From NCBI RefSeq assembly GCF_002077155.1, contig NZ_CP015027.1:496001-560000 (forward strand): 64,000 nt of DNA, in the 5' to 3' direction. Below the pieces are notes generated by a model. The model saw only the letters and a list, made by a program, of their open reading frames with translations. It ran no database searches and was not told where the DNA came from. Shown here in pieces: positions 1-64,000 of this stretch (its first letter is position 1; the number at the start of each line of letters is the position of its first letter). Origin of the DNA: Sporosarcina sp. P33 (GTDB lineage Bacteria > Bacillota > Bacilli > Bacillales_A > Planococcaceae). The translations under genes and the position numbers were made by a program.

Positions 1-949
1 TCATGATTTGTGACTCTGCATCTCCACTGAATACATCATGGGCTTTCATGGAAAGCAATGCGGTTAAATTTGTAGGTGTTCCATACTCAAACACTTCCGC
101 TTTCTCCAAATGATAGTCTTCTTTCATTTGAGAAATGACAAGGGGCAGCTTTCCATAATCATCAGCAAGCCCTGCTTCAATTGCTTGACGGCCATTCATG
201 ACGCGCCCATCGGCTACTTTGCGCACCGCTGCTTCTTTCATGCCGCGCCCTTCTACAATAATGTCGACGAAACGCTGATACGAGTCATCAATCATTTCTT
301 GCAGCATGGCACGTTCTTCAGATTTCATTTCCCGTGTAGGACTCATCATATCTTTATATGGACCTGATTTAATCGTCGGGAAATCGACTCCGTATTTTTC
401 CGCCAGTTTTCCATAATTGACAGACTGCATGATGACTCCAATTGAACCGGTTAATGTTTCAGGATGAACATATATCTTGTCTGCCGGAGCGGAAATATAA
501 TAGCCTCCTGAAGCCGCCATGCCGCCCATCGCCGCATACACCGGAATTTTTTTCGCTGACTGAATTTCTGTCAGCGCATCATAGATATCGGAAGATTCCA
601 GCACACCGCCGCCTGGGGAATTCACTGAAAGTACAATCCCTTTCACGGTGTCGTCATTTGCCAATTCATTCAATTGCGTCATAAATTGGCGGTGATTGTA
701 CTCCGCTCCGCTGAATATAGACGCTTCACCTGTGTCCTGAATAACGCCATCCACCGTTAATACCGCGATGCGTTCACTGGAACTTCCTTCCTCCACGATT
801 GTTTCCTGCACCTGCTTTTCCATTACATTGATTTCATTGACGAAACTGTTCCAGTCTCTCGTAAAGACCCATGACATCATATTGATCCCAACGGACACAA
901 TAATCAATGTCGCCGCAACAGCAACGGCAATCCATCTTTTTGCATTCAT
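1..949 (-). CDS. sppA: Signal peptide peptidase SppA (3' end outside window)
   Basis: Membrane-anchored serine protease of family S49 that degrades signal peptides left in the membrane; in B. subtilis it also affects lantibiotic resistance. The reading frame is open from the window edge to an ATG at 949, preceded by AAAGGAGG at a good distance. Residues 6-26 form one membrane anchor. The S49 core follows: the SPGGG motif near residue 111, MAASGG with the nucleophile Ser147, and GPYKDM with the general base Lys199; both positions equal the B. subtilis catalytic dyad. About 316 residues are visible; the family has about 335, so only the last 20 or so are missing. The gene is divergent from nadK, as in B. 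subtilis. Confidence 0.95.
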   Translation of the reverse strand, partial: MNAKRWIAVAVAATLIIVSVGINMMSWVFTRDWNSFVNEINVMEKQVQETIVEEGSSSERIAVLTVDGVIQDTGEASIFSGAEYNHRQFMTQLNELANDDTVKGIVLSVNSPGGGVLESSDIYDALTEIQSAKKIPVYAAMGGMAASGGYYISAPADKIYVHPETLTGSIGVIMQSVNYGKLAEKYGVDFPTIKSGPYKDMMSPTREMKSEERAMLQEMIDDSYQRFVDIIVEGRGMKEAAVRKVADGRVMNGRQAIEAGLADDYGKLPLVISQMKEDYHLEKAEVFEYGTPTNLTALLSMKAHDVFSGDAESQIM

Positions 950-1053
950 AAATAATTTCCTCCTTTGTCCACATATTACTGTACGTTCCTCATCGTCCTA
1001 ATGTTTCATTCATGCTACACTTGGTCTATTAACTGAAAAAGGAGACGATTCAA

Positions 1054-1854
1054 ATGACTTCGGAATACGTGATATTTCTGTTTAGCCGGCTGGACGAAGA
1101 TACCGTCCATAAAAAAAGTTTTGTTGGAAAACAGCTGCAAAAGGAAGGTTTTGTACTGACAGACAATCATACAGAAGCAAATGTTGTTATCAGTATCGGC
1201 AGTGACGGAACTTTCCTTCAGGCAGTGCGCAAGACTGATTTCCGTCAGGACTGCATTTACCTGGGACTTTCTATAAAAGGTCCGCACGGCGTATATTGCG
1301 ATTTCCAATATGATGATATTCGCCCGCTGATACAAACATTACGGCAATCAACTATTAAAGAACGTCATTACCCTTTACTGGAAGTGAAAATTAACGGGCA
1401 TAAACCTTTTTATTGTCTGAATGAATTCAGTATCCGCTCCACGATCATCCGCACATTCGTCATGGATATTTACATCGACGATTTGCTATTCGAAACCTTT
1501 TTAGGTGACGGCATGATCATTTCGACGCCTACAGGCAGCACGGCGTACAATAAGTCCGTAAAAGGCGCGGTGATTGACCCGCTGCTTCAAAGTTTCCAGG
1601 TGACTGAGCTCGCATCTGTAAACAATAACCGTTACCGCACACTTGGCGCTTCCTTTATTTTAAGCAATCAGCGTCAATTGACTCTCAGCATTCAGCAGGA
1701 AGGCAATGAATTCCCGTCGATCGCTGCCGACAACGAAGCGCTTGGCATTAAACAAGTTGAAAAGGTGGAAGCGATGCTGAGCAAGAAAGTCATCCGTACA
1801 GCCAAGCTTTCAGACAACTCATTCTTCGAAAAAGTTCAGCGCACGTTTTTTTGA
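1054..1854 (+). CDS. nadK: NAD kinase
   Basis: Cytosolic ATP- or polyphosphate-dependent NAD kinase making NADP, 266 residues, the usual length. The diphosphate-binding GSDGTF motif lies near residue 49 and the second family signature, GDGMIISTPTGSTAYN, near residues 151-166. It resembles the B. subtilis YtdI (NadK2) form, and its place between sppA and an acyl-CoA ligase is also that of ytdI. AAAGGAG precedes the ATG by a short spacer. It converges on the acyl-CoA ligase gene and shares a hairpin terminator with it. Confidence 0.93.
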   Translation: MTSEYVIFLFSRLDEDTVHKKSFVGKQLQKEGFVLTDNHTEANVVISIGSDGTFLQAVRKTDFRQDCIYLGLSIKGPHGVYCDFQYDDIRPLIQTLRQSTIKERHYPLLEVKINGHKPFYCLNEFSIRSTIIRTFVMDIYIDDLLFETFLGDGMIISTPTGSTAYNKSVKGAVIDPLLQSFQVTELASVNNNRYRTLGASFILSNQRQLTLSIQQEGNEFPSIAADNEALGIKQVEKVEAMLSKKVIRTAKLSDNSFFEKVQRTFF

Positions 1855-1863
1855 TTAAAAGCT

Positions 1864-1914
1864 AAAAGGACTATCCAATCGTCGGATAAAAACGACTTTT
1901 GGCAGTCCTTTTTT
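1864..1914. terminator. Bidirectional terminator between nadK and ytcI
   Basis: AAAAGGACT at 1864 pairs with AGTCCTTTTTT at 1904-1914; an inner GTCG/CGAC pairing adds to the stem. A T-run follows on the plus strand and an A-run before it serves the minus strand, so both convergent genes can use it. Confidence 0.75.
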
Positions 1915-1935
1915 CATTGCAGCCAATCTATCAAA

Positions 1936-3516
1936 TTACTGATTTTGTTCTTTTTTACGCAATTCAACACGCATAATCTTTCCGGAAGAAGTCTTCGGCA
2001 ACTCTTGTAAAAACTCAATCTTCCGCGGATATTTATAAGGTGCCGTCAATTGTTTGACGTGATCCTGCAAGTCTTTCACCATTTTTTCAGTAGAGTCTGC
2101 CGCCTCGTCACGCAATACAACAAACGCTTTCACAACATTTCCGCGTTCTGGATCAGGACTCGCCACAACCGCACATTCACGGACTGCCGGATGTTTGATC
2201 AGCGCATCTTCCACTTCGAAAGGCCCAATTGTGTAACCCGAGCTGATGATGATATCATCGCCTCGTCCTTCAAACCAAAAATAGCCTTCCGCATCTTTTT
2301 TCGCACGGTCGCCTGTAATATAATAATCGCCTCTAAATTGCATCTTCGTCCGTTCAGAGTCATTTAAGTACTCTTTAAAAAGTGCCGGTGTTGATTTGTG
2401 GACTGCAATATCGCCTACTTCATCAACCCCCGCTACTGTTCCTTCATCGGTAATCACTTCCACAATATTGCCGGGCGTCGGCTTCCCCATAGAGCCTGGA
2501 CGCGGTGTCATTCCAATCATCGTGCCGACCAGCAGGGTATTTTCTGTCTGTCCGTAGCCGTCGCGCACAGTGAGTGAAAACTGTTTCTCGAAAATATCAA
2601 TGACTTCCCGGTTTAACGGTTCGCCGGCAGATACTGCACTTTTAACAGAAGCCAGTGAGAAGTTATTCAAGTTTTCCGCTTTGGCCATAAAACGATATTC
2701 AGTCGGAGTACAGCATAGAACGTTGATTTGATATTCATCCAAGAAGTGTAAGTATTTATCTACATCAAACTTGCCGCTGTAGACAAATCCTGTCGCGCCG
2801 CTTCCGAGAACGGATAAAAACGGTGACCAAATCCATTTTTGCCAGCCGGGAGCTGCTGTAGCCCAGACAATGTCACGTTCCGCAATGCCCAGCCAGTTCG
2901 GCGCAGCGGTACGTAAGTGTGCGTATCCCCATCCATGTGTATGCACAACACCTTTTGGTTTGCCTGTTGTACCCGACGTATACGATAAAAACGCAGTATC
3001 GTCACTGGCAGTATCACGGGCCGCAAATTCAGAAGGCGCGTTTTTTTCTTGTTCTGTCAAAGAAATTTCGCCTTCTTTTGCCTCACCGATAATATAGATA
3101 TTCACTTTATCTATATTGTCTACGTGTTCCAGCTGATCGGTGAATGCATCGTATGCAATAATTGCTTTTGCATTACTATGCTCGATTCGGTATTCAATAT
3201 CGGAGGAACGCAGCATTTCTGAACTAGGGATTACAACAAGTCCTGCTTTTAGCGCGCCGATATATGTAACATATGCTTCAATCATGCGCGGTACCATCAC
3301 TAATACTACATCACCTTGTTTCAGGCCGTTCTCTGTCAGCACGTTGGCTGTTCGGTTCGCCGCCCGGATGAGTTCATCGTATGTTACCTCTTGTTTTTGA
3401 TTTTGCTCATTTACATAAATTATTGCTTGTCTGCCATCACCCGTAGCATATTTTTCGAACTCCGAAACAATATTATAGCGAGCCGGCGCAAGCAGGTCTT
3501 CACGGTTCATATTCAT
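1936..3516 (-). CDS. ytcI: Acyl-CoA synthetase (AMP-forming), YtcI-like
   Basis: Adenylate-forming ligase that activates a carboxylate (acetate or a medium-chain fatty acid; the substrate cannot be read from sequence) to its CoA thioester through an acyl-AMP. Residues about 180-191 carry the P-loop TSGTTGKPKG, followed by YGQTE, the TGD motif and the hinge region RGDDIIISSGY; PKTSSGKIMR near the C-terminus holds the catalytic lysine that is the target of Acu-type acetylation in relatives. Length 526 fits the family. The ATG at 3516 follows a GGGGG ribosome site. Position beside nadK and sppA matches B. subtilis ytcI. A good sigma-A promoter lies just upstream. Confidence 0.85.
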   Translation of the reverse strand: MNMNREDLLAPARYNIVSEFEKYATGDGRQAIIYVNEQNQKQEVTYDELIRAANRTANVLTENGLKQGDVVLVMVPRMIEAYVTYIGALKAGLVVIPSSEMLRSSDIEYRIEHSNAKAIIAYDAFTDQLEHVDNIDKVNIYIIGEAKEGEISLTEQEKNAPSEFAARDTASDDTAFLSYTSGTTGKPKGVVHTHGWGYAHLRTAAPNWLGIAERDIVWATAAPGWQKWIWSPFLSVLGSGATGFVYSGKFDVDKYLHFLDEYQINVLCCTPTEYRFMAKAENLNNFSLASVKSAVSAGEPLNREVIDIFEKQFSLTVRDGYGQTENTLLVGTMIGMTPRPGSMGKPTPGNIVEVITDEGTVAGVDEVGDIAVHKSTPALFKEYLNDSERTKMQFRGDYYITGDRAKKDAEGYFWFEGRGDDIIISSGYTIGPFEVEDALIKHPAVRECAVVASPDPERGNVVKAFVVLRDEAADSTEKMVKDLQDHVKQLTAPYKYPRKIEFLQELPKTSSGKIMRVELRKKEQNQ

Positions 3517-3539
3517 TCCCCCTTTTTCGTAATAGTATA

Positions 3540-3568
3540 AGTATACAAATAGAAAGACAATAATTCAA
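3540..3568 (-). promoter_or_regulatory. Sigma-A promoter of ytcI
   Basis: On the minus strand TTGAAT (3563-3568) and TATACT (3540-3545) are 17 bases apart, which puts the transcription start about 10-20 bases upstream of the ribosome site of the acyl-CoA ligase gene. Confidence 0.7.
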
Positions 3569-3710
3569 AACTTTATATACTTTTTTCCAATATACTGTTT
3601 AAAAACGTATACGATAACGTGCTTTTCACAGACTACACCGAACTGTCTCGCGCATTAAAAAAGCGGATAGAGACAAGAATCTGTATGCATTTTGCAGCTT
3701 TTTCAAATCA

Positions 3711-3753
3711 AAAAGGATGCTTTCAGAAGTTTTTCAGCTTCTGAAGGCATCCC
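3711..3753 (-). terminator. Terminator of the SASP gene
   Basis: Perfect-looking 15-bp inverted repeat (3715-3729 with 3738-3752, one G-T type mismatch) followed on the minus strand by a T-run. It lies 17 bases after the stop codon of the spore protein gene. Confidence 0.85.
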
Positions 3754-3769
3754 ATGTCTTACATTTTAC

Positions 3770-3979
3770 TTACTTTGTGTAACCATTCATTTGAGATTGA
3801 GCCTGACGCACTAATCGCTTTGTGATTTCTCCGCCGACGGATCCGTTGGCACGCGATGTGGAGTCTGGTCCAAGTTGTACTCCAAATTCAGAAGCAATTT
3901 CTTCTTTCATTTGGTTTAGCGCCTGCTGTACTCCTGGAACTAACAATTGGTTTGAGTTGCCGCTGTTGTTGTTTGGCAT
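3770..3979 (-). CDS. sspA: Small acid-soluble spore protein, alpha/beta type
   Basis: DNA-binding protein that coats and protects spore DNA and is degraded at germination. The 69 residues show the family signatures: [14 protein letters not shown] at the start, KEEIASEFG (which contains the GPR protease cleavage region) in the middle, and [13 protein letters not shown] near the end. The start is ATG 3979, eight bases after AAGGAGG; an in-frame GTG at 3988 overlaps that ribosome site and is not usable. The gene sits next to thiI as sspA does in B. subtilis. A sigma-G-type promoter precedes it. Expression is expected only in the forespore. Confidence 0.93.
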
Positions 3980-4001
3980 GTCGTTCACCTCCTTGTGACA
4001 T

Positions 4002-4031
4002 TAGAATGGCCACTTCTCAAAATATCATGCA
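4002..4031 (-). promoter_or_regulatory. Sigma-G-type promoter of the SASP gene
   Basis: On the minus strand TGCATG (4026-4031) and CATTCTA (4002-4008) are 17 bases apart, fitting the forespore sigma-G pattern gnATR - about 18 - CATnnTA. The position is 23-52 bases upstream of the SASP ATG. Confidence 0.65.
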
Positions 4032-4055
4032 AGGAAGGTGACAGGAAATTTCTTC

Positions 4056-5258
4056 TTACAGCAGGCCGTCGAAATCTTCTTCCGTCTGTCTGCTTGGAAT
4101 GGTGGTGATGCGCTGATTTGCGGCTTGTGCCACCATATCATCGAACTCCTGGAAGCTTTCGTAATAGACGACTTTATCGATTTGCGGTTTTGTTTTATTG
4201 CTTGGAGGTGTAAATACCGTGCAGCAATCGTCGTACGGCCGAATGGATATGTCATACGTTCCGATTTTTTCAGCAATCCGGATGATATCCAGTTTGTCCA
4301 TCGCGATGAGCGGACGCAGAATTGGTGTAGCAGTGACTTCATTGATCGCAGTCAAGCTTTCCAGCGTCTGGCTTGCTACCTGACCCAGACTCTCCCCAGT
4401 AATCAAACCGAGTGAATGGGTGTCTTTACGCACCTGATCCGCCACTTTCATCATCATTCGTCTGGTCGTAGTCATCGATAAATTGCTGGGCACTTGCTTA
4501 ACAATTGTCTGCTGCAAATCAGTAAACGGAATAACATGCAAACGGATATCCGCGCCGAATGTATTCAGCTGTCTTATGATGTCTTCTACTTTTTGCTTTG
4601 CTAAATCGCTTGTGAACGGCGGGCTCGCGAAGTGAATGGCATCAAATGACACACCGCGTTTCATCATCAGATAACCTGCCACCGGACTGTCAATTCCTCC
4701 CGACAGCAGCAGCAGTGAATGACCGTTAGAACCGACCGGCATCCCGCCGGCTCCTTTATAGACATGTGATGAAATATAGGCTGCTGATTGCTGAATTTCA
4801 ATATACAGTAAAATCTCAGGTTTTTTCATTTGTACAATTAACTCAGGGAATGAGCGCAGGACATGTCCGCCGAGCTCCTGCTGTATTTCACCTGTGTTGA
4901 GCGGAAAACGTTTATCCGTACGCTTGACATCCACTTTAAATGTTTTACCGGCTGTTTCCGTCTTGCCCATCACCTTTAGCGATGTTTCTTTAATCGCTTC
5001 AAGTGTCGGCTCGCAAATCGCTATCGGGCTGAACGACTGAATGCCGAAAACGTTCGGCAGGATCTCAATTGCCCGTTCCAGCTCCTCCGGTTTTTCTGTA
5101 TAAATAAACATTCGGTCCCGTTCTGCACGCATCGTCAATGTAGTCAGTTCAGACAATGCAGCTTTTATATTCTCTTTCAGTTTGCGGACAAATTTACTTT
5201 TATTTTTTCCTTTTAACGACATTTCACCATATCGGATCAAAATAGTATTCCAGTTCAT
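4056..5258 (-). CDS. thiI: tRNA 4-thiouridine synthase ThiI
   Basis: Uses ATP and persulfide sulfur to make 4-thiouridine at position 8 of tRNA. An N-terminal ferredoxin-like and THUMP tRNA-binding part (about residues 1-165) is followed by the PP-loop ATPase motif SGGIDS at 186-191. The 400 residues end without a rhodanese domain, the normal form in Bacillus, so the cysteine desulfurase must hand sulfur to the PP-loop domain directly. Its ATG overlaps the stop codon of the upstream cysteine desulfurase by four bases (ATGA), so the two are translationally coupled partners. Confidence 0.95.
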   Translation of the reverse strand: MNWNTILIRYGEMSLKGKNKSKFVRKLKENIKAALSELTTLTMRAERDRMFIYTEKPEELERAIEILPNVFGIQSFSPIAICEPTLEAIKETSLKVMGKTETAGKTFKVDVKRTDKRFPLNTGEIQQELGGHVLRSFPELIVQMKKPEILLYIEIQQSAAYISSHVYKGAGGMPVGSNGHSLLLLSGGIDSPVAGYLMMKRGVSFDAIHFASPPFTSDLAKQKVEDIIRQLNTFGADIRLHVIPFTDLQQTIVKQVPSNLSMTTTRRMMMKVADQVRKDTHSLGLITGESLGQVASQTLESLTAINEVTATPILRPLIAMDKLDIIRIAEKIGTYDISIRPYDDCCTVFTPPSNKTKPQIDKVVYYESFQEFDDMVAQAANQRITTIPSRQTEEDFDGLL

Positions 5259-6388
5259 TTTCCCACTCCTTTTCTCAGCAGTCCGATTAATTGACGAACC
5301 GCTTCTTTCAATTGTTCAATTTCTTCTGTTGTCTGATCTTTGCCGAAACTGATCCGGATTACACCTTTTGCATAATCGGCCGGAACCTGTATGGCTTCAA
5401 TCACATGACTGACACTCGAATTTTTTGAAGAACAAGCGCTGGATGTCGACACAATAATACCGCGTTCCTGCAGGAAATTGATCGCGACTTCTCCGGTAAT
5501 GTGCGCAAATGCAACCGACAGGATGTAGGGTGCACCTGCCTGCGGAGCCAATACTCTACATTCCTCGAAAGTCGAAAAGAATTGAATCAGATCCGTTCGC
5601 CATTGGCTGAACTGCTGCATATCCGCTTCTTCCGCGATCAGACGTGCAGCTTTTGCAAGCGATGCCGCATGAGGTACGGATACTGTGCCGCTGCGCAGTT
5701 CCTGTTCCTGCCCGCCGCCGAACACTATCGGCTGCAGCCGGATATTTTGCCGATAAGCTAAAAAGCCGCTGTTCTTTATGCCATAAATTTTATGGGCTGA
5801 TAACGTGACAAGATCAGGCCCGTCCGAAAAATTACCGGGCAGCAGCTTACCAAAACTCTGCACACAGTCCGAATGAAACATTGCCCGTGAGGATGAATGA
5901 ATGATTTGTGCGAACTGTTCGATCGGCTGAACCGTTCCGATTTCATTATTGACATGCATAATGCTGACAAGTATCGTGTCACGTCTTAATGCAGCCTTTA
6001 CATCAGCTGGCGACACCTTTCCTTCTTCGTCTGCAGGCAAGTAGTCAACTGTGAAATGCTGCTGTTCCAGCTGCTGAAATACGCGCAGCACTGATGGATG
6101 TTCGATACTGCTCGTGATCAGATGGCGTCCTTTATGCTGATTGGCGTATACAAAGCCCAGTATCGCAAGATTATTCGCTTCCGTTCCTCCAGACGTGAAT
6201 ATCCCTTCCGTCAAATCCAGTCCAATTGCCGCAAGAATTTGAGCGCGTGCACGTTCCAATAATTTTTCCGTACGTTTTCCTTCCATATGTAATGAAGCCG
6301 GGTTCGCGAAATAAGAAACGGAAGCGTCCATAAAGGTCTGAAGAACCCGTTCGTCTGGCTTTGTTGTGGCGCTGTGATCAAAATACAT
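5255..6388 (-). CDS. nifZ: Cysteine desulfurase NifZ (ThiI partner)
   Basis: PLP enzyme releasing sulfur from cysteine as a protein persulfide. DHSATT at the N-terminus, the HxN cofactor region (MHVNNEIG) near 145-151, the PLP lysine in SAHK near residue 200 and the active-site cysteine in SSACSSK near 320 are all present. The start is ATG 6388, after AGAGAGGA; the longer open frame upstream to 6433 runs through the ezrA terminator and lacks a ribosome site. Length 377. The four-base overlap with thiI and the same pairing in B. subtilis make it the dedicated sulfur donor for tRNA thiolation. Confidence 0.92.
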   Translation of the reverse strand: MYFDHSATTKPDERVLQTFMDASVSYFANPASLHMEGKRTEKLLERARAQILAAIGLDLTEGIFTSGGTEANNLAILGFVYANQHKGRHLITSSIEHPSVLRVFQQLEQQHFTVDYLPADEEGKVSPADVKAALRRDTILVSIMHVNNEIGTVQPIEQFAQIIHSSSRAMFHSDCVQSFGKLLPGNFSDGPDLVTLSAHKIYGIKNSGFLAYRQNIRLQPIVFGGGQEQELRSGTVSVPHAASLAKAARLIAEEADMQQFSQWRTDLIQFFSTFEECRVLAPQAGAPYILSVAFAHITGEVAINFLQERGIIVSTSSACSSKNSSVSHVIEAIQVPADYAKGVIRISFGKDQTTEEIEQLKEAVRQLIGLLRKGVGK

Positions 6389-6425
6389 ATGTGAATCCTC
6401 TCTTTTCCATGAGAATGAAAGAAAC

Positions 6426-6451
6426 AAAGCCACCGGAAAACCGGTGGCTTT
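6426..6451. terminator. Terminator between ezrA and nifZ
   Basis: Eleven-base-pair perfect hairpin (6426-6436 with 6441-6451, loop AAAA) lying just after the ezrA stop codon; the minus-strand side is followed by a T-rich tract. Confidence 0.8.
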
Positions 6452-6463
6452 GTCGGAATATAG

Positions 6464-8155
6464 TTATGCTTTCTGATGAAGCATTCCTTGAATTTTTTTC
6501 ATGGCACCCGGTTCTACTTCTTCTACTGCAGTACCTGCTTCTTCTAATGCACGTAAATAGCGGAACTGCATGAAAGATTCTTCCGCCTGCAATAATTTTT
6601 CATGTACATGCGGATGAGACGCGCGATACCGGTTGCCGTATTGGATGATCCGTTCGACAAGCAAAGCATTTTCAATCATGTCTTCTGCTTTCGCACATAC
6701 ATCATTGACAACCACATCTGCTTTTTGAACATATGATTCAACCAATGCCATATTAAGCGGCACTTCTTCCAAACTTTGCTTGACGATGAAAATTTGCTCG
6801 TCTGCTTCTTCCAGCTGCACTTCCATATCGTCCGGTATTCCGGGAATATTGGCGCGGTGCAGATTACGGTCCGCAATTTGAAGCTGCTGTGCAAGCGTCA
6901 CAATGCGGGAACGCACAAGATTTTCATCGATGCGAAGATTCTTGATGCGATTGCTGAATTTATTATGCGCTTCAGCAATTGCATCCAACTCTTCCACGAG
7001 TTCCTGCAGTTCAATCTGCTGAGCAGAATATGCAAGGTTTTTCGCATCTTGGCGCTCAATGAATATTTCAATTCGCTTTGCCAGTGCGTTAAGTTTCTGC
7101 AATGCCATTTGCGGAATAATCACTTCGTTGTCGTCCAGGCGGTAGCTCTGCTGCACGAATTTCACTTCTTCAATCGTATCCGGAATCGAATATTGAAGTT
7201 CTTCAAACAGATCCAGCATTTGATCCAGATGCTCATCCACATAATGGCGGGAACTTACTTCTTCTTCCAGCACATCGTAGAATGATTCGATTTCATCATG
7301 AATTTCGTTCACTTCCGCTGCCACTTCTTCTACGTCCAGACGTGCCAGCAGCTGGCGAAGGTCTGCTACCCGCTGCTCAATCTTATCGAATCTCGAAGGC
7401 ATTTTCAGGTGTCCTAAATAATACTCCTGACCTTCCATTTCGATGATTCCTTTGCGCAATTCACGCAGTGCTGCAGGAATTTTCGTCTGCAGTTCTGTCA
7501 GCAATGCAGGAATCTCGTCCAGCAGGAATGAAAAGCGTTCTTCTTTTGCCCCTAAGACAATGACGATTTCACGTGCTTGCAAGTAATTCCCATTTTCAAT
7601 CAGTGCGTCGTATTCCTCAAATCTTGGAATGAACGATTCCCACTCTTTTTCCAATGGTTCTACAGCAGGTCCGAATGCATATTGATGAGCTAAGATCTTT
7701 TTGCGCGCGGCACGGTGGTGTTCTTTCACCGTTTCTATCTCGAATCGATTTCGTTCTTCACTGCCAATCAATTCGTTCAGTTCCTTCAAGATCGTTTGCA
7801 TCTCTTTTTCACATTCCATCAATATTTCGCGGATTTGTCTTTCAGTTCCGGCAGCTTTCTTAAAACGGAAACGATCGACTTGTCCTTCAGCATCCAGTAA
7901 AAGCAAATCTACAGTATGAAGCCGGTCATCCACTACTTCAGTCCAAGCGTTGCGCCATCTCTCGAACATCTCTTCTGTCTCACCGGTCATATTGAGCTGC
8001 TTAACTTTCGTCATTTCTTCAAATATTGGCTGGTTTTGAATTTGTAATTTTTCTTGTTCCATTTCACTGATTTCCGTTATATGCTTTCGCCTAGCCAGAA
8101 ATGCCACTACCGTCAAAATAATGACGATAATTAATGGAATGATGACGTATATCAT
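6464..8155 (-). CDS. ezrA: Septation ring formation regulator EzrA
   Basis: Membrane-anchored negative regulator of FtsZ ring assembly that also helps place class A penicillin-binding proteins in Gram-positive division. One N-terminal membrane segment (residues about 2-22) with the long remainder in the cytoplasm as spectrin-like coiled coil. The early region QPIFEEMTKVKQLNMTGETEE and the late LHRANIPGIPDDME and VLVERIIQYGNRYR-type segments match EzrA (only short parts quoted). Length 563 is normal. ATG 8155 is preceded by AGGGGGATC. A TATAAT-like box lies about 60 bases upstream on the minus strand, with a poor -35. Confidence 0.95.
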   Translation of the reverse strand: MIYVIIPLIIVIILTVVAFLARRKHITEISEMEQEKLQIQNQPIFEEMTKVKQLNMTGETEEMFERWRNAWTEVVDDRLHTVDLLLLDAEGQVDRFRFKKAAGTERQIREILMECEKEMQTILKELNELIGSEERNRFEIETVKEHHRAARKKILAHQYAFGPAVEPLEKEWESFIPRFEEYDALIENGNYLQAREIVIVLGAKEERFSFLLDEIPALLTELQTKIPAALRELRKGIIEMEGQEYYLGHLKMPSRFDKIEQRVADLRQLLARLDVEEVAAEVNEIHDEIESFYDVLEEEVSSRHYVDEHLDQMLDLFEELQYSIPDTIEEVKFVQQSYRLDDNEVIIPQMALQKLNALAKRIEIFIERQDAKNLAYSAQQIELQELVEELDAIAEAHNKFSNRIKNLRIDENLVRSRIVTLAQQLQIADRNLHRANIPGIPDDMEVQLEEADEQIFIVKQSLEEVPLNMALVESYVQKADVVVNDVCAKAEDMIENALLVERIIQYGNRYRASHPHVHEKLLQAEESFMQFRYLRALEEAGTAVEEVEPGAMKKIQGMLHQKA

Positions 8156-8355
8156 CTCACTATGATCCCCCTATCCCACACTTCGCGCATAAAGTGACTA
8201 CTTTAGATATTATAGTATATCGTAACATGTTTAAAGCATTTTCGTCTTGTATTCACATCTTTTTTAAAAAACAACGAACTTTTTATCATATTCTGCTATA
8301 TTCTATGAAATAATTTTTATGAAATTCATTGTTCATTCAACATTTTCTGCGAAAA

Positions 8356-10311
8356 TCACAGCTGTGTAATCTCCAGTGCGCCATGTTCATTCAGTCTGGC
8401 TGTAACTTGCTGCCGGGTTTGGAAGAATTCATGAGAGTGTGAACCAATCTGAAGTACCGTTCCGGGATGCGCTCTGGCAATTCGGATGACTCCTTTTTCA
8501 CTTGTCTGGATATGCGTTTTTACTCCGGCAGCTGACCCGGTTTCGTCCAGCTCAATATATCTTCCGGCAATGACTTCCCCGCCCCGGCACACGCCTTTTA
8601 TTGTAATATCATGAAGCGCTGTAATGGAACAATTGTAGACACCTTTTGAGCGGATTTGGATATTGCCGTTACTGTACAGAATACTGTTCAGCGCAAATGA
8701 CGCCTGCAGCACGGACTCCGGACTGATTTCTTCGCTGTACAATTGCAGCAGCTCATCCGCCTCCTGAATCAGCGTACGCAAAGAAAGGATCGTTGTCTGC
8801 TCTTCTCTCTGCGGATCAATAAATAACTGATACAGCCAATCAGCGAGTGCCAGCCATTCTTTGTCCAGTCGTCTCGTATGGTTTTTCACCAATTGGATAA
8901 AATGCTTATTTTTCTCAGTGAATTCACTATATTTTTGTTCCAGCAATAATTGAATGGCCTGTTTCAAAGTAAACGGCGGGACCTCTTCAGGAACTTCACC
9001 GCGTAAGGCGAAAATTTGTCTGAGTGCCAATTCGATATTACGCAAGTACTTCAGAATTTCTTCTAAATCATTCACCATCATTGTAATAATTTTCTCTTGA
9101 ATACCTACTGTAACTGTCGAAGAGAAAATACTCCCTTTAATATATACAGATTTCGTCCCTCGAATGGAAGCTTTCGTACAATTTTTCATCACTGTAATTT
9201 CACCGGAAGCAGCAATGAACATGGATGGATGAACACTGCCTCCAATCCATACGTCCCCTTCAAAATGAATGTTTCCGCTTTCCAGATTTACGTCTGCCGC
9301 ATGACGGTATTCACGGTTGACGCTGACTTTCACTACTTTCCCGCGCCATTCGATTACAGGCCTGCCGTCAATTTTAGCATACAGCTTATGCAGAACACTG
9401 TCGACGCTTGGACCAGGCCGAACAATCACTTCTTTTGGCGGTTTTACTTTATATTCTTTTCCCAGCAAATTCAACCCATTCTTCCCCTGAACCGCAGGAA
9501 TATAAGTGGCGATTAATTGGCCCGCTTTTACTGTAGGGATGAAATTGTGTTCCCGGAAGTCCACGCGCTCATGGTCTTCCGCATGTTCTTTTTTACTTTT
9601 CAAATGAATGTCTAAGCGGGCATCCTGACTTGCAATAGGAGCCATACCTTCTGCAATGACGATCTCCGCCATTTCCAGCGTATTCACCGCCTGAATAATG
9701 CCGCTCATTTTGATGCCGGCAACGATACCCAAACCGTCCAGTTCTTCTAAGATATCCTCTGTTGTCAGCTGATTATAAACTTCAATATCTTCTGTTGCCT
9801 GTATATCCAGCACCCGTTTCCAGGAGGAATCCAAAAGCCTGCGGGTTATTCGTTTTCCGGGCGTCACTTTAGCGGCGGCTGTCATCAGATCTTTGCTCAG
9901 ATTCACTAGATACTGTGCAGCGATATCTTCATGAATCGCTGTACATTCGATTATATCTGAAGGCAGAATAATGGTGCGCTGTCTGCTCTCTTCACTGTTA
10001 ACCCGCAATTCCACTCCCGCTGACGGAACGATGATGGGATATGACTGTGTCCCAAAACGGGCTTCCAGCTGCCCATTATGAATTCTGACACCGGCCGGGG
10101 TTTCTTGCACCTGTTTTTCTATAGTTTCTTTCGTTTGTTCCAGACGGCTTACCGTTACTTCAGCTAATACTTTCCGCAAACCAAAAATGGATGTACGGGC
10201 GGGGCGTTTTACATGCACATGAACTTCATCCAGCGTCAATTGAAGGATAAAAAGCGCCTCCTCTATCGCCTTCTCAACAGTTTCTGCCTGGATTGTAATA
10301 GATCGGGTCAT
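8356..10311 (-). CDS. FapA/DUF342 family protein with N-terminal Jag-like domain
   Basis: Cytoplasmic protein of the FapA (DUF342) family, whose members are beta-helix proteins linked to flagellar assembly or polymer control in Gram-negatives; its job in Firmicutes is not settled. Residues 1-55 look like a Jag N-domain (repeated alpha-beta pattern with SIFGLRK), then a central DUF342 part with the typical PGKRITRRLLD and VNGKNGLNLLG-like segments, and a glycine-rich beta-helical C-terminal half. 651 residues. Start ATG 10311 has GAGGTGG at the right distance; the in-frame codon at 10347 sits at the expected transcription start and is unlikely. No flagellar genes are nearby. A TATAAT box lies at 10352-10357. 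Confidence 0.8.
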   Translation of the reverse strand: MTRSITIQAETVEKAIEEALFILQLTLDEVHVHVKRPARTSIFGLRKVLAEVTVSRLEQTKETIEKQVQETPAGVRIHNGQLEARFGTQSYPIIVPSAGVELRVNSEESRQRTIILPSDIIECTAIHEDIAAQYLVNLSKDLMTAAAKVTPGKRITRRLLDSSWKRVLDIQATEDIEVYNQLTTEDILEELDGLGIVAGIKMSGIIQAVNTLEMAEIVIAEGMAPIASQDARLDIHLKSKKEHAEDHERVDFREHNFIPTVKAGQLIATYIPAVQGKNGLNLLGKEYKVKPPKEVIVRPGPSVDSVLHKLYAKIDGRPVIEWRGKVVKVSVNREYRHAADVNLESGNIHFEGDVWIGGSVHPSMFIAASGEITVMKNCTKASIRGTKSVYIKGSIFSSTVTVGIQEKIITMMVNDLEEILKYLRNIELALRQIFALRGEVPEEVPPFTLKQAIQLLLEQKYSEFTEKNKHFIQLVKNHTRRLDKEWLALADWLYQLFIDPQREEQTTILSLRTLIQEADELLQLYSEEISPESVLQASFALNSILYSNGNIQIRSKGVYNCSITALHDITIKGVCRGGEVIAGRYIELDETGSAAGVKTHIQTSEKGVIRIARAHPGTVLQIGSHSHEFFQTRQQVTARLNEHGALEITQL

Positions 10312-10367
10312 AGTTCCACCTCTATCCGAATAGTTCTTTATCTTCATTACTATTATACCACATTAAA

Positions 10368-10395
10368 TTGTTTCTTTACTGAAATAGTCTATACT
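10368..10395 (+). promoter_or_regulatory. Probable sigma-A promoter of the protease gene
   Basis: TTGTTT (10368-10373) and TATACT (10390-10395) with a 16-base spacer, about 80 bases upstream of the GTG start, divergent from the TATAAT box of the FapA-like gene. Confidence 0.45.
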
Positions 10396-10477
10396 TTCTG
10401 ACAACTGCGCATGTTTTTCACGGAGATCATTTGCATGGATTATCTGGTAAACTATGTACGAGAAAGAGGTGGGTACA

Positions 10478-11275
10478 GTGGATAGAAAAGAACCGTTTCA
10501 GGAAGACTTGGATGACGACGAGTTACAGGACCTTGTCTTGGAAGCGCAGCGTGAAGCGTTAGACAAAGCGGCTGCCGAAAAAAACGTCCGCCGCACGTAT
10601 CGCCCTTTTCCTAAGTGGGTATTCTGGACAATGGCAACTACATTAATGGTCAGTACGTTTGCTATCGTCTTTCAAATTTATTCGATTCCTGCGCTGGAAT
10701 TTTTAAAAGCGTCTTCAGAACTGTCGCAGAATCCAGCCATTGCAACATACAAAGAAGCAGTTGTAGTCGTCGCAACAGAAAACAGTAAAGGCACCGGTTT
10801 TTCAATTGATGCAGAAGGAACGATTCTGACTAACTATCATGTCGTGGAAGGTCATGACACGATGATCGTCTCTTTCCCCGAAGGAGATCGGTTCACTGCT
10901 GATGTCACGGAAGTGTTCCCGGAAATTGATCTTGCGGTGCTCAAAGTCGATGGAACCGGCCTCCCGTTCTTATCTTTAGCAGAAGAGACGACATTCTATG
11001 ACCGCGAACCTATTACATTCATTGGAAACCCCCTCAGTTTTTCGGGAATCGCCAATAAAGGGAATATAATTGACTACATACAGTTATCCGATTGGGATCG
11101 CCCTGTCGTGATGATTAAAGCGCCTGTGTACAGAGGAAACAGCGGCAGTCCTGTGATTAATGAACGCGGGAAAGTCATTGGCATCGTATTCGCCACATTG
11201 GATGAAGAAACACATGGCAAAGTCGGCCTGTTCATACCGGTGGATGCATATTATGACGCGGCGGCAAACGAATAG
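10478..11275 (+). CDS. Membrane-anchored trypsin-like serine protease (no PDZ)
   Basis: HtrA/trypsin-fold serine protease. The first 35 or so residues are acidic and cytoplasmic, one membrane segment follows (from about residue 39 to 60, Trp/Val/Ile-rich), and the protease domain lies outside. The triad is visible: His in TNYHVVEG, Asp in EIDLAVLKV, Ser in GNSGSP. Length 265, shorter than HtrA because no PDZ domain follows; substrates are therefore unknown. The GTG at 10478 follows AGAGGTGG, while the upstream in-frame ATG at 10454 has no ribosome site. It ends at a hairpin shared with the convergent yflT-like gene. Confidence 0.85.
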   Translation: MDRKEPFQEDLDDDELQDLVLEAQREALDKAAAEKNVRRTYRPFPKWVFWTMATTLMVSTFAIVFQIYSIPALEFLKASSELSQNPAIATYKEAVVVVATENSKGTGFSIDAEGTILTNYHVVEGHDTMIVSFPEGDRFTADVTEVFPEIDLAVLKVDGTGLPFLSLAEETTFYDREPITFIGNPLSFSGIANKGNIIDYIQLSDWDRPVVMIKAPVYRGNSGSPVINERGKVIGIVFATLDEETHGKVGLFIPVDAYYDAAANE

Positions 11276-11310
11276 AAAAAGCCGGTGAAGGATTCCTTCA
11301 CCGGCTTTCT
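11276..11310. terminator. Bidirectional terminator, protease gene / yflT
   Basis: Fourteen or more base pairs (AAGCCGGTGAAGG against CCTTCACCGGCTTT) around a short loop, A-run on one side and T-run on the other, serving both convergent genes. Confidence 0.85.
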
Positions 11311-11318
11311 TGCATATC

Positions 11319-11636
11319 TTATCGTTTGGCAACGAGTAAGAGTCTGCCTTTATCCAATTCACTTTCGCCTTCTTCAGCTTCCGCTTCTGTCATACCCACT
11401 GCCTGCATTTGCGAGCGCAGTTTATCTCCGCGGGATGTGAACATGTTCTTCATCGCGTTGAGGAAACCTTGCTCGCTCATGCCGACTTGTTCGGAATCAA
11501 GAGCATCCGCAATTTTATCTTCTCGATCTTCACTGTGAGCAAAGATATAAATGTCATCATGCGTGTATCCTTGCGTTACTAATTCCTCTACTTTCTTTTT
11601 CGCTTGCACCGCATTCTCTAAGAAAAACTTTTCCAT
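11319..11636 (-). CDS. yflT: General stress protein, YflT (GSP17M) family
   Basis: Small soluble stress protein of the general stress 17M family; molecular function unknown. 105 residues beginning MEKFFLENAVQAKKKVEELV, with the family pattern GYTHDDIYIFAHSEDRED and a C-terminal DKGRLLLVAK strand. ATG 11636 follows GGAGG. A sigma-B-type promoter is present upstream, consistent with the general stress regulon membership known for this family in B. subtilis. Confidence 0.88.
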   Translation of the reverse strand: MEKFFLENAVQAKKKVEELVTQGYTHDDIYIFAHSEDREDKIADALDSEQVGMSEQGFLNAMKNMFTSRGDKLRSQMQAVGMTEAEAEEGESELDKGRLLLVAKR

Positions 11637-11678
11637 TTGTCATAACCTCCAACTATTTGTTTTTCGTTCTACTCAACT

Positions 11679-11704
11679 ATACCTACTCTTTACGTTCTCT
11701 AAAC
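11679..11704 (-). promoter_or_regulatory. Sigma-B-type promoter of yflT
   Basis: On the minus strand GTTTAG (11699-11704) and AGGTAT (11679-11684) are separated by 14 bases; the sigma-B consensus is GTTTAA - 12 to 15 - GGGTAT. The ribosome site follows about 35 bases later. Confidence 0.65.
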
Positions 11705-11850
11705 GTTTCGCAGGACTTTTACACCTTTTGAATCATTGCATCTTTTTAAACTGGTAGAAAGTATCTGATTTACCGGGTGAAAATCTGCATAATATTCAAA
11801 ATATGCTATACTTTTCATAGTGCAGCAACAGAGTATTTGGAGGGGTTTTT

Positions 11851-12231
11851 ATGTCAGCAGAACGATTGGAAGCCGGTTTGAAGAAGATTAGAGAATACGT
11901 CAGCGAAGAAGAGGCAGAACGAATGATGACGGCAGATGCTTTAAAAGAACTGGCGCCTGACCTGAGGAAGTATATCGTTGAATTTGCGTACGGTGAGATT
12001 TATTCCAGACCGGGACTCGACAGCAAACAACGTCAATTGGTAACACTCTCTTCACTTGTCACACAAGGTGCGACTGCACAGATCCGCACGCACGTCTCCC
12101 GCGCATTGACTGTGGGCTTGACGAAAACGGAGATCATCGAGAGCATGATGCAGCTCATTCCATATGCCGGTTTTCCCCGTGTACAAAACGCACTGACAGT
12201 CGTGAAAGAATTATTATCAGAAGAAAATTAA
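11851..12231 (+). CDS. Carboxymuconolactone decarboxylase-like protein lacking the CxxC pair
   Basis: All-helical CMD/AhpD-fold protein of 126 residues. The family region LSSLVTQGATAQIRTHVSRAL and the following GLTKTEIIESMMQLIPYAGFP pattern are clear (only parts quoted). The two cysteines that make AhpD a peroxidase are absent, so it is probably the gamma-CMD type rather than an alkylhydroperoxidase; the substrate is unknown. GGAGGGG precedes ATG 11851. A TATACT box about 35 bases upstream may be its -10. It converges on the baeRF3 gene. Confidence 0.82.
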   Translation: MSAERLEAGLKKIREYVSEEEAERMMTADALKELAPDLRKYIVEFAYGEIYSRPGLDSKQRQLVTLSSLVTQGATAQIRTHVSRALTVGLTKTEIIESMMQLIPYAGFPRVQNALTVVKELLSEEN

Positions 12232-12237
12232 TCAAAG

Positions 12238-12271
12238 AAAAAACCGGCCAAGCGGAAACTTGACCGGTTTC
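12238..12271. terminator. Bidirectional terminator, CMD gene / baeRF3 gene
   Basis: AAACCGG-CAAG arm pairing with CTTG-CCGGTTT with one mismatch, flanked by A- and T-runs; it lies between the two convergent stop codons. Confidence 0.75.
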
Positions 12272-12273
12272 TT

Positions 12274-13422
12274 TTACCACCTGAAAATTGCTGCTGCACC
12301 TGTTTCAACAGGCATACGTTCTTTTGGAAGTACGACTACTTCTCCGCCTGTTTTAAAGACGGCTTCCGCTAAATCATCCAGCACGTCATCTACTGCGGCA
12401 TCTTCCAGGTTTTCTGCTTGTATCGCTCCTGTATCTAAATTAATTGTACCCGGATACAAATAACCGTCTTCCAATACGAGCCGTTTAATACGGTCTTCGC
12501 TCGCAGCCTGTACAATTTCTTCAATCTTTTCAGAACCTTGATCACTCGCCTTGGCATTTTCAAAGTTCTCCACCAGATCTTTTGTTTTCTGCAAGTACAC
12601 AGGCTCTATGCATTGCCACGCCATTTCCCGCAGCTGCTCCAGAGTGAGCGCTTCAAAATCAGATGTAATCCCTTTATCCTGCAGATGCGGATTATGACTC
12701 AACTCTTTAAACTGTGTCTGGTATTCAGCAAGTGTGACTAAATATAACGGGAGTCCTGTCGGCTTAGAGTAATTTTCCGCTATCGTCCGGTCCACATATC
12801 TGAAATACCGCTCGATGTCGATATCAATTTCATCTTTCTTTGCGCCGTGGCCATGCATCATGGCTGTTCCGGCAGCACCGCCTGAGTTGCCTGTCCCCAA
12901 ATAAGACTCGGTTACTTGGTCGCCAATAGCCTCTGCTTTTGTTTTCGCTAATTCTTCGGGAATCTCCACTTCTTCCACCCCATAGCGGTTTCCTTCAAAC
13001 AGTTTGAACTTCTGCCGATTCACACCGAGTAAATGATAGCGGTCTGCAGATTGAAATACACGAATAAGCGGTTTTATATGAAAACTGTCTGATACTATTA
13101 CCAGCTCAGGCACCGAACGCTGCAGCCGGTACACGATGATGCGGTCTTTTGTAGCGAATAATGCGAGCCCGTCTCCTGCGTGCGCCCAGAAAGGACGTTC
13201 ACTTTGCAGTTTCTCAAGCGGAGTCAGCAGATTTTTCATTTCTGCTGCTGACAGTTTCTCAGATAATTTTTCTTGCGCTTTTTGTAATAAATTTTTAAAT
13301 CGTATCGGATCTTGCTGATTTTCAGGTCGGTAACGGTGGGTCGGCTGATAGATGGAGATACATATCTCTGCCTGCTCCATCAGAAAGTCATGAGGAAATT
13401 CGTTTACAATCTCTACATTCAT
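12274..13422 (-). CDS. Bacterial archaeo-eukaryotic release factor family 3 (baeRF3) protein
   Basis: 382 residues with the hallmarks of the baeRF3 family, named for fold similarity to the eRF1/Pelota central domain. The N-terminus has CISIYQPTHRYRPENQQDP followed by IRFKNLL, the family signature; a mid-domain Gly/Ala/His-rich loop (GGAAGTAMMHGHGAKKDE) stands near residues 194-211, where eRF1 has its GGQ loop, and IDIERYFRYVDRTI follows. No GGQ is present. Ribosome rescue or release has been proposed for such proteins but not shown; here no partner gene is adjacent. AGGGATTAGG precedes ATG 13422. Confidence 0.78.
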   Translation of the reverse strand: MNVEIVNEFPHDFLMEQAEICISIYQPTHRYRPENQQDPIRFKNLLQKAQEKLSEKLSAAEMKNLLTPLEKLQSERPFWAHAGDGLALFATKDRIIVYRLQRSVPELVIVSDSFHIKPLIRVFQSADRYHLLGVNRQKFKLFEGNRYGVEEVEIPEELAKTKAEAIGDQVTESYLGTGNSGGAAGTAMMHGHGAKKDEIDIDIERYFRYVDRTIAENYSKPTGLPLYLVTLAEYQTQFKELSHNPHLQDKGITSDFEALTLEQLREMAWQCIEPVYLQKTKDLVENFENAKASDQGSEKIEEIVQAASEDRIKRLVLEDGYLYPGTINLDTGAIQAENLEDAAVDDVLDDLAEAVFKTGGEVVVLPKERMPVETGAAAIFRW

Positions 13423-13531
13423 CCTAATCCCTCCAATAAATATTTTCCCTGCGTGTTAGGCAGGCCATATTTTACCTGTTCCCTGTCCGGTTGCTTATAA
13501 ACCAACCGTTTTTCAGTGATGGAAAAAGCAC

Positions 13532-13560
13532 TTGACTTTTCTTAAAAAAACTAGTATAGT
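13532..13560 (+). promoter_or_regulatory. Strong sigma-A promoter reading into a non-coding region
   Basis: TTGACT (13532-13537), exactly 17 bases, TATAGT (13555-13560). Transcription would begin near 13566. No reading frame of useful length follows before the terminator at 13846. Confidence 0.75.
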
Positions 13561-13565
13561 TATTG

Positions 13566-13846
13566 ATTGGGATTGATAACAGATCTGAAATTAACAATGG
13601 CGTTCTGCAGATGTTTATTCGGAACACTTATTCATCACTGGCGCGACTACAGGGTCGCAAGGACGCAAAAGTAGGCAGGGTTTGCGTTGCTTAAGGGAAA
13701 CAACCAGTAGAACAATGACCGCGGCAAATTAGGTCCAATCAGAATCTACATGCTATATAAATCAGCACATATAATTGTTGTCAAACGTAACATTTATTAT
13801 CCTATATAAAAAGCGGGCTCCCGAAATCCGGGACGCCCGCTTTTTT
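13566..13846 (+). ncRNA. Candidate free-standing structured RNA, about 280 nt
   Basis: The segment has its own consensus promoter and ends in a strong intrinsic terminator (13810-13846). Between them several helices can be drawn by eye: a closing stem 13563-13571 with 13734-13742; a bulged stem 13578-13587 with 13608-13615; ACTGG 13637-13641 with CCAGT 13704-13708, enclosing two hairpins, GCGAC 13643-13647 with GTCGC 13654-13658 and ACGCAAA 13663-13669 with TTTGCGT 13681-13687. There is no coding frame and the next gene on the strand is 1.5 kb away beyond an opposing gene, so it is unlikely to be a cis-riboswitch. I do not recognise the family. The word GGACGCAAA recalls the c-di-GMP-I riboswitch, but the rest of that motif is missing. 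Confidence 0.6.
13810..13846. terminator. Terminator shared by the RNA candidate and the methionine gamma-lyase gene
   Basis: AGCGGGC and CCCG arms pair with CGGG and GCCCGCT; six T's follow on the plus strand and five A's precede it. It ends five bases before the methionine gamma-lyase stop codon on the opposite strand. Confidence 0.85.
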
Positions 13847-13850
13847 CAAT

Positions 13851-15041
13851 TCATACAGCTTGAAATGCCTGATCCAAATCCGCCATTATATCATCCATAT
13901 GTTCCAGTCCGACCGACAAACGCAGTAACGTGTCTGACACGCCCATCTTTTCCCGATCCTCTTTCGGCACGGCAGAATGTGTCATAGTCGCTGGATGCTG
14001 CATCAGCGTTTCCGCATCTCCGAGACTGACCGCCAGCTTAATCAGCGATAAATGATTCAGTAAGTTCTGCGCATCTTCTTTTCCTCCTTTAATCGTAAAG
14101 GAAATTAATCCGCCGCCTGTTGTCATTTGCTTTTTCGCAATTTCATACTGCGGGTGCTGTTCATCAAACGGATAAAATACTTCATCCACTTTCGGATGCT
14201 TCTGCAAATAATCAAAAAGAATTTTGGCATTGGCAGAATGTCGATCCATTCGAACCGGCAATGTCTTCATTCCGCGCAATAGCAGCCACGCGTCAAATGG
14301 TGAAATTACACCGCCAAAGTCTTTTTGCACCGTACCGCGAAGTTTCGCCATCTCTTCCGCATCACGGCCGACCAGCAGTCCGGCAATAACATCTCCGTGG
14401 CCATTAATATATTTCGTCGCACTGTGAAGCACGTAATCCACGCCAAATGTCAACGGAGTTTGAATATACGGTGAACAGAATGTATTGTCCACCACCACCT
14501 TCAGATTATGCCGCTTCGCCACATTCACTACAGCCTCCAGATCAACAAGCTCCATCGTCGGATTGATTGGAGTTTCTATATATATACATGTCGTTTCCGG
14601 CTTCACGGCTTTTTCGATTTCCTCTTCTGTTTTCATGGGGATCAAATCATGCGTGATCTGATATTTCTCTTCCAAAATTTTCAGCAGGCCGAACGTGCAG
14701 CCGTAGATGCCGCGGGAGCAAATGATATGATCATTCGCTTTCGTCAGATGAACAAGCACCGCACTGACAGCTGCCATGCCGGATGCAAAAGCAAGACCTG
14801 CAGCACCTTCTTCCATTGCGGCAATGCGCTCTTCAAGCACAGCAACCGTCGGATTCCCTAAACGCGAATAAATATTACCTGTCTCTTCTCCCGCAAAACG
14901 CCGTTCTCCCTGCTCAGCCGAATCAAATACATACGTTGACGTTTGATACAGCGGCACAGCCAGACTTCCCTGATGTTCTTTACTGTTATATCCTTCGTGA
15001 ATCACTGCCGTCTCTTTATGCCAGTTGTTATTCTTCTGCAT
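13851..15041 (-). CDS. megL: Methionine gamma-lyase (PLP, Cys/Met metabolism family)
   Basis: Trans-sulfuration-family PLP enzyme. Residues YSRLGNPT, the PLP lysine in SATKYINGHGD near residue 200, and the C-terminal RLSVGLE are general family marks. The tetrapeptide YGCT holds the cysteine that marks methionine gamma-lyases (Cys116 in Pseudomonas putida) and that cystathionine lyases lack, so release of methanethiol, 2-oxobutyrate and ammonia from methionine is the best call; cystathionine gamma-lyase or O-acetylhomoserine sulfhydrylase are the alternatives. Start ATG 15041 follows GGGAGGA; 396 residues, the usual length. A cre-like site stands 40 bases upstream. No S-box leader is seen. Confidence 0.82.
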   Translation of the reverse strand: MQKNNNWHKETAVIHEGYNSKEHQGSLAVPLYQTSTYVFDSAEQGERRFAGEETGNIYSRLGNPTVAVLEERIAAMEEGAAGLAFASGMAAVSAVLVHLTKANDHIICSRGIYGCTFGLLKILEEKYQITHDLIPMKTEEEIEKAVKPETTCIYIETPINPTMELVDLEAVVNVAKRHNLKVVVDNTFCSPYIQTPLTFGVDYVLHSATKYINGHGDVIAGLLVGRDAEEMAKLRGTVQKDFGGVISPFDAWLLLRGMKTLPVRMDRHSANAKILFDYLQKHPKVDEVFYPFDEQHPQYEIAKKQMTTGGGLISFTIKGGKEDAQNLLNHLSLIKLAVSLGDAETLMQHPATMTHSAVPKEDREKMGVSDTLLRLSVGLEHMDDIMADLDQAFQAV

Positions 15042-15080
15042 ATTGATTCCTCCCTCTTCTTCTACTTTATTCGAAATTGG

Positions 15081-15095
15081 ATGAAAGCGCTTTAA
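15081..15095. promoter_or_regulatory. cre-like CcpA site upstream of methionine gamma-lyase
   Basis: ATGAAAGCGCTTTAA matches the catabolite-responsive consensus TGWAARCGYTWNCW at 13 of 14 positions. It lies 40-54 bases before the ATG, where bound CcpA would block transcription. ccpA itself is in this window. Confidence 0.6.
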
Positions 15096-15173
15096 CCTTC
15101 TCAATTTCAGTGTACATCGATTATGAAAAAAACGAAAGTACAATATATTCCCTCTTACATTTATATGAAACGC

Positions 15174-15202
15174 TTGACCCGCAAGCGATAAATTGGTATG
15201 CT
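15174..15202 (+). promoter_or_regulatory. Sigma-A promoter of rpsD
   Basis: TTGACC (15174-15179), 17 bases, TATGCT (15197-15202), leading to an untranslated leader of about 180 bases. Confidence 0.75.
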
Positions 15203-15208
15203 AGGCTT

Positions 15209-15390
15209 TGTGTAAAATAGTTGCAGCAGTTATGTGTTCTATTTTGTCCAGTCTATTCCTTTGATCAAAGGTGCAACACGTAACCTCGAGGCTGCAGGGG
15301 CGAAGTTGCAAGATTATAGAATGGCAGATGGATTGAACATATCTGGTCTTATTTTACAACAAAATAAAACCAACAGAGGAGGAGTCTCTC
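15209..15390 (+). promoter_or_regulatory. Long rpsD leader, probable S4 autoregulatory RNA
   Basis: About 180 bases between the promoter and the rpsD start. A TGCAAC/GTTGCA stem (15272-15277 with 15305-15310) and other pairings are visible. In B. subtilis S4 binds such a leader and represses its own gene; assignment here rests mainly on position and length. Confidence 0.5.
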
Positions 15391-15993
15391 ATGGCTCGAT
15401 ATACAGGTCCATCATGGAAACTGTCACGCCGTTTAGGCATTTCATTAACAGGTACAGGTAAAGAAATTGAAAAGCGTCCTTACGCACCTGGCCAGCACGG
15501 TCCAAACCAACGTAAAAAACTTTCCGAATACGGAATGCAATTACAGGAAAAACAAAAACTTCGCTTTATGTACGGAGTGAACGAACGTCAATTCCGCACT
15601 CTTTTCAACAAAGCTGGTAAAATGCAAGGTATTCACGGTGAAAACTTCATGATCCTTCTTGAAGCTCGCTTGGATAACGTTGTATACCGCATGGGTCTTG
15701 CACGCACTCGCCGTGCAGCTCGTCAGTTAGTCAACCACGGTCACATCCTAGTTGACGGCAAGCGCGTAGACATCCCTTCATTCGCAGTAAAGCCTGGTTC
15801 TGAAATCTCTCTTCGTGAGAAATCCCAAAACCTATCTGCTGTTGAAGAAGCACTTGAAGTAAACAACTTTGTTCCAGATTTCGTTACTTTCGATAAGGAA
15901 ACGAAAAAAGGCACATTCGTACGCCTTCCTGAGCGCGGCGAATTAGCTGCTGAAATCAACGAAGCACTTATCGTTGAATTCTACTCTCGTTAA
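15391..15993 (+). CDS. rpsD: 30S ribosomal protein S4
   Basis: Primary 16S rRNA-binding protein of the small subunit. 200 residues beginning [16 protein letters not shown], with the S4 RNA-binding domain from about residue 90 ([13 protein letters not shown], then [13 protein letters not shown]). The N-terminal zinc-knuckle cysteines of some S4 forms are absent, so this is the zinc-independent type. GAGGAGG stands seven or so bases before the ATG. Codon usage is of the highly expressed kind. A terminator follows the stop. rpsD near tyrS is the B. subtilis arrangement, here separated by the accessory patch. Confidence 0.98.
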
Positions 15994-16008
15994 TAACAAG
16001 GCAACCAT

Positions 16009-16037
16009 GCCGGCTGAGATATTTATCTCGGCCGGTT
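16009..16037 (+). terminator. rpsD terminator
   Basis: CCGGCTGAGAT pairs with ATCTCGGCCGG around ATTT, then a run of T's. Confidence 0.85.
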
Positions 16038-16098
16038 TTTTATTTTCCCTCCCTATTGCCGGTCAAACTCTTCATACAAACAATCGGACGAAACACTA

Positions 16099-16632
16099 TC
16101 ATAAATTTAATAGGATTCTGCCGCTTGTCCGATCTTCATTAAACATAACATCAAACCCATTTTTCTTATAAAAATATTCCAGTTTATCGAAACTGTCCTT
16201 GTCTGCACTTGACAGCATTCCCCTCACCTCAGAAATACCCAGCTGATTTAAATAGCTGAACAGCGACTGCAATTACGCCGTGCCGTTCCCTGCGTTCTCC
16301 CCTTCAGCAAAAATATCAATCAGTTCACCATACTGCCGTCCAGTACTGTAGTCTTCCTGAATCTTTGCATACAGCCTGGGATGCGGGGGTCTGGAATGAA
16401 TACTTCTCAGCATGATGTCTATGGAAGCATCATACGTTCTCAGGCAGATATATTGTTTGATGCCTTTACGGTTAAAAACAACTCCTGTAATTTGATCTTT
16501 CGTTAAAATCCGGTCAATAAATTGGTGTTCTTTTTCCATTTCACGCAAGCGCAGCAGTTCACTTTCGGCTTCCGCATACATTGTCTGCAGTTTTTCGTAA
16601 TCAGCTCTCAGCAGTTTGTGTTTCCTAAACAT
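16099..16632 (-). pseudogene. GNAT-like acetyltransferase broken by one in-frame stop
   Basis: The frame starts at ATG 16632 and runs 119 codons to TAA at 16273-16275, then continues open in the same frame for 57 more codons to a TGA at 16099-16101. The part before the stop ends in ENAGNGTA and the part after begins LQSLFSYLNQLGI, together a GNAT acetyl-CoA-binding motif A (GxGxxLL followed by a helix). The C-terminal piece has KLEYFYKKNGFDV, typical of the last GNAT strands. The 177-codon whole is a sensible length. One T-to-A change in a TTA leucine codon would create the stop. A truncated 119-residue product lacking half the cofactor site would be inactive. Confidence 0.75.
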
Positions 16633-16736
16633 AGCAGCCCCCTGACATTTTAGTTACGTCAACAGTAATCATTGCACAGCGAAAAAGTGCATTCAACTGT
16701 CAGCCTTTGATTGAATAAAAGCCTTCTGCATGTACT

Positions 16737-17534
16737 TCAATGCGTCAGACGGTACAACTCCTCCACCGGCACCGAGTATTCCTCATGAATCTCCTTGAAT
16801 AACGCATCGGATAGTAATTGACGCAGCACGCCGCTATAATAGCCCGCCACATTACGAATGTTCTTCGTCTTCGTTGCCATCACACTGATCTTCGCCGCAC
16901 GATACGCCAGTTCTTCAAACAGCAGTTCCTTCCCCCGATGAATGTCAAAACGCAGCATCCGGCCCGACAGTGAACGATGAATGATAAACAGCTCCCTCGC
17001 TTTAGACGCATCTCCTGTTAACGCAAGCAAATTCTTCATACGGCTGAACAATGAGGAAGACAACTTTTCATCTGCAAGATGAGACGTCTTTATTTTTTTG
17101 GCAGTTTTTTTAGTTTTAAAGAAAGAAGATTCGCCAGCGGCAAACTCGTCATAAACCCCTTTATTACAGCGTGCATCCGACTTCTCCGGACTGTTCATTT
17201 CCGACTGGTCAGCGACAGGCAAAATACTATAAATATTTGCCCCCAGTCCATTCATCACCGGACGAATAAATGCAATTCGCTCTATTATCTGCAGCTTCTC
17301 CAGCTTTCGCAGCGAACGTCTCACCGTGGAATTCGACACACCTACTTTCTTTTCTATCGTTTCATGCTTTAAGTGGGCCGCCAAATACTTTACTGAGTAA
17401 CAGCGGATCATGTCGAGCACCGCGCGATCTGTTTTATTCATCGCTTTAAAATGAATGTCCCCGTGACGGCGCGCCGCAGCGTCCAGTTCTTCTTTCGTTC
17501 TGCATTTTGCGTATTTGGATAGATAATAAGTCAT
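16737..17534 (-). CDS. Helix-turn-helix protein, plasmid-replication-protein-like
   Basis: 265 residues. An N-terminal winged-helix region contains IEKKVGVSNSTVRRSLRKLE (about residues 58-77), a clear helix-turn-helix. The middle is Lys/Ser-rich and low in complexity, and the C-terminal third is helical with no motif I recognise. It resembles chromosomal DNA-binding proteins of Bacillales that share their N-terminus with plasmid replication initiators; whether it regulates or replicates anything is not known. Start ATG 17534 follows AAAGGGG. It sits alone in the accessory patch between a pseudogene and an insertion element. Confidence 0.65.
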   Translation of the reverse strand: MTYYLSKYAKCRTKEELDAAARRHGDIHFKAMNKTDRAVLDMIRCYSVKYLAAHLKHETIEKKVGVSNSTVRRSLRKLEKLQIIERIAFIRPVMNGLGANIYSILPVADQSEMNSPEKSDARCNKGVYDEFAAGESSFFKTKKTAKKIKTSHLADEKLSSSLFSRMKNLLALTGDASKARELFIIHRSLSGRMLRFDIHRGKELLFEELAYRAAKISVMATKTKNIRNVAGYYSGVLRQLLSDALFKEIHEEYSVPVEELYRLTH

Positions 17535-17807
17535 AGGAAAAACCCCTTTTTCCTCTATATAGAAGGAAAGGGGGAAAGGTAGACAGGCGGACGAATAATT
17601 AAAAACGAGAAAGTACGTTCTGTACAAAATATTTTAAAGCTGTTATAATTAGATAAACCAAAAGAAATAATACTTTCCCATACAACTATTGAAAAACACA
17701 TATAAAAAATTCCAAGGAGGTATGACATGACAGATCGGGAACTTCTTCAGCTAATAGCTGACAAGATGACAAACATGGAACAAGATTTATCTTCGGTAAA
17801 AGAGGGT

Positions 17808-17830
17808 GTGTCTTCTCTAAAAGAAGACAT
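17808..17830 (+). repeat. Left copy of 23-bp target duplication
   Basis: Identical to 19541-19563. The core GTCTTCT-CTAAA-AGAAGAC is a perfect 7-bp palindrome with a 5-base centre, the sort of target IS1182 members use. Confidence 0.9.
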
Positions 17831-17842
17831 CAGACTGTAGAC

Positions 17843-17880
17843 AAAAGGGTTGGAAATCGTCACGATTTCCAACCCTTTTT
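17843..17880. terminator. Hairpin at the left end of the IS
   Basis: AAAAGGGTTGGAAATCG pairs perfectly with its complement 17863-17879 around TCA, with a T-run beyond on the plus strand. It lies downstream of the transposase stop and may also shield the element from outside transcription. Confidence 0.7.
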
Positions 17881-17939
17881 CCATTTTGGCACTAAAATCA
17901 GAGAAATAATCCCGATTTGGGCTCGGATACTCCTCTGGT

Positions 17940-19298
17940 CTACGCCGTGATTGGCGTATTCCATGTCCAATTGGCCAACTTCTTCAAATTCATGGCAGCA
18001 AAAGTTAGCATCGCCTGCATGGACAATTTTTTCAACCCTCGTTGGGTAGTCCATCGCATGCCATGCTTTTCTTTGGCATCCGCAAATACACGCTCGATCG
18101 TTTCTTTACGCTTGCCGTAGATTTCTTTGATTTCATGATGATGCCTTAAATCTTCCGCTATATCCAAGTGGTCTTGCCAGATGTGTCGCTGGATCATCTT
18201 CTGACGATTCTGACTGTGCGTACACTGGTCGATGACCGGGCAGGCTGCACAGATGGCAGGTTCAGAGGCATACTGTCGATACCCTTCTTTCGTGGTGGTG
18301 CGGTAGTTCAAGATCTGCCCTTCCGGACAGAGATAGCAATCATGGTATTCATCATAGACGTACTCACTTTTCTTGAAGAACTCTTTCTTCGTCATTGGCC
18401 GCTTGTACGGAAGAACGGGAAGCATCTGATTTTCCAACAGGTAATTCGCGATAGCTGGTGTCTTGTAGGCAGCGTCGGCAGCAACGGCAACCGGTCTTCC
18501 GACTTGATCAATAATTTTTTCTACCAATGGCTCAAGCAGCTGACTATCGTGGATATTACCTGGCGTCACGATGTTTGCCAGCACAAATCCTTTCTCGTCT
18601 GTAGCTGCATGGAAGGAATAAGCGAATTGCTTGGTCCGTTCATCTTTTACATAGTAGCCGCTTTCCGGGTCCGTCGTGGATTCCTTGATCTCCTTGTACT
18701 CTTCCTTCTCAAACTTCTCCGGCGGAAATGGCTTCTTCCCATTTTCCACGCGGTCGATATTCAATTCTTCCTGCAGTTTCTTTTCATACGCTTTGGTCTC
18801 TTTCCGAACGACTTTCTTTTGGAACTTCCGCTTATTTGCGCTTGCCTTTACGTGAGTAGAATCGATGAAGACGTGGTCGGGGCTCAATAACCCTCTATCA
18901 GCTACTTCTTTCAAGACCCGGTAGAAAATCTGTTCAAACAAATCCGTCTCTGCGAATCGGCGAATATAGTTTTTTCCGAACGTGGAGAAATGGGGAACTT
19001 CGGTATGAAAACCAAAGCCAAGGAACCAGCGGTATGCCACGTTCGTTTCGATTTCTTTAATGGTCTGCCGCATGGAGCGGATGCCGAAGGTATATTGGAT
19101 GAATGTCATCTTGATTAAGACCACAGGATCGATACTGGGACGACCGATGGGTGAATACAAATCCTCGACGAGTGGATAGATAAACGAAAAGTCGATTGTC
19201 GCGTCCAGTTTCCGCACTAAATGATCTTGCGGCACCAACTGCTCAATCGTGAGCATCTCCAACTGTTCGCGTTCATTAATCTGGTTCTTCGTCATCAT
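17940..19298 (-). CDS. IS1182-family transposase
   Basis: DDE transposase of 452 residues. The N-terminal DUF772-like part includes YSPIGRPSIDPVVLIKM; catalytic residues are in VFIDSTHVKA (Asp), AVAADAAY (Asp) and ETIERVFADAKEKHG (Glu). A four-cysteine cluster, CYLCPEG and CAACPVIDQC, lies before the last catalytic residue. Start ATG 19298 follows GAGGTG by six bases; the open frame upstream to 19460 reads through a GC-rich dispersed repeat and is not coding. The gene is intact, so the element may still be active. Confidence 0.92.
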   Translation of the reverse strand: MMTKNQINEREQLEMLTIEQLVPQDHLVRKLDATIDFSFIYPLVEDLYSPIGRPSIDPVVLIKMTFIQYTFGIRSMRQTIKEIETNVAYRWFLGFGFHTEVPHFSTFGKNYIRRFAETDLFEQIFYRVLKEVADRGLLSPDHVFIDSTHVKASANKRKFQKKVVRKETKAYEKKLQEELNIDRVENGKKPFPPEKFEKEEYKEIKESTTDPESGYYVKDERTKQFAYSFHAATDEKGFVLANIVTPGNIHDSQLLEPLVEKIIDQVGRPVAVAADAAYKTPAIANYLLENQMLPVLPYKRPMTKKEFFKKSEYVYDEYHDCYLCPEGQILNYRTTTKEGYRQYASEPAICAACPVIDQCTHSQNRQKMIQRHIWQDHLDIAEDLRHHHEIKEIYGKRKETIERVFADAKEKHGMRWTTQRGLKKLSMQAMLTFAAMNLKKLANWTWNTPITA

Positions 19299-19334
19299 GT
19301 CCATCACCTCAAATAAATGTTCAACAGGTATCCA

Positions 19335-19465
19335 GTTGATTGGAGCGGAGGATGGCGACTCCTGCGGGAACAGCACGAGCCGAAGACCCTGGACTGAGCG
19401 TAGCGAGGGAAGCGGCTGAGGCCGTGCCCGCGGAAAGCGTCCATCCGCAGCGGAAATCAACTTTT
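19335..19465. repeat. GC-rich dispersed repeat inside the IS
   Basis: About 120 bases upstream of the transposase, rich in words such as GGCGACTCCTGCGGGAACAGC and CCGCGGAAAGCGTCC (parts quoted). The same type of sequence, in related but diverged form (ACGCTTTCCGCGGG, CTCCTGCGGGGTCT), stands at the right end of the window. This kind of sequence recurs between genes in many Bacillaceae as I remember them. Confidence 0.6.
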
Positions 19466-19540
19466 CCTGGCGTTTACTCTATTGTAAAAGAAAAAAGACT
19501 GTAGGCAAACCCCAAATTTCCGGAGTTTGTCTACAGTCTG

Positions 19541-19563
19541 GTGTCTTCTCTAAAAGAAGACAT
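19541..19563 (+). repeat. Right copy of 23-bp target duplication
   Basis: Exact repeat of 17808-17830, directly abutting the right inverted repeat of the IS and continuing into the interrupted reading frame. Confidence 0.9.
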
Positions 19564-19816
19564 ATTTACTCTTAAAGAAGACGTACCTACTCTTAAAGAA
19601 GAACAACGAACTATGAAACAAGCTATTTCTGAACTTATTGCACGCTCTATTGTTACAGATAAGAAAATCGATGCATTATCCGAACAGGTTTCACTCAATA
19701 CACAGAAAATAGATAAAATATACGTAACCCAGCGCCTGGTAACTGACCACGATACGGACATTCGAATGATCAAAAAAATGCTGACTCAATAAATACACAT
19801 GCTGTTAAAATAAATT

Positions 19817-19860
19817 ACACCGCAAACGTTAGAAATCCTAACGCGTGCGGTGTTTTATTT
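19817..19860. terminator. Terminator after the interrupted gene
   Basis: ACACCGC and CGTTAG arms pair with CTAACG and GCGGTGT, followed by TTTTATTTT. It may act for tyrS on the other strand as well. Confidence 0.75.
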
Positions 19861-19898
19861 TGTGCAAACTCTGTTATGGCAAGCAGAGCAGACATTCT

Positions 19899-20040
19899 TA
19901 TGATCGCATGTCACCTGTCTATGAGCGGTGATCAGGCAGCATAGAGCGCTTGCGAAAATTTATGAGCGGACACCGCACGACTATGAGCGCCTGCCGCGAT
20001 TATTAATCGCTTCCCGGGTTTCATTGATCGCGGATGCCCG
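19899..20040. repeat. Array C: seven degenerate repeats of 20-21 bp
   Basis: Core words TATGATCGC, TATGAGCGG, ATAGAGCGC, TATGAGCGG, TATGAGCGC, TTAATCGC and TTGATCGC recur with spacings 21, 21, 20, 21, 20 and 21 bases. The array lies between the terminator of the interrupted gene and the 3' end of tyrS. Stops occur in the frame, so it is not coding. It is the most degenerate of three such arrays in the window. Confidence 0.75.
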
Positions 20041-20056
20041 GAAAAATCATTGTCCA

Positions 20057-21600
<1,544 letters not shown>

Positions 21601-21654
21601 TTACCGAACTTCCAATGAAAGTCAAGATTTATTGCATAACTTCGGTTGAATCTG

Positions 21655-21663
21655 TGATATAAT
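21655..21663 (+). promoter_or_regulatory. Extended -10 promoter of the class A PBP gene
   Basis: TGATATAAT is a perfect TGnTATAAT extended -10; the -35 region is weak (TTGCAT at a 20-base distance). The start codon is 28 bases downstream. Confidence 0.55.
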
Positions 21664-21690
21664 AAGTAAGATTTTGGGGGGAGAATAATA

Positions 21691-24639
21691 TTGAATAGCG
21701 AAAAGAATAATAGAATTAAACAACTGGAAGATAAGTTTGAACAGGCGAAAAAAGAACCATGGGCCAAAAAACTTCGCATTGGCACCGGCGTTCTCTGGAA
21801 CTTGTTCGTCATACTCATTATCTTTGCTGTAATCGGCGTGGTATTTGCAGGTTCAGTCGGAGCAGGTTACTTCGCTTCCCTTGTCGCGAAAGAGCCGCTG
21901 CGTTCAAAAGAAGAGCTTCGCGACCAGATATTTAATTACGAAGAGACTTCTGAAATGTTTTTTGCGAAAAATGTCTATTTAGGAAAAATCAACTCGGATA
22001 TCGAACGCCGGCAAATCACTCTGGATAAAGTATCCCAATATGCTATCGATGCAGTGCTTGCTACAGAAGATGAATACTTCGAAGAACATAAAGGCATCGT
22101 ACCGAAAGCAATATTCCGGGGAGTTTTCCAGGACGTTACCAACTCCGACAGTCAGACAGGCGGTTCCACACTGACACAGCAGTTAGTCAAAAACCAGATC
22201 CTGACGAATGAAGTATCCTACGAGCGAAAAGCAAAAGAAATTCTGCTTGCGATGCGCTTGGAGCACTTCATGACAAAAGATGAAATTTTAGAGGCCTACT
22301 TAAACATTATTCCATACGGCCGGGATGTCATGGGACAAAATATCGCTGGAATCGAGACAGCTGCCCGCGGGATTTTCGGTATTAAGGCAATCGATTTGAC
22401 CTTGCCGCAAGCCGCGTACATCGCGGGTATTCCACAGGCCCCTTACACGTACACACCGTTTTACAGTAAGAATCAGGGAATTAAAGAACGGGAAAAATTG
22501 ATGTACGGGGTTAACCGCATGAAAACCGTTTTATTCCGTATGCGCGATGCAGGCTATATTTCGGAAGCGGAATATCAGGAAGCACTTGCGTATGATGTGA
22601 CGAAAGACTTCAGACAGCCTTCCAGAAGGGCGACCGAACGCTATCCGTATGTCACACAAGAAATTCAAAATCGGACAATTGAAATTTTAGCAGAAGTTCT
22701 TGCTGAAAAAGACGGTATCAGTGCAGAACGTTTCGAAGAAGATTCCAAAGTAAAGGAAAAGTACGAAATCATGGCGGACCGTTCAATGCGTACAGACGGC
22801 TATCGGATTTTCTCTACGATTGACAAAGATCTATACGATAAAATGAACGAAGTCGCAAAAAATTTCCGGCACTATGGATTTACGTATACTTCCGAAACAG
22901 TGGACGAAGAATCAGGTAAAACGATTACAACACAAAATCCTGTTCAAGTCGGCGCAACGATGATCGAGAACCATACTGGAAAAGTACTCTCATTCATCGG
23001 AGGCCGCGATTACGAAATCGAAGCACTGAATCACTCAACACAAGCTTTCCGCCAAAATGGTTCTTCCATTAAACCTTTGCTGGTTTATGCACCGGCTATT
23101 GAATACGGTGTAATCGGCGCGGGAAGCCCGCTGGTCGATGTGAAATATAATTGGCATGGATGGAAACCAGGTAACTATTTCGACCGTGAGCTTGGAGTCC
23201 TGTCAGCCCGAGAATCATTGGCGCGTTCACAAAACTTGTCTACCGGCAGACTGTACAATCAAATCTTTGACCGCAAACCTATTGAGTTTTTGAAGAAAAT
23301 GAATTTTTCTAAGGTTACTGATGAAGATGCGCAAATCCCTGCTGCATCACTCGGCGGTTTAAAGTACGGTGTAACAGTGGAAGAAAATACGAATGCGTTT
23401 GCTACATTTGCCAACGGCGGACAGTTTATCGAATCGTATATGATTGAACGAATTGAAGACATGAAAGGCAATATTGTATATGAACATAAAGCCAAACCGG
23501 TGGAAGTGTTCAGTCCAGAAACGTCATATATCATCACCGATATGATGCGGGATGTTTTAAGAGGAAACGGTACAGCTGCAAGATTGCCGGGATTAATGAA
23601 TTTCCGCCCGGATTTAGCTGCGAAGACCGGTACCTCCCAGCATTACGGTGACGCTTGGCTCGTCGGCTATAATCCGAACGTATCGCTCGGTGTATGGATG
23701 GGGTATAAAAATCAAAAAACACCGTTATATAATGGATATGGCAGCGGTCAAATGCATCCTTCAGAACGGACAGCGAGATTGTTCGGTCAATTGATGAATA
23801 CAGCAAACACTGTAATTCCGGATACTATTAAAGCGCGAGATACATTTAAGCGCCCTAACGGTGTCGTTACCCGTTCTTTCTGTTCCATCTCGGGGCTGGC
23901 TCCTTCCAAGGCGTGTGCATCGGCAGGATTGGTCCGGTCGGATTTATTCAACTCGAAAGTAATGGTACCGACAAAAGTGGATGACAGCATCGTTTCATCC
24001 GCAGCAGTTCGAGTGAATGGCAGAATGTATCAGGCTTTGGCGTCTACACCGCGTGAGTTTGTTACATCGGGCGGAGTCGGCGTGACTGCTGAATATGGTA
24101 AACGGATGCTTGGACGTTTAGGCGGAGACGCTTCTAAATTACTTGCAGGACGCGGCGGATATTCAAACAGCGTCGTGGCAGGATCAGCATTCCCTGCAGA
24201 CAATGTGGCGCCAGCAGCAGTTTCATCAGGACTTAATGGTTCCGTTCTTACATGGACTCCATCTTCTTCCAACGATGTAATTGGTTATTACATCTATCAG
24301 AACGGTGTCCGAATCGGTACTGTCCGTGACGGAGCATCCCGTTCGTATAATGTCGGATACGGTTCGTACTATGTACGCGCAGTAGACATTACCGGCCTGT
24401 TATCAGGTGCTTCCAATACCGTAACAAATTCGGCACCTGCACCACAGCCGAAACCGGAAACAAATTCAGGCCAGTCTCCTGAATCGAAACCGGATGCAAC
24501 ACCGGACAAAGAATCTGAGGCGAAACCGGAAACAAAGCCGGATGCGAAACCAGAGACAAAACCGGAAGCCAAACCAGAAACAAAGCCAGAAGCGAAGCCG
24601 GAAACAAAACCGGACACAGCTCCTGCAGAAAAAGAATAA
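21691..24639 (+). CDS. Class A penicillin-binding protein (PBP1A family) with FN3 domain
   Basis: Bifunctional peptidoglycan glycosyltransferase and transpeptidase, 982 residues. A cytoplasmic head and membrane segment (about 30-58) come first. The GT51 domain has TEDEYFEEHKG near 127 and GGSTLTQQLVKN near 156; the transpeptidase has SSIK near 457, SQN near 513 and KTGT near 644. A fibronectin type III domain (about 830-910) and a tail of PETKP/EAKP repeats follow. The start is TTG 21691 after GGGGGGAG. The 12-base period of the tail makes it prone to length change. Divergent from tyrS. Confidence 0.93.
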   Translation: MNSEKNNRIKQLEDKFEQAKKEPWAKKLRIGTGVLWNLFVILIIFAVIGVVFAGSVGAGYFASLVAKEPLRSKEELRDQIFNYEETSEMFFAKNVYLGKINSDIERRQITLDKVSQYAIDAVLATEDEYFEEHKGIVPKAIFRGVFQDVTNSDSQTGGSTLTQQLVKNQILTNEVSYERKAKEILLAMRLEHFMTKDEILEAYLNIIPYGRDVMGQNIAGIETAARGIFGIKAIDLTLPQAAYIAGIPQAPYTYTPFYSKNQGIKEREKLMYGVNRMKTVLFRMRDAGYISEAEYQEALAYDVTKDFRQPSRRATERYPYVTQEIQNRTIEILAEVLAEKDGISAERFEEDSKVKEKYEIMADRSMRTDGYRIFSTIDKDLYDKMNEVAKNFRHYGFTYTSETVDEESGKTITTQNPVQVGATMIENHTGKVLSFIGGRDYEIEALNHSTQAFRQNGSSIKPLLVYAPAIEYGVIGAGSPLVDVKYNWHGWKPGNYFDRELGVLSARESLARSQNLSTGRLYNQIFDRKPIEFLKKMNFSKVTDEDAQIPAASLGGLKYGVTVEENTNAFATFANGGQFIESYMIERIEDMKGNIVYEHKAKPVEVFSPETSYIITDMMRDVLRGNGTAARLPGLMNFRPDLAAKTGTSQHYGDAWLVGYNPNVSLGVWMGYKNQKTPLYNGYGSGQMHPSERTARLFGQLMNTANTVIPDTIKARDTFKRPNGVVTRSFCSISGLAPSKACASAGLVRSDLFNSKVMVPTKVDDSIVSSAAVRVNGRMYQALASTPREFVTSGGVGVTAEYGKRMLGRLGGDASKLLAGRGGYSNSVVAGSAFPADNVAPAAVSSGLNGSVLTWTPSSSNDVIGYYIYQNGVRIGTVRDGASRSYNVGYGSYYVRAVDITGLLSGASNTVTNSAPAPQPKPETNSGQSPESKPDATPDKESEAKPETKPDAKPETKPEAKPETKPEAKPETKPDTAPAEKE

Positions 24640-24643
24640 CTGC

Positions 24644-24682
24644 AAAACCGGATTACAATGCAGCATTGTAATCCGGTTTTTT
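24644..24682 (+). terminator. Terminator of the class A PBP gene
   Basis: Perfect 17-bp inverted repeat (AAAACCGGATTACAATG with its complement) around CAG, followed by T's. Confidence 0.88.
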
Positions 24683-24734
24683 TGCCTATGCAAGGCGGAT
24701 GTGCGACTGTTTTATATGTTGCAGCCGAACATAT

Positions 24735-25072
24735 CCGATGTCCAGCCGCTCAATCTGCATCCGCAACCGATCATACTCAACGCCCTACCGCTCTATATCA
24801 ACCCGCAACCGATCAAACCCTACGCCCTACCGCTCTATATCAACCCGCAACCGATCAAACCCTACGCCCCACCGCTCTATATCAACCCGCGACCGATCAT
24901 ACTCAACGCCCAACCGCTCTATACCCTCCCGCAACTGATCATACTCAACGCCCCCCGCTCTATACCCTCCCGCAACCGATCATACCCTACGCTCCACCGC
25001 TCTATATCAACCCGCAACCGATTAAACCCAACGCCTCACCGCTCTATATCCCTCCACAACCGATCAAACCCA
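24735..25072. repeat. Array B: sixteen repeats with 21-bp period and 42-bp super-period
   Basis: On the plus strand CCGCTC and CCGATC cores alternate at 24746, 24767, 24788, 24809, 24830, 24851, 24872, 24893, 24914, 24935, 24955, 24976, 24997, 25018, 25039 and 25060. Every step is 21 bases except one of 20. Read on the minus strand the units are TATAGAGCGG and TTTGATCGG types, homologous to the other arrays. The array fills most of the 625-base gap between the PBP terminator and acuA. Minus-strand frames contain stops in each unit; plus-strand frames stay open only because the period is divisible by three. Confidence 0.85.
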
Positions 25073-25263
25073 CCCTTCACATATGACTCCCACACACTTT
25101 TTCCACTTACTTTCCATGAATTACCGACAATTCAGTGATTTTACCGAAATATTATACTTTTCATCCTCAGAAAATGTATACTGAAATAAGAACAGTACAA
25201 ACAGCACATACAACGATTACGCAATCAAACTTAGGGTAGATTTATTAGGAAAGGGTGAACTGC

Positions 25264-25896
25264 TTGGAACATAAAAAGACTTACTTTTCGAGGACGTTTC
25301 CGCACGCTGAAGGCGAATTGGTCATTGAAGGCCCCGTAACATCCGAGCGGCTGGCTTCATTCGATTTTCATGAAGGACTGAAGGCGTTTCGTCCTCCTAA
25401 ACAGCAGCAGGAGGCGTTAGTAAAAATCGCTTCGTTCCCGGAAGGCCGCATCAACGTGGCGAGAATCGGAAATTTGATCGTCGGATACGTGACATTTCTC
25501 TATCCAGATCCGCTGGAACGCTGGTATGAAGCAGACCTGCCGAATTTAATAGAATTGGGCGCGGTCGAAGTCGCTGCTGAGTATCGCGGAGCACGCATTG
25601 GAAAGTCTTTATTGGAATTATCGATGCTCGATGATGCGATGGAAGATTATATTATTATTACGACCGAGTATTATTGGCACTGGGATTTAAAAGGGACCGG
25701 CTTAACTGTATGGGAGTATCGCAAAGTGATGGAGAAAATGATGCGTGCTGGCGGCATGGAATTTTTCTCTACTGATGACCCGGAAATATCGTCTCACCCT
25801 GCCAATTGTTTAATGGCGAGAATCGGCAAACGAGTTGACCAGGAATCTGTTCAACAGTTTGATCGTGTTCGCTTCAAAAACCGTGTAAATTACTGA
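25264..25896 (+). CDS. acuA: Acetoin utilization protein AcuA (protein acetyltransferase)
   Basis: GNAT-family protein acetyltransferase that acetylates the catalytic lysine of acetyl-CoA synthetase and so switches it off. 210 residues closely matching B. subtilis AcuA: FHEGLKAFRPP, YVTFLYPDPLERWYEADLP and ITTEYYWHWDLKG (GNAT core with GARIGKSLLE as the CoA loop). The start is TTG 25264, giving MEHKKTY as in B. subtilis, eight bases after AGGAAAGGG; an in-frame GTG at 25255 overlaps the ribosome site. First gene of acuABC. No good cre was found upstream. Confidence 0.93.
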   Translation: MEHKKTYFSRTFPHAEGELVIEGPVTSERLASFDFHEGLKAFRPPKQQQEALVKIASFPEGRINVARIGNLIVGYVTFLYPDPLERWYEADLPNLIELGAVEVAAEYRGARIGKSLLELSMLDDAMEDYIIITTEYYWHWDLKGTGLTVWEYRKVMEKMMRAGGMEFFSTDDPEISSHPANCLMARIGKRVDQESVQQFDRVRFKNRVNY

Positions 25897-25911
25897 AAGT
25901 GAGGAATGGCC

Positions 25912-26556
25912 ATGCTCGTACAAGATATTATGAAAACAGATGTCATTACACTTAATTCCACTGACACGATTGCAGATGCCGTACAATTGATGAAGGAAAA
26001 ACGCATTCGGCACATCCCTATTGTAGAAGACGGGCAATTAAAAGGACTTGTCACAGACCGCGATGTCAAAGAAGCTTCTCCTTCAAGCATTTCAGAGAGG
26101 CTCGAACCTGCACTATATGAAACACCGCTTGATAAAATTATGAAAACCGATTTATTAATCGGACATCCGCGGGACTTTGTAGAAGAAGCCGCGCTGATGT
26201 TCTATACATATGAAATCGGTTGCCTGCCCATTGTTTCCAATTATCAGCTCGTCGGCATATTGACAAAAACCGATCTGCTTTATAATTATATTGAATTGAC
26301 CGGTGCCAATCAGCCAAGCTCCCATCTCCAAATCCGAGTGCCAAACAAACCGGGCATTCTGTATGAAGTATCCAAAGTATTCCATGACCATAACAGCAAT
26401 GTGCTCAGTGTACTCGTTTACCCTTATCAAGATAGTGAAGAATACAAAATTCTGGCGTTCCGGGTTAAACGAATGAATCCCCTGCCGATTATCGACGACC
26501 TAAAAGCACAAGGGTTTGAGGTTCTTTGGCCAGGCCAGCCGGAGATGGGCGTATGA
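25912..26556 (+). CDS. acuB: Acetoin utilization protein AcuB (CBS-ACT)
   Basis: Cytoplasmic putative sensor of 214 residues with two CBS domains (DIMKTDVITLN at the start, KIMKTDLLIG near 77) and a C-terminal ACT domain (RVPNKPGILYEVSKVF near 145). The pair normally binds adenine nucleotides or NADH-type ligands; the role in the Acu system is unproved. ATG 25912 has GAGG eight bases upstream; an ATG at 25906 is too close. It overlaps acuC by four bases. Confidence 0.92.
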   Translation: MLVQDIMKTDVITLNSTDTIADAVQLMKEKRIRHIPIVEDGQLKGLVTDRDVKEASPSSISERLEPALYETPLDKIMKTDLLIGHPRDFVEEAALMFYTYEIGCLPIVSNYQLVGILTKTDLLYNYIELTGANQPSSHLQIRVPNKPGILYEVSKVFHDHNSNVLSVLVYPYQDSEEYKILAFRVKRMNPLPIIDDLKAQGFEVLWPGQPEMGV

Positions 26557-27707
26557 AAAAACAAGCCAGTTTTATCTTTTCACCGGACCAGCTGAACTAC
26601 GAATTCTCGGATACCCACCCTTTCAACCAGAAACGCATCATTTTGACAATGGATTTATTGAACGAATTACATACAATCGATCCCGACGAGATTGTCACGC
26701 CGAGAACAGCGACTGACGAAGAACTGCTGCTGGCGCACGATGCGAAATATATTGAAATCGTGAAAAAGGCAAGCAAAGGTGAAGTAAGTGAAAATATTGG
26801 AAGTATTTATGGAATTGGTACGGAAGATACACCATTCTTTACCGGTATGCATGATGCCAGCGCATTGCTCGTTGGCGGAACACTGACCGCGATCGACGAA
26901 GTGATGGAAGGCCGTTCCAGATATGCGTTAAATCTTGGCGGCGGATTACACCACGGATTCCAGGGTAAAGCTTCAGGTTTTTGTATTTACAACGACAGTT
27001 CGGTCGCTATTAAATACTTACAGAAGAAATATGGGGCGCGCGTGCTGTATGTGGATACCGATGCACATCATGGCGACGGTGTGCAATGGACATTTTACGA
27101 TGATCCTGATGTCTGCACATTTTCGATTCATGAAACGGGGCGCTACTTATTCCCTGGTACAGGAAATGTGACGGAACGGGGCAACGGCAAAGGCTACGGC
27201 ACTTCTTTCAACTTCCCGATCGATGCTTTTACAGAAGACGAATCCTTCCTGCATATTTACCGTACCGCATTGCGGGAAGTGGCGGAATATTTCAAACCAG
27301 ATGTCATTTTGACCCAAAACGGCGCAGACGCACACTATTTAGATCCGCTCACTCATCTGTACAGCACAATGAAGATTTATGAAGAGATTCCGAAGCTGGC
27401 TAAAGAAATCGCTGACGAATATTGTGACGGTAAATGGATAGCGATAGGCGGCGGGGGTTATGACATCTGGCGTGTCGTCCCACGAGCCTGGTCTCTTCTC
27501 TGGCTGACGATGAAATCCATTCCCGTGCCAACCGGGCGGCTTCCTCAGGCATGGCTCGATAAATATCAGCCTGAGTCCCCCGTCACACTGATCGAGACTT
27601 GGCAAGACCCGGCTGACTTGTACGAGCCCGTGCCGCGTAAAAGCGATATCAATGAAAAGAATGAACAGATGCTGACCAGAGCACTTCACGTCATTCGAAA
27701 AGGCTGA
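26553..27707 (+). CDS. acuC: Protein deacetylase AcuC (class I/II HDAC family)
   Basis: Zinc-dependent deacetylase that removes the acetyl group placed by AcuA and reactivates acetyl-CoA synthetase. 384 residues with the histone-deacetylase fold marks: NLGGGLHHG, YVDTDAHHGDGVQ (metal ligands) and QNGADAHYLDPL, then GGGGYD. ATG 26553 overlaps the acuB stop. In B. subtilis acuABC is divergent from acsA; here acsA is not adjacent, and the nearest ligase gene is ytcI more than 20 kb away. Confidence 0.95.
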   Translation: MKKQASFIFSPDQLNYEFSDTHPFNQKRIILTMDLLNELHTIDPDEIVTPRTATDEELLLAHDAKYIEIVKKASKGEVSENIGSIYGIGTEDTPFFTGMHDASALLVGGTLTAIDEVMEGRSRYALNLGGGLHHGFQGKASGFCIYNDSSVAIKYLQKKYGARVLYVDTDAHHGDGVQWTFYDDPDVCTFSIHETGRYLFPGTGNVTERGNGKGYGTSFNFPIDAFTEDESFLHIYRTALREVAEYFKPDVILTQNGADAHYLDPLTHLYSTMKIYEEIPKLAKEIADEYCDGKWIAIGGGGYDIWRVVPRAWSLLWLTMKSIPVPTGRLPQAWLDKYQPESPVTLIETWQDPADLYEPVPRKSDINEKNEQMLTRALHVIRKG

Positions 27708-27775
27708 CGGGAAGGCAGTCTTGCATTTTACAAAATTGATAGATTACTCTGCCATAGAGCAGTACTATAAAAAAA

Positions 27776-27810
27776 CTGAAGACAGTTCCCGGTTTGGGAA
27801 ATGTCTTCAG
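27776..27810 (-). terminator. ccpA terminator
   Basis: CTGAAGACATTTCCC pairs with GGGAACTGTCTTCAG (one A-A type mismatch) around AAACC, with a seven-T run on the minus strand, 35 bases past the ccpA stop. Confidence 0.8.
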
Positions 27811-27844
27811 TATCAGCAGCTTATCACTCAGATAAGTTGTTTTT

Positions 27845-28843
27845 TTATTTTACCGACTGCCGATCTTCCAGATAATACGGCAAGACGACTTCTGTTTCTT
27901 CTACCTCTTCTTCATTGATGAGCTTCGTCAGTAACCGCATCGATACTGCACCCAAGTCATATAAAGGCACCACCACAGCCGTCAGCTGCGGACGCACGAT
28001 GCGCGCAAGGATGGAGTGCTGGAAACAAATGATCTCCAAATCTTCAGGGATTCTGAAGTTTTGATCGCGCACGCCGTTCATAATGCCTACCGCCACTTCA
28101 TCACTGCTCGTCATAACAGCAGTTGGAGTGTTTGGCAGGCTGCGCAGTGTATTCCAGCTCTCATAAGCATCATCATACGTATTGTCAGTCTCAATAATTA
28201 AAGACTCATCAATCGACAGGCCTGCTTCTTCCAATGCCCGGATGTAGCCGACACGTTTGCACACGCGGTTTATATCCCGTGTAAACGGCCCCGATACAAA
28301 CGCTATCCGCGTATGGCCGTTATCGATCAATTTCTTCGTTGCTTCATAGGCCGCCTGTTCGTGATCAATATTAACAGAAGGCAAATTGCTTTCGAAATCC
28401 AGTGTGCCCGCCAGCACAATCGGAACGTTTGCCGTTTTCATTTCAGTCCGCACTTCTGGTGAAATGGAGTCACTCATAAAGATCAGGCCGTCTACCTGCT
28501 TCCCGAGATGATCTTCAAGTAATTCCACTTCACGCGATGTACTTTTATCTGAATTGGAGATGATAATGTTGTACTCATACATCGTGGCTACGTCCGCAAT
28601 GCCTCTGGACAGCTCTGCATAGTAGCTCTTGGACATATCCGGTACGATAACACCTATTGTTGTAGTACGTTTACTGGCAAGTCCCCGAGCGACGGCGTTC
28701 GGTCTGTATCCTAAACGTTCAATACAATCCAATACTTTTTTTCGAGTCGCGGGCTTCACATTTTGATTACCGTTCACTACTCGTGAAACCGTTGCCATCG
28801 ATACGTTCGCTTCTCTTGCTACATCGTAAATCGTGATCGCCAT
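27845..28843 (-). CDS. ccpA: Catabolite control protein A
   Basis: LacI-family master regulator of carbon catabolite control, which binds cre sites with HPr-Ser-P. The N-terminal helix-turn-helix [20 protein letters not shown] (residues about 3-22) and hinge ([14 protein letters not shown]) are near identical to known CcpA; the periplasmic-binding-like effector domain fills the rest of 332 residues. GGGGGAG precedes ATG 28843. The position between acuC and aroA is conserved in Bacillales. Cre-like sites upstream of methionine gamma-lyase and actP are likely local targets. Confidence 0.97.
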
Positions 28844-28940
28844 TTTTGCTCCCCCTATCCTTATTCTTTACTAGTATACCGTGTTCTTGTCTATTATTGG
28901 AGTGTTTCTATGTAGAAATCCGTCTTTCAATACAGAAAAA

Positions 28941-28970
28941 CACCGACCCCTCATAATAAAGGATCGGTGC
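28941..28970 (-). terminator. aroA terminator
   Basis: CACCGATCC and GGGTCGGTG arms, followed on the minus strand by TTTTT. Confidence 0.75.
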
Positions 28971-28977
28971 CGGATGA

Positions 28978-30060
28978 TTAGATCGTTTGGTGTGTGTTCA
29001 TGAAGCGTGTAATTTCTTCGTAGAACTGGTCAAACTGCTTGATATCCATTTGCTGTGCTGAATCCGACAACGCAACAGCTGGATCCGGATGAACTTCCGC
29101 CATGACACCGTCCGCCCCAACTGCAATTGCAGCTTTTGCGGTCGGAAGCAACAAATCTTTACGGCCAGTGGAGTGTGTAACATCCACGAATACCGGCAAG
29201 TGTGTTTCCTGCTTCAAAATAGGAACAGCAGAGATGTCTAGTGTATTGCGTGTAGCCGTCTCATACGTACGGATTCCTCGTTCACACAGCATGATCTCCG
29301 TATTGCCTTTTGAAATAATATATTCAGCTGCATTGACAAACTCAGAAATCGTTGCAGACATTCCACGCTTTAGAAGCACAGGCTTATTCACCATTCCCGC
29401 TTCCTTCAGCAATTCAAAGTTCTGCATATTACGTGCACCAATCTGGATCACGTCGATGTACTCAAGCGCTTCTTCCAAATGTGCTGGTGTAATGATCTCT
29501 GTGACAATGGAAAGTCCAGTTTCATCTGCAACCCGTTTTAGAATTTTCAGTCCTTCCAGTCCAAGGCCCTGGAAATCATATGGAGATGTACGCGGCTTGT
29601 ATGCTCCTCCGCGGATCATCGTTAATCCTTTTGCTTTGATCGATTTTGCTACAGCCAATACTTGCTCGTAAGATTCTACTGCGCAAGGACCGAAAACGAA
29701 AGATGGATTTCCGTCTCCAATCTTATGTCCATTTATATCGACAATCGTGTCTTCAGCTTTTTTCGTGCGGGATACGAGCAATGCATTCTTCTGCTCGTCC
29801 TGCTGCACTTCAAGCGCAGACATGAAAATAGATTTAAACACTTGTTCCAGGATACCGTCTGGTAAAGGACCATTGTTTGCGTTCTTTAAGACATTCAGCA
29901 TCTCCCGTTCGCGGATTGGATCATATCTATTTACACCTTGCTTTTCTTTTAACTTTCCAATTTCTTGGATGATGCCTGTACGTTCATTGATCAATTTAAG
30001 AATATCTAAGTTCAAATGATCAATACGACCTCTCAACTCACCTAAATCTTGATTGCTCAT
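28978..30060 (-). CDS. aroA: Chorismate mutase-DAHP synthase fusion
   Basis: First enzyme of the shikimate pathway joined to a regulatory chorismate mutase. Residues 1-90 are an AroQ-type mutase ([19 protein letters not shown]), residues about 100-360 a type I-beta DAHP synthase with [22 protein letters not shown] and the metal-binding C-terminal DVTHSTGRK. The mutase domain allows feedback inhibition by chorismate or prephenate. 360 residues, as in B. subtilis. Start ATG 30060 follows GGGGAGGAG. It is upstream of ccpA as in B. subtilis, but has its own terminator. Confidence 0.96.
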
Positions 30061-30135
30061 AATTCTGTCTCCTCCCCGCACATATCTTCCTTTTCTAACA
30101 CCGGAATCTATGTTACATTTTTATATATTAGACCA

Positions 30136-30164
30136 AGTATAATGAATACTTCTTGAAAAGTCAC
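30136..30164 (-). promoter_or_regulatory. Probable sigma-A promoter of aroA
   Basis: Minus strand GTGACT (30159-30164), 17 bases, TATACT (30136-30141), about 75 bases before the start codon. Confidence 0.5.
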
Positions 30165-30225
30165 GCAATTTCACCGAATTTAATACATATTCACTATTTT
30201 CACATAGAAAATATCGGAAAAGAGG

Positions 30226-32361
30226 TTGAAAATCCTGGTTACAAAGTTATTCGCTCTTGATATCGGAACCCGTTCGGTTGTGGGGATTGTGCTGGAAGAG
30301 CAAGATGATTCCTTTCACATCGTGGACCTGATTTCAAAAGAACATAAAGAACGCTCAATGATTGACGGACAGATACATAATATTGTAAGCGTGGCGTCTA
30401 TTATTCAGGAAATCAAAGATGAAATGGAACAGACGCACGGTCCCCTGCAGCGTGTAAGTGTCGCAGCGGCCGGACGTTCACTCAAAACATCGGAAGGTTC
30501 TGTGACGGTGGATATTTCAGAGCGGACATTGATTTCCAAAGAAGACATTAACCGGCTGGAGTTGTCCGCTGTACAAAATGCCCAGGAAAAGCTGCTTTCC
30601 GCTAATCAATCTGAAGAGGAAGACCACTATTATTGTGTGGGCTATTCTGTTCTGCATTATAAACTGCACGGTGAAAAGATCGGCAGCTTAATCGATCAGA
30701 CAGGCAAACAGGCGACCGTGGAAGTCATCGCCACATTTTTGCCGCGTGTTGTCGTAGAATCATTACTCGCGGCGTTAAAGCGTGCAGCTCTTGAAATGGA
30801 TGCCTTAACATTAGAACCGATTGCGGCGATTAACGTCCTCGTCCCTCCTTCCATGAGAAGATTAAATATCGCATTGGTGGATATAGGTGCAGGAACATCA
30901 GATATCGCCATCGTCAGTGAAAATACGGTGACGGCCTACGGAATGGTTCCTGTGGCCGGGGATGAAATAACGGAAGCCCTGAGCACACATTACCTGCTTG
31001 ACTTCCCTCCCGCCGAACAGATGAAACGCCAAATCGCAGCGAATGATAGCTTGACGGTTCAGGATATTTTAGGCTTTGAACAGGAAGTATCCGCAGAAGA
31101 AGTCATCGGAGTCATCAGCCCTTCCGTTAAGCGGCTGGCAGCATCGATTGCGGATGAAATCATGCGGCTCAATCATGATGCCCCTCCACAGGCTGTGATG
31201 ATCGTAGGAGGAGGCGGGCTGACCCCTACACTGACAAAAGAAGTCAGTCTGCGGTTAGAGCTTCCGGAAAACCGTGTGGCTATCCGCAGCCTCGACGCGC
31301 TGTCGGGTGTCTCTCTGGCTGACCATATCGCGCCTTCTCCCGCACTGGTGACGCCGATTGGAATTGCGATTGCTGCACAGCGGGCACCGATTCACTATAT
31401 TTCATTGACAGTCAACGGCCAAACTATCCGGCTGTTTGAGCTGAAAGAACTTACAGTAGGGGATGCATTGCTTGCGGCGCGTGTTTCCGCACGACAGTTG
31501 TACGGCAGACCCGGGCTTGCGCTGACCGTAAAAGTAAACGGACAGTGGCAGACGATTCCCGGCGGACACGGCACATCGACAACCATCTTGCAAAACGGCA
31601 AAGAAGCCGGCACGAAAGACTTCATTCATGATCATGACGTCATCGAGCTGGTATTCGGCAAAGACGGAGCAGATGCTTCCGCTTCTGTTGGAGACTTGCT
31701 GGATGAACCGAAACCGGTCACATTTCAGCTGAACGGACGTCCGGCAGCTGTTACGGATGAAATTCTGCTCAATGGACTGCCCGCCGCAATCGATGCACCG
31801 GTGGCGGACCGTGACGAGCTGACAGTCAATCCAGCGGGGAGTATTCATACGGTACTGGCGTCATGTGCGGCTCCTGCGGCAGATCCGTTTTCTGTCGTGT
31901 GGGACGGTGTTACTCACCGCCTAAAAACACGGACGGCAGTCTATACCGTGAACGGTGAGAAGCCTGCCGAAGATTATCACATACAAGAAGGCGATGTGAT
32001 TGAAACAGAGCAGCCAGCACCTTTTTCATTGAGAGAGATTGCGAATGATTTAAATATCGTGTGTGAATCACGTGCAGACGTTACCTTTAACGGAAAGCCG
32101 GTAGTTATTAAGAAACAGCGGACAGCAGTATACGTAAATGGTCAGTCGGCAACTCCCGATTATTGCGTGCACCCGGATGATCAGGTGGAATTCAAATCGC
32201 TGGCGGGGACTCCTATTATTTTCAGCGATGTTTTTTCATTCACTGATTTTTCTTTGCCTTCTCAATCCGCCGCTGCATATCGGCTGCTCCGTAATGGCGA
32301 ATCGATCCGTTTCAACGAACCTATTTTCGGCGGAGACAGACTGGAAATACAATTTGATTAA
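30226..32361 (+). CDS. FtsA/PilM-like actin-family ATPase with long beta-rich C-terminus
   Basis: 711 residues. The first 380 are FtsA-like: ALDIGTRSVVGIV (phosphate 1), an SHS2/1C-type insertion, LVDIGAGTSDIAIV (phosphate 2) and VMIVGGGGLTP (adenosine loop). The last 330 residues are unlike FtsA: repeated beta-rich segments such as SLTVNGQTIRLFELKELTVGDAL, VTFQLNGRPAA and VTFNGKPVVIKKQ (only parts quoted), suggesting several small beta-grasp-like domains. No amphipathic membrane tail is seen at the C-terminus. Function is not established; a division, envelope or pilus scaffold role is inference. The start is uncertain: TTG 30226 is directly against AGAGG, and a CTG at 30235 would be better spaced. 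Confidence 0.7.
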   Translation: MKILVTKLFALDIGTRSVVGIVLEEQDDSFHIVDLISKEHKERSMIDGQIHNIVSVASIIQEIKDEMEQTHGPLQRVSVAAAGRSLKTSEGSVTVDISERTLISKEDINRLELSAVQNAQEKLLSANQSEEEDHYYCVGYSVLHYKLHGEKIGSLIDQTGKQATVEVIATFLPRVVVESLLAALKRAALEMDALTLEPIAAINVLVPPSMRRLNIALVDIGAGTSDIAIVSENTVTAYGMVPVAGDEITEALSTHYLLDFPPAEQMKRQIAANDSLTVQDILGFEQEVSAEEVIGVISPSVKRLAASIADEIMRLNHDAPPQAVMIVGGGGLTPTLTKEVSLRLELPENRVAIRSLDALSGVSLADHIAPSPALVTPIGIAIAAQRAPIHYISLTVNGQTIRLFELKELTVGDALLAARVSARQLYGRPGLALTVKVNGQWQTIPGGHGTSTTILQNGKEAGTKDFIHDHDVIELVFGKDGADASASVGDLLDEPKPVTFQLNGRPAAVTDEILLNGLPAAIDAPVADRDELTVNPAGSIHTVLASCAAPAADPFSVVWDGVTHRLKTRTAVYTVNGEKPAEDYHIQEGDVIETEQPAPFSLREIANDLNIVCESRADVTFNGKPVVIKKQRTAVYVNGQSATPDYCVHPDDQVEFKSLAGTPIIFSDVFSFTDFSLPSQSAAAYRLLRNGESIRFNEPIFGGDRLEIQFD

Positions 32362-32400
32362 AAAACGACACTGTGTCCGTAGGCACAGTGTCGTTTTTTA
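32360..32400 (+). terminator. Terminator of the FtsA-like gene
   Basis: Perfect 14-bp stem, AAACGACACTGTG with CACAGTGTCGTTT, followed by T's. Confidence 0.88.
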
Positions 32401-32411
32401 CACGTATATAC

Positions 32412-32439
32412 AAAAAGCCTTCCGAAACCGGAAGGCTTT
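32412..32439 (-). terminator. Terminator of ytxH
   Basis: AAAGCCTTCCG pairs perfectly with CGGAAGGCTTT around AAAC; a T-run follows on the minus strand. It is six bases after the ytxH stop. Confidence 0.8.
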
Positions 32440-32444
32440 ACGTA

Positions 32445-33218
32445 TTACTTAGAGCTGACTTTATTTGATGCGGTGTTATTTCCTTTAGTCTGCTTATCTT
32501 CTTTTTTAGCAGTGTTTGCATCCGCTTTAGGAGCTTTGTTGTTATTGCTGTTAGCAGATGGCTTTTCTGATTTCGCGTTTTGAACTTCTTTTTTAGCGGA
32601 TGCTTCTGATGCTTTAGTCAGATCGCCGGATTCCGCGTTGTTTTCATTTGCGCTTTTATATTCTGTTGCTTCTTCTCCTTCAGATGAAGCTGTTCCGTCA
32701 TCCATAGGAATGCTTGTTTTAGAAGCTGCAGACTTCACTTTGTCCACCAGCTGGCCTGACTGCTCCTGAAGCGTCTGGGAGAATCCGGCTGTTTTGTCTT
32801 TCGCTGCTGATGTGAAAGCTGCCGTCTTTTCTTTCGCTGTCTCTGTAAAGTCCGATGTTTTGTCTTTCGCCGCACTTGAGAATTCAGATGCTTTGTCTTT
32901 TGCCGTGCTTGACAGTTCTACTGCTTTGTCTTTCGCTGTCGCGCTCAATTCAATACTTTTATCTTTTAATTGCGAAGCTTGGATTGTTAAATCTTCGCGC
33001 ATTTCACGGCCTGTTTTCGGCGCCAGGAATAATGCTGTAGCTGCACCGATTACGCCGCCGATGATTGCTCCGGCGATAAAGCTGCCTGTACCGCTGCTGT
33101 CTTCGTCATATAAATCGTTAGTGGAGCGGTATGTGTAATTTGCAGGATATTGCGGCTGTCCGTAAGTATTTGCATAGTTACCTTGATTTTCGTTATAGTT
33201 TGGTTTGTTTTCTGTCAT
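32445..33218 (-). CDS. ytxH: YtxH-domain stress protein with LEA-like repeats
   Basis: 257 residues. An N-terminal Asn/Tyr/Gln-rich head is followed by the YtxH glycine-rich membrane-like segment SFIAGAIIGGVIGAATALFLAP (about 44-65, part quoted) and TGREMREDL. Then come six or more 11-residue repeats of the kind AKDKAVELSST, like LEA group 3/4 amphipathic helices, and a low-complexity Lys/Ala/Asn tail. The B. subtilis homologue is a general stress protein of about 150 residues; this one is longer by the repeats and tail. ATG 33218 follows AGGAGG. Co-transcribed with the upstream YtxG-like gene. Confidence 0.85.
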   Translation of the reverse strand: MTENKPNYNENQGNYANTYGQPQYPANYTYRSTNDLYDEDSSGTGSFIAGAIIGGVIGAATALFLAPKTGREMREDLTIQASQLKDKSIELSATAKDKAVELSSTAKDKASEFSSAAKDKTSDFTETAKEKTAAFTSAAKDKTAGFSQTLQEQSGQLVDKVKSAASKTSIPMDDGTASSEGEEATEYKSANENNAESGDLTKASEASAKKEVQNAKSEKPSANSNNNKAPKADANTAKKEDKQTKGNNTASNKVSSK

Positions 33219-33275
33219 TTTTTCTTCCTCCTGTGAGTTTACTATTTTGGTATATTTCAAAGGAAAATGCCTGTA

Positions 33276-33728
33276 CTAGGAGCGCGCTTTGTATACCGTC
33301 CATCCTTGGGACTTCACAGGTTGCCGTTCCTTCACTTGATCGTACAGACCAACTGCAACGGTTCCCCATTGTAATACTTGCGCAATTTTGTCACTGTGCT
33401 GCTCGGCTTGGGCAGTCACAGAATTGGAAACTCTATGGACTGATTGATTAAGAGAATTCACTGATTCGCCTACACCCTTCACCGCATCCACCACAGTGTT
33501 CAGCTTATCCGCTTTTCCTTGCAGATCCTCGGCCAGCTGATTTGTTTTTTGAAGGAGCTGTGTCGTTTCCGTGGTCACTCCTTCTAATTGCTTTGTTAAG
33601 TCATCAACCGTATGCGTGACGCTTTGCAATGAGGTTTTTAACGACCCCAGCGTCATGGCGAGACTGACACAAAGAATAAGAAATGCTATTGCCGCCACCA
33701 CTGCGGCAATGTAAAGTAAATTGATCAC
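33276..33728 (-). CDS. ytxG: DUF948 (YtxG-like) membrane stress protein
   Basis: 150 residues: one N-terminal membrane segment (about 3-26), then a long helical region rich in Thr, Leu and Gln typical of DUF948, and a short basic end. Function unknown; the homologue belongs to the B. subtilis general stress regulon. The start is GTG 33728, nine bases after AGGAGG. First gene of the ytxGH unit, behind a clear sigma-B-type promoter. Confidence 0.87.
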   Translation of the reverse strand: MINLLYIAAVVAAIAFLILCVSLAMTLGSLKTSLQSVTHTVDDLTKQLEGVTTETTQLLQKTNQLAEDLQGKADKLNTVVDAVKGVGESVNSLNQSVHRVSNSVTAQAEQHSDKIAQVLQWGTVAVGLYDQVKERQPVKSQGWTVYKARS

Positions 33729-33765
33729 CGATGTAATCCTCCTAGAGCATATTCTTACGAAAACT

Positions 33766-33791
33766 TTACCCCTATTCGGGGGCTTCTAAAC
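33766..33791 (-). promoter_or_regulatory. Sigma-B-type promoter of ytxGH
   Basis: Minus strand GTTTAG (33786-33791), 14 bases, GGGTAA (33766-33771); near-consensus sigma-B spacing and boxes, 38 bases before the GTG start. Confidence 0.75.
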
Positions 33792-33869
33792 TTTTCGTCT
33801 TACACTCCTTTTCGACATAACCGAGTGAAATCCTTTTACAAATTCCATTTACTTCTTATAAAAATGAGA

Positions 33870-33899
33870 AAACAGCCTTCTCATATGATTAGGCTGTTT
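33870..33899 (-). terminator. murC terminator overlapping its stop codon
   Basis: AACAGCC and GGCTGTT pair across 14 bases; the stop codon TAA at 33889-33891 lies within the loop. A T-run follows on the minus strand. Confidence 0.6.
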
Positions 33900-35202
33900 C
33901 TTCTTTTGTTATGGCATGTGTAAATTGTTTGAGATACTGCTGAATATCTCCGGCACCCATGAACAGGATCACTGGATTCTGATGGGCGGCCAAGTCTGAC
34001 ATATCGTCTAACGTTAGATGGCGGGAATTCGGGATTTTAGCAATCAGATCTTGAATCGTTAAATTTCCTTCTGTTTCCCTTGCCGACCCAAAAATATCAC
34101 ATAAATACACGTAATCTGCTTCTGAAAGGCTTTCGGCAAATTGGTCCAGCATCGCAGCTGTCCTGCTGAACGTATGCGGCTGGAATACCGCAACCACTTC
34201 CCGGTCCGGATATTTTTGGCGGGCCGAATCAAGCGTTGCACGAATCTCCGTCGGGTGATGAGCATAATCGTCTACAATTATCCGGCCTTCTGCTTCCGTT
34301 ATGGAAAAACGTCTTTTGACGCCCGAAAATGATGCAAAACGTTCATTGACGATTTCTGCCGGAATATTTTCATAGTGACAGAGTGTAATGACTGCCAATG
34401 CGTTTTTAATAGCGTGATCGCCTGTTAATGTAATCGTAAAGCGGTGATAAAATTCATTTCGGATAAAGACGTCAAATGAACAGCCGTTTTGATCCTTTTC
34501 AATGTTTGCCGCATAAAAGTCATTGGAAGGGTCCATTCCATAATAAACGATAGGAACCTGACTTTGAAGCTTCTGAAGATTTTCGTCATCTCCGCAAGCA
34601 ATCAGCGCTTTCTTCACCTGGTTCGCCATCTGCCCGAATGCGTCCAAAATATCATCCAGACTTGTAAAGTAATCGGGATGGTCAAAATCAATATTTGTCA
34701 TGATCGCGTAGTCCGGATGATAGGCTAAAAAATGGCGTTTGTATTCGCAGGCTTCAAATACAAAACACTCGGTATTCTCGACACCTTTGCCTGTTCCGTC
34801 CCCAATCAAATATGAAGTGGGCGCGAAGCCTCCCAGGACGTGCGAAAGCAGACCTGTCGTGGAAGTCTTGCCATGTGTTCCGGTAACACCGATGGACGTA
34901 AACTGTTCCATATACGAGCCAAGAAAGTCATGATATCGAATGACTTCCAATCCAAGTTCTTCCGCTTTCAGTAATTCAGGATGATCATCTTTAAATGCGT
35001 TCCCTGCAATCACTTTCATGCCGGGCTGAATATTGTTTTCATCAAATGGAAGTACTTTTATATTTCTTTCATGTAAAGGATCTTCTGTAAAAAAGTATTT
35101 TTCCACGTCCGAACCTTGAACGGCATAAGATGAATCGTGCAGTAACTGGGCAAGGGCACTCATTCCTGAACCTTTTATGCCTGTAAAGTGAAACAATGTC
35201 AT
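33889..35202 (-). CDS. murC: UDP-N-acetylmuramate-L-alanine ligase MurC
   Basis: Cytosolic ATP ligase adding the first amino acid of the peptidoglycan stem. [14 protein letters not shown] at the N-terminus binds UDP; the ATP loop GTHGKTSTT lies at 108-116; GVKRRF and [10 protein letters not shown] come later. 437 residues, normal length. ATG 35202 follows GGAGG; an upstream in-frame codon at 35229 lacks a ribosome site. It follows sftA and precedes ytxGH, an order kept across Bacillales. Confidence 0.97.
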
Positions 35203-35332
35203 ATTGAAACCTCCCGGGAATTCTTTCATCCCTCTTTTTATCTCCAGCTGTCTAATAATAGCCTGGAAGATTATTTCTTGTCATAGTATACCACGTGTTG
35301 AAAAAAAGTTTTACGTGCTAACCAGGTATTTT

Positions 35333-38224
35333 TTATTTCATAAAGCTTTCAAAAGCCTGCTCAGTTAAAAAGACATCCCTCGGTCTGCTTCCCCGCTGCT
35401 CGGAAATGAATTGGTTTGCTTCCATACGGTCAATTAGTTTTGCCGCCCGGTTATAGCCTATGCTGAAATGGCGCTGTAATGAAGAGGTTGAGGCACTCCC
35501 CTGCTCAATCACAAAACTGCAGGCCTGCTCAAATAACGGATCCGTTTCCTCTTCTTGAACAGCTGCTGCCAGCAAGTCATCCTGCCCGAATAAATAGTCC
35601 GGTTCTGCTTCGCTGCGAACATGTTCTATTATACGCTCGATTTCATCATCCGTGACAAATGTCCCCTGAAGACGCACAGGCGCTGACTGACCGTTGCCCA
35701 AATAGAGCATGTCGCCTTTACCAAGCAGACGATCCGCACCTACCGTATCCAATATCGTTCTCGAATCTACTTGAGATGAGACTGCAAATGCAATACGTGT
35801 CGGAATATTCGCTTTAATCGTACCCGTGATGACATCGACGGAAGGCCGCTGAGTGGCGATAATTAAATGAATACCGCAAGCTCTTGCTTTTTGCGTAATC
35901 CGGCTGATCGACACTTCTACATCAGCAGGCGCCATCATCATCAAATCAGCTAATTCGTCAATTACGACAAGAATATATGGCATTTTTAAAGAGAAACGTC
36001 GTGATTCCATGACCATTTCATTGTAGCGCTCAATATTACGGACACCGGAATGTGCGAACAGCTCATAGCGCCGCTCCATTTCGTTCACTGCCCATTTCAG
36101 TGCAGCAGTTGCTGCTTTCACATCGGTGATAACCGGACTCAATAAATGCGGAATGCCATTGTAAGGTGCCAATTCCACCATTTTCGGGTCAATCAATAAT
36201 AGTTTTAAGTCATGATAGGAAGCTTTATAGAGCAAACTGATCAGCAATGAATTAATACACACTGATTTACCGGAGCCTGTGGCACCAGCAATCATTCCAT
36301 GCGGCATCTTCCGCAGATCTATTGTTTGCGGCTCCCCTGTCAGGCTGAGGCCCAGCACAGCTTCTAAAGGGGAACGTGAACTTTTGAAAGGTTCGCTTTC
36401 AATGACTTCTGATATACGCACCGCACGCGTCTTACGGTTTGGAATTTCGATTCCAATCATTCTTGTCCCCGGGATGGGCGCTTGAATCCGGATATCCCTA
36501 GCCGCCAGTGACAGTTTTAAATCATCCGTCAGATTACGGATCTTACTCACTTTCGTTCCTTGCTCCACAGTCAGTTCAAACATAGTTACAGCAGGCCCTT
36601 GCACAGCTGCAACGACTGTTGCCTGGACGGAGAAGTGAGATAAAGTTTCAACGAGCGCAGCGGACTGCGATGCAAGCCATTCCTCGTCGATTACTTCTTC
36701 TTCGGGCGGCGCCAAATAATCCACTGTCGGAAAACCGTAAGTCGGCGGCAGTTCTTCAAGCACCTCTTCTTCCGGTTCTTCTGCGATGGCTTTGGTTTCT
36801 GCAGCGCTTGTTTCAGCTTCTGCCGGTGCAGTCGCTGTTGCAGATACAGCAGGTTCAACTGCGATAGTTTCCGGTTCTTCTATTATAGTTTGCTCTGCAG
36901 CTGCAGTTTCTGTTTCTGGGGATTTCTCTTCTTCCCGCTGTTTTTTTGCGGCATTCTCTGCTATCAGCTGTTCTACCCTTGCCGCTAACTTCTCTTTGTC
37001 AGATTTAAGCATCAAAACATTAAACGGCACTACTTTCTCTTTCTTTTTTTGTTCGGTTTCTTCATTGATGTGATCATTTTCTGTTTCTATGTCTGTTTCT
37101 GATAGCGACTCTTGTGTTTCTGATTGTAATTCTTGTGTTTGTTCTGTTTGGTCTGCTTCTGCTGTCACAGTAATTCTTTCATCTTCTTCAATCAGCGGTT
37201 CTTCTGTTTCCAGGAATTCGGATTGCGGGTGTTCTGCTGCTGATTCCGTTACTGCTTCCTGCAGCTGTTCCGTTGCTTCGATCGGAGTTGGTTCTTCAGT
37301 CGCCGCTGCCGGTTCTGCTGCAGGCTCTTCTGCCTTAGGTTCTGCTATTTCAGGCTGAATAGCTTTCGGTTTTTCAGCTGCTTCTATTTCCAGGTCTTTC
37401 TGCCGTGATGCTGCTTCTGCTTCCGCAATTTCAACAGGCTTTTGCGCAACCGGTTCGTTTGCAGCGGGAACAGAGTCACTTGCACTTTTCTGCTCTGATA
37501 GACTCTTTTCTGTTGAACTAGCAAATATCGGCTTTTTCTTCGGCTGCTGCATAGAAGTTTCATATTTCGATAGTTGGGCCACTTGCGCTTCAAGCCTATC
37601 GTGCGATTCTTTATCCTCGGCATTCTTCTTATCTATGACTGCCTGCATAGCCTCACTGATCGGCGAACTATTCTTCAGACCGTAAACAGGCGACGGCACA
37701 TGCGTTGGCGTAAAAGGTCTTTTCATTTTCTTCGGCTTTTCTTGTTTTACTGTTTCTTCCTGCGGCCGCGGCGTTCTTTGCGGCTGAATTTGCTCAGGTT
37801 CCACAGTTTCAGGACGCCGTCTTGGTTGACCGGAAAACGGTAAAGGCAGCGGGTTGTCGGTTGGCGGTATAATTCTGGCAATTTCACGTTTCGTTTCTGC
37901 GCGATAGATTTTGCCGCTCCGCTCATATTTACCCGGCCAAAGTTCATTTTGGTGGAGAGGGATAATTTCATACTCTTCCGCCGCCGCGTCATTTTGTAAA
38001 TACTCTTTTGTATATTCATCACGGTCGGCAGCAGGCTCCCATCCGTATATTTCATGGTCAGAAACTATTGGAAATCTAAAGTTAGATTTTTTATTCTCAT
38101 CGTGGTTTTCTTCAAGATTTTCATTTGTATTTTCAATGTTTGATTGTTCAAATAGTACGTTTGACTTTTTATGGCCTTCTTCCATTTGCTGAAGGCGTCT
38201 TTTCATATTCCGTAGCCAGCTCAA
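35333..38224 (-). CDS. sftA: DNA translocase SftA (FtsK/SpoIIIE family, soluble)
   Basis: Division-associated DNA pump that clears chromosomes from the closing septum. 963 residues without the N-terminal membrane segments of FtsK. Residues about 130-520 are a low-complexity linker very rich in Glu, Ala, Pro and Thr. The motor has Walker A GATGSGKSVC near 645 and Walker B VVIDELADLMM. The C-terminal gamma winged helix (SSLQRHFSIGYNRAAKLIDRM) reads DNA polarity sequences. The start is TTG 38224: it gives MSWL as in B. subtilis SftA, AAAGAG lies seven bases before, and the predicted promoter places the upstream ATG at 38251 before the transcript begins. Confidence 0.92.
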   Translation of the reverse strand: MSWLRNMKRRLQQMEEGHKKSNVLFEQSNIENTNENLEENHDENKKSNFRFPIVSDHEIYGWEPAADRDEYTKEYLQNDAAAEEYEIIPLHQNELWPGKYERSGKIYRAETKREIARIIPPTDNPLPLPFSGQPRRRPETVEPEQIQPQRTPRPQEETVKQEKPKKMKRPFTPTHVPSPVYGLKNSSPISEAMQAVIDKKNAEDKESHDRLEAQVAQLSKYETSMQQPKKKPIFASSTEKSLSEQKSASDSVPAANEPVAQKPVEIAEAEAASRQKDLEIEAAEKPKAIQPEIAEPKAEEPAAEPAAATEEPTPIEATEQLQEAVTESAAEHPQSEFLETEEPLIEEDERITVTAEADQTEQTQELQSETQESLSETDIETENDHINEETEQKKKEKVVPFNVLMLKSDKEKLAARVEQLIAENAAKKQREEEKSPETETAAAEQTIIEEPETIAVEPAVSATATAPAEAETSAAETKAIAEEPEEEVLEELPPTYGFPTVDYLAPPEEEVIDEEWLASQSAALVETLSHFSVQATVVAAVQGPAVTMFELTVEQGTKVSKIRNLTDDLKLSLAARDIRIQAPIPGTRMIGIEIPNRKTRAVRISEVIESEPFKSSRSPLEAVLGLSLTGEPQTIDLRKMPHGMIAGATGSGKSVCINSLLISLLYKASYHDLKLLLIDPKMVELAPYNGIPHLLSPVITDVKAATAALKWAVNEMERRYELFAHSGVRNIERYNEMVMESRRFSLKMPYILVVIDELADLMMMAPADVEVSISRITQKARACGIHLIIATQRPSVDVITGTIKANIPTRIAFAVSSQVDSRTILDTVGADRLLGKGDMLYLGNGQSAPVRLQGTFVTDDEIERIIEHVRSEAEPDYLFGQDDLLAAAVQEEETDPLFEQACSFVIEQGSASTSSLQRHFSIGYNRAAKLIDRMEANQFISEQRGSRPRDVFLTEQAFESFMK

Positions 38225-38254
38225 ATATATCACTCTTTTCATATCAATCATTTC

Positions 38255-38284
38255 ATTTTAACAGGTTACCTATCCGGAAATCAA
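38255..38284 (-). promoter_or_regulatory. Promoter of sftA
   Basis: Minus strand TTGATT (38279-38284), 18 bases, TG-T-TAAAAT (-10 at 38255-38260) with the extended -10 TG. Transcription would start near 38248. Confidence 0.6.
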
Positions 38285-38339
38285 ACAGTTCTGCGCGTTT
38301 TACGCAGATTTTGACGAATTGTAACCTTTGTAACATGAA

Positions 38340-38392
38340 AATAAAAAAGCTTTTGCCACAAGCTTGTCGAAGCTTGCAGCAAAAGCTGATTT
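38340..38392 (-). terminator. Terminator of the ytoP-ytpR operon
   Basis: AGCTTTTGC (38348-38356) pairs with GCAAAAGCT (38379-38387), with an inner AAGCTT/AAGCTT pairing, then a T-run on the minus strand. Confidence 0.75.
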
Positions 38393-38411
38393 CAATGGGT
38401 ATCTTTACCAG

Positions 38412-39017
38412 TTACGCTTCAAAAGCTTCTCCTGTTTTTCTATCATCTTCGAGTACGAGAATTCCTTTGGCATCAGGAGCATCTTTGAGATCAAGTTCTT
38501 TCGCTGAACAAATCATTCCGGATGATGCCACTCCGCGAAGTTCTGCATCACGAATAATCATTCCTGAAGGCATGACAGCGCCTACTTTCGCAACGACAAC
38601 TTTCTGTCCGGCCTCTACGTTCGGCGCGCCGCAGACGATTTGAAGTGTTTCTTCTCCCACGTCCACCTGACAAATGTTTAATTTATCAGCATTTGGATGT
38701 TTTTCTTTCTCTGTTACATATCCTACTACAAATTTAGGAGTGAAATCTAAGTCCAATTCCAGTTCAACACCATTTTCGCTCAGCGCTTTTTGCAGCTGCT
38801 CACCAAGTTCTTCTGTTAATTCTACCTGGCCTTTTGCATCTGCAGAGACATAGCGGGAAGCCTCAAACAAATTGAATGCCACCGTTTTCCCCGTTTTTTC
38901 ATCGTTAATCAATGCCACATCATTTTTTCTTTCAGATGTAATGGAAGCCGGTTTTTCTGTTGTAAGCTGTACGAACAGAACATCGCCGACACCTTCTGGA
39001 TTATAAAATATATTCAT
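38412..39017 (-). CDS. ytpR: YtpR, tRNA-binding domain (EMAP-like) protein
   Basis: 201 residues. The C-terminal half (about 90-195) is the OB-fold tRNA-binding domain also found at the start of the PheRS beta subunit: [24 protein letters not shown] (part) and [23 protein letters not shown] (part). The N-terminal 90 residues are the DUF4479-type domain of YtpR. Its physiological role is not known; a stand-alone tRNA or quality-control function is inference. It overlaps the ytpQ-like gene upstream by four bases. Confidence 0.92.
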
Positions 39018-39829
39018 TTTTTCTTTTCCCTTCTAGCCACTCTGTTTTTTGCCATAATAAATATGGGTTCAAGCTTGCCGTCTTCGTAAATGAAAGACAG
39101 CGACGTAACAGGCACAGCACCTGTCGTGAAAAACTGCATAGCAATTTGTGCAATGACGTCATAGCCGGTATCATTACGAATATCCCCAATGATTAATACG
39201 TCCTGATGAGGAACCGACACCACCATATGTCCTTCAATTTTTTGCTCCATTTCCTTCAGAAACGGCTGATTCAATATTCTGCTTGCATCGTAGCCGTCAT
39301 TATTATTGATGAAGTAAAAAATGTTATCAGATACTACATCCTGTTTATAAGCAGTCGGCAAGGATTTCACCGTAAACATGGCGACTTCCTGCACTTCTTG
39401 CTCAGTCATCTTCATATCAGCCAACATACCTTCATCAATCAGGCGGTATGTGCTTCCCAAGTCGAGTGCATAGAAAATCCTCGTTTCTGCCGTATGATCC
39501 TTCGTAAGGAACGGTTGTCCTGCAGAACTTTTAACCGGGAATGACGTGGAACGAATGACCGGATAAATCGTACTTTCACCCGCGAATCCTACTTCCTGTT
39601 CCTTCTCCATCGCATTAAACGTTTCTAAAACCGTGTAGACCACTTCATCAATCGCGCGTTCTTTTTTTTGCTCATACTTTGATAAAATCTCAGGCAGCGA
39701 AATGTCGATTCCTTTATGAAGAGTATGGTGTACAATCCGCAACTTGTCTGCTTTCCGGTCAAACTGCCACTCAAATTTCTCTTTAGGCAAGCGTTTCTTC
39801 AGTTCTTCCACCAAATCTTTTGCTTTCAT
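39014..39829 (-). CDS. ytpQ: DUF1444 family protein YtpQ
   Basis: 271-residue cytoplasmic protein of the DUF1444 family, function unknown. It begins [14 protein letters not shown], has the family segments VRSTSFP and [11 protein letters not shown]-like (here [10 protein letters not shown]) and [15 protein letters not shown], and ends in a basic [11 protein letters not shown] 39829 follows GAGAGGG. The end overlaps the start of ytpR (ATGA), so the pair is translationally coupled, as in B. subtilis. Confidence 0.88.
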
Positions 39830-39864
39830 TGTCGTCCCTCTCCTTCCGTGCTCAAAATCTTCGA

Positions 39865-40383
39865 TCACTTATCGTCATGCTGGACGGAACGGGCAATCTC
39901 CATCATCTTCTTCAAATAGGCGCTGGTGTTTTCTTCATTCGTCACTGTTTCCACTTTTGCACCGCCCACGCTGGCAATCAATTCCACTAACTTTTCACCT
40001 TTTTGAACGACAGCCACAAAACCGAATGCTTCATCTTTAGAGAATGTCTTTGCACCAATCAGGTGATCCGGTTCGTCAGTCAGCAGCACGTCATAGTAAA
40101 CGTGGCTGTTTTTCTTCTCGTTCGGATTGACTGTTACGTAAAAGGAGTCATTTCTTTTTGTTAAGACTATTTTCTGTGAAGTTGATTCTTTATCCATCCG
40201 CATCGTCGGCGGTTTATAGAATTCAATATCGCCTACCGTCTGATTCGTTTTTTCGGCATTCAATTCAAATACCTTTTTCGCTGAAACAAACGCATCATCG
40301 GTTCGAACTTCCACTTTCTGACTACATCCGGCCAGTACGACAGCCAGCAGCAGCAGTAAGAAAACCTTTCCACTTCGCAACAT
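39865..40383 (-). CDS. Putative lipoprotein of unknown function
   Basis: 172 residues. A basic start, a hydrophobic stretch VFLLLLLAVV and the lipobox LAGC (Cys near residue 20) mark a lipoprotein anchored on the outer face of the membrane. The mature part is mixed alpha/beta with no motif I recognise. The start is ATG 40383 after GGGGGGAA; the longer frame to 40413 lacks support. It stands in the place where B. subtilis has ytpP, a thioredoxin-like gene, and is in the same minus-strand operon as ytpQ and ytpR. No CxxC is present, so it is not a diverged thioredoxin. Confidence 0.75.
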   Translation of the reverse strand: MLRSGKVFLLLLLAVVLAGCSQKVEVRTDDAFVSAKKVFELNAEKTNQTVGDIEFYKPPTMRMDKESTSQKIVLTKRNDSFYVTVNPNEKKNSHVYYDVLLTDEPDHLIGAKTFSKDEAFGFVAVVQKGEKLVELIASVGGAKVETVTNEENTSAYLKKMMEIARSVQHDDK

Positions 40384-40426
40384 CCAGGTTCCCCCCTTCT
40401 CTACTTCGTTCAATTTTCTATCAGTC

Positions 40427-40975
40427 CTATTCTAATCGCATACTGCCGCTATTGCAATCAGCAGCCGTGGAGCGGAGGCGATATAAGAGCTGACCGATCA
40501 ATAGCCGCATAATGTGTTCAAATAACGCATCTCTTGGCACAAGCTGTGCTGTCAGCATGCCCATAGCCCCTTCAGACATGCGAATTTGTTTCTTATTAAA
40601 ATAGCGGTCAACGGCATCTCCCAATTCCTTGCCGTTTCGTATTTCATCCGCCAGTTCTTCCGGCAGCGGAATTTGAGCGCCTGCCGCTGTATATACTTCG
40701 CCTTCAGGTGTGGCAAGCGCACCCCAGTTGCACAAATACATGACACCTTCCAGCATGTGGACGCCGCCTTCCAAGCCGATGCCGTACGTTCCCTGTGCCG
40801 CTGCCATTGCACGGTTGATCGCGCCCCGCCTTGTTTCCGCATCGCTCATCGGCTGGTCACTGACGCCCGAAGGAACGGAAGCTGATGAAATTGTACTATT
40901 TTCCATGCAGTGTTCAATAACCCGCACGGCAGCACGCTTCTTCGCCTGATTTTTTGAGCCGAGAACAAATTTCAT
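40427..40975 (-). CDS. DUF84 family inosine/xanthosine triphosphatase-like protein
   Basis: 182 residues of the DUF84 (YjjX-type) house-cleaning NTPase family, which hydrolyses ITP and XTP. It opens with FVLGSKNQAKKRAA, has VPSGVSDQPMSDAETRRGAINRA (part) in the middle and GIGLEGGVH, the acidic metal-binding segment; YLCNWGALATPEG follows. It lies 27 bases downstream of the M42 peptidase gene and is probably co-transcribed with it and the lipoprotein gene. Confidence 0.8.
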   Translation of the reverse strand: MKFVLGSKNQAKKRAAVRVIEHCMENSTISSASVPSGVSDQPMSDAETRRGAINRAMAAAQGTYGIGLEGGVHMLEGVMYLCNWGALATPEGEVYTAAGAQIPLPEELADEIRNGKELGDAVDRYFNKKQIRMSEGAMGMLTAQLVPRDALFEHIMRLLIGQLLYRLRSTAADCNSGSMRLE

Positions 40976-41002
40976 TCAGCATACCTCCTCACTTGGAACT
41001 TG

Positions 41003-42076
41003 TCAGCAGTTCTGTTTAATGGTTTCTACGGTTGTTTTATCGCATGCTTTTACTAATTGTGTAATTAATTCCTTCGCTGCTGCATAATCATCTGTGTGGA
41101 TGATCGAAGCCGCAGTATGGATGTAGCGTGAACAAATACCGATGACGGCACTTGGCACGCCGTTATTCGCAATATGCACTTGCCCTGCATCCGTACCGCC
41201 CTGGGAAACAAAGTATTGATAGGGAATGTTATGCGTTTCCGCCGTATCCAGAATAAATTCACGCATTCCGCGGTGAGTCACCATGGAACGGTCCATAATT
41301 CGCAATAATGTTCCTTGACCTAACTGACCGAATTCTTGCTTATTGCCGCTTGCGTCATTAGCTGGACTGGCGTCAAGTGCGAAGAATAAATCCGGATCAA
41401 TCATGCGCGCCGCTGTCTGTGCACCGCGCAAACCGACTTCTTCCATAACAGTGGCACCTGAATATAATGTATTCGGCAATGTTTCATTCTTCACTTCTTT
41501 AAGGAGTTCGACGGCAAGGCCGCAGCCATATCGATTATCCCATGCTTTGGCCATAATCTTTTTCGGATTTGCCATCGGCGTGAACGGACATATCGGAAGA
41601 ATCTGCTGTCCCGGACGAATTCCAAAACTTTCTGCATCTGCTTTATCGTCTGCACCCACATCAATGAGCATATTTTTAATGTCCATCGGCTTGCTGCGTT
41701 CGGCTTCGCTCAGCAAGTGCGGCGGAATCGATCCGATGACACCTGGAATATCTGCATCTTCTGTGATAATCTGCACCCGCTGTGCAAGCAAGACTTGGTT
41801 CCACCAGCCGCCTAAAGGCTGAAAACGAAGCATCCCGTTATCCGTAATGCCTGTTACCATGAAGCCGACTTCATCCATATGGCCGGCAACCATGATCGTA
41901 GGCTGGTCTTCTTTACCCCGGCGAACGCCAAAGACGCCGCCCAGACCGTCCTGAACAATTTCATCCGCATTTTGTGCCAGCTGTTCACGCATAAAAGCCC
42001 GGACGCGGTACTCATTACCCGGTGCGCCCGGAAGTTCAGTCAATGTACGAAATAAATCCAATGTCTCTTTTTTCAT
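41003..42076 (-). CDS. ytoP: M42 family metallo-aminopeptidase YtoP
   Basis: Dinuclear metal aminopeptidase (glutamyl aminopeptidase/cellulase-M group) likely forming a large tetrahedral cytosolic particle. 357 residues; metal ligands in [29 protein letters not shown] and LDASP, with [13 protein letters not shown] near the C-terminus. GTGAGGGA precedes ATG 42076. First gene of the minus-strand ytoP-DUF84-lipoprotein-ytpQ-ytpR unit, divergent from ytzB as in B. subtilis. Confidence 0.93.
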
Positions 42077-42278
42077 CTGAATCCCTCACTTCTTATACTG
42101 TCTATTCGTATTATATCCACATCCCAAACAGATGAAAACTAATTAGGTCAGGAATCTGCTTTACCCTAAGTGCCATACTGAATAAATGGGGCATTCGAGA
42201 AAGGCTTTTGAATCGCCATGCTCTTTTAAACTATGTTACACTATAAGAAACGATTTGCGAAGGAGGCTGCAATTAGCC

Positions 42279-42593
42279 ATGAGAGTAAAAGAATTTTTAG
42301 CCGGAATATTAACTGGAGTTGCTGCAGGCGTAGTAGTGAATGAGGCATTTAACCGTTATAATGAAGAAGTACCTGCTGACAACGTACTGAAAAAAGTAAA
42401 AGACGCATTCAAAGAAGAAGGTCCCATCGATGGTTCTTGGATTGTTATGAAGCCTGAACCTTACACAAATCACGTGATTACAATGGACGTTTACCGCGGT
42501 GGCGTTTCACGAATGAAAGACGGCAAGCTCGAGCAATACGAGTTCGCAGCTGACGCGAAAACCGGCACTGTCGTAGAATTAGTTCGTCAGTAA
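42279..42593 (+). CDS. ytzB: Small PepSY-domain-like protein YtzB
   Basis: 104 residues: a hydrophobic N-terminal stretch (FLAGILTGVAAGVVVNEAF, about 5-23) that may be a membrane anchor or uncleaved signal, then a small PepSY-like alpha/beta domain (DGSWIVMKPEPY and FAADAKTGTVVELV). PepSY proteins are thought to inhibit or handle proteases; it is divergent from the YtoP peptidase. Start ATG 42279 after AAGGAGG, giving a normal-sized protein. A strong terminator follows. Confidence 0.82.
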   Translation: MRVKEFLAGILTGVAAGVVVNEAFNRYNEEVPADNVLKKVKDAFKEEGPIDGSWIVMKPEPYTNHVITMDVYRGGVSRMKDGKLEQYEFAADAKTGTVVELVRQ

Positions 42594-42617
42594 TCCTATA
42601 CAAACCCAATAAAAATG

Positions 42618-42662
42618 GGCTGTCGCAAGAAGTGAACCAACTTCTTGCGACAGCCTTTTTTT
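42618..42662 (+). terminator. ytzB terminator
   Basis: Perfect 15-bp inverted repeat (42618-42632 with 42641-42655) followed by seven T's. Confidence 0.9.
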
Positions 42663-42727
42663 GTGCAGCTCTTCTGCAGGATAACTGGTTTATGCAGGGT
42701 GACGTCATGGTAATAAGGGAAGCGACA

Positions 42728-44270
42728 CGGCATTGAACTCACTGCGGCGCTTGCGGATGGCTACGCAATGAGCCGGACAGGAAGATCGCCTGGCTGTCTC
42801 ATCACTTCGCCCACCGCTTGGAAGGCGCCTTCGTTCAGTAAGCGGAAATCACTTTGGCTACTGATTTTTGAAAAGTGACGGGCAAGTGCTGTGCAGACGG
42901 ATTTTGCTCTTTAGCATCACGACTGCATTACATAGTCTGACGCCTTTGTGAAAAGAGACGCGAAACGGCTTTGAACCCACTGCGGCGCTTGCGGATGGCT
43001 ACGCGATGAGCCAGACAGGAAGAGCACCTGGCTGTCTCATCACTTCGCCTACCGCTTGTAAGGCGCCTCCGTTTAGTTAGGGAAAAGCGAAAAATGACAC
43101 TTCTCTTGCCAAAGCACACGCCAATCGACAACCAGTCACTGCACTTCTTCTCTTTTAAAAGAGTACTGGGATTGCTCCCACTCTGCAGCGCAGGCACAAC
43201 TGCGGGGTCGGCCGAAGTCATGAGACAACTGGCACGGACTTCGCCAGCTGGCTCATGACGTAAGGCAATCCCCCACGTGCCGGCGCGGGTCCAAAGAGCT
43301 GGCACTTGCTAACTCTAATCCCCAACACCTAGTCGAGCAACGCCGCAAAACCAGAGCCAGAACGGCATTAAACTCACTGCGGTGCTTGCGGATGGCTACG
43401 CAATGAGCCAGACAGGAAGATCGCCTGGCTGTCTCATCACTTCGCCGACCGCTTGGAAGGCGCCTCCGTTCAGTTAGGGGAAAGCAAAAAATGACACGTC
43501 TTTTGCTAAGGCATACCCCAGTCGGCAACGTGTCACTGAACTTCTTCTCCTATAAACCACAACCTGGATTGCCTCCACTAAGCAGCGCAGGCACAACTGC
43601 GAGGTCGGCCGAAGTCATGAGACAACTGGCACGCACTTCGCCAGCTGGCTCATGACGAAAGGCAATCCCCCACGTGCCGGCGCGGGTCCTAAAAGCTGAC
43701 CCTCTCCCACTTCAAACTCCAACAACCAGTCGAGCAACGTCCCATCACCAATGCCAGAACGGCATTGAACTCACTGCGGTGCTTGCGGATGGCTACGCAA
43801 TGAGCCAGACAGGAAGATCGCCTGGCTGTCTCATCACTTCGCCGACCGCTTGGAAGGCGCCTCCGTTCAGTTAGGGGATAGCAAAAAATGACACGTCTTT
43901 TGCTAAGGCATACCCCAGTCGGCAACGTGTCACTGAACTTCTTCTCCTATAAAACACAACCCGGATTGCTTCCACTCAGCAGCGCAGGCACAACTGCGGG
44001 GTCGGCCGAAGTCATGAGACAACTGGCGCGCCCTTCGCCAGCTGGCTCATGACGAAAGGCAATCCCCCACGTGCCGGCGCGGGTCCTAAAAGCTGACCCT
44101 CTCCCACTTCAAACTCCAACAACCAGTCGAGCCACGTCCCATCACCAAAGCCTGAACGGCATTGTACTCACTGCGGCACAGTTCCTAACAATGGTCACTC
44201 ACTAACTCTAATCCCCAACACCAGCCGCCCCGAAAGCGCATTCATTTAGTCAGCGGATAAAGCGCTGTAC
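42728..44270. repeat. Tandem 397-bp repeats filling a gene-free 1.6 kb
   Basis: The word CGGCATTGAACTCACTGCGG, or a one- to three-base variant, starts units at 42728, 42966, 43363, 43760 and 44157. The last three intervals are exactly 397 bases; the first is a shortened, diverged unit and the last is broken off. Each full unit holds an imperfect 14-bp palindrome (ATGAGCCAGACAGG / CCTGGCTGTCTCAT) and a 17-bp-armed hairpin (for example 43614-43656). Open frames of 60-125 codons cross the repeats on both strands, but they follow the palindromes and lack ribosome sites. No gene is supported between 42593 and 44277. Confidence 0.88.
43614..43656. repeat. Long hairpin inside the 397-bp repeat
   Basis: GTCATGAG.CA.CTGGC against its complement, 15 of 17 pairs, around a nine-base loop. 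Equivalent hairpins occur in the neighbouring units near 43217 and 44011. Confidence 0.8.
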
Positions 44271-44276
44271 CTTCCC

Positions 44277-45122
44277 TTACCGAGTACGCGGCAGGCTGTC
44301 CACAATTGACTTCCCGTCTTCGCTGAACTTCGCCATACGATACACCGCGTCATGATAGAAAATAAACCCATAATTATTTGGAAGCGCTTCCTTCATCAAG
44401 CGCTCTTTTGCGTAAATAGAATCCATTGGATAGTCATCGTACGCAAGCACCCATAGCGGATTTGAATGCGCATGCGTCGGCATGATGTCCGCCATATGAA
44501 TCAGCGTCTCGCCGCCTTGCTCCAGCTTAATCACACTGTGGCCGTCACTATGGCCGCCGGTATGAAGCATCGTAATACCCGGAACTACTTCAAACTCCCC
44601 TTCAAACGTTTCCACCTGATCCTGAATCGGCTCCCAGTTTTCCGGCCAATACGTATTGCGTGAACGGATATTCGGCTCCCGCATCTCATCCCACTCTACT
44701 TTAGATGTATAGATGACTGCATTCTTAAATACCGAAATGAGCTGATCGCCTTCCCACTGCGTCAAACCTGCTGCATGGTCATTGTGCAAGTGAGTCATTA
44801 ACACTGCATCGATATCCGCCGGCGTTAAACCAAGCTCCGCCAGACTTTCCTCCACACGCGTCTCTGCTCTGACACCAAGATTGCGCTTTTTCTTCTCGTC
44901 CAGCTTTCCTTTTCCGATACCTGAATCAATTAAATAATTCTTATTTTGATATTGAATCAGTATAGGGTCTGTCCGCAGTTCAATTAAATTGTTCTCATCT
45001 GCTTCATAGCGTCTTGACCACAATGCTTTTGGCACGACGCCGAACATGGCACCGCCGTCCAGATAGTTTACGCCGCCGTCCAGCCACGTGAGTTTCATGT
45101 CATGAAAAGTTAATTGATCCAA
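44277..45122 (-). CDS. ytnP: YtnP-type metallo-beta-lactamase-fold lactonase
   Basis: Zinc hydrolase related to the B. subtilis quorum-quenching lactonase YtnP. The metal signature [12 protein letters not shown] lies near residue 105, followed by GGHSDGHSV and [14 protein letters not shown]. The start is TTG 45122, seven bases after GGGAGG, giving 281 residues, exactly the B. subtilis length; the in-frame codons upstream to 45236 have no ribosome site. It is next to trmB, as in B. subtilis. The biological substrate in this organism is unknown. Confidence 0.88.
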
Positions 45123-45238
45123 ATTAATTCCTCCCTGCAATCCTAAATATTTGCCGTAACTGACGTTATACTTTTCCACTGATCCATACAGTCCCAGCGG
45201 AAAAGAACAACGTCCGGCATCTGTCTTTCTGCTCACAG

Positions 45239-45883
45239 TCAGCTTTGATATTGTGCTTCCAAACGGTAAATCGGCTGGCCTTTACTCGAAAATTTCTCCT
45301 CATACTCTGTCAGTATATTATCTTCTGGCATATTCGCATGTAAATCTAAGGAGACGGAAAGTAATTTCATGCCGTAATCGGTCATGGAGACAAGTGAATA
45401 TTCAAAGAGCGAACGATTATCTGTCTTGAAATGAATTTCTCCGTGTTCTTTTAAAACCTTTTCATATTTCGCCAAGAAATTTGCATGCGTAAGACGGCGC
45501 TTTTCATGGCGTGTTTTTGGCCATGGGTCGGAAAAGTTTAAATACACCCGGTCAATCTCTGACTCTGTAAAAATCGAGTCCAGTTCTTCTCCATTCATCC
45601 GCAGCAGCCGAAGATTGGATGGTTTTTCCGCCTCGATTGCTTTCTCTAGCGCGGATACGATGACATTATCAAAATGTTCAATTCCAATATAATTAATAGA
45701 AGGGTTTGCTAATGCCATCCCAATGATAAACTGTCCTTTGCCCGTACCGACTTCAATATGTATCGGTGCATCGTTATCGAACTCTTCCGACCAGTGATGC
45801 TTCTTGCTTTCCGGATCTAAAATCAGCACGTCCGGGTGTTCTGCCATGAAATCCTTTGCCCATGGCTTATTTCGTAAACGCAT
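45239..45883 (-). CDS. trmB: tRNA (guanine-N7)-methyltransferase TrmB
   Basis: SAM-dependent enzyme methylating G46 of tRNA. 214 residues. The SAM loop is VGTGKGQFI near residue 44, and the family motif [16 protein letters not shown] lies near 118-133. It begins MRLRNKPWA as usual. Spacing to the YtnP start leaves about 116 bases. Upstream on the strand are the NERD-like and dat genes. Confidence 0.95.
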
Positions 45884-45922
45884 AATCAGTACACTCTCTC
45901 TTTTTCAGTAATATCTAATCTG

Positions 45923-46891
45923 TTATTCTTCTGCTGTTTCTTCTGCTTCAAACAGGCGGCTCATTGCCGTCGTTTGCGCATGATCTAAAATTGCCTGTGC
46001 CGCTTTAAATTGCGTATGCTTCATAGGACTTGGATTGCTGCTTAATTTCTCGAGCCATTGCTCATAGTTTTTGCGGTCAATTGTCGTGATTTCAAACGGC
46101 GTACCCGGATAATCAATATAGCCATTACGTGAAATGATAAGCTTCTTGATGGGCAGTTCGACTTTTGACGCTTTAAAAAATGAAGACAGGACTTTTTCCA
46201 TCCGGCTGAGCGCAATTGTTGGATTGAGCACTTTCACTTCTTCTTCTCCGAACTTCTTCAGCCAAAATCTTTCCCCGCTGCCAATGTAAGCCGCCATGCG
46301 ATCATCTTCGAGCACGGTAATGCAGTAGCATGCAGTCGGTGCCAGCAGGATAATATCCAGTTCAACAGGCGCTTTATTCACTTTGACAATCGGGTAGTAA
46401 AACAACAGAAAACTATCCGGCAAACGCAGTGTCAATTGCTTCAATAATAAATCCGAATAATATTTTGGATCTACACGGGACCGGTCATACAATGTAGAAC
46501 TGGCCCACTTCAATTGAAATTGAAACAATTGATCGCGATATTCTTTTTTCAGCTGCTCTTTACTTGAAGGACGTCCTGGAATGGATGCCTGAAATTCCAG
46601 ATCATGTTCCTCAAGGTCTGTTTCAGCGACTGTTTCGGCCGATTGTTCTGCAAGATCCCCTTCTTTGCGTCTGCGCCATTTTCCGAATAGTGAGGAATAC
46701 CATTTTTCATTCCCTTTTACATCTTCAGATACAGTGACTGCCTGCTCTGCATACAGATCCAGCCCATATTCCCACTGATTTTTAATCCGTTTCCATTGAT
46801 AGCGTTTTAAGCGGATAAACTGCGTCGGATAACGGGTTAAATCATTCTCGTAGCGGGAAATATAATCCGCCAGTTTAACTAGCTGGGCCAT
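45923..46891 (-). CDS. NERD-like nuclease-related protein
   Basis: 322 residues with a basic N-terminal region (residues 1-50), an acidic linker near 70-100, and a domain from about 120 resembling NERD (ELDIILLAPTACYCITVLED). In active NERD nucleases an E-x-K follows the strand; here that position reads VLEDD, so nuclease activity is doubtful. ATG 46891 lies inside the end of dat (17-base overlap) after GAGAG, implying coupled expression. The protein is found beside dat in several Bacillales as I recall; function unknown. Confidence 0.6.
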   Translation of the reverse strand: MAQLVKLADYISRYENDLTRYPTQFIRLKRYQWKRIKNQWEYGLDLYAEQAVTVSEDVKGNEKWYSSLFGKWRRRKEGDLAEQSAETVAETDLEEHDLEFQASIPGRPSSKEQLKKEYRDQLFQFQLKWASSTLYDRSRVDPKYYSDLLLKQLTLRLPDSFLLFYYPIVKVNKAPVELDIILLAPTACYCITVLEDDRMAAYIGSGERFWLKKFGEEEVKVLNPTIALSRMEKVLSSFFKASKVELPIKKLIISRNGYIDYPGTPFEITTIDRKNYEQWLEKLSSNPSPMKHTQFKAAQAILDHAQTTAMSRLFEAEETAEE

Positions 46892-47759
46892 TTGACTCTC
46901 TTTCCTCAGCATGACCTGCCGCCGTTAACTGAGGAATTTGCCGGTTGAACGCGGACTGCAGCTTTCTCGTCAGCGGACCAGGAACTCCTTGGCCAATCGG
47001 TTGCTGATCCATCATGACAACGGGCGTTATTTCCGCATTAGTCGAAGTGAAGAAGAATTCATCCATATCAAGCGCTTCTGCCAGCGTAAATTCTTTCTCC
47101 AAAACAGGTATTTCCAGCTCGTTTGCTAACTGCAGCACGACTCGGCGTGTTATGCCATTTAGAATGAAATGATTGGCGGGATGAGTGTGAAGCACACCGT
47201 CTTTAATGCCGAACACATTGGATGACGCGCCTTCTGTCACTAGCCCGTCGCGCACGAACAGCGCTTCCTGGCAGCCGGCTTCAATTGCATCCTGTTTAGC
47301 CAGCACATTTCCGAGCAGATTTAAACTTTTGATATCACAGCGAAGCCAGCGCATATCTTCTACTGATTTCATCGCCGCACCCATTTCAAGATTTTGCAGC
47401 GGGCGCTGACTCTCTACAGCATAGCCCATCACTACAGGCACACTGTTTTCAGGAAATTGATGCGCGCGCGGTGCGACTCCCCGTGTCACCTGCAAATAAA
47501 TATGGCCGAGTGTCAGTTGATTTTCTGACTGAAGCGATTCAACGATTTCTGTCAGCTCTTCCATTGTATAAGGAAGGTTTATGCGAATCTTTTCAGCACT
47601 TTCCACTAATCGCTCCAAGTGTTCCTTTGCTGTATACAATTTACCGTCATAGACTTTGATTACTTCATAGACTCCATCGCCAAATGCATAGCCGCGATCA
47701 TCCGCTGATACTTGTATTTGATCCTCATTCAGAAATTCCCCGTCTTTAAAATAGATCAT
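46875..47759 (-). CDS. dat: D-amino acid aminotransferase
   Basis: Fold-type IV PLP transaminase making D-glutamate from D-alanine for the cell wall. 294 residues starting MIYFKDGEFLN. The PLP lysine is in CDIKSLNLLGNVLAKQ near residue 144; GYAFGDGVYEV and TEGASSNVF are family marks; FFTSTNAEITPV is near the end. It could also be a branched-chain type enzyme, but the length and the Bacillus Dat-like sequence favour D-amino acid. AAGGGGTGG precedes the ATG. The C-terminal about 15 residues overlap the next gene. Confidence 0.9.
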   Translation of the reverse strand: MIYFKDGEFLNEDQIQVSADDRGYAFGDGVYEVIKVYDGKLYTAKEHLERLVESAEKIRINLPYTMEELTEIVESLQSENQLTLGHIYLQVTRGVAPRAHQFPENSVPVVMGYAVESQRPLQNLEMGAAMKSVEDMRWLRCDIKSLNLLGNVLAKQDAIEAGCQEALFVRDGLVTEGASSNVFGIKDGVLHTHPANHFILNGITRRVVLQLANELEIPVLEKEFTLAEALDMDEFFFTSTNAEITPVVMMDQQPIGQGVPGPLTRKLQSAFNRQIPQLTAAGHAEERESNGPAS

Positions 47760-48099
47760 ACAACCGCCACCCCTTCTGTTATGAAACTCAGGCTGTCATG
47801 CCGCCGGTTTCTTCTGTTCCTATTTTTACATGTTTGATGAATAAAATCAATTACACCTTATGAGACTGGCAGACAGATTTATCAATATACTAAACATGCA
47901 GCAATCTATTAACTGTCTATTCTAACTAAATGGAATAGATAAGCGAAAATATGTGCGATTTACGCGAAAATACGTTATACTGTTGTTGTCAGGATCAATT
48001 TCTAACTATTCTGGCATAACTTTTTATAAGGAGCGAATCAGGAAAGGTAGTCTCAAAGAATACACCAGCAGTCTTCTTTTGAAGTGTTGGAGTGAAAAT
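47760..48099. other. Divergent intergenic region between dat and ytzE
   Basis: No gene. A TATACT box at 47976-47981 is the likely -10 for ytzE. Two near-identical direct repeats GCGAAAATAYGT (47943-47954 and 47964-47975) are 21 bases apart just before it and could be an operator. Nothing else recognised. Confidence 0.4.
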
Positions 48100-48129
48100 A
48101 TGAAGATGAAGGAGTGGTTTCTTAGATGA
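48100..48129 (+). CDS. Possible nine-codon leader peptide MKMKEWFLR
   Basis: ATG 48100 has GGAG seven bases upstream. The frame reads MKMKEWFLR and stops at TGA 48127-48129, which overlaps the ytzE ATG (ATGA). Its codons contain the AAGGAG ribosome site of ytzE, so translating it could open or hide that site. It is too short to support by sequence alone. Confidence 0.35.
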   Translation: MKMKEWFLR

Positions 48130-48347
48130 ACCCAGCTACCGATCGCATGTTAATTCGTATCAAAGATGTCTATCTGTTCATTCGGGATAACGGAAAAGTA
48201 ACGACAGAGGACGTGGCGGAGGAATTTAACATTTCCCCTCGAACTGCCCAGCGTGACTTACACGTTCTCGAGTACAATGAATTGATTAAAAACTCAGTCC
48301 GCGGCGAATGGACGACGACTTCCAAGAAAGTGAAATTACCTTCCTGA
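48126..48347 (+). CDS. ytzE: YtzE, small DeoR-type HTH regulator
   Basis: 73 residues consisting only of a DeoR-family winged helix-turn-helix: TTEDVAEEFNISPRTAQRDL (about 27-46) followed by HVLEYNELIK. No effector domain is present, so it may act as a stand-alone DNA-binding protein. AAGGAG lies 11 bases before the ATG, a long spacer, and the start overlaps a possible leader peptide. It ends before a terminator shared with the convergent pseudouridine synthase gene. Confidence 0.85.
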   Translation: MNPATDRMLIRIKDVYLFIRDNGKVTTEDVAEEFNISPRTAQRDLHVLEYNELIKNSVRGEWTTTSKKVKLPS

Positions 48348-48377
48348 TTCAGCATCCTATATACAAGTTTAACAAGC

Positions 48378-48409
48378 AAAAAGGCTGACGCTTTTGCATC
48401 AGCCTTTTT
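48378..48409. terminator. Bidirectional terminator, ytzE / rsuA-like gene
   Basis: AAAAAGGCTGACG pairs with TGCATCAGCCTTTTT (one mismatch) around CTTT; runs on both sides. The last codons of the rsuA-like gene lie inside. Confidence 0.8.
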
Positions 48410-49130
48410 GCTTGGAATAATCCGCTTCTATCAGCTTCTGTACTTCCTCTTCCGTCAGCTCCCGATAGTCCCCGAGCTCCAGGTCCGCATCCAGCGTCAG
48501 CGGGCCCATCGTCAGCCGTTTTAAATACACTACTTTTTTGCCTACTGCTTCAAACATCCGCTTTACTTGATGAAACTTCCCTTCCGTTATCGTCAGTTCA
48601 ATTTCCGACAACTCATCCGAACGCAAGATGTTCAGCATTCCAGGTTTCGTCTCGTACGCATCGTCCAGCACCACGCCGTGTGCAAAAGCTTCTGCGTCTT
48701 CATTTGTCACACGGCCGGCCACCTTTGCATAATACGTCTTTGGCACTTCTTTTTTAGGCGACAATAAATTATGCGCGAGCTTGCCGTCATTTGTCAGCAG
48801 TAATAACCCTTCCGTATCTTTATCCAGTCTGCCTACCGGAAACGGTTCAAAATGCCGCTCTTCGCTTCCGAGCAAATCGATGACCGTTTGATCCCGGTTA
48901 TCTTCTGTTGCAGACAGCACGCCGGGCGGCTTATGCATCATCAGATAAATAAACTCCCGATAGATCACTTCTTCACCCAATAATGAAATCGCATCTTGTT
49001 CAGGATCCACATGCTGGGCAGGATCTTTTATCACTGCCCCATTCACCCGGATCATTCCTTTTTTCAGCAGCTGCCGCACTTCTTTACGTGAACCATATCC
49101 AGTATTTGATAATAATTTATCCAGTCTCAT
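48399..49130 (-). CDS. 16S rRNA pseudouridine synthase, RsuA family
   Basis: Makes pseudouridine in 16S rRNA (position 516 in the E. coli RsuA numbering). 243 residues: an S4 domain at 1-60 (MRLDKLLSNTGYGSRKEVRQ) and the catalytic domain with the aspartate in PVGRLDKDTEGLLLLTNDG near residue 101-119, ending TEGKFHQVKRMFEAVG. It corresponds to B. subtilis YtzG. The start lies four bases from the end of the ytgP gene, so the two are co-transcribed. Confidence 0.93.
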   Translation of the reverse strand: MRLDKLLSNTGYGSRKEVRQLLKKGMIRVNGAVIKDPAQHVDPEQDAISLLGEEVIYREFIYLMMHKPPGVLSATEDNRDQTVIDLLGSEERHFEPFPVGRLDKDTEGLLLLTNDGKLAHNLLSPKKEVPKTYYAKVAGRVTNEDAEAFAHGVVLDDAYETKPGMLNILRSDELSEIELTITEGKFHQVKRMFEAVGKKVVYLKRLTMGPLTLDADLELGDYRELTEEEVQKLIEADYSKQKG

Positions 49131-49133
49131 TCA

Positions 49134-50750
49134 TTACCCTCCAAACCCGAAGCGCTGCATAATACGTGTCAGCCGGTCTCCGAATAATTGTTGTGCAAGT
49201 CCAGATTTGAAAGCCAGGAATCCATAGATCACCATGCCGACGACTGAGCCGATCATAACATACAGCAAAGCTTGCCAGCGTCCTATCGGGATATGCACCA
49301 TATTCAGCCCTTTATTTGTCAGCCAAACTCCCAGGAACATGACCGCGTTAAAAACCAGGATCAGGAACAGGCGTCTGATGACCATTTCGGATTTGTAATT
49401 CAACGCTTTCTTGATGACATATAAGTTAATGCCTACAGCTACTGAATAGCCAATTGCAGTGGCTGCAATCGCACCATTCACCTCAAACAGCTTAATCAGC
49501 GGAATATTGATGAGCATTTTCACCAGCAGCCCAAGCAATGAAGTGAATACGATCCATTTGTGATGATCAATTCCCTGCAAAATTGCCGCCGTTACCGTGA
49601 ACATCGCAAACAGAATCGCAACCGGTGCATAGGAAGCCAAGACACTTGCCCCCGCCACATCATACTCATACAAAAACTGATACACTTCACTGTTGAGCAC
49701 AATCAAACCAATCACCATCGGAATGGTCAGAAACAACATAATCTGATACGTCTGATCAAGTGAACGCGTGACGCCTTTTTGATTTTTCATCGTATAATCT
49801 TTCGTAATGATCGAAATGAGCGCCATCGAAAAACCCGTTGCGACCATTACAGGAATCATAACAATTTTATGTGTTAAAAAATTAAGCTTCGTTAAATATA
49901 AGTCAGACACACTGGCGAGCCCAATAGATTTCATCGCACCGTTGAACGTAACCATATCGACGAATTGATAGATTGGATTAATCGTTCCCACCAGCACAAA
50001 CGGCAATACATAAGCGAATACTTCTGTATAGATTTGCTTCAGCGATACAGAGCTTGCAGGCGGGCTGTTCGACAATAAATAATCAAATTCCTCCTGATAC
50101 TTCTTCCAGTAATGATACAGGCTCCATAACCCAGCAAGCGCGCCGATAAATGCGGCAAACACGGCAAACTGCACAGCGATTCTCGGCGACAGATCGAGCA
50201 CATTGACGACTACAAATGCCCCAGCGAGCACGACGATGATGCGCACAATCTGCTCGATTAATTGAGACACCGATGTCGGTTCAAACTTCTGATAGCCTTG
50301 CAGAAACCCCCGTCCGATACTGAGCAGCGGCACGGCAAGCAACGCAAAGCTGACCCAGCGAATGACTGTCGCAATATCCTGTACAGTAAATATCTGTTCT
50401 TCATCTTTAATGACAAGCTCCGCAATAGGATTCGCAAGGAAAAACAACGCCAGAAATGACAGCAGGCCTGTTGCAGACATGATCACCATACCCGATTTCA
50501 TCAGTTTCCGTCCGGTCGCATAATCACCGAGCGCATTGTACTTTGAAACAAATTTGGAAATAGCTAGCGGTGCTCCTGATACTGCGACCGCAAGCGCTAA
50601 ATTATAAGGTATGTATGCATATTGATAGAGTCCGACACTTTTTTCACCGACAATTGCATAAAACGGTATTACATAAAGCAGACCAAGTGCCTTCGATAAA
50701 AATAAGCCAATCGTTAAAATGGCTGTGCCTTTCAGTAAATTCGATGCCAT
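49134..50750 (-). CDS. ytgP: Lipid II flippase, YtgP/MurJ family
   Basis: MOP-superfamily membrane protein that moves lipid II across the membrane. 538 residues with about 14 hydrophobic segments; the N-terminus LLKGTAILTIGLFLSKALGL (residues 5-24) and GAPLAISKFVSKYNALGDY are typical of the YtgP/SpoVB branch. The B. subtilis YtgP (MurJ-Bs) is the match by place and length; SpoVB is the alternative. ATG 50750 follows GGAAGGA. Divergent from the ytfP-like gene. Confidence 0.9.
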   Translation of the reverse strand: MASNLLKGTAILTIGLFLSKALGLLYVIPFYAIVGEKSVGLYQYAYIPYNLALAVAVSGAPLAISKFVSKYNALGDYATGRKLMKSGMVIMSATGLLSFLALFFLANPIAELVIKDEEQIFTVQDIATVIRWVSFALLAVPLLSIGRGFLQGYQKFEPTSVSQLIEQIVRIIVVLAGAFVVVNVLDLSPRIAVQFAVFAAFIGALAGLWSLYHYWKKYQEEFDYLLSNSPPASSVSLKQIYTEVFAYVLPFVLVGTINPIYQFVDMVTFNGAMKSIGLASVSDLYLTKLNFLTHKIVMIPVMVATGFSMALISIITKDYTMKNQKGVTRSLDQTYQIMLFLTIPMVIGLIVLNSEVYQFLYEYDVAGASVLASYAPVAILFAMFTVTAAILQGIDHHKWIVFTSLLGLLVKMLINIPLIKLFEVNGAIAATAIGYSVAVGINLYVIKKALNYKSEMVIRRLFLILVFNAVMFLGVWLTNKGLNMVHIPIGRWQALLYVMIGSVVGMVIYGFLAFKSGLAQQLFGDRLTRIMQRFGFGG

Positions 50751-50901
50751 AATTGATTCCTTCCATTCCTAAAGAGATACTTGTATAGTTTACCCCTCGG
50801 CACGCTTTTGCACAATCTTTAACTGAATTCTAAATCAAAAAGCAACCCGGCGTATATGGTGTATAATGATAGACAAAATGAGAAGAAAGCGTGGTTCTAC
50901 A

Positions 50902-52158
50902 ATGTATGATGTAATCGTAATCGGCGGCGGACCTTCAGGCTTAATGGCCTCCATTGCGGCAGCCGAACAAAAAAAGCGTGTCTTGCTGCTGGAAAAAGGC
51001 CGAAAGCTCGGCAATAAATTAGCTATCTCTGGCGGCGGCCGGTGTAACGTCACAAATCGGCTGTCCCAAGAAGAAATCATTAAACATATTCCAGGCAACG
51101 GAAAATTCCTGTTCGGTCCGTTCTCTGTTTTCAACAATCAGGATATCATCCAGTACTTCGAAGGACTCGGCGTCCCATTAAAAGAGGAAGATCACGGCCG
51201 AATGTTTCCTGTTTCCAATAAATCCAAAGACGTTGTCAATGCCCTCTTGAATCAACTGGATGAACTCGGTGTGGAAATCCGTTTGGAAAGCCGTGTACAA
51301 AAACTGCTGATGGACGATGAAAAAATTCTGGGTGTCCGGCTGGATGACGGTGAAGAACTGCGTGCACATGCAGTAGTCGTGGCGGTCGGCGGCAAGGCAG
51401 TTCCCCAAACGGGCAGCACAGGCGACGGCTACCCGTGGGCGGAACGTGCAGGACATACCGTCACACCGCTGTATCCGACGGAAGTTCCTTTGCTGTCAAA
51501 AGAACCTTTCATTGCTTCGAAGGAACTGCAGGGTCTCGCACTGCGCGATGTGAAAGTATCCGTTTTGAACAAGAAAGGGAAAACACTCGTCACACATCAG
51601 ATGGATATGCTGTTTACCCACTTTGGTGTAAGCGGCCCTGCGATATTGCGGTGCAGCCAATTCGTCGTCAAAGAACAGATGAAAAACGGCAGACAGCCCG
51701 TCTTACTGCAAATTGATTCCATGCCTGATCAGCATGAAGAGCAAGTCACGCAAATGATCACTAAGATTTTAAAAGAGGAGTCCAAAAAACAAGTAAAGAC
51801 GTCATTGAAAGGACTCGTTCCGGAACGGTGGCTGCTGTTTCTGCTAAAGCAAGCCGGAATCGATGAAACGGCAATCGGAGCAGACATCAGGCGAGATTCC
51901 ATTCGGACGCTCGCAAGCCTGTTTAAAACTTTTCCTGTCTATATTACCGGGACGCAGCCAATCGAGAAAGCATTCGTCACAGGCGGCGGTGTGTCTGTGA
52001 AAGAAGTCGAACCGAAAACAATGGCTTCACGGAAGAAGTCCGGACTGTTTTTCTGCGGCGAGATTTTGGATATCCACGGCTACACGGGCGGCTATAATAT
52101 TACTGCCGCACTTGTCACGGGACGTCTTGCAGGAATGAATGCAGGGTTGATGAATTGA
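50902..52158 (+). CDS. ytfP: HI0933-family flavoprotein YtfP
   Basis: FAD-dependent oxidoreductase of unknown substrate. 418 residues. The dinucleotide-binding motif [12 protein letters not shown] begins at residue 5, [11 protein letters not shown] near 47 is the family signature, and the C-terminal [22 protein letters not shown] (part) closes the FAD site. The start is placed at ATG 50902; the ribosome site is weak, and an ATG at 50866 is possible but would add a basic tail not seen in the family. Its stop is in the same frame as the 21-bp repeats that follow. Confidence 0.88.
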
Positions 52159-52165
52159 GTTATTA

Positions 52166-52475
52166 GGTATGAGCGCTTGACGGGACGGTATGAGCGCTTG
52201 GCCATCAGGTATGAGCGCTCGACAGGCTGGTATGATCACCTGGCCATCGGGTATGAGCGCTTGACAGGCTGGTATGATCACTTGGCCGTCGGCTATGAGC
52301 GCTTGACGGGACGGTATGATCACTTGGCCATCGGGTATGAGCGCTTGACAGGCTGGTATGATCACTTGGCCGTCGGCTATGAGCGCTTGACGGGACGGTA
52401 TGATCACCTGGCCAACAGGTATGAGCGCTTGACCAACAAGTATGATCACTTGCAGGAATTATTGAGCGCCTACCC
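52166..52475. repeat. Array A: fifteen repeats with 21-bp period and 42-bp super-period
   Basis: Units start TATGA at 52168 and then every 21 bases to 52441, with a damaged fifteenth at about 52461. From the third unit on, the cores alternate strictly: TATGAGCGCTTGAC then TATGATCACTTGGC. The other half of each unit also alternates (GGGACGG or AGGCTGG after the first type, CATCGGG or CGTCGGC after the second), so the true unit is 42 bases. The array lies between ytfP and the leuS terminator, two convergent genes. Confidence 0.88.
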
Positions 52476-52506
52476 TCTCGAATGATGTTCCTGCGCTTCA
52501 CACACA

Positions 52507-52537
52507 AAAAAGCCGGCCGAAGGATTTTGTCTTCGAC
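52507..52537 (-). terminator. leuS terminator
   Basis: AAGCCGGCCGAAGG and TTCGACCGGC arms with one mismatch, T-run on the minus strand, 18 bases after the leuS stop. Confidence 0.8.
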
Positions 52538-52554
52538 CGGCATTCGTTATGTTA

Positions 52555-54969
52555 TTAACCAGCTACAATATTTACCAGGCGTCCAGGAATCGCTATGATT
52601 TTCTTCAATTCCTTGCCTTCCATCCACTGTTTCACATCTTCATTTTCCAGAGCCGCCTGTTCCAGCTCTTCTTTCGCAGAATCTTTTGGTACAGTAATTT
52701 TTGCACGGATTTTTCCGTTGATTTGCACTGCAACTTCTACCGTATCATCCGACAGCTTCGATTCATCAAATGTCGGCCACTGTGCATACGCGATCGATTC
52801 TGTATGTCCGAGTTTGGACCACAGTTCTTCTGCCAAGTGCGGCGTGACCGGTGAAATTAATAAAATGAATCCTTCGATATACGCTTTCGGCAATTTCTCT
52901 GCTTTATAGCATTCATTGATGAATACCATCAGTTGAGAGATGGCGGTATTATTGCGCATGCTCTCGAAATCTTCCGTAACTTTTTTAACAGTCTGGTTAT
53001 ACACTTTCTCAAGCGGTCCGCCAGTTTCATCAGTCAATTTGCCGGTCAGTGTGTCATCCTCATTGACGAGCAAACGCCAAATGCGGTCAAGGAAACGGCG
53101 TGACCCGTCCAGCCCGTTCGTTGACCATTCTTTCGATGCATCAAGCGGACCCATGAACATTTCATAAATACGCAATGTATCTGCACCGTGTGAATGAACG
53201 ATATCATCCGGGTTGATGACATTTCCGAGTGATTTGGACATTTTCACATGACCTTCACCTAAGATCATTCCCTGATTGAAGAGCTTCTGGAACGGCTCTT
53301 TCGTTTGAACGACACCAATGTCATACAATACTTTGTGCCAGAAACGCGCATACAATAAGTGAAGTACCGCATGCTCTGCACCGCCTACGTAAATATCTAC
53401 CGGCAGCCAGCGCTCGGCCAATTTCGGGTCAATGATCATTTCATCATTTTTCGGGTCGATATAACGCAGATAATACCAGCAGCTTCCCGCCCATTGCGGC
53501 ATCGTATTCGTTTCACGGCGTCCTTTCATTCCCGTTTCAGGATCGACAACATTCACCCACTCTGTAATATTCGCAAGCGGTGATTCACCCGTGCCGCTCG
53601 GCTTAATATTATCCGTTACCGGCAGCATCAACGGCAATTCAGATTCGTCGACAGTTGTCATTGTGCCGTCTTCCCAGTGAATTACAGGAATCGGCTCGCC
53701 CCAGTATCTCTGACGGGAGAATAACCAGTCACGCAAACGATACGTGATTTTGCGTTCGCCTGTGCCTTTTTCTTCAAACCATTCGATCGCTTTTGTGATC
53801 GCTTCTTCTTTGCCTAATCCATTCAGGAAGTCCGAATTCACATGCTCCCCTTCCCCTGCATAGGCTTCCTCTTCAATATTCCCGCCTGCTACGACTTCGA
53901 TAATCGGCAGATCAAATGTTTTTGCAAATTCATAGTCCCGTTCATCATGTGCCGGAACCGCCATGATGGCACCTGTTCCATATGTTGCCAAAACATAATC
54001 CGCAATCCAGATCGGCATTTTCTCTCCGCTTGCCGGGTTAATGGCATATGCACCAGTGAATACACCTGTTTTTTCTTTCGCTAAATCTGTACGCTCAAGA
54101 TCACTCTTTGATTTCACTGAGCTAATATAATTTTCAACCGCTTCACGCTGAGCATCCGTTGTAATTTCGCTAACCAATTTATGTTCAGGTGCCAATACCG
54201 CATACGTTGCACCGAAAATCGTGTCAGGACGTGTAGTGAATGCTTCGAATGAATGATCCGTATCCGCGATGTCAAATGTCAGTTGCGCACCTTCTGAACG
54301 GCCAATCCAATTTCGCTGCATATCTTTTAGGCTTTCTGGCCAGTCAAGGTCATCCAAGTCTTCCAGCAGACGGTCTGCATATTCCGTAATACGCAGCACC
54401 CACTGGCGCATCGGACGGCGTTCTACCGGGTGATTTCCGCGCTCGGACAATCCGTCGATTACTTCTTCATTCGCAAGCACTGTTCCGAGTGCCGGACACC
54501 AGTTAACAGGCACTTCATCAATATACGCAAGACCGCGCTTATACAATTGAATGAAAATCCACTGTGTCCACTTATAATAACTAGGGTCCGTCGTGTTGAT
54601 TTCCCGGTCCCAGTCGTAAGAAAATCCAAGGTCCTGCATTTGCCGCTTGAACGTTGCGATGTTTTTCGCTGTGAATTCAGCCGGGTCATTCCCTGTATCG
54701 ATCGCATACTGTTCCGCAGGCAATCCAAATGCATCCCATCCCATCGGGTGCAGCACGTTGTATCCTTGCTTGCGTTTGAACGCACTTAAAATATCTGTCG
54801 CGATATAGCCGAGCGGATGTCCTACGTGCAGACCTGCGCCGGAAGGATACGGGAACATATCCAATGCATAAAACTTCGGCTTCGATGGATCATCAACCAT
54901 TTTGTACGTGCCATGATCCTGCCAATATTGTTGCCATTTCTTTTCAATTTGCGTGTGCTTATAACTCAT
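52555..54969 (-). CDS. leuS: Leucyl-tRNA synthetase
   Basis: Class I synthetase, 804 residues, usual bacterial length. HIGH is HVGH in [13 protein letters not shown] near residue 47, the KMSKS loop is [10 protein letters not shown] near residue 577, and the editing domain insertion (about 225-420) includes [14 protein letters not shown] 54969 follows GGAG; the open frame further upstream lies in the T-box leader. Controlled by a leucine T-box, so it is induced when tRNA-Leu is uncharged. Confidence 0.98.
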
Positions 54970-55023
54970 TTGAAAAACTCCTCCATTGTCATGCGAATTC
55001 AGCTTCTTGTATTGGCGCATACA

Positions 55024-55271
55024 GATAAAAAAAGACTCCCGTCCCTGTGAAAAGGGACGAGAGTCTGTATAGTTTCCCGCGGTACCACCCAAATTGACGG
55101 ACTGCGCCGTCCAACTTGATTCCTTAACGCGGAGTACGGTATCAGCTACAAGTATTCACCAATACAGGCTCAAAGGCGAGTTCGTTCGACGCTATTACAG
55201 ACTTGCACTGACCGTCTGCTCTCTAAAATGTAGCGGTAGAAGTACTATTCCTCATCAAAGCCTTCATTATT
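55024..55271 (-). promoter_or_regulatory. T-box leader of leuS
   Basis: Core GGGTGGTACCGCG on the minus strand (55078-55090), then a 12-bp terminator hairpin (55034-55045 with 55054-55065) and seven T's. The 5' part begins GATGAGGAATAGTAC-like sequence and has AGAGAGCAGACGG, both typical T-box features. CTC in GAACTCGCC is the likely specifier. Confidence 0.92.
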
Positions 55272-55277
55272 TTCTTC

Positions 55278-55306
55278 AGTTTACCCGAAACAACGACTGA
55301 TTACAA
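55278..55306 (-). promoter_or_regulatory. Promoter of the leuS T-box transcript
   Basis: Minus strand TTGTAA (55301-55306), 17 bases, TAAACT (55278-55283). Confidence 0.5.
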
Positions 55307-55413
55307 GCCTCCTCTGTTGCTTTTTGTCGCAAAGCAAACAATTCGTGCGATTTGTGGTGTGATATCGCTGTATATTCCATGGTACAATGTCTTTTGTAAA
55401 GGAGCTGTACATA

Positions 55414-56367
55414 ATGAATGAAATCAATTTTCCGTTTCCGAGCGAAGGGAAACGATACCATACATGGTCAAGACATCTAAAGGATACATTCGGCTGTAAA
55501 ATCGCGAAAGTGGCATTAGACGCTGGCTTTGACTGCCCGAACCGTGACGGCACAGTTGCGCATGGCGGCTGCACGTTTTGCAGCGTGGCGGGTTCAGGCG
55601 ATTTTGCCGGAGACCGCGTCGATACGATAGATGTCCAATTCGCTGAAATCAAAGAACGGTCCCAGCGCAAATGGAAAGACGCGAAATACATGGCATATTT
55701 CCAGGCATATACGAATACGCATGCCCCCCTCCCTGTTCTGAAAGAAAAGTTTGAAGCTGCATTGGCACAGGAAGGCGTAGTCGCGCTGTCAATTGCCACG
55801 CGTCCTGACTGCCTGCCGGATGACGTTGTGGAATATTTGGCTGAGCTGAACGAACGCACCTATCTTTGGGTGGAACTCGGCCTGCAGACCGTCCATGAGT
55901 CTACAGCCAAACTCGTTAACCGGGCACATGATTTCGAATGTTATAAAGAAGGCGTCGACAAGCTGCGCAAACATAATATTAATATTTGCAGCCATATCAT
56001 CAACGGACTGCCCGGTGAGACAGAAGAAATGATGATGGAAACTGCCCGAGCGGTAGCGAAGCTCGATGTACAGGGCATCAAAATACATTTGCTTCACTTA
56101 TTAAAAGGCACGCCTATGGTAAAGCAATATGAAAAAGGCAAGCTCAAATTCCTGACGAAGGAAGCTTATATTAATCTGGTGGTGGATCAGCTTGAAATTA
56201 TCCCGCCTGAAATGATTGTGCACCGTATTACAGGCGACGGTCCGATTGACTTATTGATTGGACCGATGTGGAGCGTCACCAAGTGGGAAGTTCTGAACGG
56301 CATTGACCGGGAACTCGAGCGGCGCAATAGCTGGCAAGGAAAAAAACATCTGCAAGAGGTGAAATAA
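55414..56367 (+). CDS. mnmL: Radical SAM enzyme MnmL (YtqA, TIGR01212 family)
   Basis: Radical SAM protein proposed to act with MnmM in making mnm5s2U at the tRNA wobble position in Gram-positives, where the MnmC of E. coli is missing. 317 residues. The cluster cysteines are in CPNRDGTVAHGGCTFC (about residues 37-52), the spaced TIGR01212 form; AYTNTHAP and GLQTVHESTAKLVNRAHD (part) follow. ATG 55414 has AAAGGAG nine bases before. It is followed after one base by the mnmM gene. Confidence 0.9.
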   Translation: MNEINFPFPSEGKRYHTWSRHLKDTFGCKIAKVALDAGFDCPNRDGTVAHGGCTFCSVAGSGDFAGDRVDTIDVQFAEIKERSQRKWKDAKYMAYFQAYTNTHAPLPVLKEKFEAALAQEGVVALSIATRPDCLPDDVVEYLAELNERTYLWVELGLQTVHESTAKLVNRAHDFECYKEGVDKLRKHNINICSHIINGLPGETEEMMMETARAVAKLDVQGIKIHLLHLLKGTPMVKQYEKGKLKFLTKEAYINLVVDQLEIIPPEMIVHRITGDGPIDLLIGPMWSVTKWEVLNGIDRELERRNSWQGKKHLQEVK

Positions 56368-56368
56368 C

Positions 56369-56974
56369 GTGGCGGACATACTACTGCACCGTGTATTGCC
56401 GATGGCGAAACGGATGATTTCAGAACGCGTGCAGCCGGGCGACACTGTGGTGGATGCGACGGCAGGAAACGGCAATGATACACTATTTTTGGCCGAATTG
56501 GTCGGCGAAACAGGACATGTAGTGGCATTTGATATACAGCAGCAGGCACTTGAAGCAACAAACCGGCATCTCGGTGAACTGGCGGGCCGCGCAACTTTGA
56601 TCCACGACAGTCATGCAAACGTCAGAGAATATGTGCAAAGTGAAATCAGCGGCGCCATGTTCAACTTAGGCTATTTGCCGTACAGTGATGATCTCAGTAT
56701 TATTACGACCCCCTCTTCAACTATTGCGGCAATCCATGCCATGCTTGGATTATTGAAAAAGTCGGGAATCATTACGATTACTGTATACGACGGACACGAA
56801 GGCGGCAGCGAAGAGCGCGATGCACTGCTCGACTATGTCTCCACACTCCATCAGGGAGATGTGCATGCCATACGCTATGAACTTTTGAATCAAAGAAGAA
56901 ACCCTCCATTTTTACTGGCACTCGAAAAAATGAAAGATTTCAAAGAGGTACGCACAGTAGAAGCCGGGGAATAA
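56369..56974 (+). CDS. mnmM: tRNA mnm5s2U methyltransferase MnmM (YtqB)
   Basis: Class I SAM methyltransferase of 201 residues converting nm5s2U to mnm5s2U in tRNA. SAM loop VDATAGNGNDTLFLAEL (part) near residue 28, FNLGYLPYSD near 110 and YDGHEGGSEERDALL near 145 are family marks. The start is GTG 56369, after GAGGTG, two bases after the mnmL stop, so the two are one operon. The assignment follows the characterised B. subtilis YtqB. Confidence 0.92.
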   Translation: MADILLHRVLPMAKRMISERVQPGDTVVDATAGNGNDTLFLAELVGETGHVVAFDIQQQALEATNRHLGELAGRATLIHDSHANVREYVQSEISGAMFNLGYLPYSDDLSIITTPSSTIAAIHAMLGLLKKSGIITITVYDGHEGGSEERDALLDYVSTLHQGDVHAIRYELLNQRRNPPFLLALEKMKDFKEVRTVEAGE

Positions 56975-56979
56975 AACAA

Positions 56980-57011
56980 GCCGCAGCCACGTTACATACG
57001 GCTGCGGCTTT
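56980..57011. terminator. Terminator, mnmLM / SDR gene
   Basis: AGCCGCAGCC pairs perfectly with GGCTGCGGCT across a 12-base loop, between the two convergent genes; T's follow on the plus strand. Confidence 0.75.
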
Positions 57012-57015
57012 CCTT

Positions 57016-57741
57016 TCAGTCAAATTGACGGATGTCGGCAATTGGCTCTGATTCAAGAAAATTTGTTTCCTTCACAAATCGCACTAATTTTTCTGCGGTC
57101 TTTTGTGCTGAACTTAATTGGCCTTCCTGCTTGTACGCGATAAATCGCTTCAGATGCGGGAATTGTTTTTCAGAAGACGAACGGATAGTTTCCTGCATGC
57201 CGGTGTCAATAATACCCGGCGCAATCGAAACAATGCCTGTCGGATAGTCTGCCTTTTGCTGCTCTAGTGCAACAACCCGTGAAAAATGGTCGAGACCAGC
57301 TTTCGTCGTGCAATAAATACTCCATCCTTCATATGCATGGCGGCCAGCACCCGATGATATATTTAAAACTTTCTTCGTACCTCTGAAATCTTTTAAAGCA
57401 TCAATAAACGTATTGATTAATTGAATCGGTGCCGTTAAGTTCACTTGAATTGCCTGCTCGATTTTCAGAGAATCCAAAGAGCCGGCCAAACTGATCGGAT
57501 CAATCATCCCCGCATTATTAATTAAAGTGAAAGAGTTCGCTTCATCTTTATGCTGACTGATTATCCCCTCTAAAATCGCGGAAGATTTCCCATAATCAGC
57601 AACATCCACTTCATACATCGTATGTAATGACTCCGGGTTTGTCCGCGCCATCCCGTACACTGTAGCGCCTGTATCGCTGAATTGACTAAGCAATTGACGG
57701 CCAATTCCTTTTGAAGCACCTGTAATGATCACAATCTCCAT
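57016..57741 (-). CDS. Short-chain dehydrogenase/reductase
   Basis: NADP-type Rossmann reductase of 241 residues. TGASKGIG at 7-14, NNAG near 83, the serine in NISSGAGRHAYEG, and the catalytic YCTTK near 152-156 form a complete active site. It resembles sepiapterin/benzil reductase-like proteins (B. subtilis YueD) in length and C-terminal layout, but the substrate is not determined. The start ATG 57741 is preceded by GGGAGCGG. Confidence 0.85.
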   Translation of the reverse strand: MEIVIITGASKGIGRQLLSQFSDTGATVYGMARTNPESLHTMYEVDVADYGKSSAILEGIISQHKDEANSFTLINNAGMIDPISLAGSLDSLKIEQAIQVNLTAPIQLINTFIDALKDFRGTKKVLNISSGAGRHAYEGWSIYCTTKAGLDHFSRVVALEQQKADYPTGIVSIAPGIIDTGMQETIRSSSEKQFPHLKRFIAYKQEGQLSSAQKTAEKLVRFVKETNFLESEPIADIRQFD

Positions 57742-57767
57742 ATATATCCGCTCCCTCTCCAGATGAA

Positions 57768-57902
57768 CTAATTTTTCAGCAAGTCTATGTATGCTGCTGC
57801 ACTATGTCCAGTCTTATCCGGCAGCTCAAAAAATAATATCCAGCAATAGACGATGACAGCCAGGATAATGACGGCAAGTAAAATCGACTGACGTTTATTC
57901 AT
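57768..57902 (-). CDS. 44-residue single-span membrane protein
   Basis: A short gene read as MNKRQSILLAVIILAVIVYC at the start, with a hydrophobic span at about residues 7-25, then a short polar tail ending AAYIDLLKN. AAGGGACG stands before ATG 57902, and the stop is TAG at 57768-57770. Function unknown. It lies 26 bases upstream of the short-chain dehydrogenase and could share its transcript. The positive-inside start and outside tail suggest an N-in orientation. Confidence 0.6.
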   Translation of the reverse strand: MNKRQSILLAVIILAVIVYCWILFFELPDKTGHSAAAYIDLLKN

Positions 57903-57962
57903 TCGTTCACGTCCCTTGAAATTTGTTCAACTTCTAATTTCCACTATATCACAACAAACGAA

Positions 57963-57999
57963 CAGGCCGGCCATTTCAGTTTCTTTGAATGGCCGGCCC
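57963..57999 (-). terminator. Hairpin after the DnaQ-like exonuclease gene
   Basis: GGGCCGGCCATT pairs with AATGGCCGGCC across an 11-base loop; the T-run after it on the minus strand is weak. Confidence 0.55.
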
Positions 58000-58005
58000 G
58001 CAGGT

Positions 58006-58671
58006 TTATGTCTGGGAAGCGAATTTATGTGCCCCGCCATTTTTAATGCGGAGTAAGTCTGCCAGCGTCTTTACGCCTTGACGATCGAGTTTTTTTAGCA
58101 ATGCCGTGAAGACATGAGCAGTAGTTAAAGCATCCCCTAGTGCACGGTGACGTTCAAAAACCTCTGTTCCGAAAAGCTTTGCATAGTCTTCCAAATCCTG
58201 CTGTTCACCCGTAGGATCCAAATAACGGATTAAATGCATCGTATCAAATGAAGTAGGATTTTGAAACGTGCATTTCTGCCGGCTCAGTTCTTTCTTGATG
58301 ACCAGTTCATCGAAACTGACGTGGTGCCCCACCCAGCCTGCACTTTTATTTTTTTCAATAAAGGCAAAATATTCTTCAATGGCCGGCAAAGGCATAGGCG
58401 CTTGATCAACTTGTGATTGTTGTATATTGGTCAGCTTGCTGATGACAGGGGGAATTTCTCTAGACGGGTTGACGAATGTCTGAAAGACGCGGTCTGTCAC
58501 TTCGAATCCTTCTACCTGCACCGCACCGATTTCTATCATCCGATCATCTGCCCCGATGGCAAAACCTGTCGTTTCCGTATCAAATACCGTAAAATTCATT
58601 TCTTGAAGTGGTGTATTTAGCTGAAGAGACTGCTGCAGTTCATACGTTAATTTTTTCTTTTTCCAAAACAT
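58006..58671 (-). CDS. DnaQ-like 3'-5' exonuclease
   Basis: DEDDh-type exonuclease of 221 residues related to the epsilon subunit of DNA polymerase III. Exo I is FDTETTG near residue 30, Exo II lies in GHHVSFDELVIKKEL near 115, and Exo III is HRALGDALTTAHVF near 175. It lacks helicase or polymerase parts. AGGGGGCG precedes the ATG. Found directly after the DUF294 gene, an association repeated in many bacteria with actP, probably as one transcript. Confidence 0.88.
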   Translation of the reverse strand: MFWKKKKLTYELQQSLQLNTPLQEMNFTVFDTETTGFAIGADDRMIEIGAVQVEGFEVTDRVFQTFVNPSREIPPVISKLTNIQQSQVDQAPMPLPAIEEYFAFIEKNKSAGWVGHHVSFDELVIKKELSRQKCTFQNPTSFDTMHLIRYLDPTGEQQDLEDYAKLFGTEVFERHRALGDALTTAHVFTALLKKLDRQGVKTLADLLRIKNGGAHKFASQT

Positions 58672-58739
58672 GATGTCGCCCCCTACTTATATAGTACATT
58701 ATGCGCGGATTTTGTACAGGGACTATCGCCGTTGATATC

Positions 58740-60668
58740 TCATAATTTTGATAATAAATGTGATTGCAATGCCCGGACCGTATCTAAAGTGGTGCGCAAT
58801 TCATTCAATTCCCATCTTCTTAACGAGTGCAAATCAATTTCTGTCGAGATTTTTTCATTACGCAAATGCTTTTCCCACGACATGGAAATTCGGATGCTCA
58901 AAGAAATTTCATACGCATGCCGGATTTCTTCCGCGAAGTCTTTCGTAATCTTTTTCTTTTTCTGCAACGCTGAAATGATTTCCAGCGGTGTCGCGTTAAT
59001 AATTCCATTGCTGACACCTAAAATTTGCAGGCAGTGGTGCAGCGGGAACAGCGCGTGTTTCTTGATGTCAATCACATCCGCTTTACTGCGGCCGCGGAAA
59101 ATATTTAGGAAATTCTGCTGCAAATGCGGAATCGGCTTTTCTTTTTCCTGCTGCGCCATATAGTAAATAAATGTCGCTGATTTTTCGAGCAGACGCTGTA
59201 CCATTTCAATAAACCGGTCATTTACCGCTGTTTCACCGTAAAGGAACCGGAATGAAAGAAAATTATAGCCTAATAAGATTTGTTCAGGTGTAGACTGCAG
59301 AGCCCACTGACGGAGACGGGCGTGCCAGATAGACATTGTGCCCCGCCATTGTGTCTCGCTGGCCATCATGAAACCGATGCATCTTGTATATCCTGCCTGT
59401 TCAAGATGAACCACTATTTCATTGCCGAGAAGCTCAAAGTACTTCTCCACTTGCACGGCTTCTTCCCTTGAAACGTCTTCATAGACTAGAAAATGATCTT
59501 GATCCGTCAGCATAAACTGCTCTCCACGCGCACCGCTGCCCATCTGATACCAGGCAAACTGGACGGGCGGCGGACCTTTTCCCTGGTCTTCCAGAGACTG
59601 CACAGCCAGCATGACGCAATGTTTTGCCAGACGATCATAGAACTTCGTAATGATCTCCAGCGTATGAATGGTCGATATTTCGTCCTGAATCAAATTTGAC
59701 AGCACATCATATATTGCTTCTTTGACAACCGGCAGATTTTCAAATGACGCTTCTTCAATAGTTTTTAGGATATTCATTGAATTACGGTCGCGCTTCGTCA
59801 TAAGCGTGGCAAATGTCACAATGCCAACAGGTTTTCCTGCTTTCACAACAGGTAAATGTTTGATTCCATGCTTATAGAATTTCGACAGCGCTTCGTAATA
59901 GTAATCAGTCATTTTCACAGTGTGCGGTTTCTTTGTCATGATGTCCTTCGCACGGAGTACGGCAGGAGAACCGCCGCCCGCTATTACCCGTTCCACTAAG
60001 TCTTTTTCTGTCACGATCCCCAGAAGTTTTCCTGCCTGATCCGTCACAATAATAGAACTGATGGAGTTTTTAATCATCAGCTCCGCAATTTCCCGGGCTT
60101 CTGCATCCGCATGAATCGTGATGACCGGACTGCTCATAAAATCTTGAACCCGCCGTACGTACGGCTCGCTTTCTCCATACTCATCTGCCAGCCGGACTTG
60201 TTCTCCCAGCGAAGTATAAACATTGGCCAGACGGAGCGACATCTTACGCAGAACATAATCACGCACTTCCTGATCGTCCATCCGCTGCTTAATTACATCA
60301 TAGGGCACTTGAAGACAGATGGAATGTTTGGCCACTTCCATATCGATATGATGTTTATCGAGCGGCCTTGCCATCTCACCTAAGTAATAAGCAAAATTCG
60401 AGAAGCCGATAATTTCATTTTCCTGTATTACTTCAAGCATCACGGGGCTTCCGTCCTGTCCTTCAATCATTACTTCTGCTGAACCTTCTAATACGATCAG
60501 CAAACCTTCTTGCGGTGTTTTGAAGTAATTTGATTTCTCTGCTTCTTCGTATACCTTTAGTTTACAAGCGAGTAACAGCCTGTCAAATTCCTCTTCTGTT
60601 GTATTGGCAAACAGCGGATTTTTATGGACTCTATCATACAACTTACGGTCTTTTATTGTCTGCAGCAT
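58740..60668 (-). CDS. cNMP-binding/CBS/DUF294 nucleotidyltransferase-like signalling protein
   Basis: 642 residues. An N-terminal cyclic-nucleotide-binding-like domain (about 15-130), two CBS domains (FMSSPVITI near 170, DIMTKKPHTVKM near 240), a DUF294 nucleotidyltransferase core with GSGARGEQFMLTDQDHFLVYED (part), and a helical C-terminal DUF294_C part. This layout accompanies acetate symporters and a DnaQ-like exonuclease in many genomes; it likely senses an adenine nucleotide and controls the transporter, but this is unproved. GGGAGG precedes the ATG. Confidence 0.87.
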   Translation of the reverse strand: MLQTIKDRKLYDRVHKNPLFANTTEEEFDRLLLACKLKVYEEAEKSNYFKTPQEGLLIVLEGSAEVMIEGQDGSPVMLEVIQENEIIGFSNFAYYLGEMARPLDKHHIDMEVAKHSICLQVPYDVIKQRMDDQEVRDYVLRKMSLRLANVYTSLGEQVRLADEYGESEPYVRRVQDFMSSPVITIHADAEAREIAELMIKNSISSIIVTDQAGKLLGIVTEKDLVERVIAGGGSPAVLRAKDIMTKKPHTVKMTDYYYEALSKFYKHGIKHLPVVKAGKPVGIVTFATLMTKRDRNSMNILKTIEEASFENLPVVKEAIYDVLSNLIQDEISTIHTLEIITKFYDRLAKHCVMLAVQSLEDQGKGPPPVQFAWYQMGSGARGEQFMLTDQDHFLVYEDVSREEAVQVEKYFELLGNEIVVHLEQAGYTRCIGFMMASETQWRGTMSIWHARLRQWALQSTPEQILLGYNFLSFRFLYGETAVNDRFIEMVQRLLEKSATFIYYMAQQEKEKPIPHLQQNFLNIFRGRSKADVIDIKKHALFPLHHCLQILGVSNGIINATPLEIISALQKKKKITKDFAEEIRHAYEISLSIRISMSWEKHLRNEKISTEIDLHSLRRWELNELRTTLDTVRALQSHLLSKL

Positions 60669-60781
60669 TCCAAAACCTCCCGTTTCAATTAAGTGTGACG
60701 ATATCCATATAACTATTATTCAGACACTCTATCTGGCAGTACTCATTGCATATGTTCAGTTAACTTTTACATTCCAAAAAA

Positions 60782-60820
60782 ATAGCCCCCTCTTCTGCGA
60801 GCTTGTAGAAGAGGGGGCGA
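60782..60820 (-). terminator. Terminator of actP
   Basis: GCCCCCTCTTCTAC and the matching GCAGAAGAGGGGGC arms fold around AAGCTC; a T-run follows on the minus strand. Confidence 0.85.
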
Positions 60821-60842
60821 TCAGTTGAATTTCTAGAAGTTA

Positions 60843-62396
60843 TTACAGATCAAGTTCTTTGTAACCAGTTTCTGCTTTGAATCGAACTTCTGCATAAGCG
60901 ACTTCGTCTTTTTCGTGACGCTTAGAGCTAACAATTGTACCGATCCATGCAGCAAGGAAACCTGCTGGCACAGAAACAATAGCCGGGTTAGAATATGGGA
61001 AGATCGGATTTCCAGTGATAAGAGTAGCCCCTTCAACCGGATTCAATACAGATGGGCTGATCGCAACTAGAACAAGTGCAACGATTAGACCTGTCAACAT
61101 GGATGCAACAGCACCTGTTGTGTTGAAACGCTTCCAGTAAATAGTTAACAGAATCGTTGGTACGTTTGCGGAAGCAGCAACACAGAATGCAAGTGATACC
61201 AAGAACGCAACGTTCAGCTTTTCAGAACCAAGAGCCAGAAGGATAGAGAATACACCGATTGCAATAGAAGCCCATCGAGCTGCATTTACTTGCTCCTTCT
61301 CTGTTACCTTACCATTTTTGAAGATTTGTCCGTAAATATCGTGAGCGATTGCAGATGCACCAGAAAGTACAAGACCAGCAACAACTGCAAGAATTGTAGC
61401 GAATGCTACAGCTGCAACGAACGATTCAAGTGCATCTCCGCCGAGAACTCCGGCAAGCATTGGTGCCGCCATGTTTCCTGCAGCGTTTTCTGCAATGATT
61501 GCGTCTGATCCAACGAATTTAGCTGCGCCAAATCCAAGGAAGATCGTCAATACATAGAAAATACCGATAATCCATACAGAATAGATAACGGAAGAACGTG
61601 CTGTTTTCGCATCCTTTACTGTGAAGAAACGCATTAAGATGTGCGGAAGACCAGCAGTACCCAAAACTAAGGCAATCAATACTGAAATTAGTCCAATTGT
61701 GTCTTTATAAACAACCCCTGAGTGAAGGAACGCTTCACCATGAGGAGTAGCGGTTTTCATTGTCTCGAACATACCAATGAAGTTGAAATTGAACTTCATA
61801 AGCACAAGGAAGGAGATAATAACTGTACCCGCCATCAAAAGAATAGCTTTAACAATTTGTACCCAGCTTGTTGCAGTCATTCCGCCGAATAGAACATAGA
61901 TTAACATCATTGTTCCAACGATTAGAACTGCGATCCAATACTCAATACCGAATAGTAATTTAATAAGCGCACCCGCACCGACCAGCTGTGCAAGCATGTA
62001 GAACATTACAATAGTGATCGTATTTAATGCTGCAGCTCCTCGCACTTTCTTTGCGCCGAATCGGGCACCGATCATATCTGCCATCGTAAATTTACCAAGG
62101 TTACGAAGTGGTTCAGCAATTAAGAATAATACAACCAGATAAGCTGTTAACCAGCCAATACTATAATAGAAACCATCGAAACCGTTAAGTGAAATCGCAC
62201 CGGCGATACCCAGGAAAGATGCTGCCGATAAATAGTCACCGGCGATGGCCATACCATTTTGCCAACCAGTTAATGATCCGCCGGCAGTATAGAAATCACT
62301 TGCTGTAGTTGTCTGTTTCGCCGCCCAGTATGTAATATAGAGCGTCAACGCGATTACTGCGAAGAATATAACGTAGGAAATCCAACTCATGAACAC
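60843..62396 (-). CDS. actP: Acetate/cation symporter ActP (solute:sodium symporter family)
   Basis: Sodium-coupled uptake of acetate or another short carboxylate across the membrane. 517 residues with about 13 hydrophobic segments. AGDYLSAASFLGIAG and GLPHILMRFFTV are sodium:solute symporter marks, and WASIAIGVFSILLALGSEKLN (part) is typical of ActP. It follows the DUF485 gene after seven bases, the invariable pairing for this family. The operon is probably catabolite-controlled through the cre-like site upstream. Confidence 0.92.
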   Translation of the reverse strand: MFMSWISYVIFFAVIALTLYITYWAAKQTTTASDFYTAGGSLTGWQNGMAIAGDYLSAASFLGIAGAISLNGFDGFYYSIGWLTAYLVVLFLIAEPLRNLGKFTMADMIGARFGAKKVRGAAALNTITIVMFYMLAQLVGAGALIKLLFGIEYWIAVLIVGTMMLIYVLFGGMTATSWVQIVKAILLMAGTVIISFLVLMKFNFNFIGMFETMKTATPHGEAFLHSGVVYKDTIGLISVLIALVLGTAGLPHILMRFFTVKDAKTARSSVIYSVWIIGIFYVLTIFLGFGAAKFVGSDAIIAENAAGNMAAPMLAGVLGGDALESFVAAVAFATILAVVAGLVLSGASAIAHDIYGQIFKNGKVTEKEQVNAARWASIAIGVFSILLALGSEKLNVAFLVSLAFCVAASANVPTILLTIYWKRFNTTGAVASMLTGLIVALVLVAISPSVLNPVEGATLITGNPIFPYSNPAIVSVPAGFLAAWIGTIVSSKRHEKDEVAYAEVRFKAETGYKELDL

Positions 62397-62403
62397 TGCC
62401 CCC

Positions 62404-62730
62404 TTATTTAAGAACGTTTTTCTCTATAATTTCGTCTACTTCAACATCAAAATGTCTTGCTTTGTTCATGTAGATGGAAGTGAAGATCCATACCATTACG
62501 AACATGGAGAATGCATAGACCCAAGTCCAAGTCATTGCACCAATTGCAGGTTTTTCTAAAACTTTTGTGTAGCCCGTTAATAAAGGAAGAATAAAGTACG
62601 CTGCGAAGAAGAAAACAACAAAAGGTGTGGCGAAAGTCTTCTTTCTTTTTACAAGACCTTTAAAGTCTTCAGTTTCAACAATCTTTTCATAATCTAATGT
62701 GGATTTTCCACGCGCCCCGTGATTGCTCAT
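62404..62730 (-). CDS. DUF485 membrane protein, ActP partner
   Basis: 108 residues with two membrane segments (about 35-57 and 68-90), the DUF485 pattern (FKGLVKRKKTFATPFVVFFF then GAMTWTWVYAFSMFVM). It is always found before actP-type symporters and probably forms part of the transporter. AAAGGGG precedes the ATG. First gene of the minus-strand operon. Confidence 0.92.
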   Translation of the reverse strand: MSNHGARGKSTLDYEKIVETEDFKGLVKRKKTFATPFVVFFFAAYFILPLLTGYTKVLEKPAIGAMTWTWVYAFSMFVMVWIFTSIYMNKARHFDVEVDEIIEKNVLK

Positions 62731-62800
62731 TTAGTAATCCCCTTTCTCTTTTATGTAGCAAGTTACTTTAGTAAACTGGTTCGTATTTCCCCCTTCTCTC

Positions 62801-62815
62801 TGAAACCGCTTTCAT
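62801..62815. promoter_or_regulatory. cre-like CcpA site upstream of DUF485-actP
   Basis: ATGAAAGCGGTTTCA on the minus strand, an almost perfect palindrome, 13 of 14 matches to the cre consensus. It lies 71-85 bases before the DUF485 start, downstream of the predicted promoter. Confidence 0.7.
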
Positions 62816-62863
62816 CATCAAGCTTACTAGATAATATGTTACAGCGATTTTAGTTGGTCTTTT

Positions 62864-62899
62864 GTTATAGTACACATGTAAACAATAACAAATGTTTAC
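62864..62899 (-). promoter_or_regulatory. Promoter and operator-like palindrome of DUF485-actP
   Basis: Minus strand TTGTTA (62886-62891), 16 bases, TATAAC (62864-62869). A GTAAAC/GTTTAC inverted repeat (62878-62883 and 62894-62899) straddles the -35 and could bind a regulator such as the divergent GntR protein. Confidence 0.5.
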
Positions 62900-63192
62900 T
62901 AAATTTGCAATACCTTTTTTTGAAGATTTGTAAAATTTAATCTACTGGTATAAAGCAAATTATGTATAGAATTAATCTAACAAATACACGCGGAAACTAC
63001 AAGAACTATTTGAATTTAATTCAACATTATTTTCTGAAACGTCTAAATATCCCGATGGTAATTTCCAATTATTTTTGTAAGTTTCAAATTTCACTGTTAT
63101 TTAACAGTAAAAAGATGTAGTATATTGTATATCGGGCACAGTGAGATTAGCCTTACTAAAAAACAACTTTAGAAGAAAGACGGTGTGATATA

Positions 63193-63861
63193 TTGCCTAT
63201 ACCAACAAATCATGCGCAGCCTGTTCGTAAAACAGCCAAAGAAAATGCGTTTAGTCAATTGCAAAAATGGATTATTGATGGAACTCTGCAGCCGGGCGAA
63301 AAATTGAATGATGTTGAACTGGCAGAAGCGCTCGGTGTGAGCCGCACACCAATTCGGGAGTCGCTTCAGCTGCTGGAAGTACAAGGATTCGTTCAGATGT
63401 TCCCCGGTAAAGCGACACAGGTAACGGAAGTTAATCCTGAATCCATTTCAGATCTGCTCCCCCCTCTAGCTGCTTTACAGGCTTTGTCGGCAGAATTGTC
63501 CATCCCGAATTTGACAGATGCTATCATAAAGAAACTGCGCGATACAAATAAACGCTTTGCGCAGGCAGTAGAAAAAGAAGATTATTTCCAAGCGCTGAAG
63601 ATCGATGAGAAATTCCATCAGATTATAGTGGACACTGCTGATAACCAGTATATTTCTTCTATGCTCGTCTCTTTGCAGGCGCATGTGCGCAGATTGTTTT
63701 TCCATAACTCTATTATACTGACGGAAAAATCGATTGCTGAACATGAACAGATTATTGATTTAATGAATCAGCGAAACGGAGAAGAAGTAACCAGTGTCAT
63801 GCGGGAAAACTGGCTCCGCGCAATTGAGGAATTTCATTCAATTAAGAAAGCAGATTCCTGA
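63193..63861 (+). CDS. GntR-family regulator, FCD (FadR) subfamily
   Basis: 222 residues. N-terminal winged helix-turn-helix (about 14-75) with GTLQPGEKLNDVELAEALGV (part) and SRTPIRESLQLLE, followed by an all-helical FCD ligand domain (about 90-215) with the metal-type histidines in EKFHQIIVD and SIAEHEQI. The start is TTG 63193 with only a weak ribosome site. Ligand unknown; FCD members bind carboxylates. Divergent from DUF485-actP, so control of acetate or carboxylate uptake is the likely job. Confidence 0.85.
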   Translation: MPIPTNHAQPVRKTAKENAFSQLQKWIIDGTLQPGEKLNDVELAEALGVSRTPIRESLQLLEVQGFVQMFPGKATQVTEVNPESISDLLPPLAALQALSAELSIPNLTDAIIKKLRDTNKRFAQAVEKEDYFQALKIDEKFHQIIVDTADNQYISSMLVSLQAHVRRLFFHNSIILTEKSIAEHEQIIDLMNQRNGEEVTSVMRENWLRAIEEFHSIKKADS

Positions 63862-63884
63862 TTAGATGAGTTAAGAGGCTGGGA

Positions 63885-64000
63885 CAAAACTAAAAATAAA
63901 GTCCGTTCCCCTGCGCCCAAAAGGCACGCTTTCCGCGGGGCGCGCTTGAGCCTCCTCGTCGCTGGCGCTCCTGCGGGGTCTCAACATTCGCGCTAAATCC
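63885..64000. repeat. Dispersed GC-rich repeat at the window end
   Basis: Begins AGAGGCTGGGACAAAAC and continues with ACGCTTTCCGCGGGGCGCG and CTCCTGCGGGGTCTC, a type of intergenic repeat recurring in Bacillaceae genomes as I recall, and related in wording to the segment at 19335-19465. It is cut off by the window end. Confidence 0.55.

Follow-up and report, generated by a model that had tools for sequence, protein, structure and literature searches.

Phased, one-stranded 21-bp repeat arrays between genes of Sporosarcina sp. P33 and of other Bacilli

Several described systems share features with the repeat array treated here, Array A of Sporosarcina sp. P33. Plasmid iterons and the RctB 12-mer arrays of Vibrio are direct, non-palindromic repeats in steps of about two turns on one DNA face, and the P33 arrays are likewise direct repeats on one strand with a step of about two turns. 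However, iterons and RctB 12-mers occupy a single origin beside their own initiator gene. The present arrays take up at least 35 chromosomal places at gene boundaries, and no origin with a cognate initiator gene lies alongside Array A, whose neighbours are leuS and a flavoprotein gene. The Sal-box/TTF-I, Fob1, Tus-Ter and RTP-Ter systems are polar sites with a fixed direction relative to the fork, those of the rDNA standing at the ends of rRNA genes. The arrays also hold one orientation relative to forks (58 of 66, with the terminus assumed to lie opposite dnaA), but they occupy far more loci and their words change between species.

Enterobacterial REP/BIME elements resemble the arrays in their many intergenic copies, often between convergent genes. 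REP units, however, are hairpin-forming palindromes without a 21-bp step on one strand. Inverted repeats were looked for in Array A and none were found, and fold z-scores of the arrays are scattered. CRISPR arrays likewise alternate a constant word with a variable linker. Their repeats are roughly 23–50 bp long, with unique spacers of similar length; the present arrays have 12-bp cores at a 21-bp step, at dozens of loci, and linkers of ~9 bp that recur within the array at even lags. The claim of the original prediction that there are no spacers was mistaken, as variable linkers separate the cores. Finally, an excerpt of PMC4679880 describes the TAACTGA repeats of Beggiatoaceae, in which two to six heptamers make up a set, usually placed immediately 5' of a start codon. 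As set out in that excerpt, they are similar to the arrays in forming many short intergenic sets of direct repeats whose role is not known; the arrays differ in their 21-bp steps, free linkers and mainly convergent or 3'-end gaps.

Our literature search covered open-access papers, with subscription papers largely outside it. No such arrays were described there, and papers containing a core word were unrelated by title. The prediction had known of no named element like Array A, and none was found in Rfam or in this literature. As far as found in the open-access literature, the array grammar, in which 42-bp modules at a 21-bp phase lie on one strand and point against the fork, is unnamed.

Array A and the other arrays of the genome

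The window analysed is the whole 64,000-bp stretch, in which positions are given. It contains three arrays of one dialect, and Array A lies in a convergent gap:

50866..52158, plus strand: left neighbour of Array A, an aminoacetone-oxidase-family FAD enzyme (TIGR00275), presumably ytfP
52168..52482, plus strand: Array A, 14 TATGAKCRC units at exact 21-bp steps and a degenerate 15th
52506..52541, minus strand: probable intrinsic terminator of leuS, a hairpin and T-run (-21.4 kcal/mol), 29 bp off the array end
52555..55092, minus strand: leuS, leucine--tRNA ligase (TIGR00396), start codon uncertain
24734..25068, minus strand: second array in the Array A dialect, 15 units by the broad core pattern (TRF, 42 bp x 7.5)
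19899..20043, plus strand: third, short array in the Array A dialect, in a convergent gap, 6 units by the broad core pattern

The units of Array A, read directly from the sequence, start at 52168 + 21k on the plus strand (k = 0–13, the last at 52441), as the prediction had stated. Its further statement that the cores alternate strictly from the third unit on is also correct: GAGCGC and GATCAC follow one another without exception, and unit 3 ends in CTCG, not CTTG. The degenerate 15th unit, ATTGAGCGCC, is in phase at ~52462. TRF scored a period of 84 bp (3.4 copies) above one of 42 bp (6.8 copies). Within the window, TATGAKCRC matched 17 times against 2.2 expected, a count attained in none of 100 shuffles. 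The proposed 42-bp super-repeat and 21-bp phase are real at Array A and recur in other arrays. The 6-bp palindromes of the cores are not a general feature, as the Lysinibacillus core TTATCAGCGATT holds neither.

The flavoprotein gene ends at 52158 (plus) and leuS at 52555 (minus). The convergent gap was read correctly for Array A, but it is one of several placements in general. The leuS terminator separates leuS from the array; on the side of the left gene, terminator detection gave none. The best four relatives of the left gene are all from Sporosarcina (91% identity). Array A, which is ~1.3 Mb from dnaA, had no match to phage and plasmid sequences. Rfam gave no gathering-score match over the arrays in the window or at loci L100, L012, L108 and L112; a sub-threshold match in the window (E 0.98) covers 52451–52545. 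Elsewhere in the window, Rfam matched a T-box leader upstream of leuS (55050–55267, minus strand) and the BsrC sRNA (13612–13700, minus strand), and a 397-bp tandem repeat of 3.1 copies with 91% matches lies at 42964–44176.

By targeted fetching and an even sample, at least 35 distinct arrays were placed in the P33 genome, and in the fetched clusters the general form of the unit is WWWGAKCGSnTG plus linker. Genes were called using a home-made codon-usage caller. The even sample comprised the window and 15 stretches of 20 kb (364 kb, 211 gaps), an array being three or more units. It contained 7 arrays: 3 in 35 convergent gaps, 4 in 144 tandem gaps and none in 32 divergent gaps. Scaled up, this amounts to ~60 arrays per genome. 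With regard to DNA uptake sequences, whose single copies are enriched throughout a genome and within genes as well, the density of the broad core pattern was 2.9 per kb in noncoding DNA and 0.83 per kb in coding DNA, the latter value having no shuffled control. The word TATGAKCRCYTG occurs in 163 copies in the P33 genome versus one match to the reversed pattern. The 16 congeners searched have 1 to 40 copies, and other family members have 0 to 8, near the reversed-pattern level.

Two of the other loci hold further structures. An IS3-like element, its two ORFs judged by eye, lies within one array at ~3796–5168 of L012. At 2650–3600 of L100, a ~388-bp cassette is present in two copies, each made of a conserved stretch that contains GGAGTGGAAGGCGGCGACTCAGGGAGGATCAGCC and, after it, a short array in the P33 dialect; the cassette had no Rfam match at gathering score.

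Dialects among relatives

The prediction had proposed a scan of related Planococcaceae, and arrays built alike from other core words are indeed present there. Its account of a chance minisatellite, for which the array would occur only here with its 21-base phase unconstrained, does not describe what was found. In the gap that corresponds to that of Array A, S. ureae has the words ATAGAGCGG/ATTGAGCGC at the same step, S. luteola S00266 has TTATCGATCAC, S. cyprini has TGGCGTTC at 20 bp, S. luteola MER 47 has TTTAGGCGC and S. aquimarina MER 20 has AACGAGCGGG. In Lysinibacillus the word there is TTATCAGCGATT, and in Planococcus it is TTTGCGGAAT or ACTATCCGGAA. The Psychrobacillus loci carry TTAGTTG[GT]AA arrays farther along the fetched stretch. 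Judged by eye, 7 of 22 loci have no array in this gap. Since arrays in the same gap are present or absent among close relatives, single arrays look dispensable.

Directly 3' of the left gene, TRF found a period of 20/21 or 40–42 bp in 28 of 80 loci, a count in which some loci have about two copies and some are cut by contig ends. Across the 159 kb of noncoding DNA in these 80 loci, recurrence of 8-mers peaked at lags of 21 (443), 42 (1387), 84 (1099) and 126 bp (890). Other lags were mostly far lower, with smaller peaks at, for example, 20, 40, 52, 102 and 104 bp. Near the same gap, two Ureibacillus loci and one Lysinibacillus locus (L051, L055, L077) carry noncoding repeats of 51/52 bp, five turns, and not 21 bp. 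Lysinibacillus FJAT-14745 has repeats of 35/37 bp around GTTGCTGACGCTTCGCTTTCGCACAG in more than one place (L181, L185).

The spread of the words was assessed by pattern searches. Pairs of TTATCAGCGATT numbered 71 in 4 of 15 named genomes, with no match to the reversed pattern, and were found in 9 of 151 family genomes and 2 of 19 genera. Triplets of TTATNRNCG occurred in 55 of 200 genomes and 8 of 17 genera. The reversed pattern matches too, mostly in one genus (g14), which therefore seems to carry a further word. Planococcus salinarum has several words together, including the GAGCG/GATCAC pair of the P33 genome. At ~3090–3400 of one of its loci (L133), an array was seen by eye upstream of an apparent purine riboswitch and terminator. 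Four RGCG at 21-bp steps matched 464 times in the P33 genome and 388 and 473 times in two congeners, compared to 42, 71 and 81 matches, respectively, for the reversed-pattern control; these two congeners have just 16 and 12 copies of the P33 word. In the class, 116 of 299 genomes, family members included, match the loose RGCG pattern, many of the matches listed being coding-like or GC-rich. Five genomes of other families supplied 15 fetched stretches, in which 10 intergenic arrays were confirmed in four genomes (G446, G393, G438 and G395), the majority having free linkers; by the patterns used, no array was found in the G314 stretch or in some others. Related genera thus share the array build with other core words, and similar arrays exist elsewhere in Bacilli.

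Core, linker and the 42-bp pair

Profiles of core and linker were derived from middle units chosen regardless of their own core (113 from P33, 61 from the Lysinibacillus set and 7 from Planococcus). Each 21-bp unit consists of a kept core of 8–12 bp (12 bp in P33) and a nearly free linker of ~9 bp. Adjacent linkers have an identity of 0.35, versus 0.36–0.37 for linkers of different loci, and second neighbours reach 0.59 and 0.69. Similarly, the share of near-identical linkers in the two large sets rises from 1% at lag 1 to 20% and 38% at lag 2. The commonest nearest copy of a linker is two units off at 12 of 18 P33 loci and 27 of 32 Lysinibacillus-set loci, and one unit off at none and 2, respectively. 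The linkers of S. ureae, MER 20 and S. cyprini recur at even lags as in the large sets, and those of G393 at lag 4. Contrary to these, the MER 47 linkers have an identity of 0.72 already at lag 1, its units being duplicated singly. The luteola, Planococcus, Psychrobacillus and G446 linker sets were too small or gave no clear difference between lags.

The cores have the same period. Among P33 units whose linkers are not copies, core subtypes agree at 0.67–0.71 at even lags versus 0.49–0.52 at odd lags, and by locus, even-lag agreement is the higher by 21 to 9 and 29 to 8. Based on the even-lag recurrence of linkers and the alternation of subtypes, the alternating cores of Array A are a case of a wider rule of 42-bp pairs. 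Judging from these lags, the repeat module of the large sets is a heritable pair of two units, 42 bp and four turns, with alternating core subtypes.

The step and strand of the cores are equally regular. Consecutive strict cores at most 32 bp apart are separated by 21 bp in 163 of 177 cases in P33 and 117 of 143 in Lysinibacillus, the rest being mostly 20 bp; one other step count was restricted to steps that differ by no more than 2 bp from a multiple of 21, a filter from which these counts are free. Core pairs within 110 bp lie on the same rather than opposite strands at 987:2 (P33), 515:0 and 24:0, with both opposite-strand arrangements included. The broader P33 core pattern gave 2849 same-strand versus 53 opposite-strand pairs.

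A kept core confined to one strand, its constant phase, linkers that vary freely and a step of two units together form the pattern expected of a head-to-tail binding array. We tentatively take the arrays to be a family of intergenic, helically phased, polar arrays of putative protein sites. A candidate DNA-binding protein would occupy the cores head to tail on one helix face, proceeding in steps of two non-equivalent half-sites (A/B). The dialects would reflect shifts in the specificity of this protein, or several proteins, as well as homogenisation of arrays within a genome; the number of dialects and the several words in P. salinarum are awkward for one protein.

The same data bear on a reading in which the arrays are neutral or selfish minisatellites that grow by slippage and gene conversion and have no cellular function, their polarity arising from a difference between leading- and lagging-strand slippage. 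Duplicated blocks of 42 bp, 84 bp and more are as it would have them, as are the gain and loss of arrays in one gap between relatives, the turnover of dialects, the homogenised rRNA-end arrays and the single-unit duplication in the MER 47 array. It does not explain why cores are kept, linkers are nearly free and the step is held, nor why phase is similar across different words. One-unit slippage should be easiest, yet lag-1 linker copies are 1% versus 20–38% at lag 2. The whole-unit homogenisation and common single-unit duplications of a plain minisatellite are not what the linkers show, the MER 47 array being an exception. We consider this neutral reading somewhat less likely than the site arrays.

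Two further readings concern the unit itself. In one, the arrays are DNA-wrapping sites or supercoil sinks, where gyrase or a nucleoid protein would bind flexible DNA in phase, in a role like that of E. coli REP/BIME. The 21-bp phase agrees with this, as does placement between convergent units and past rRNA operons. Within the unit, 10.5 bp is the largest of five harmonics of the A+T profile in 11 of 14 dialects, which also lends some support to the prediction that every core faces the same side of the helix. The permutation p is below 0.05 in just 5 of the 14, and is 0.115 in the P33 genome; the harmonic is weak in several dialects, P33 included. Wrapping, moreover, needs neither strict one-strand polarity nor an almost invariant core, and we regard a supercoil sink as improbable. 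In the other, the arrays encode a heptad repeat (YERLxxx/YDHLxxx), 21 bp being seven codons per unit, and one frame on each strand is indeed open throughout Array A. Other arrays have steps of 20, 41, 43, 62 and 83 bp, which disrupt the frame, four arrays sit past rRNA genes, and the GAG codon of the P33 unit profile varies to GAT but never to the synonymous GAA. A translated repeat is scarcely credible.

Structures acting in RNA were also considered. Fold z-scores of 12 arrays on both strands are scattered from -2.8 to +2.0, which set aside RNA structure, and the G/C skew of the core strand is inconsistent across dialects, which set aside Rho/rut; in the fold and skew data, rows L104 and L013 were folded in the antisense orientation.

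Orientation relative to replication

In P33, dnaA lies at 1.8557 Mb and all eight 5S genes point away from it. Called genes longer than 300 bp are co-directional with the fork in 348 cases and head-on in 96. The orientation of arrays was scored in P33 and in G139, G195 and G200, which share a genus label with a genome that agrees in its coordinates with a named Lysinibacillus, with dnaA located in each and the terminus taken as opposite. The arrays came from motif searches and sampled stretches, among the matches listed. In 58 of 66 arrays, the core strand opposes the fork (binomial p = 2e-10 with arrays treated as independent; the four rRNA-end arrays are not independent because they are homologous). 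The IS-split array at L012 counts twice in this number (36 P33 rows for 35 arrays), and the proportion is otherwise 57 of 65. By gap, the core strand is against the fork in 28 of 30 convergent, 5 of 6 divergent and 25 of 30 tandem arrays; the convergent class of L105 rests on a gene 794 bp off, and the rRNA strand was assigned manually at four loci. Of the 7 arrays in the evenly sampled stretches, 6 agree. The array at 24734..25068, in a tandem gap and antisense to both flanking genes, is one of the 8 arrays in which core strand and fork have the same direction.

The polarity against forks suggests a barrier. If the putative site arrays are bound as proposed, a polar filament would block or slow a machine entering in the core direction, which might be a replisome moving against normal replication or an RNA polymerase running antisense into the adjacent unit. 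Strand-biased slippage could also explain the polarity, as well as the duplications, and fork-polarised slippage is the main rival to the site-array reading. It does not account for kept cores, free linkers and rare one-unit copies, and we therefore place it below the site arrays. The four regularities, namely the step of kept core and free linker, the single strand, the even-lag pairs and the anti-fork strand, argue against a chance minisatellite.

Transcription offers another source of polarity. The arrays may be insulators, a roadblock or backup terminator past an intrinsic terminator that acts against antisense or read-through transcription, with fork polarity secondary to strong genes on the leading strand. 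In favour of this, 23 of the 30 tandem arrays run antisense to the genes (7 sense), arrays stand at rRNA operon ends, and in the even sample the placement was 3 of 35 for convergent gaps, 4 of 144 for tandem gaps and 0 of 32 for divergent gaps. In convergent gaps, however, gene direction is neutral and the fork is still followed in 28 of 30; a gene-orientation rule as the primary one was set back by this scoring. Divergent arrays exist and 5 of 6 follow the fork, and in the Lysinibacillus and Planococcus sets, too, arrays lie in divergent gaps, some of them near start codons. Six tandem arrays lie between head-on genes, four following the fork and two the genes, so the fork and gene rules are not cleanly separable. 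Replication is the likelier ruler of array polarity, over gene direction.

A terminator faces the array in 21 of 26 P33 arrays with a gene end there and in 11 of 19 in the other set, and control gene ends without an array have one in 63 of 103. The excess at arrays is at most weak, and the control set back terminator adjacency as a hallmark. We hold an insulator role to be unlikely. At the rRNA operons, all four that end directly after 5S continue with a terminator and then an array, its cores antisense to the rRNA; these arrays are homogenised. The other four 5S genes lead on to tRNA genes; at these ends, the fetched stretches revealed no array.

The core word itself raises the possibility of recombination hotspots built from Chi-like sites. 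AGCGG is the Chi of B. subtilis, a motif oriented with replication, and GAGCGG is found in many P33 units. Outside arrays, AGCGG favours the leading strand (542 to 367), and within them the opposite strand (61 to 8); other dialects lack it. This wrong polarity speaks against the Chi reading, which we give very little credence.

Extended to the chromosome, the site-array reading would make the arrays distributed polar nucleoprotein barriers of Bacilli: a candidate fast-evolving protein would read one-face 42-bp A/B steps at gene boundaries, where normal forks pass and wrong-way replisomes, or transcription, stop. Such a counterpart of rDNA fork barriers with species-specific words is a doubtful proposition at this stage. 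If the arrays are functional, a sequence-reading factor in Bacilli acts on chromosome replication or where transcription units end, and the many changes of its word are a natural experiment in DNA recognition. If they are not, they give a clear example of repeats whose growth is polarised by replication and which mimic binding sites. In either case, intergenic DNA of a common bacterial family is under a strict grammar, and both readings are directly testable.

Concerning the distribution of arrays along the P33 chromosome, no listed array lies between 142 and 516 kb, which is approximately the gap expected for 35 randomly spaced arrays, and depletion at the terminus was discarded. The P33 motif counts by strand are 53 and 110, with 4 and 52 strict adjacent pairs, hinting at more arrays on one replication arm.
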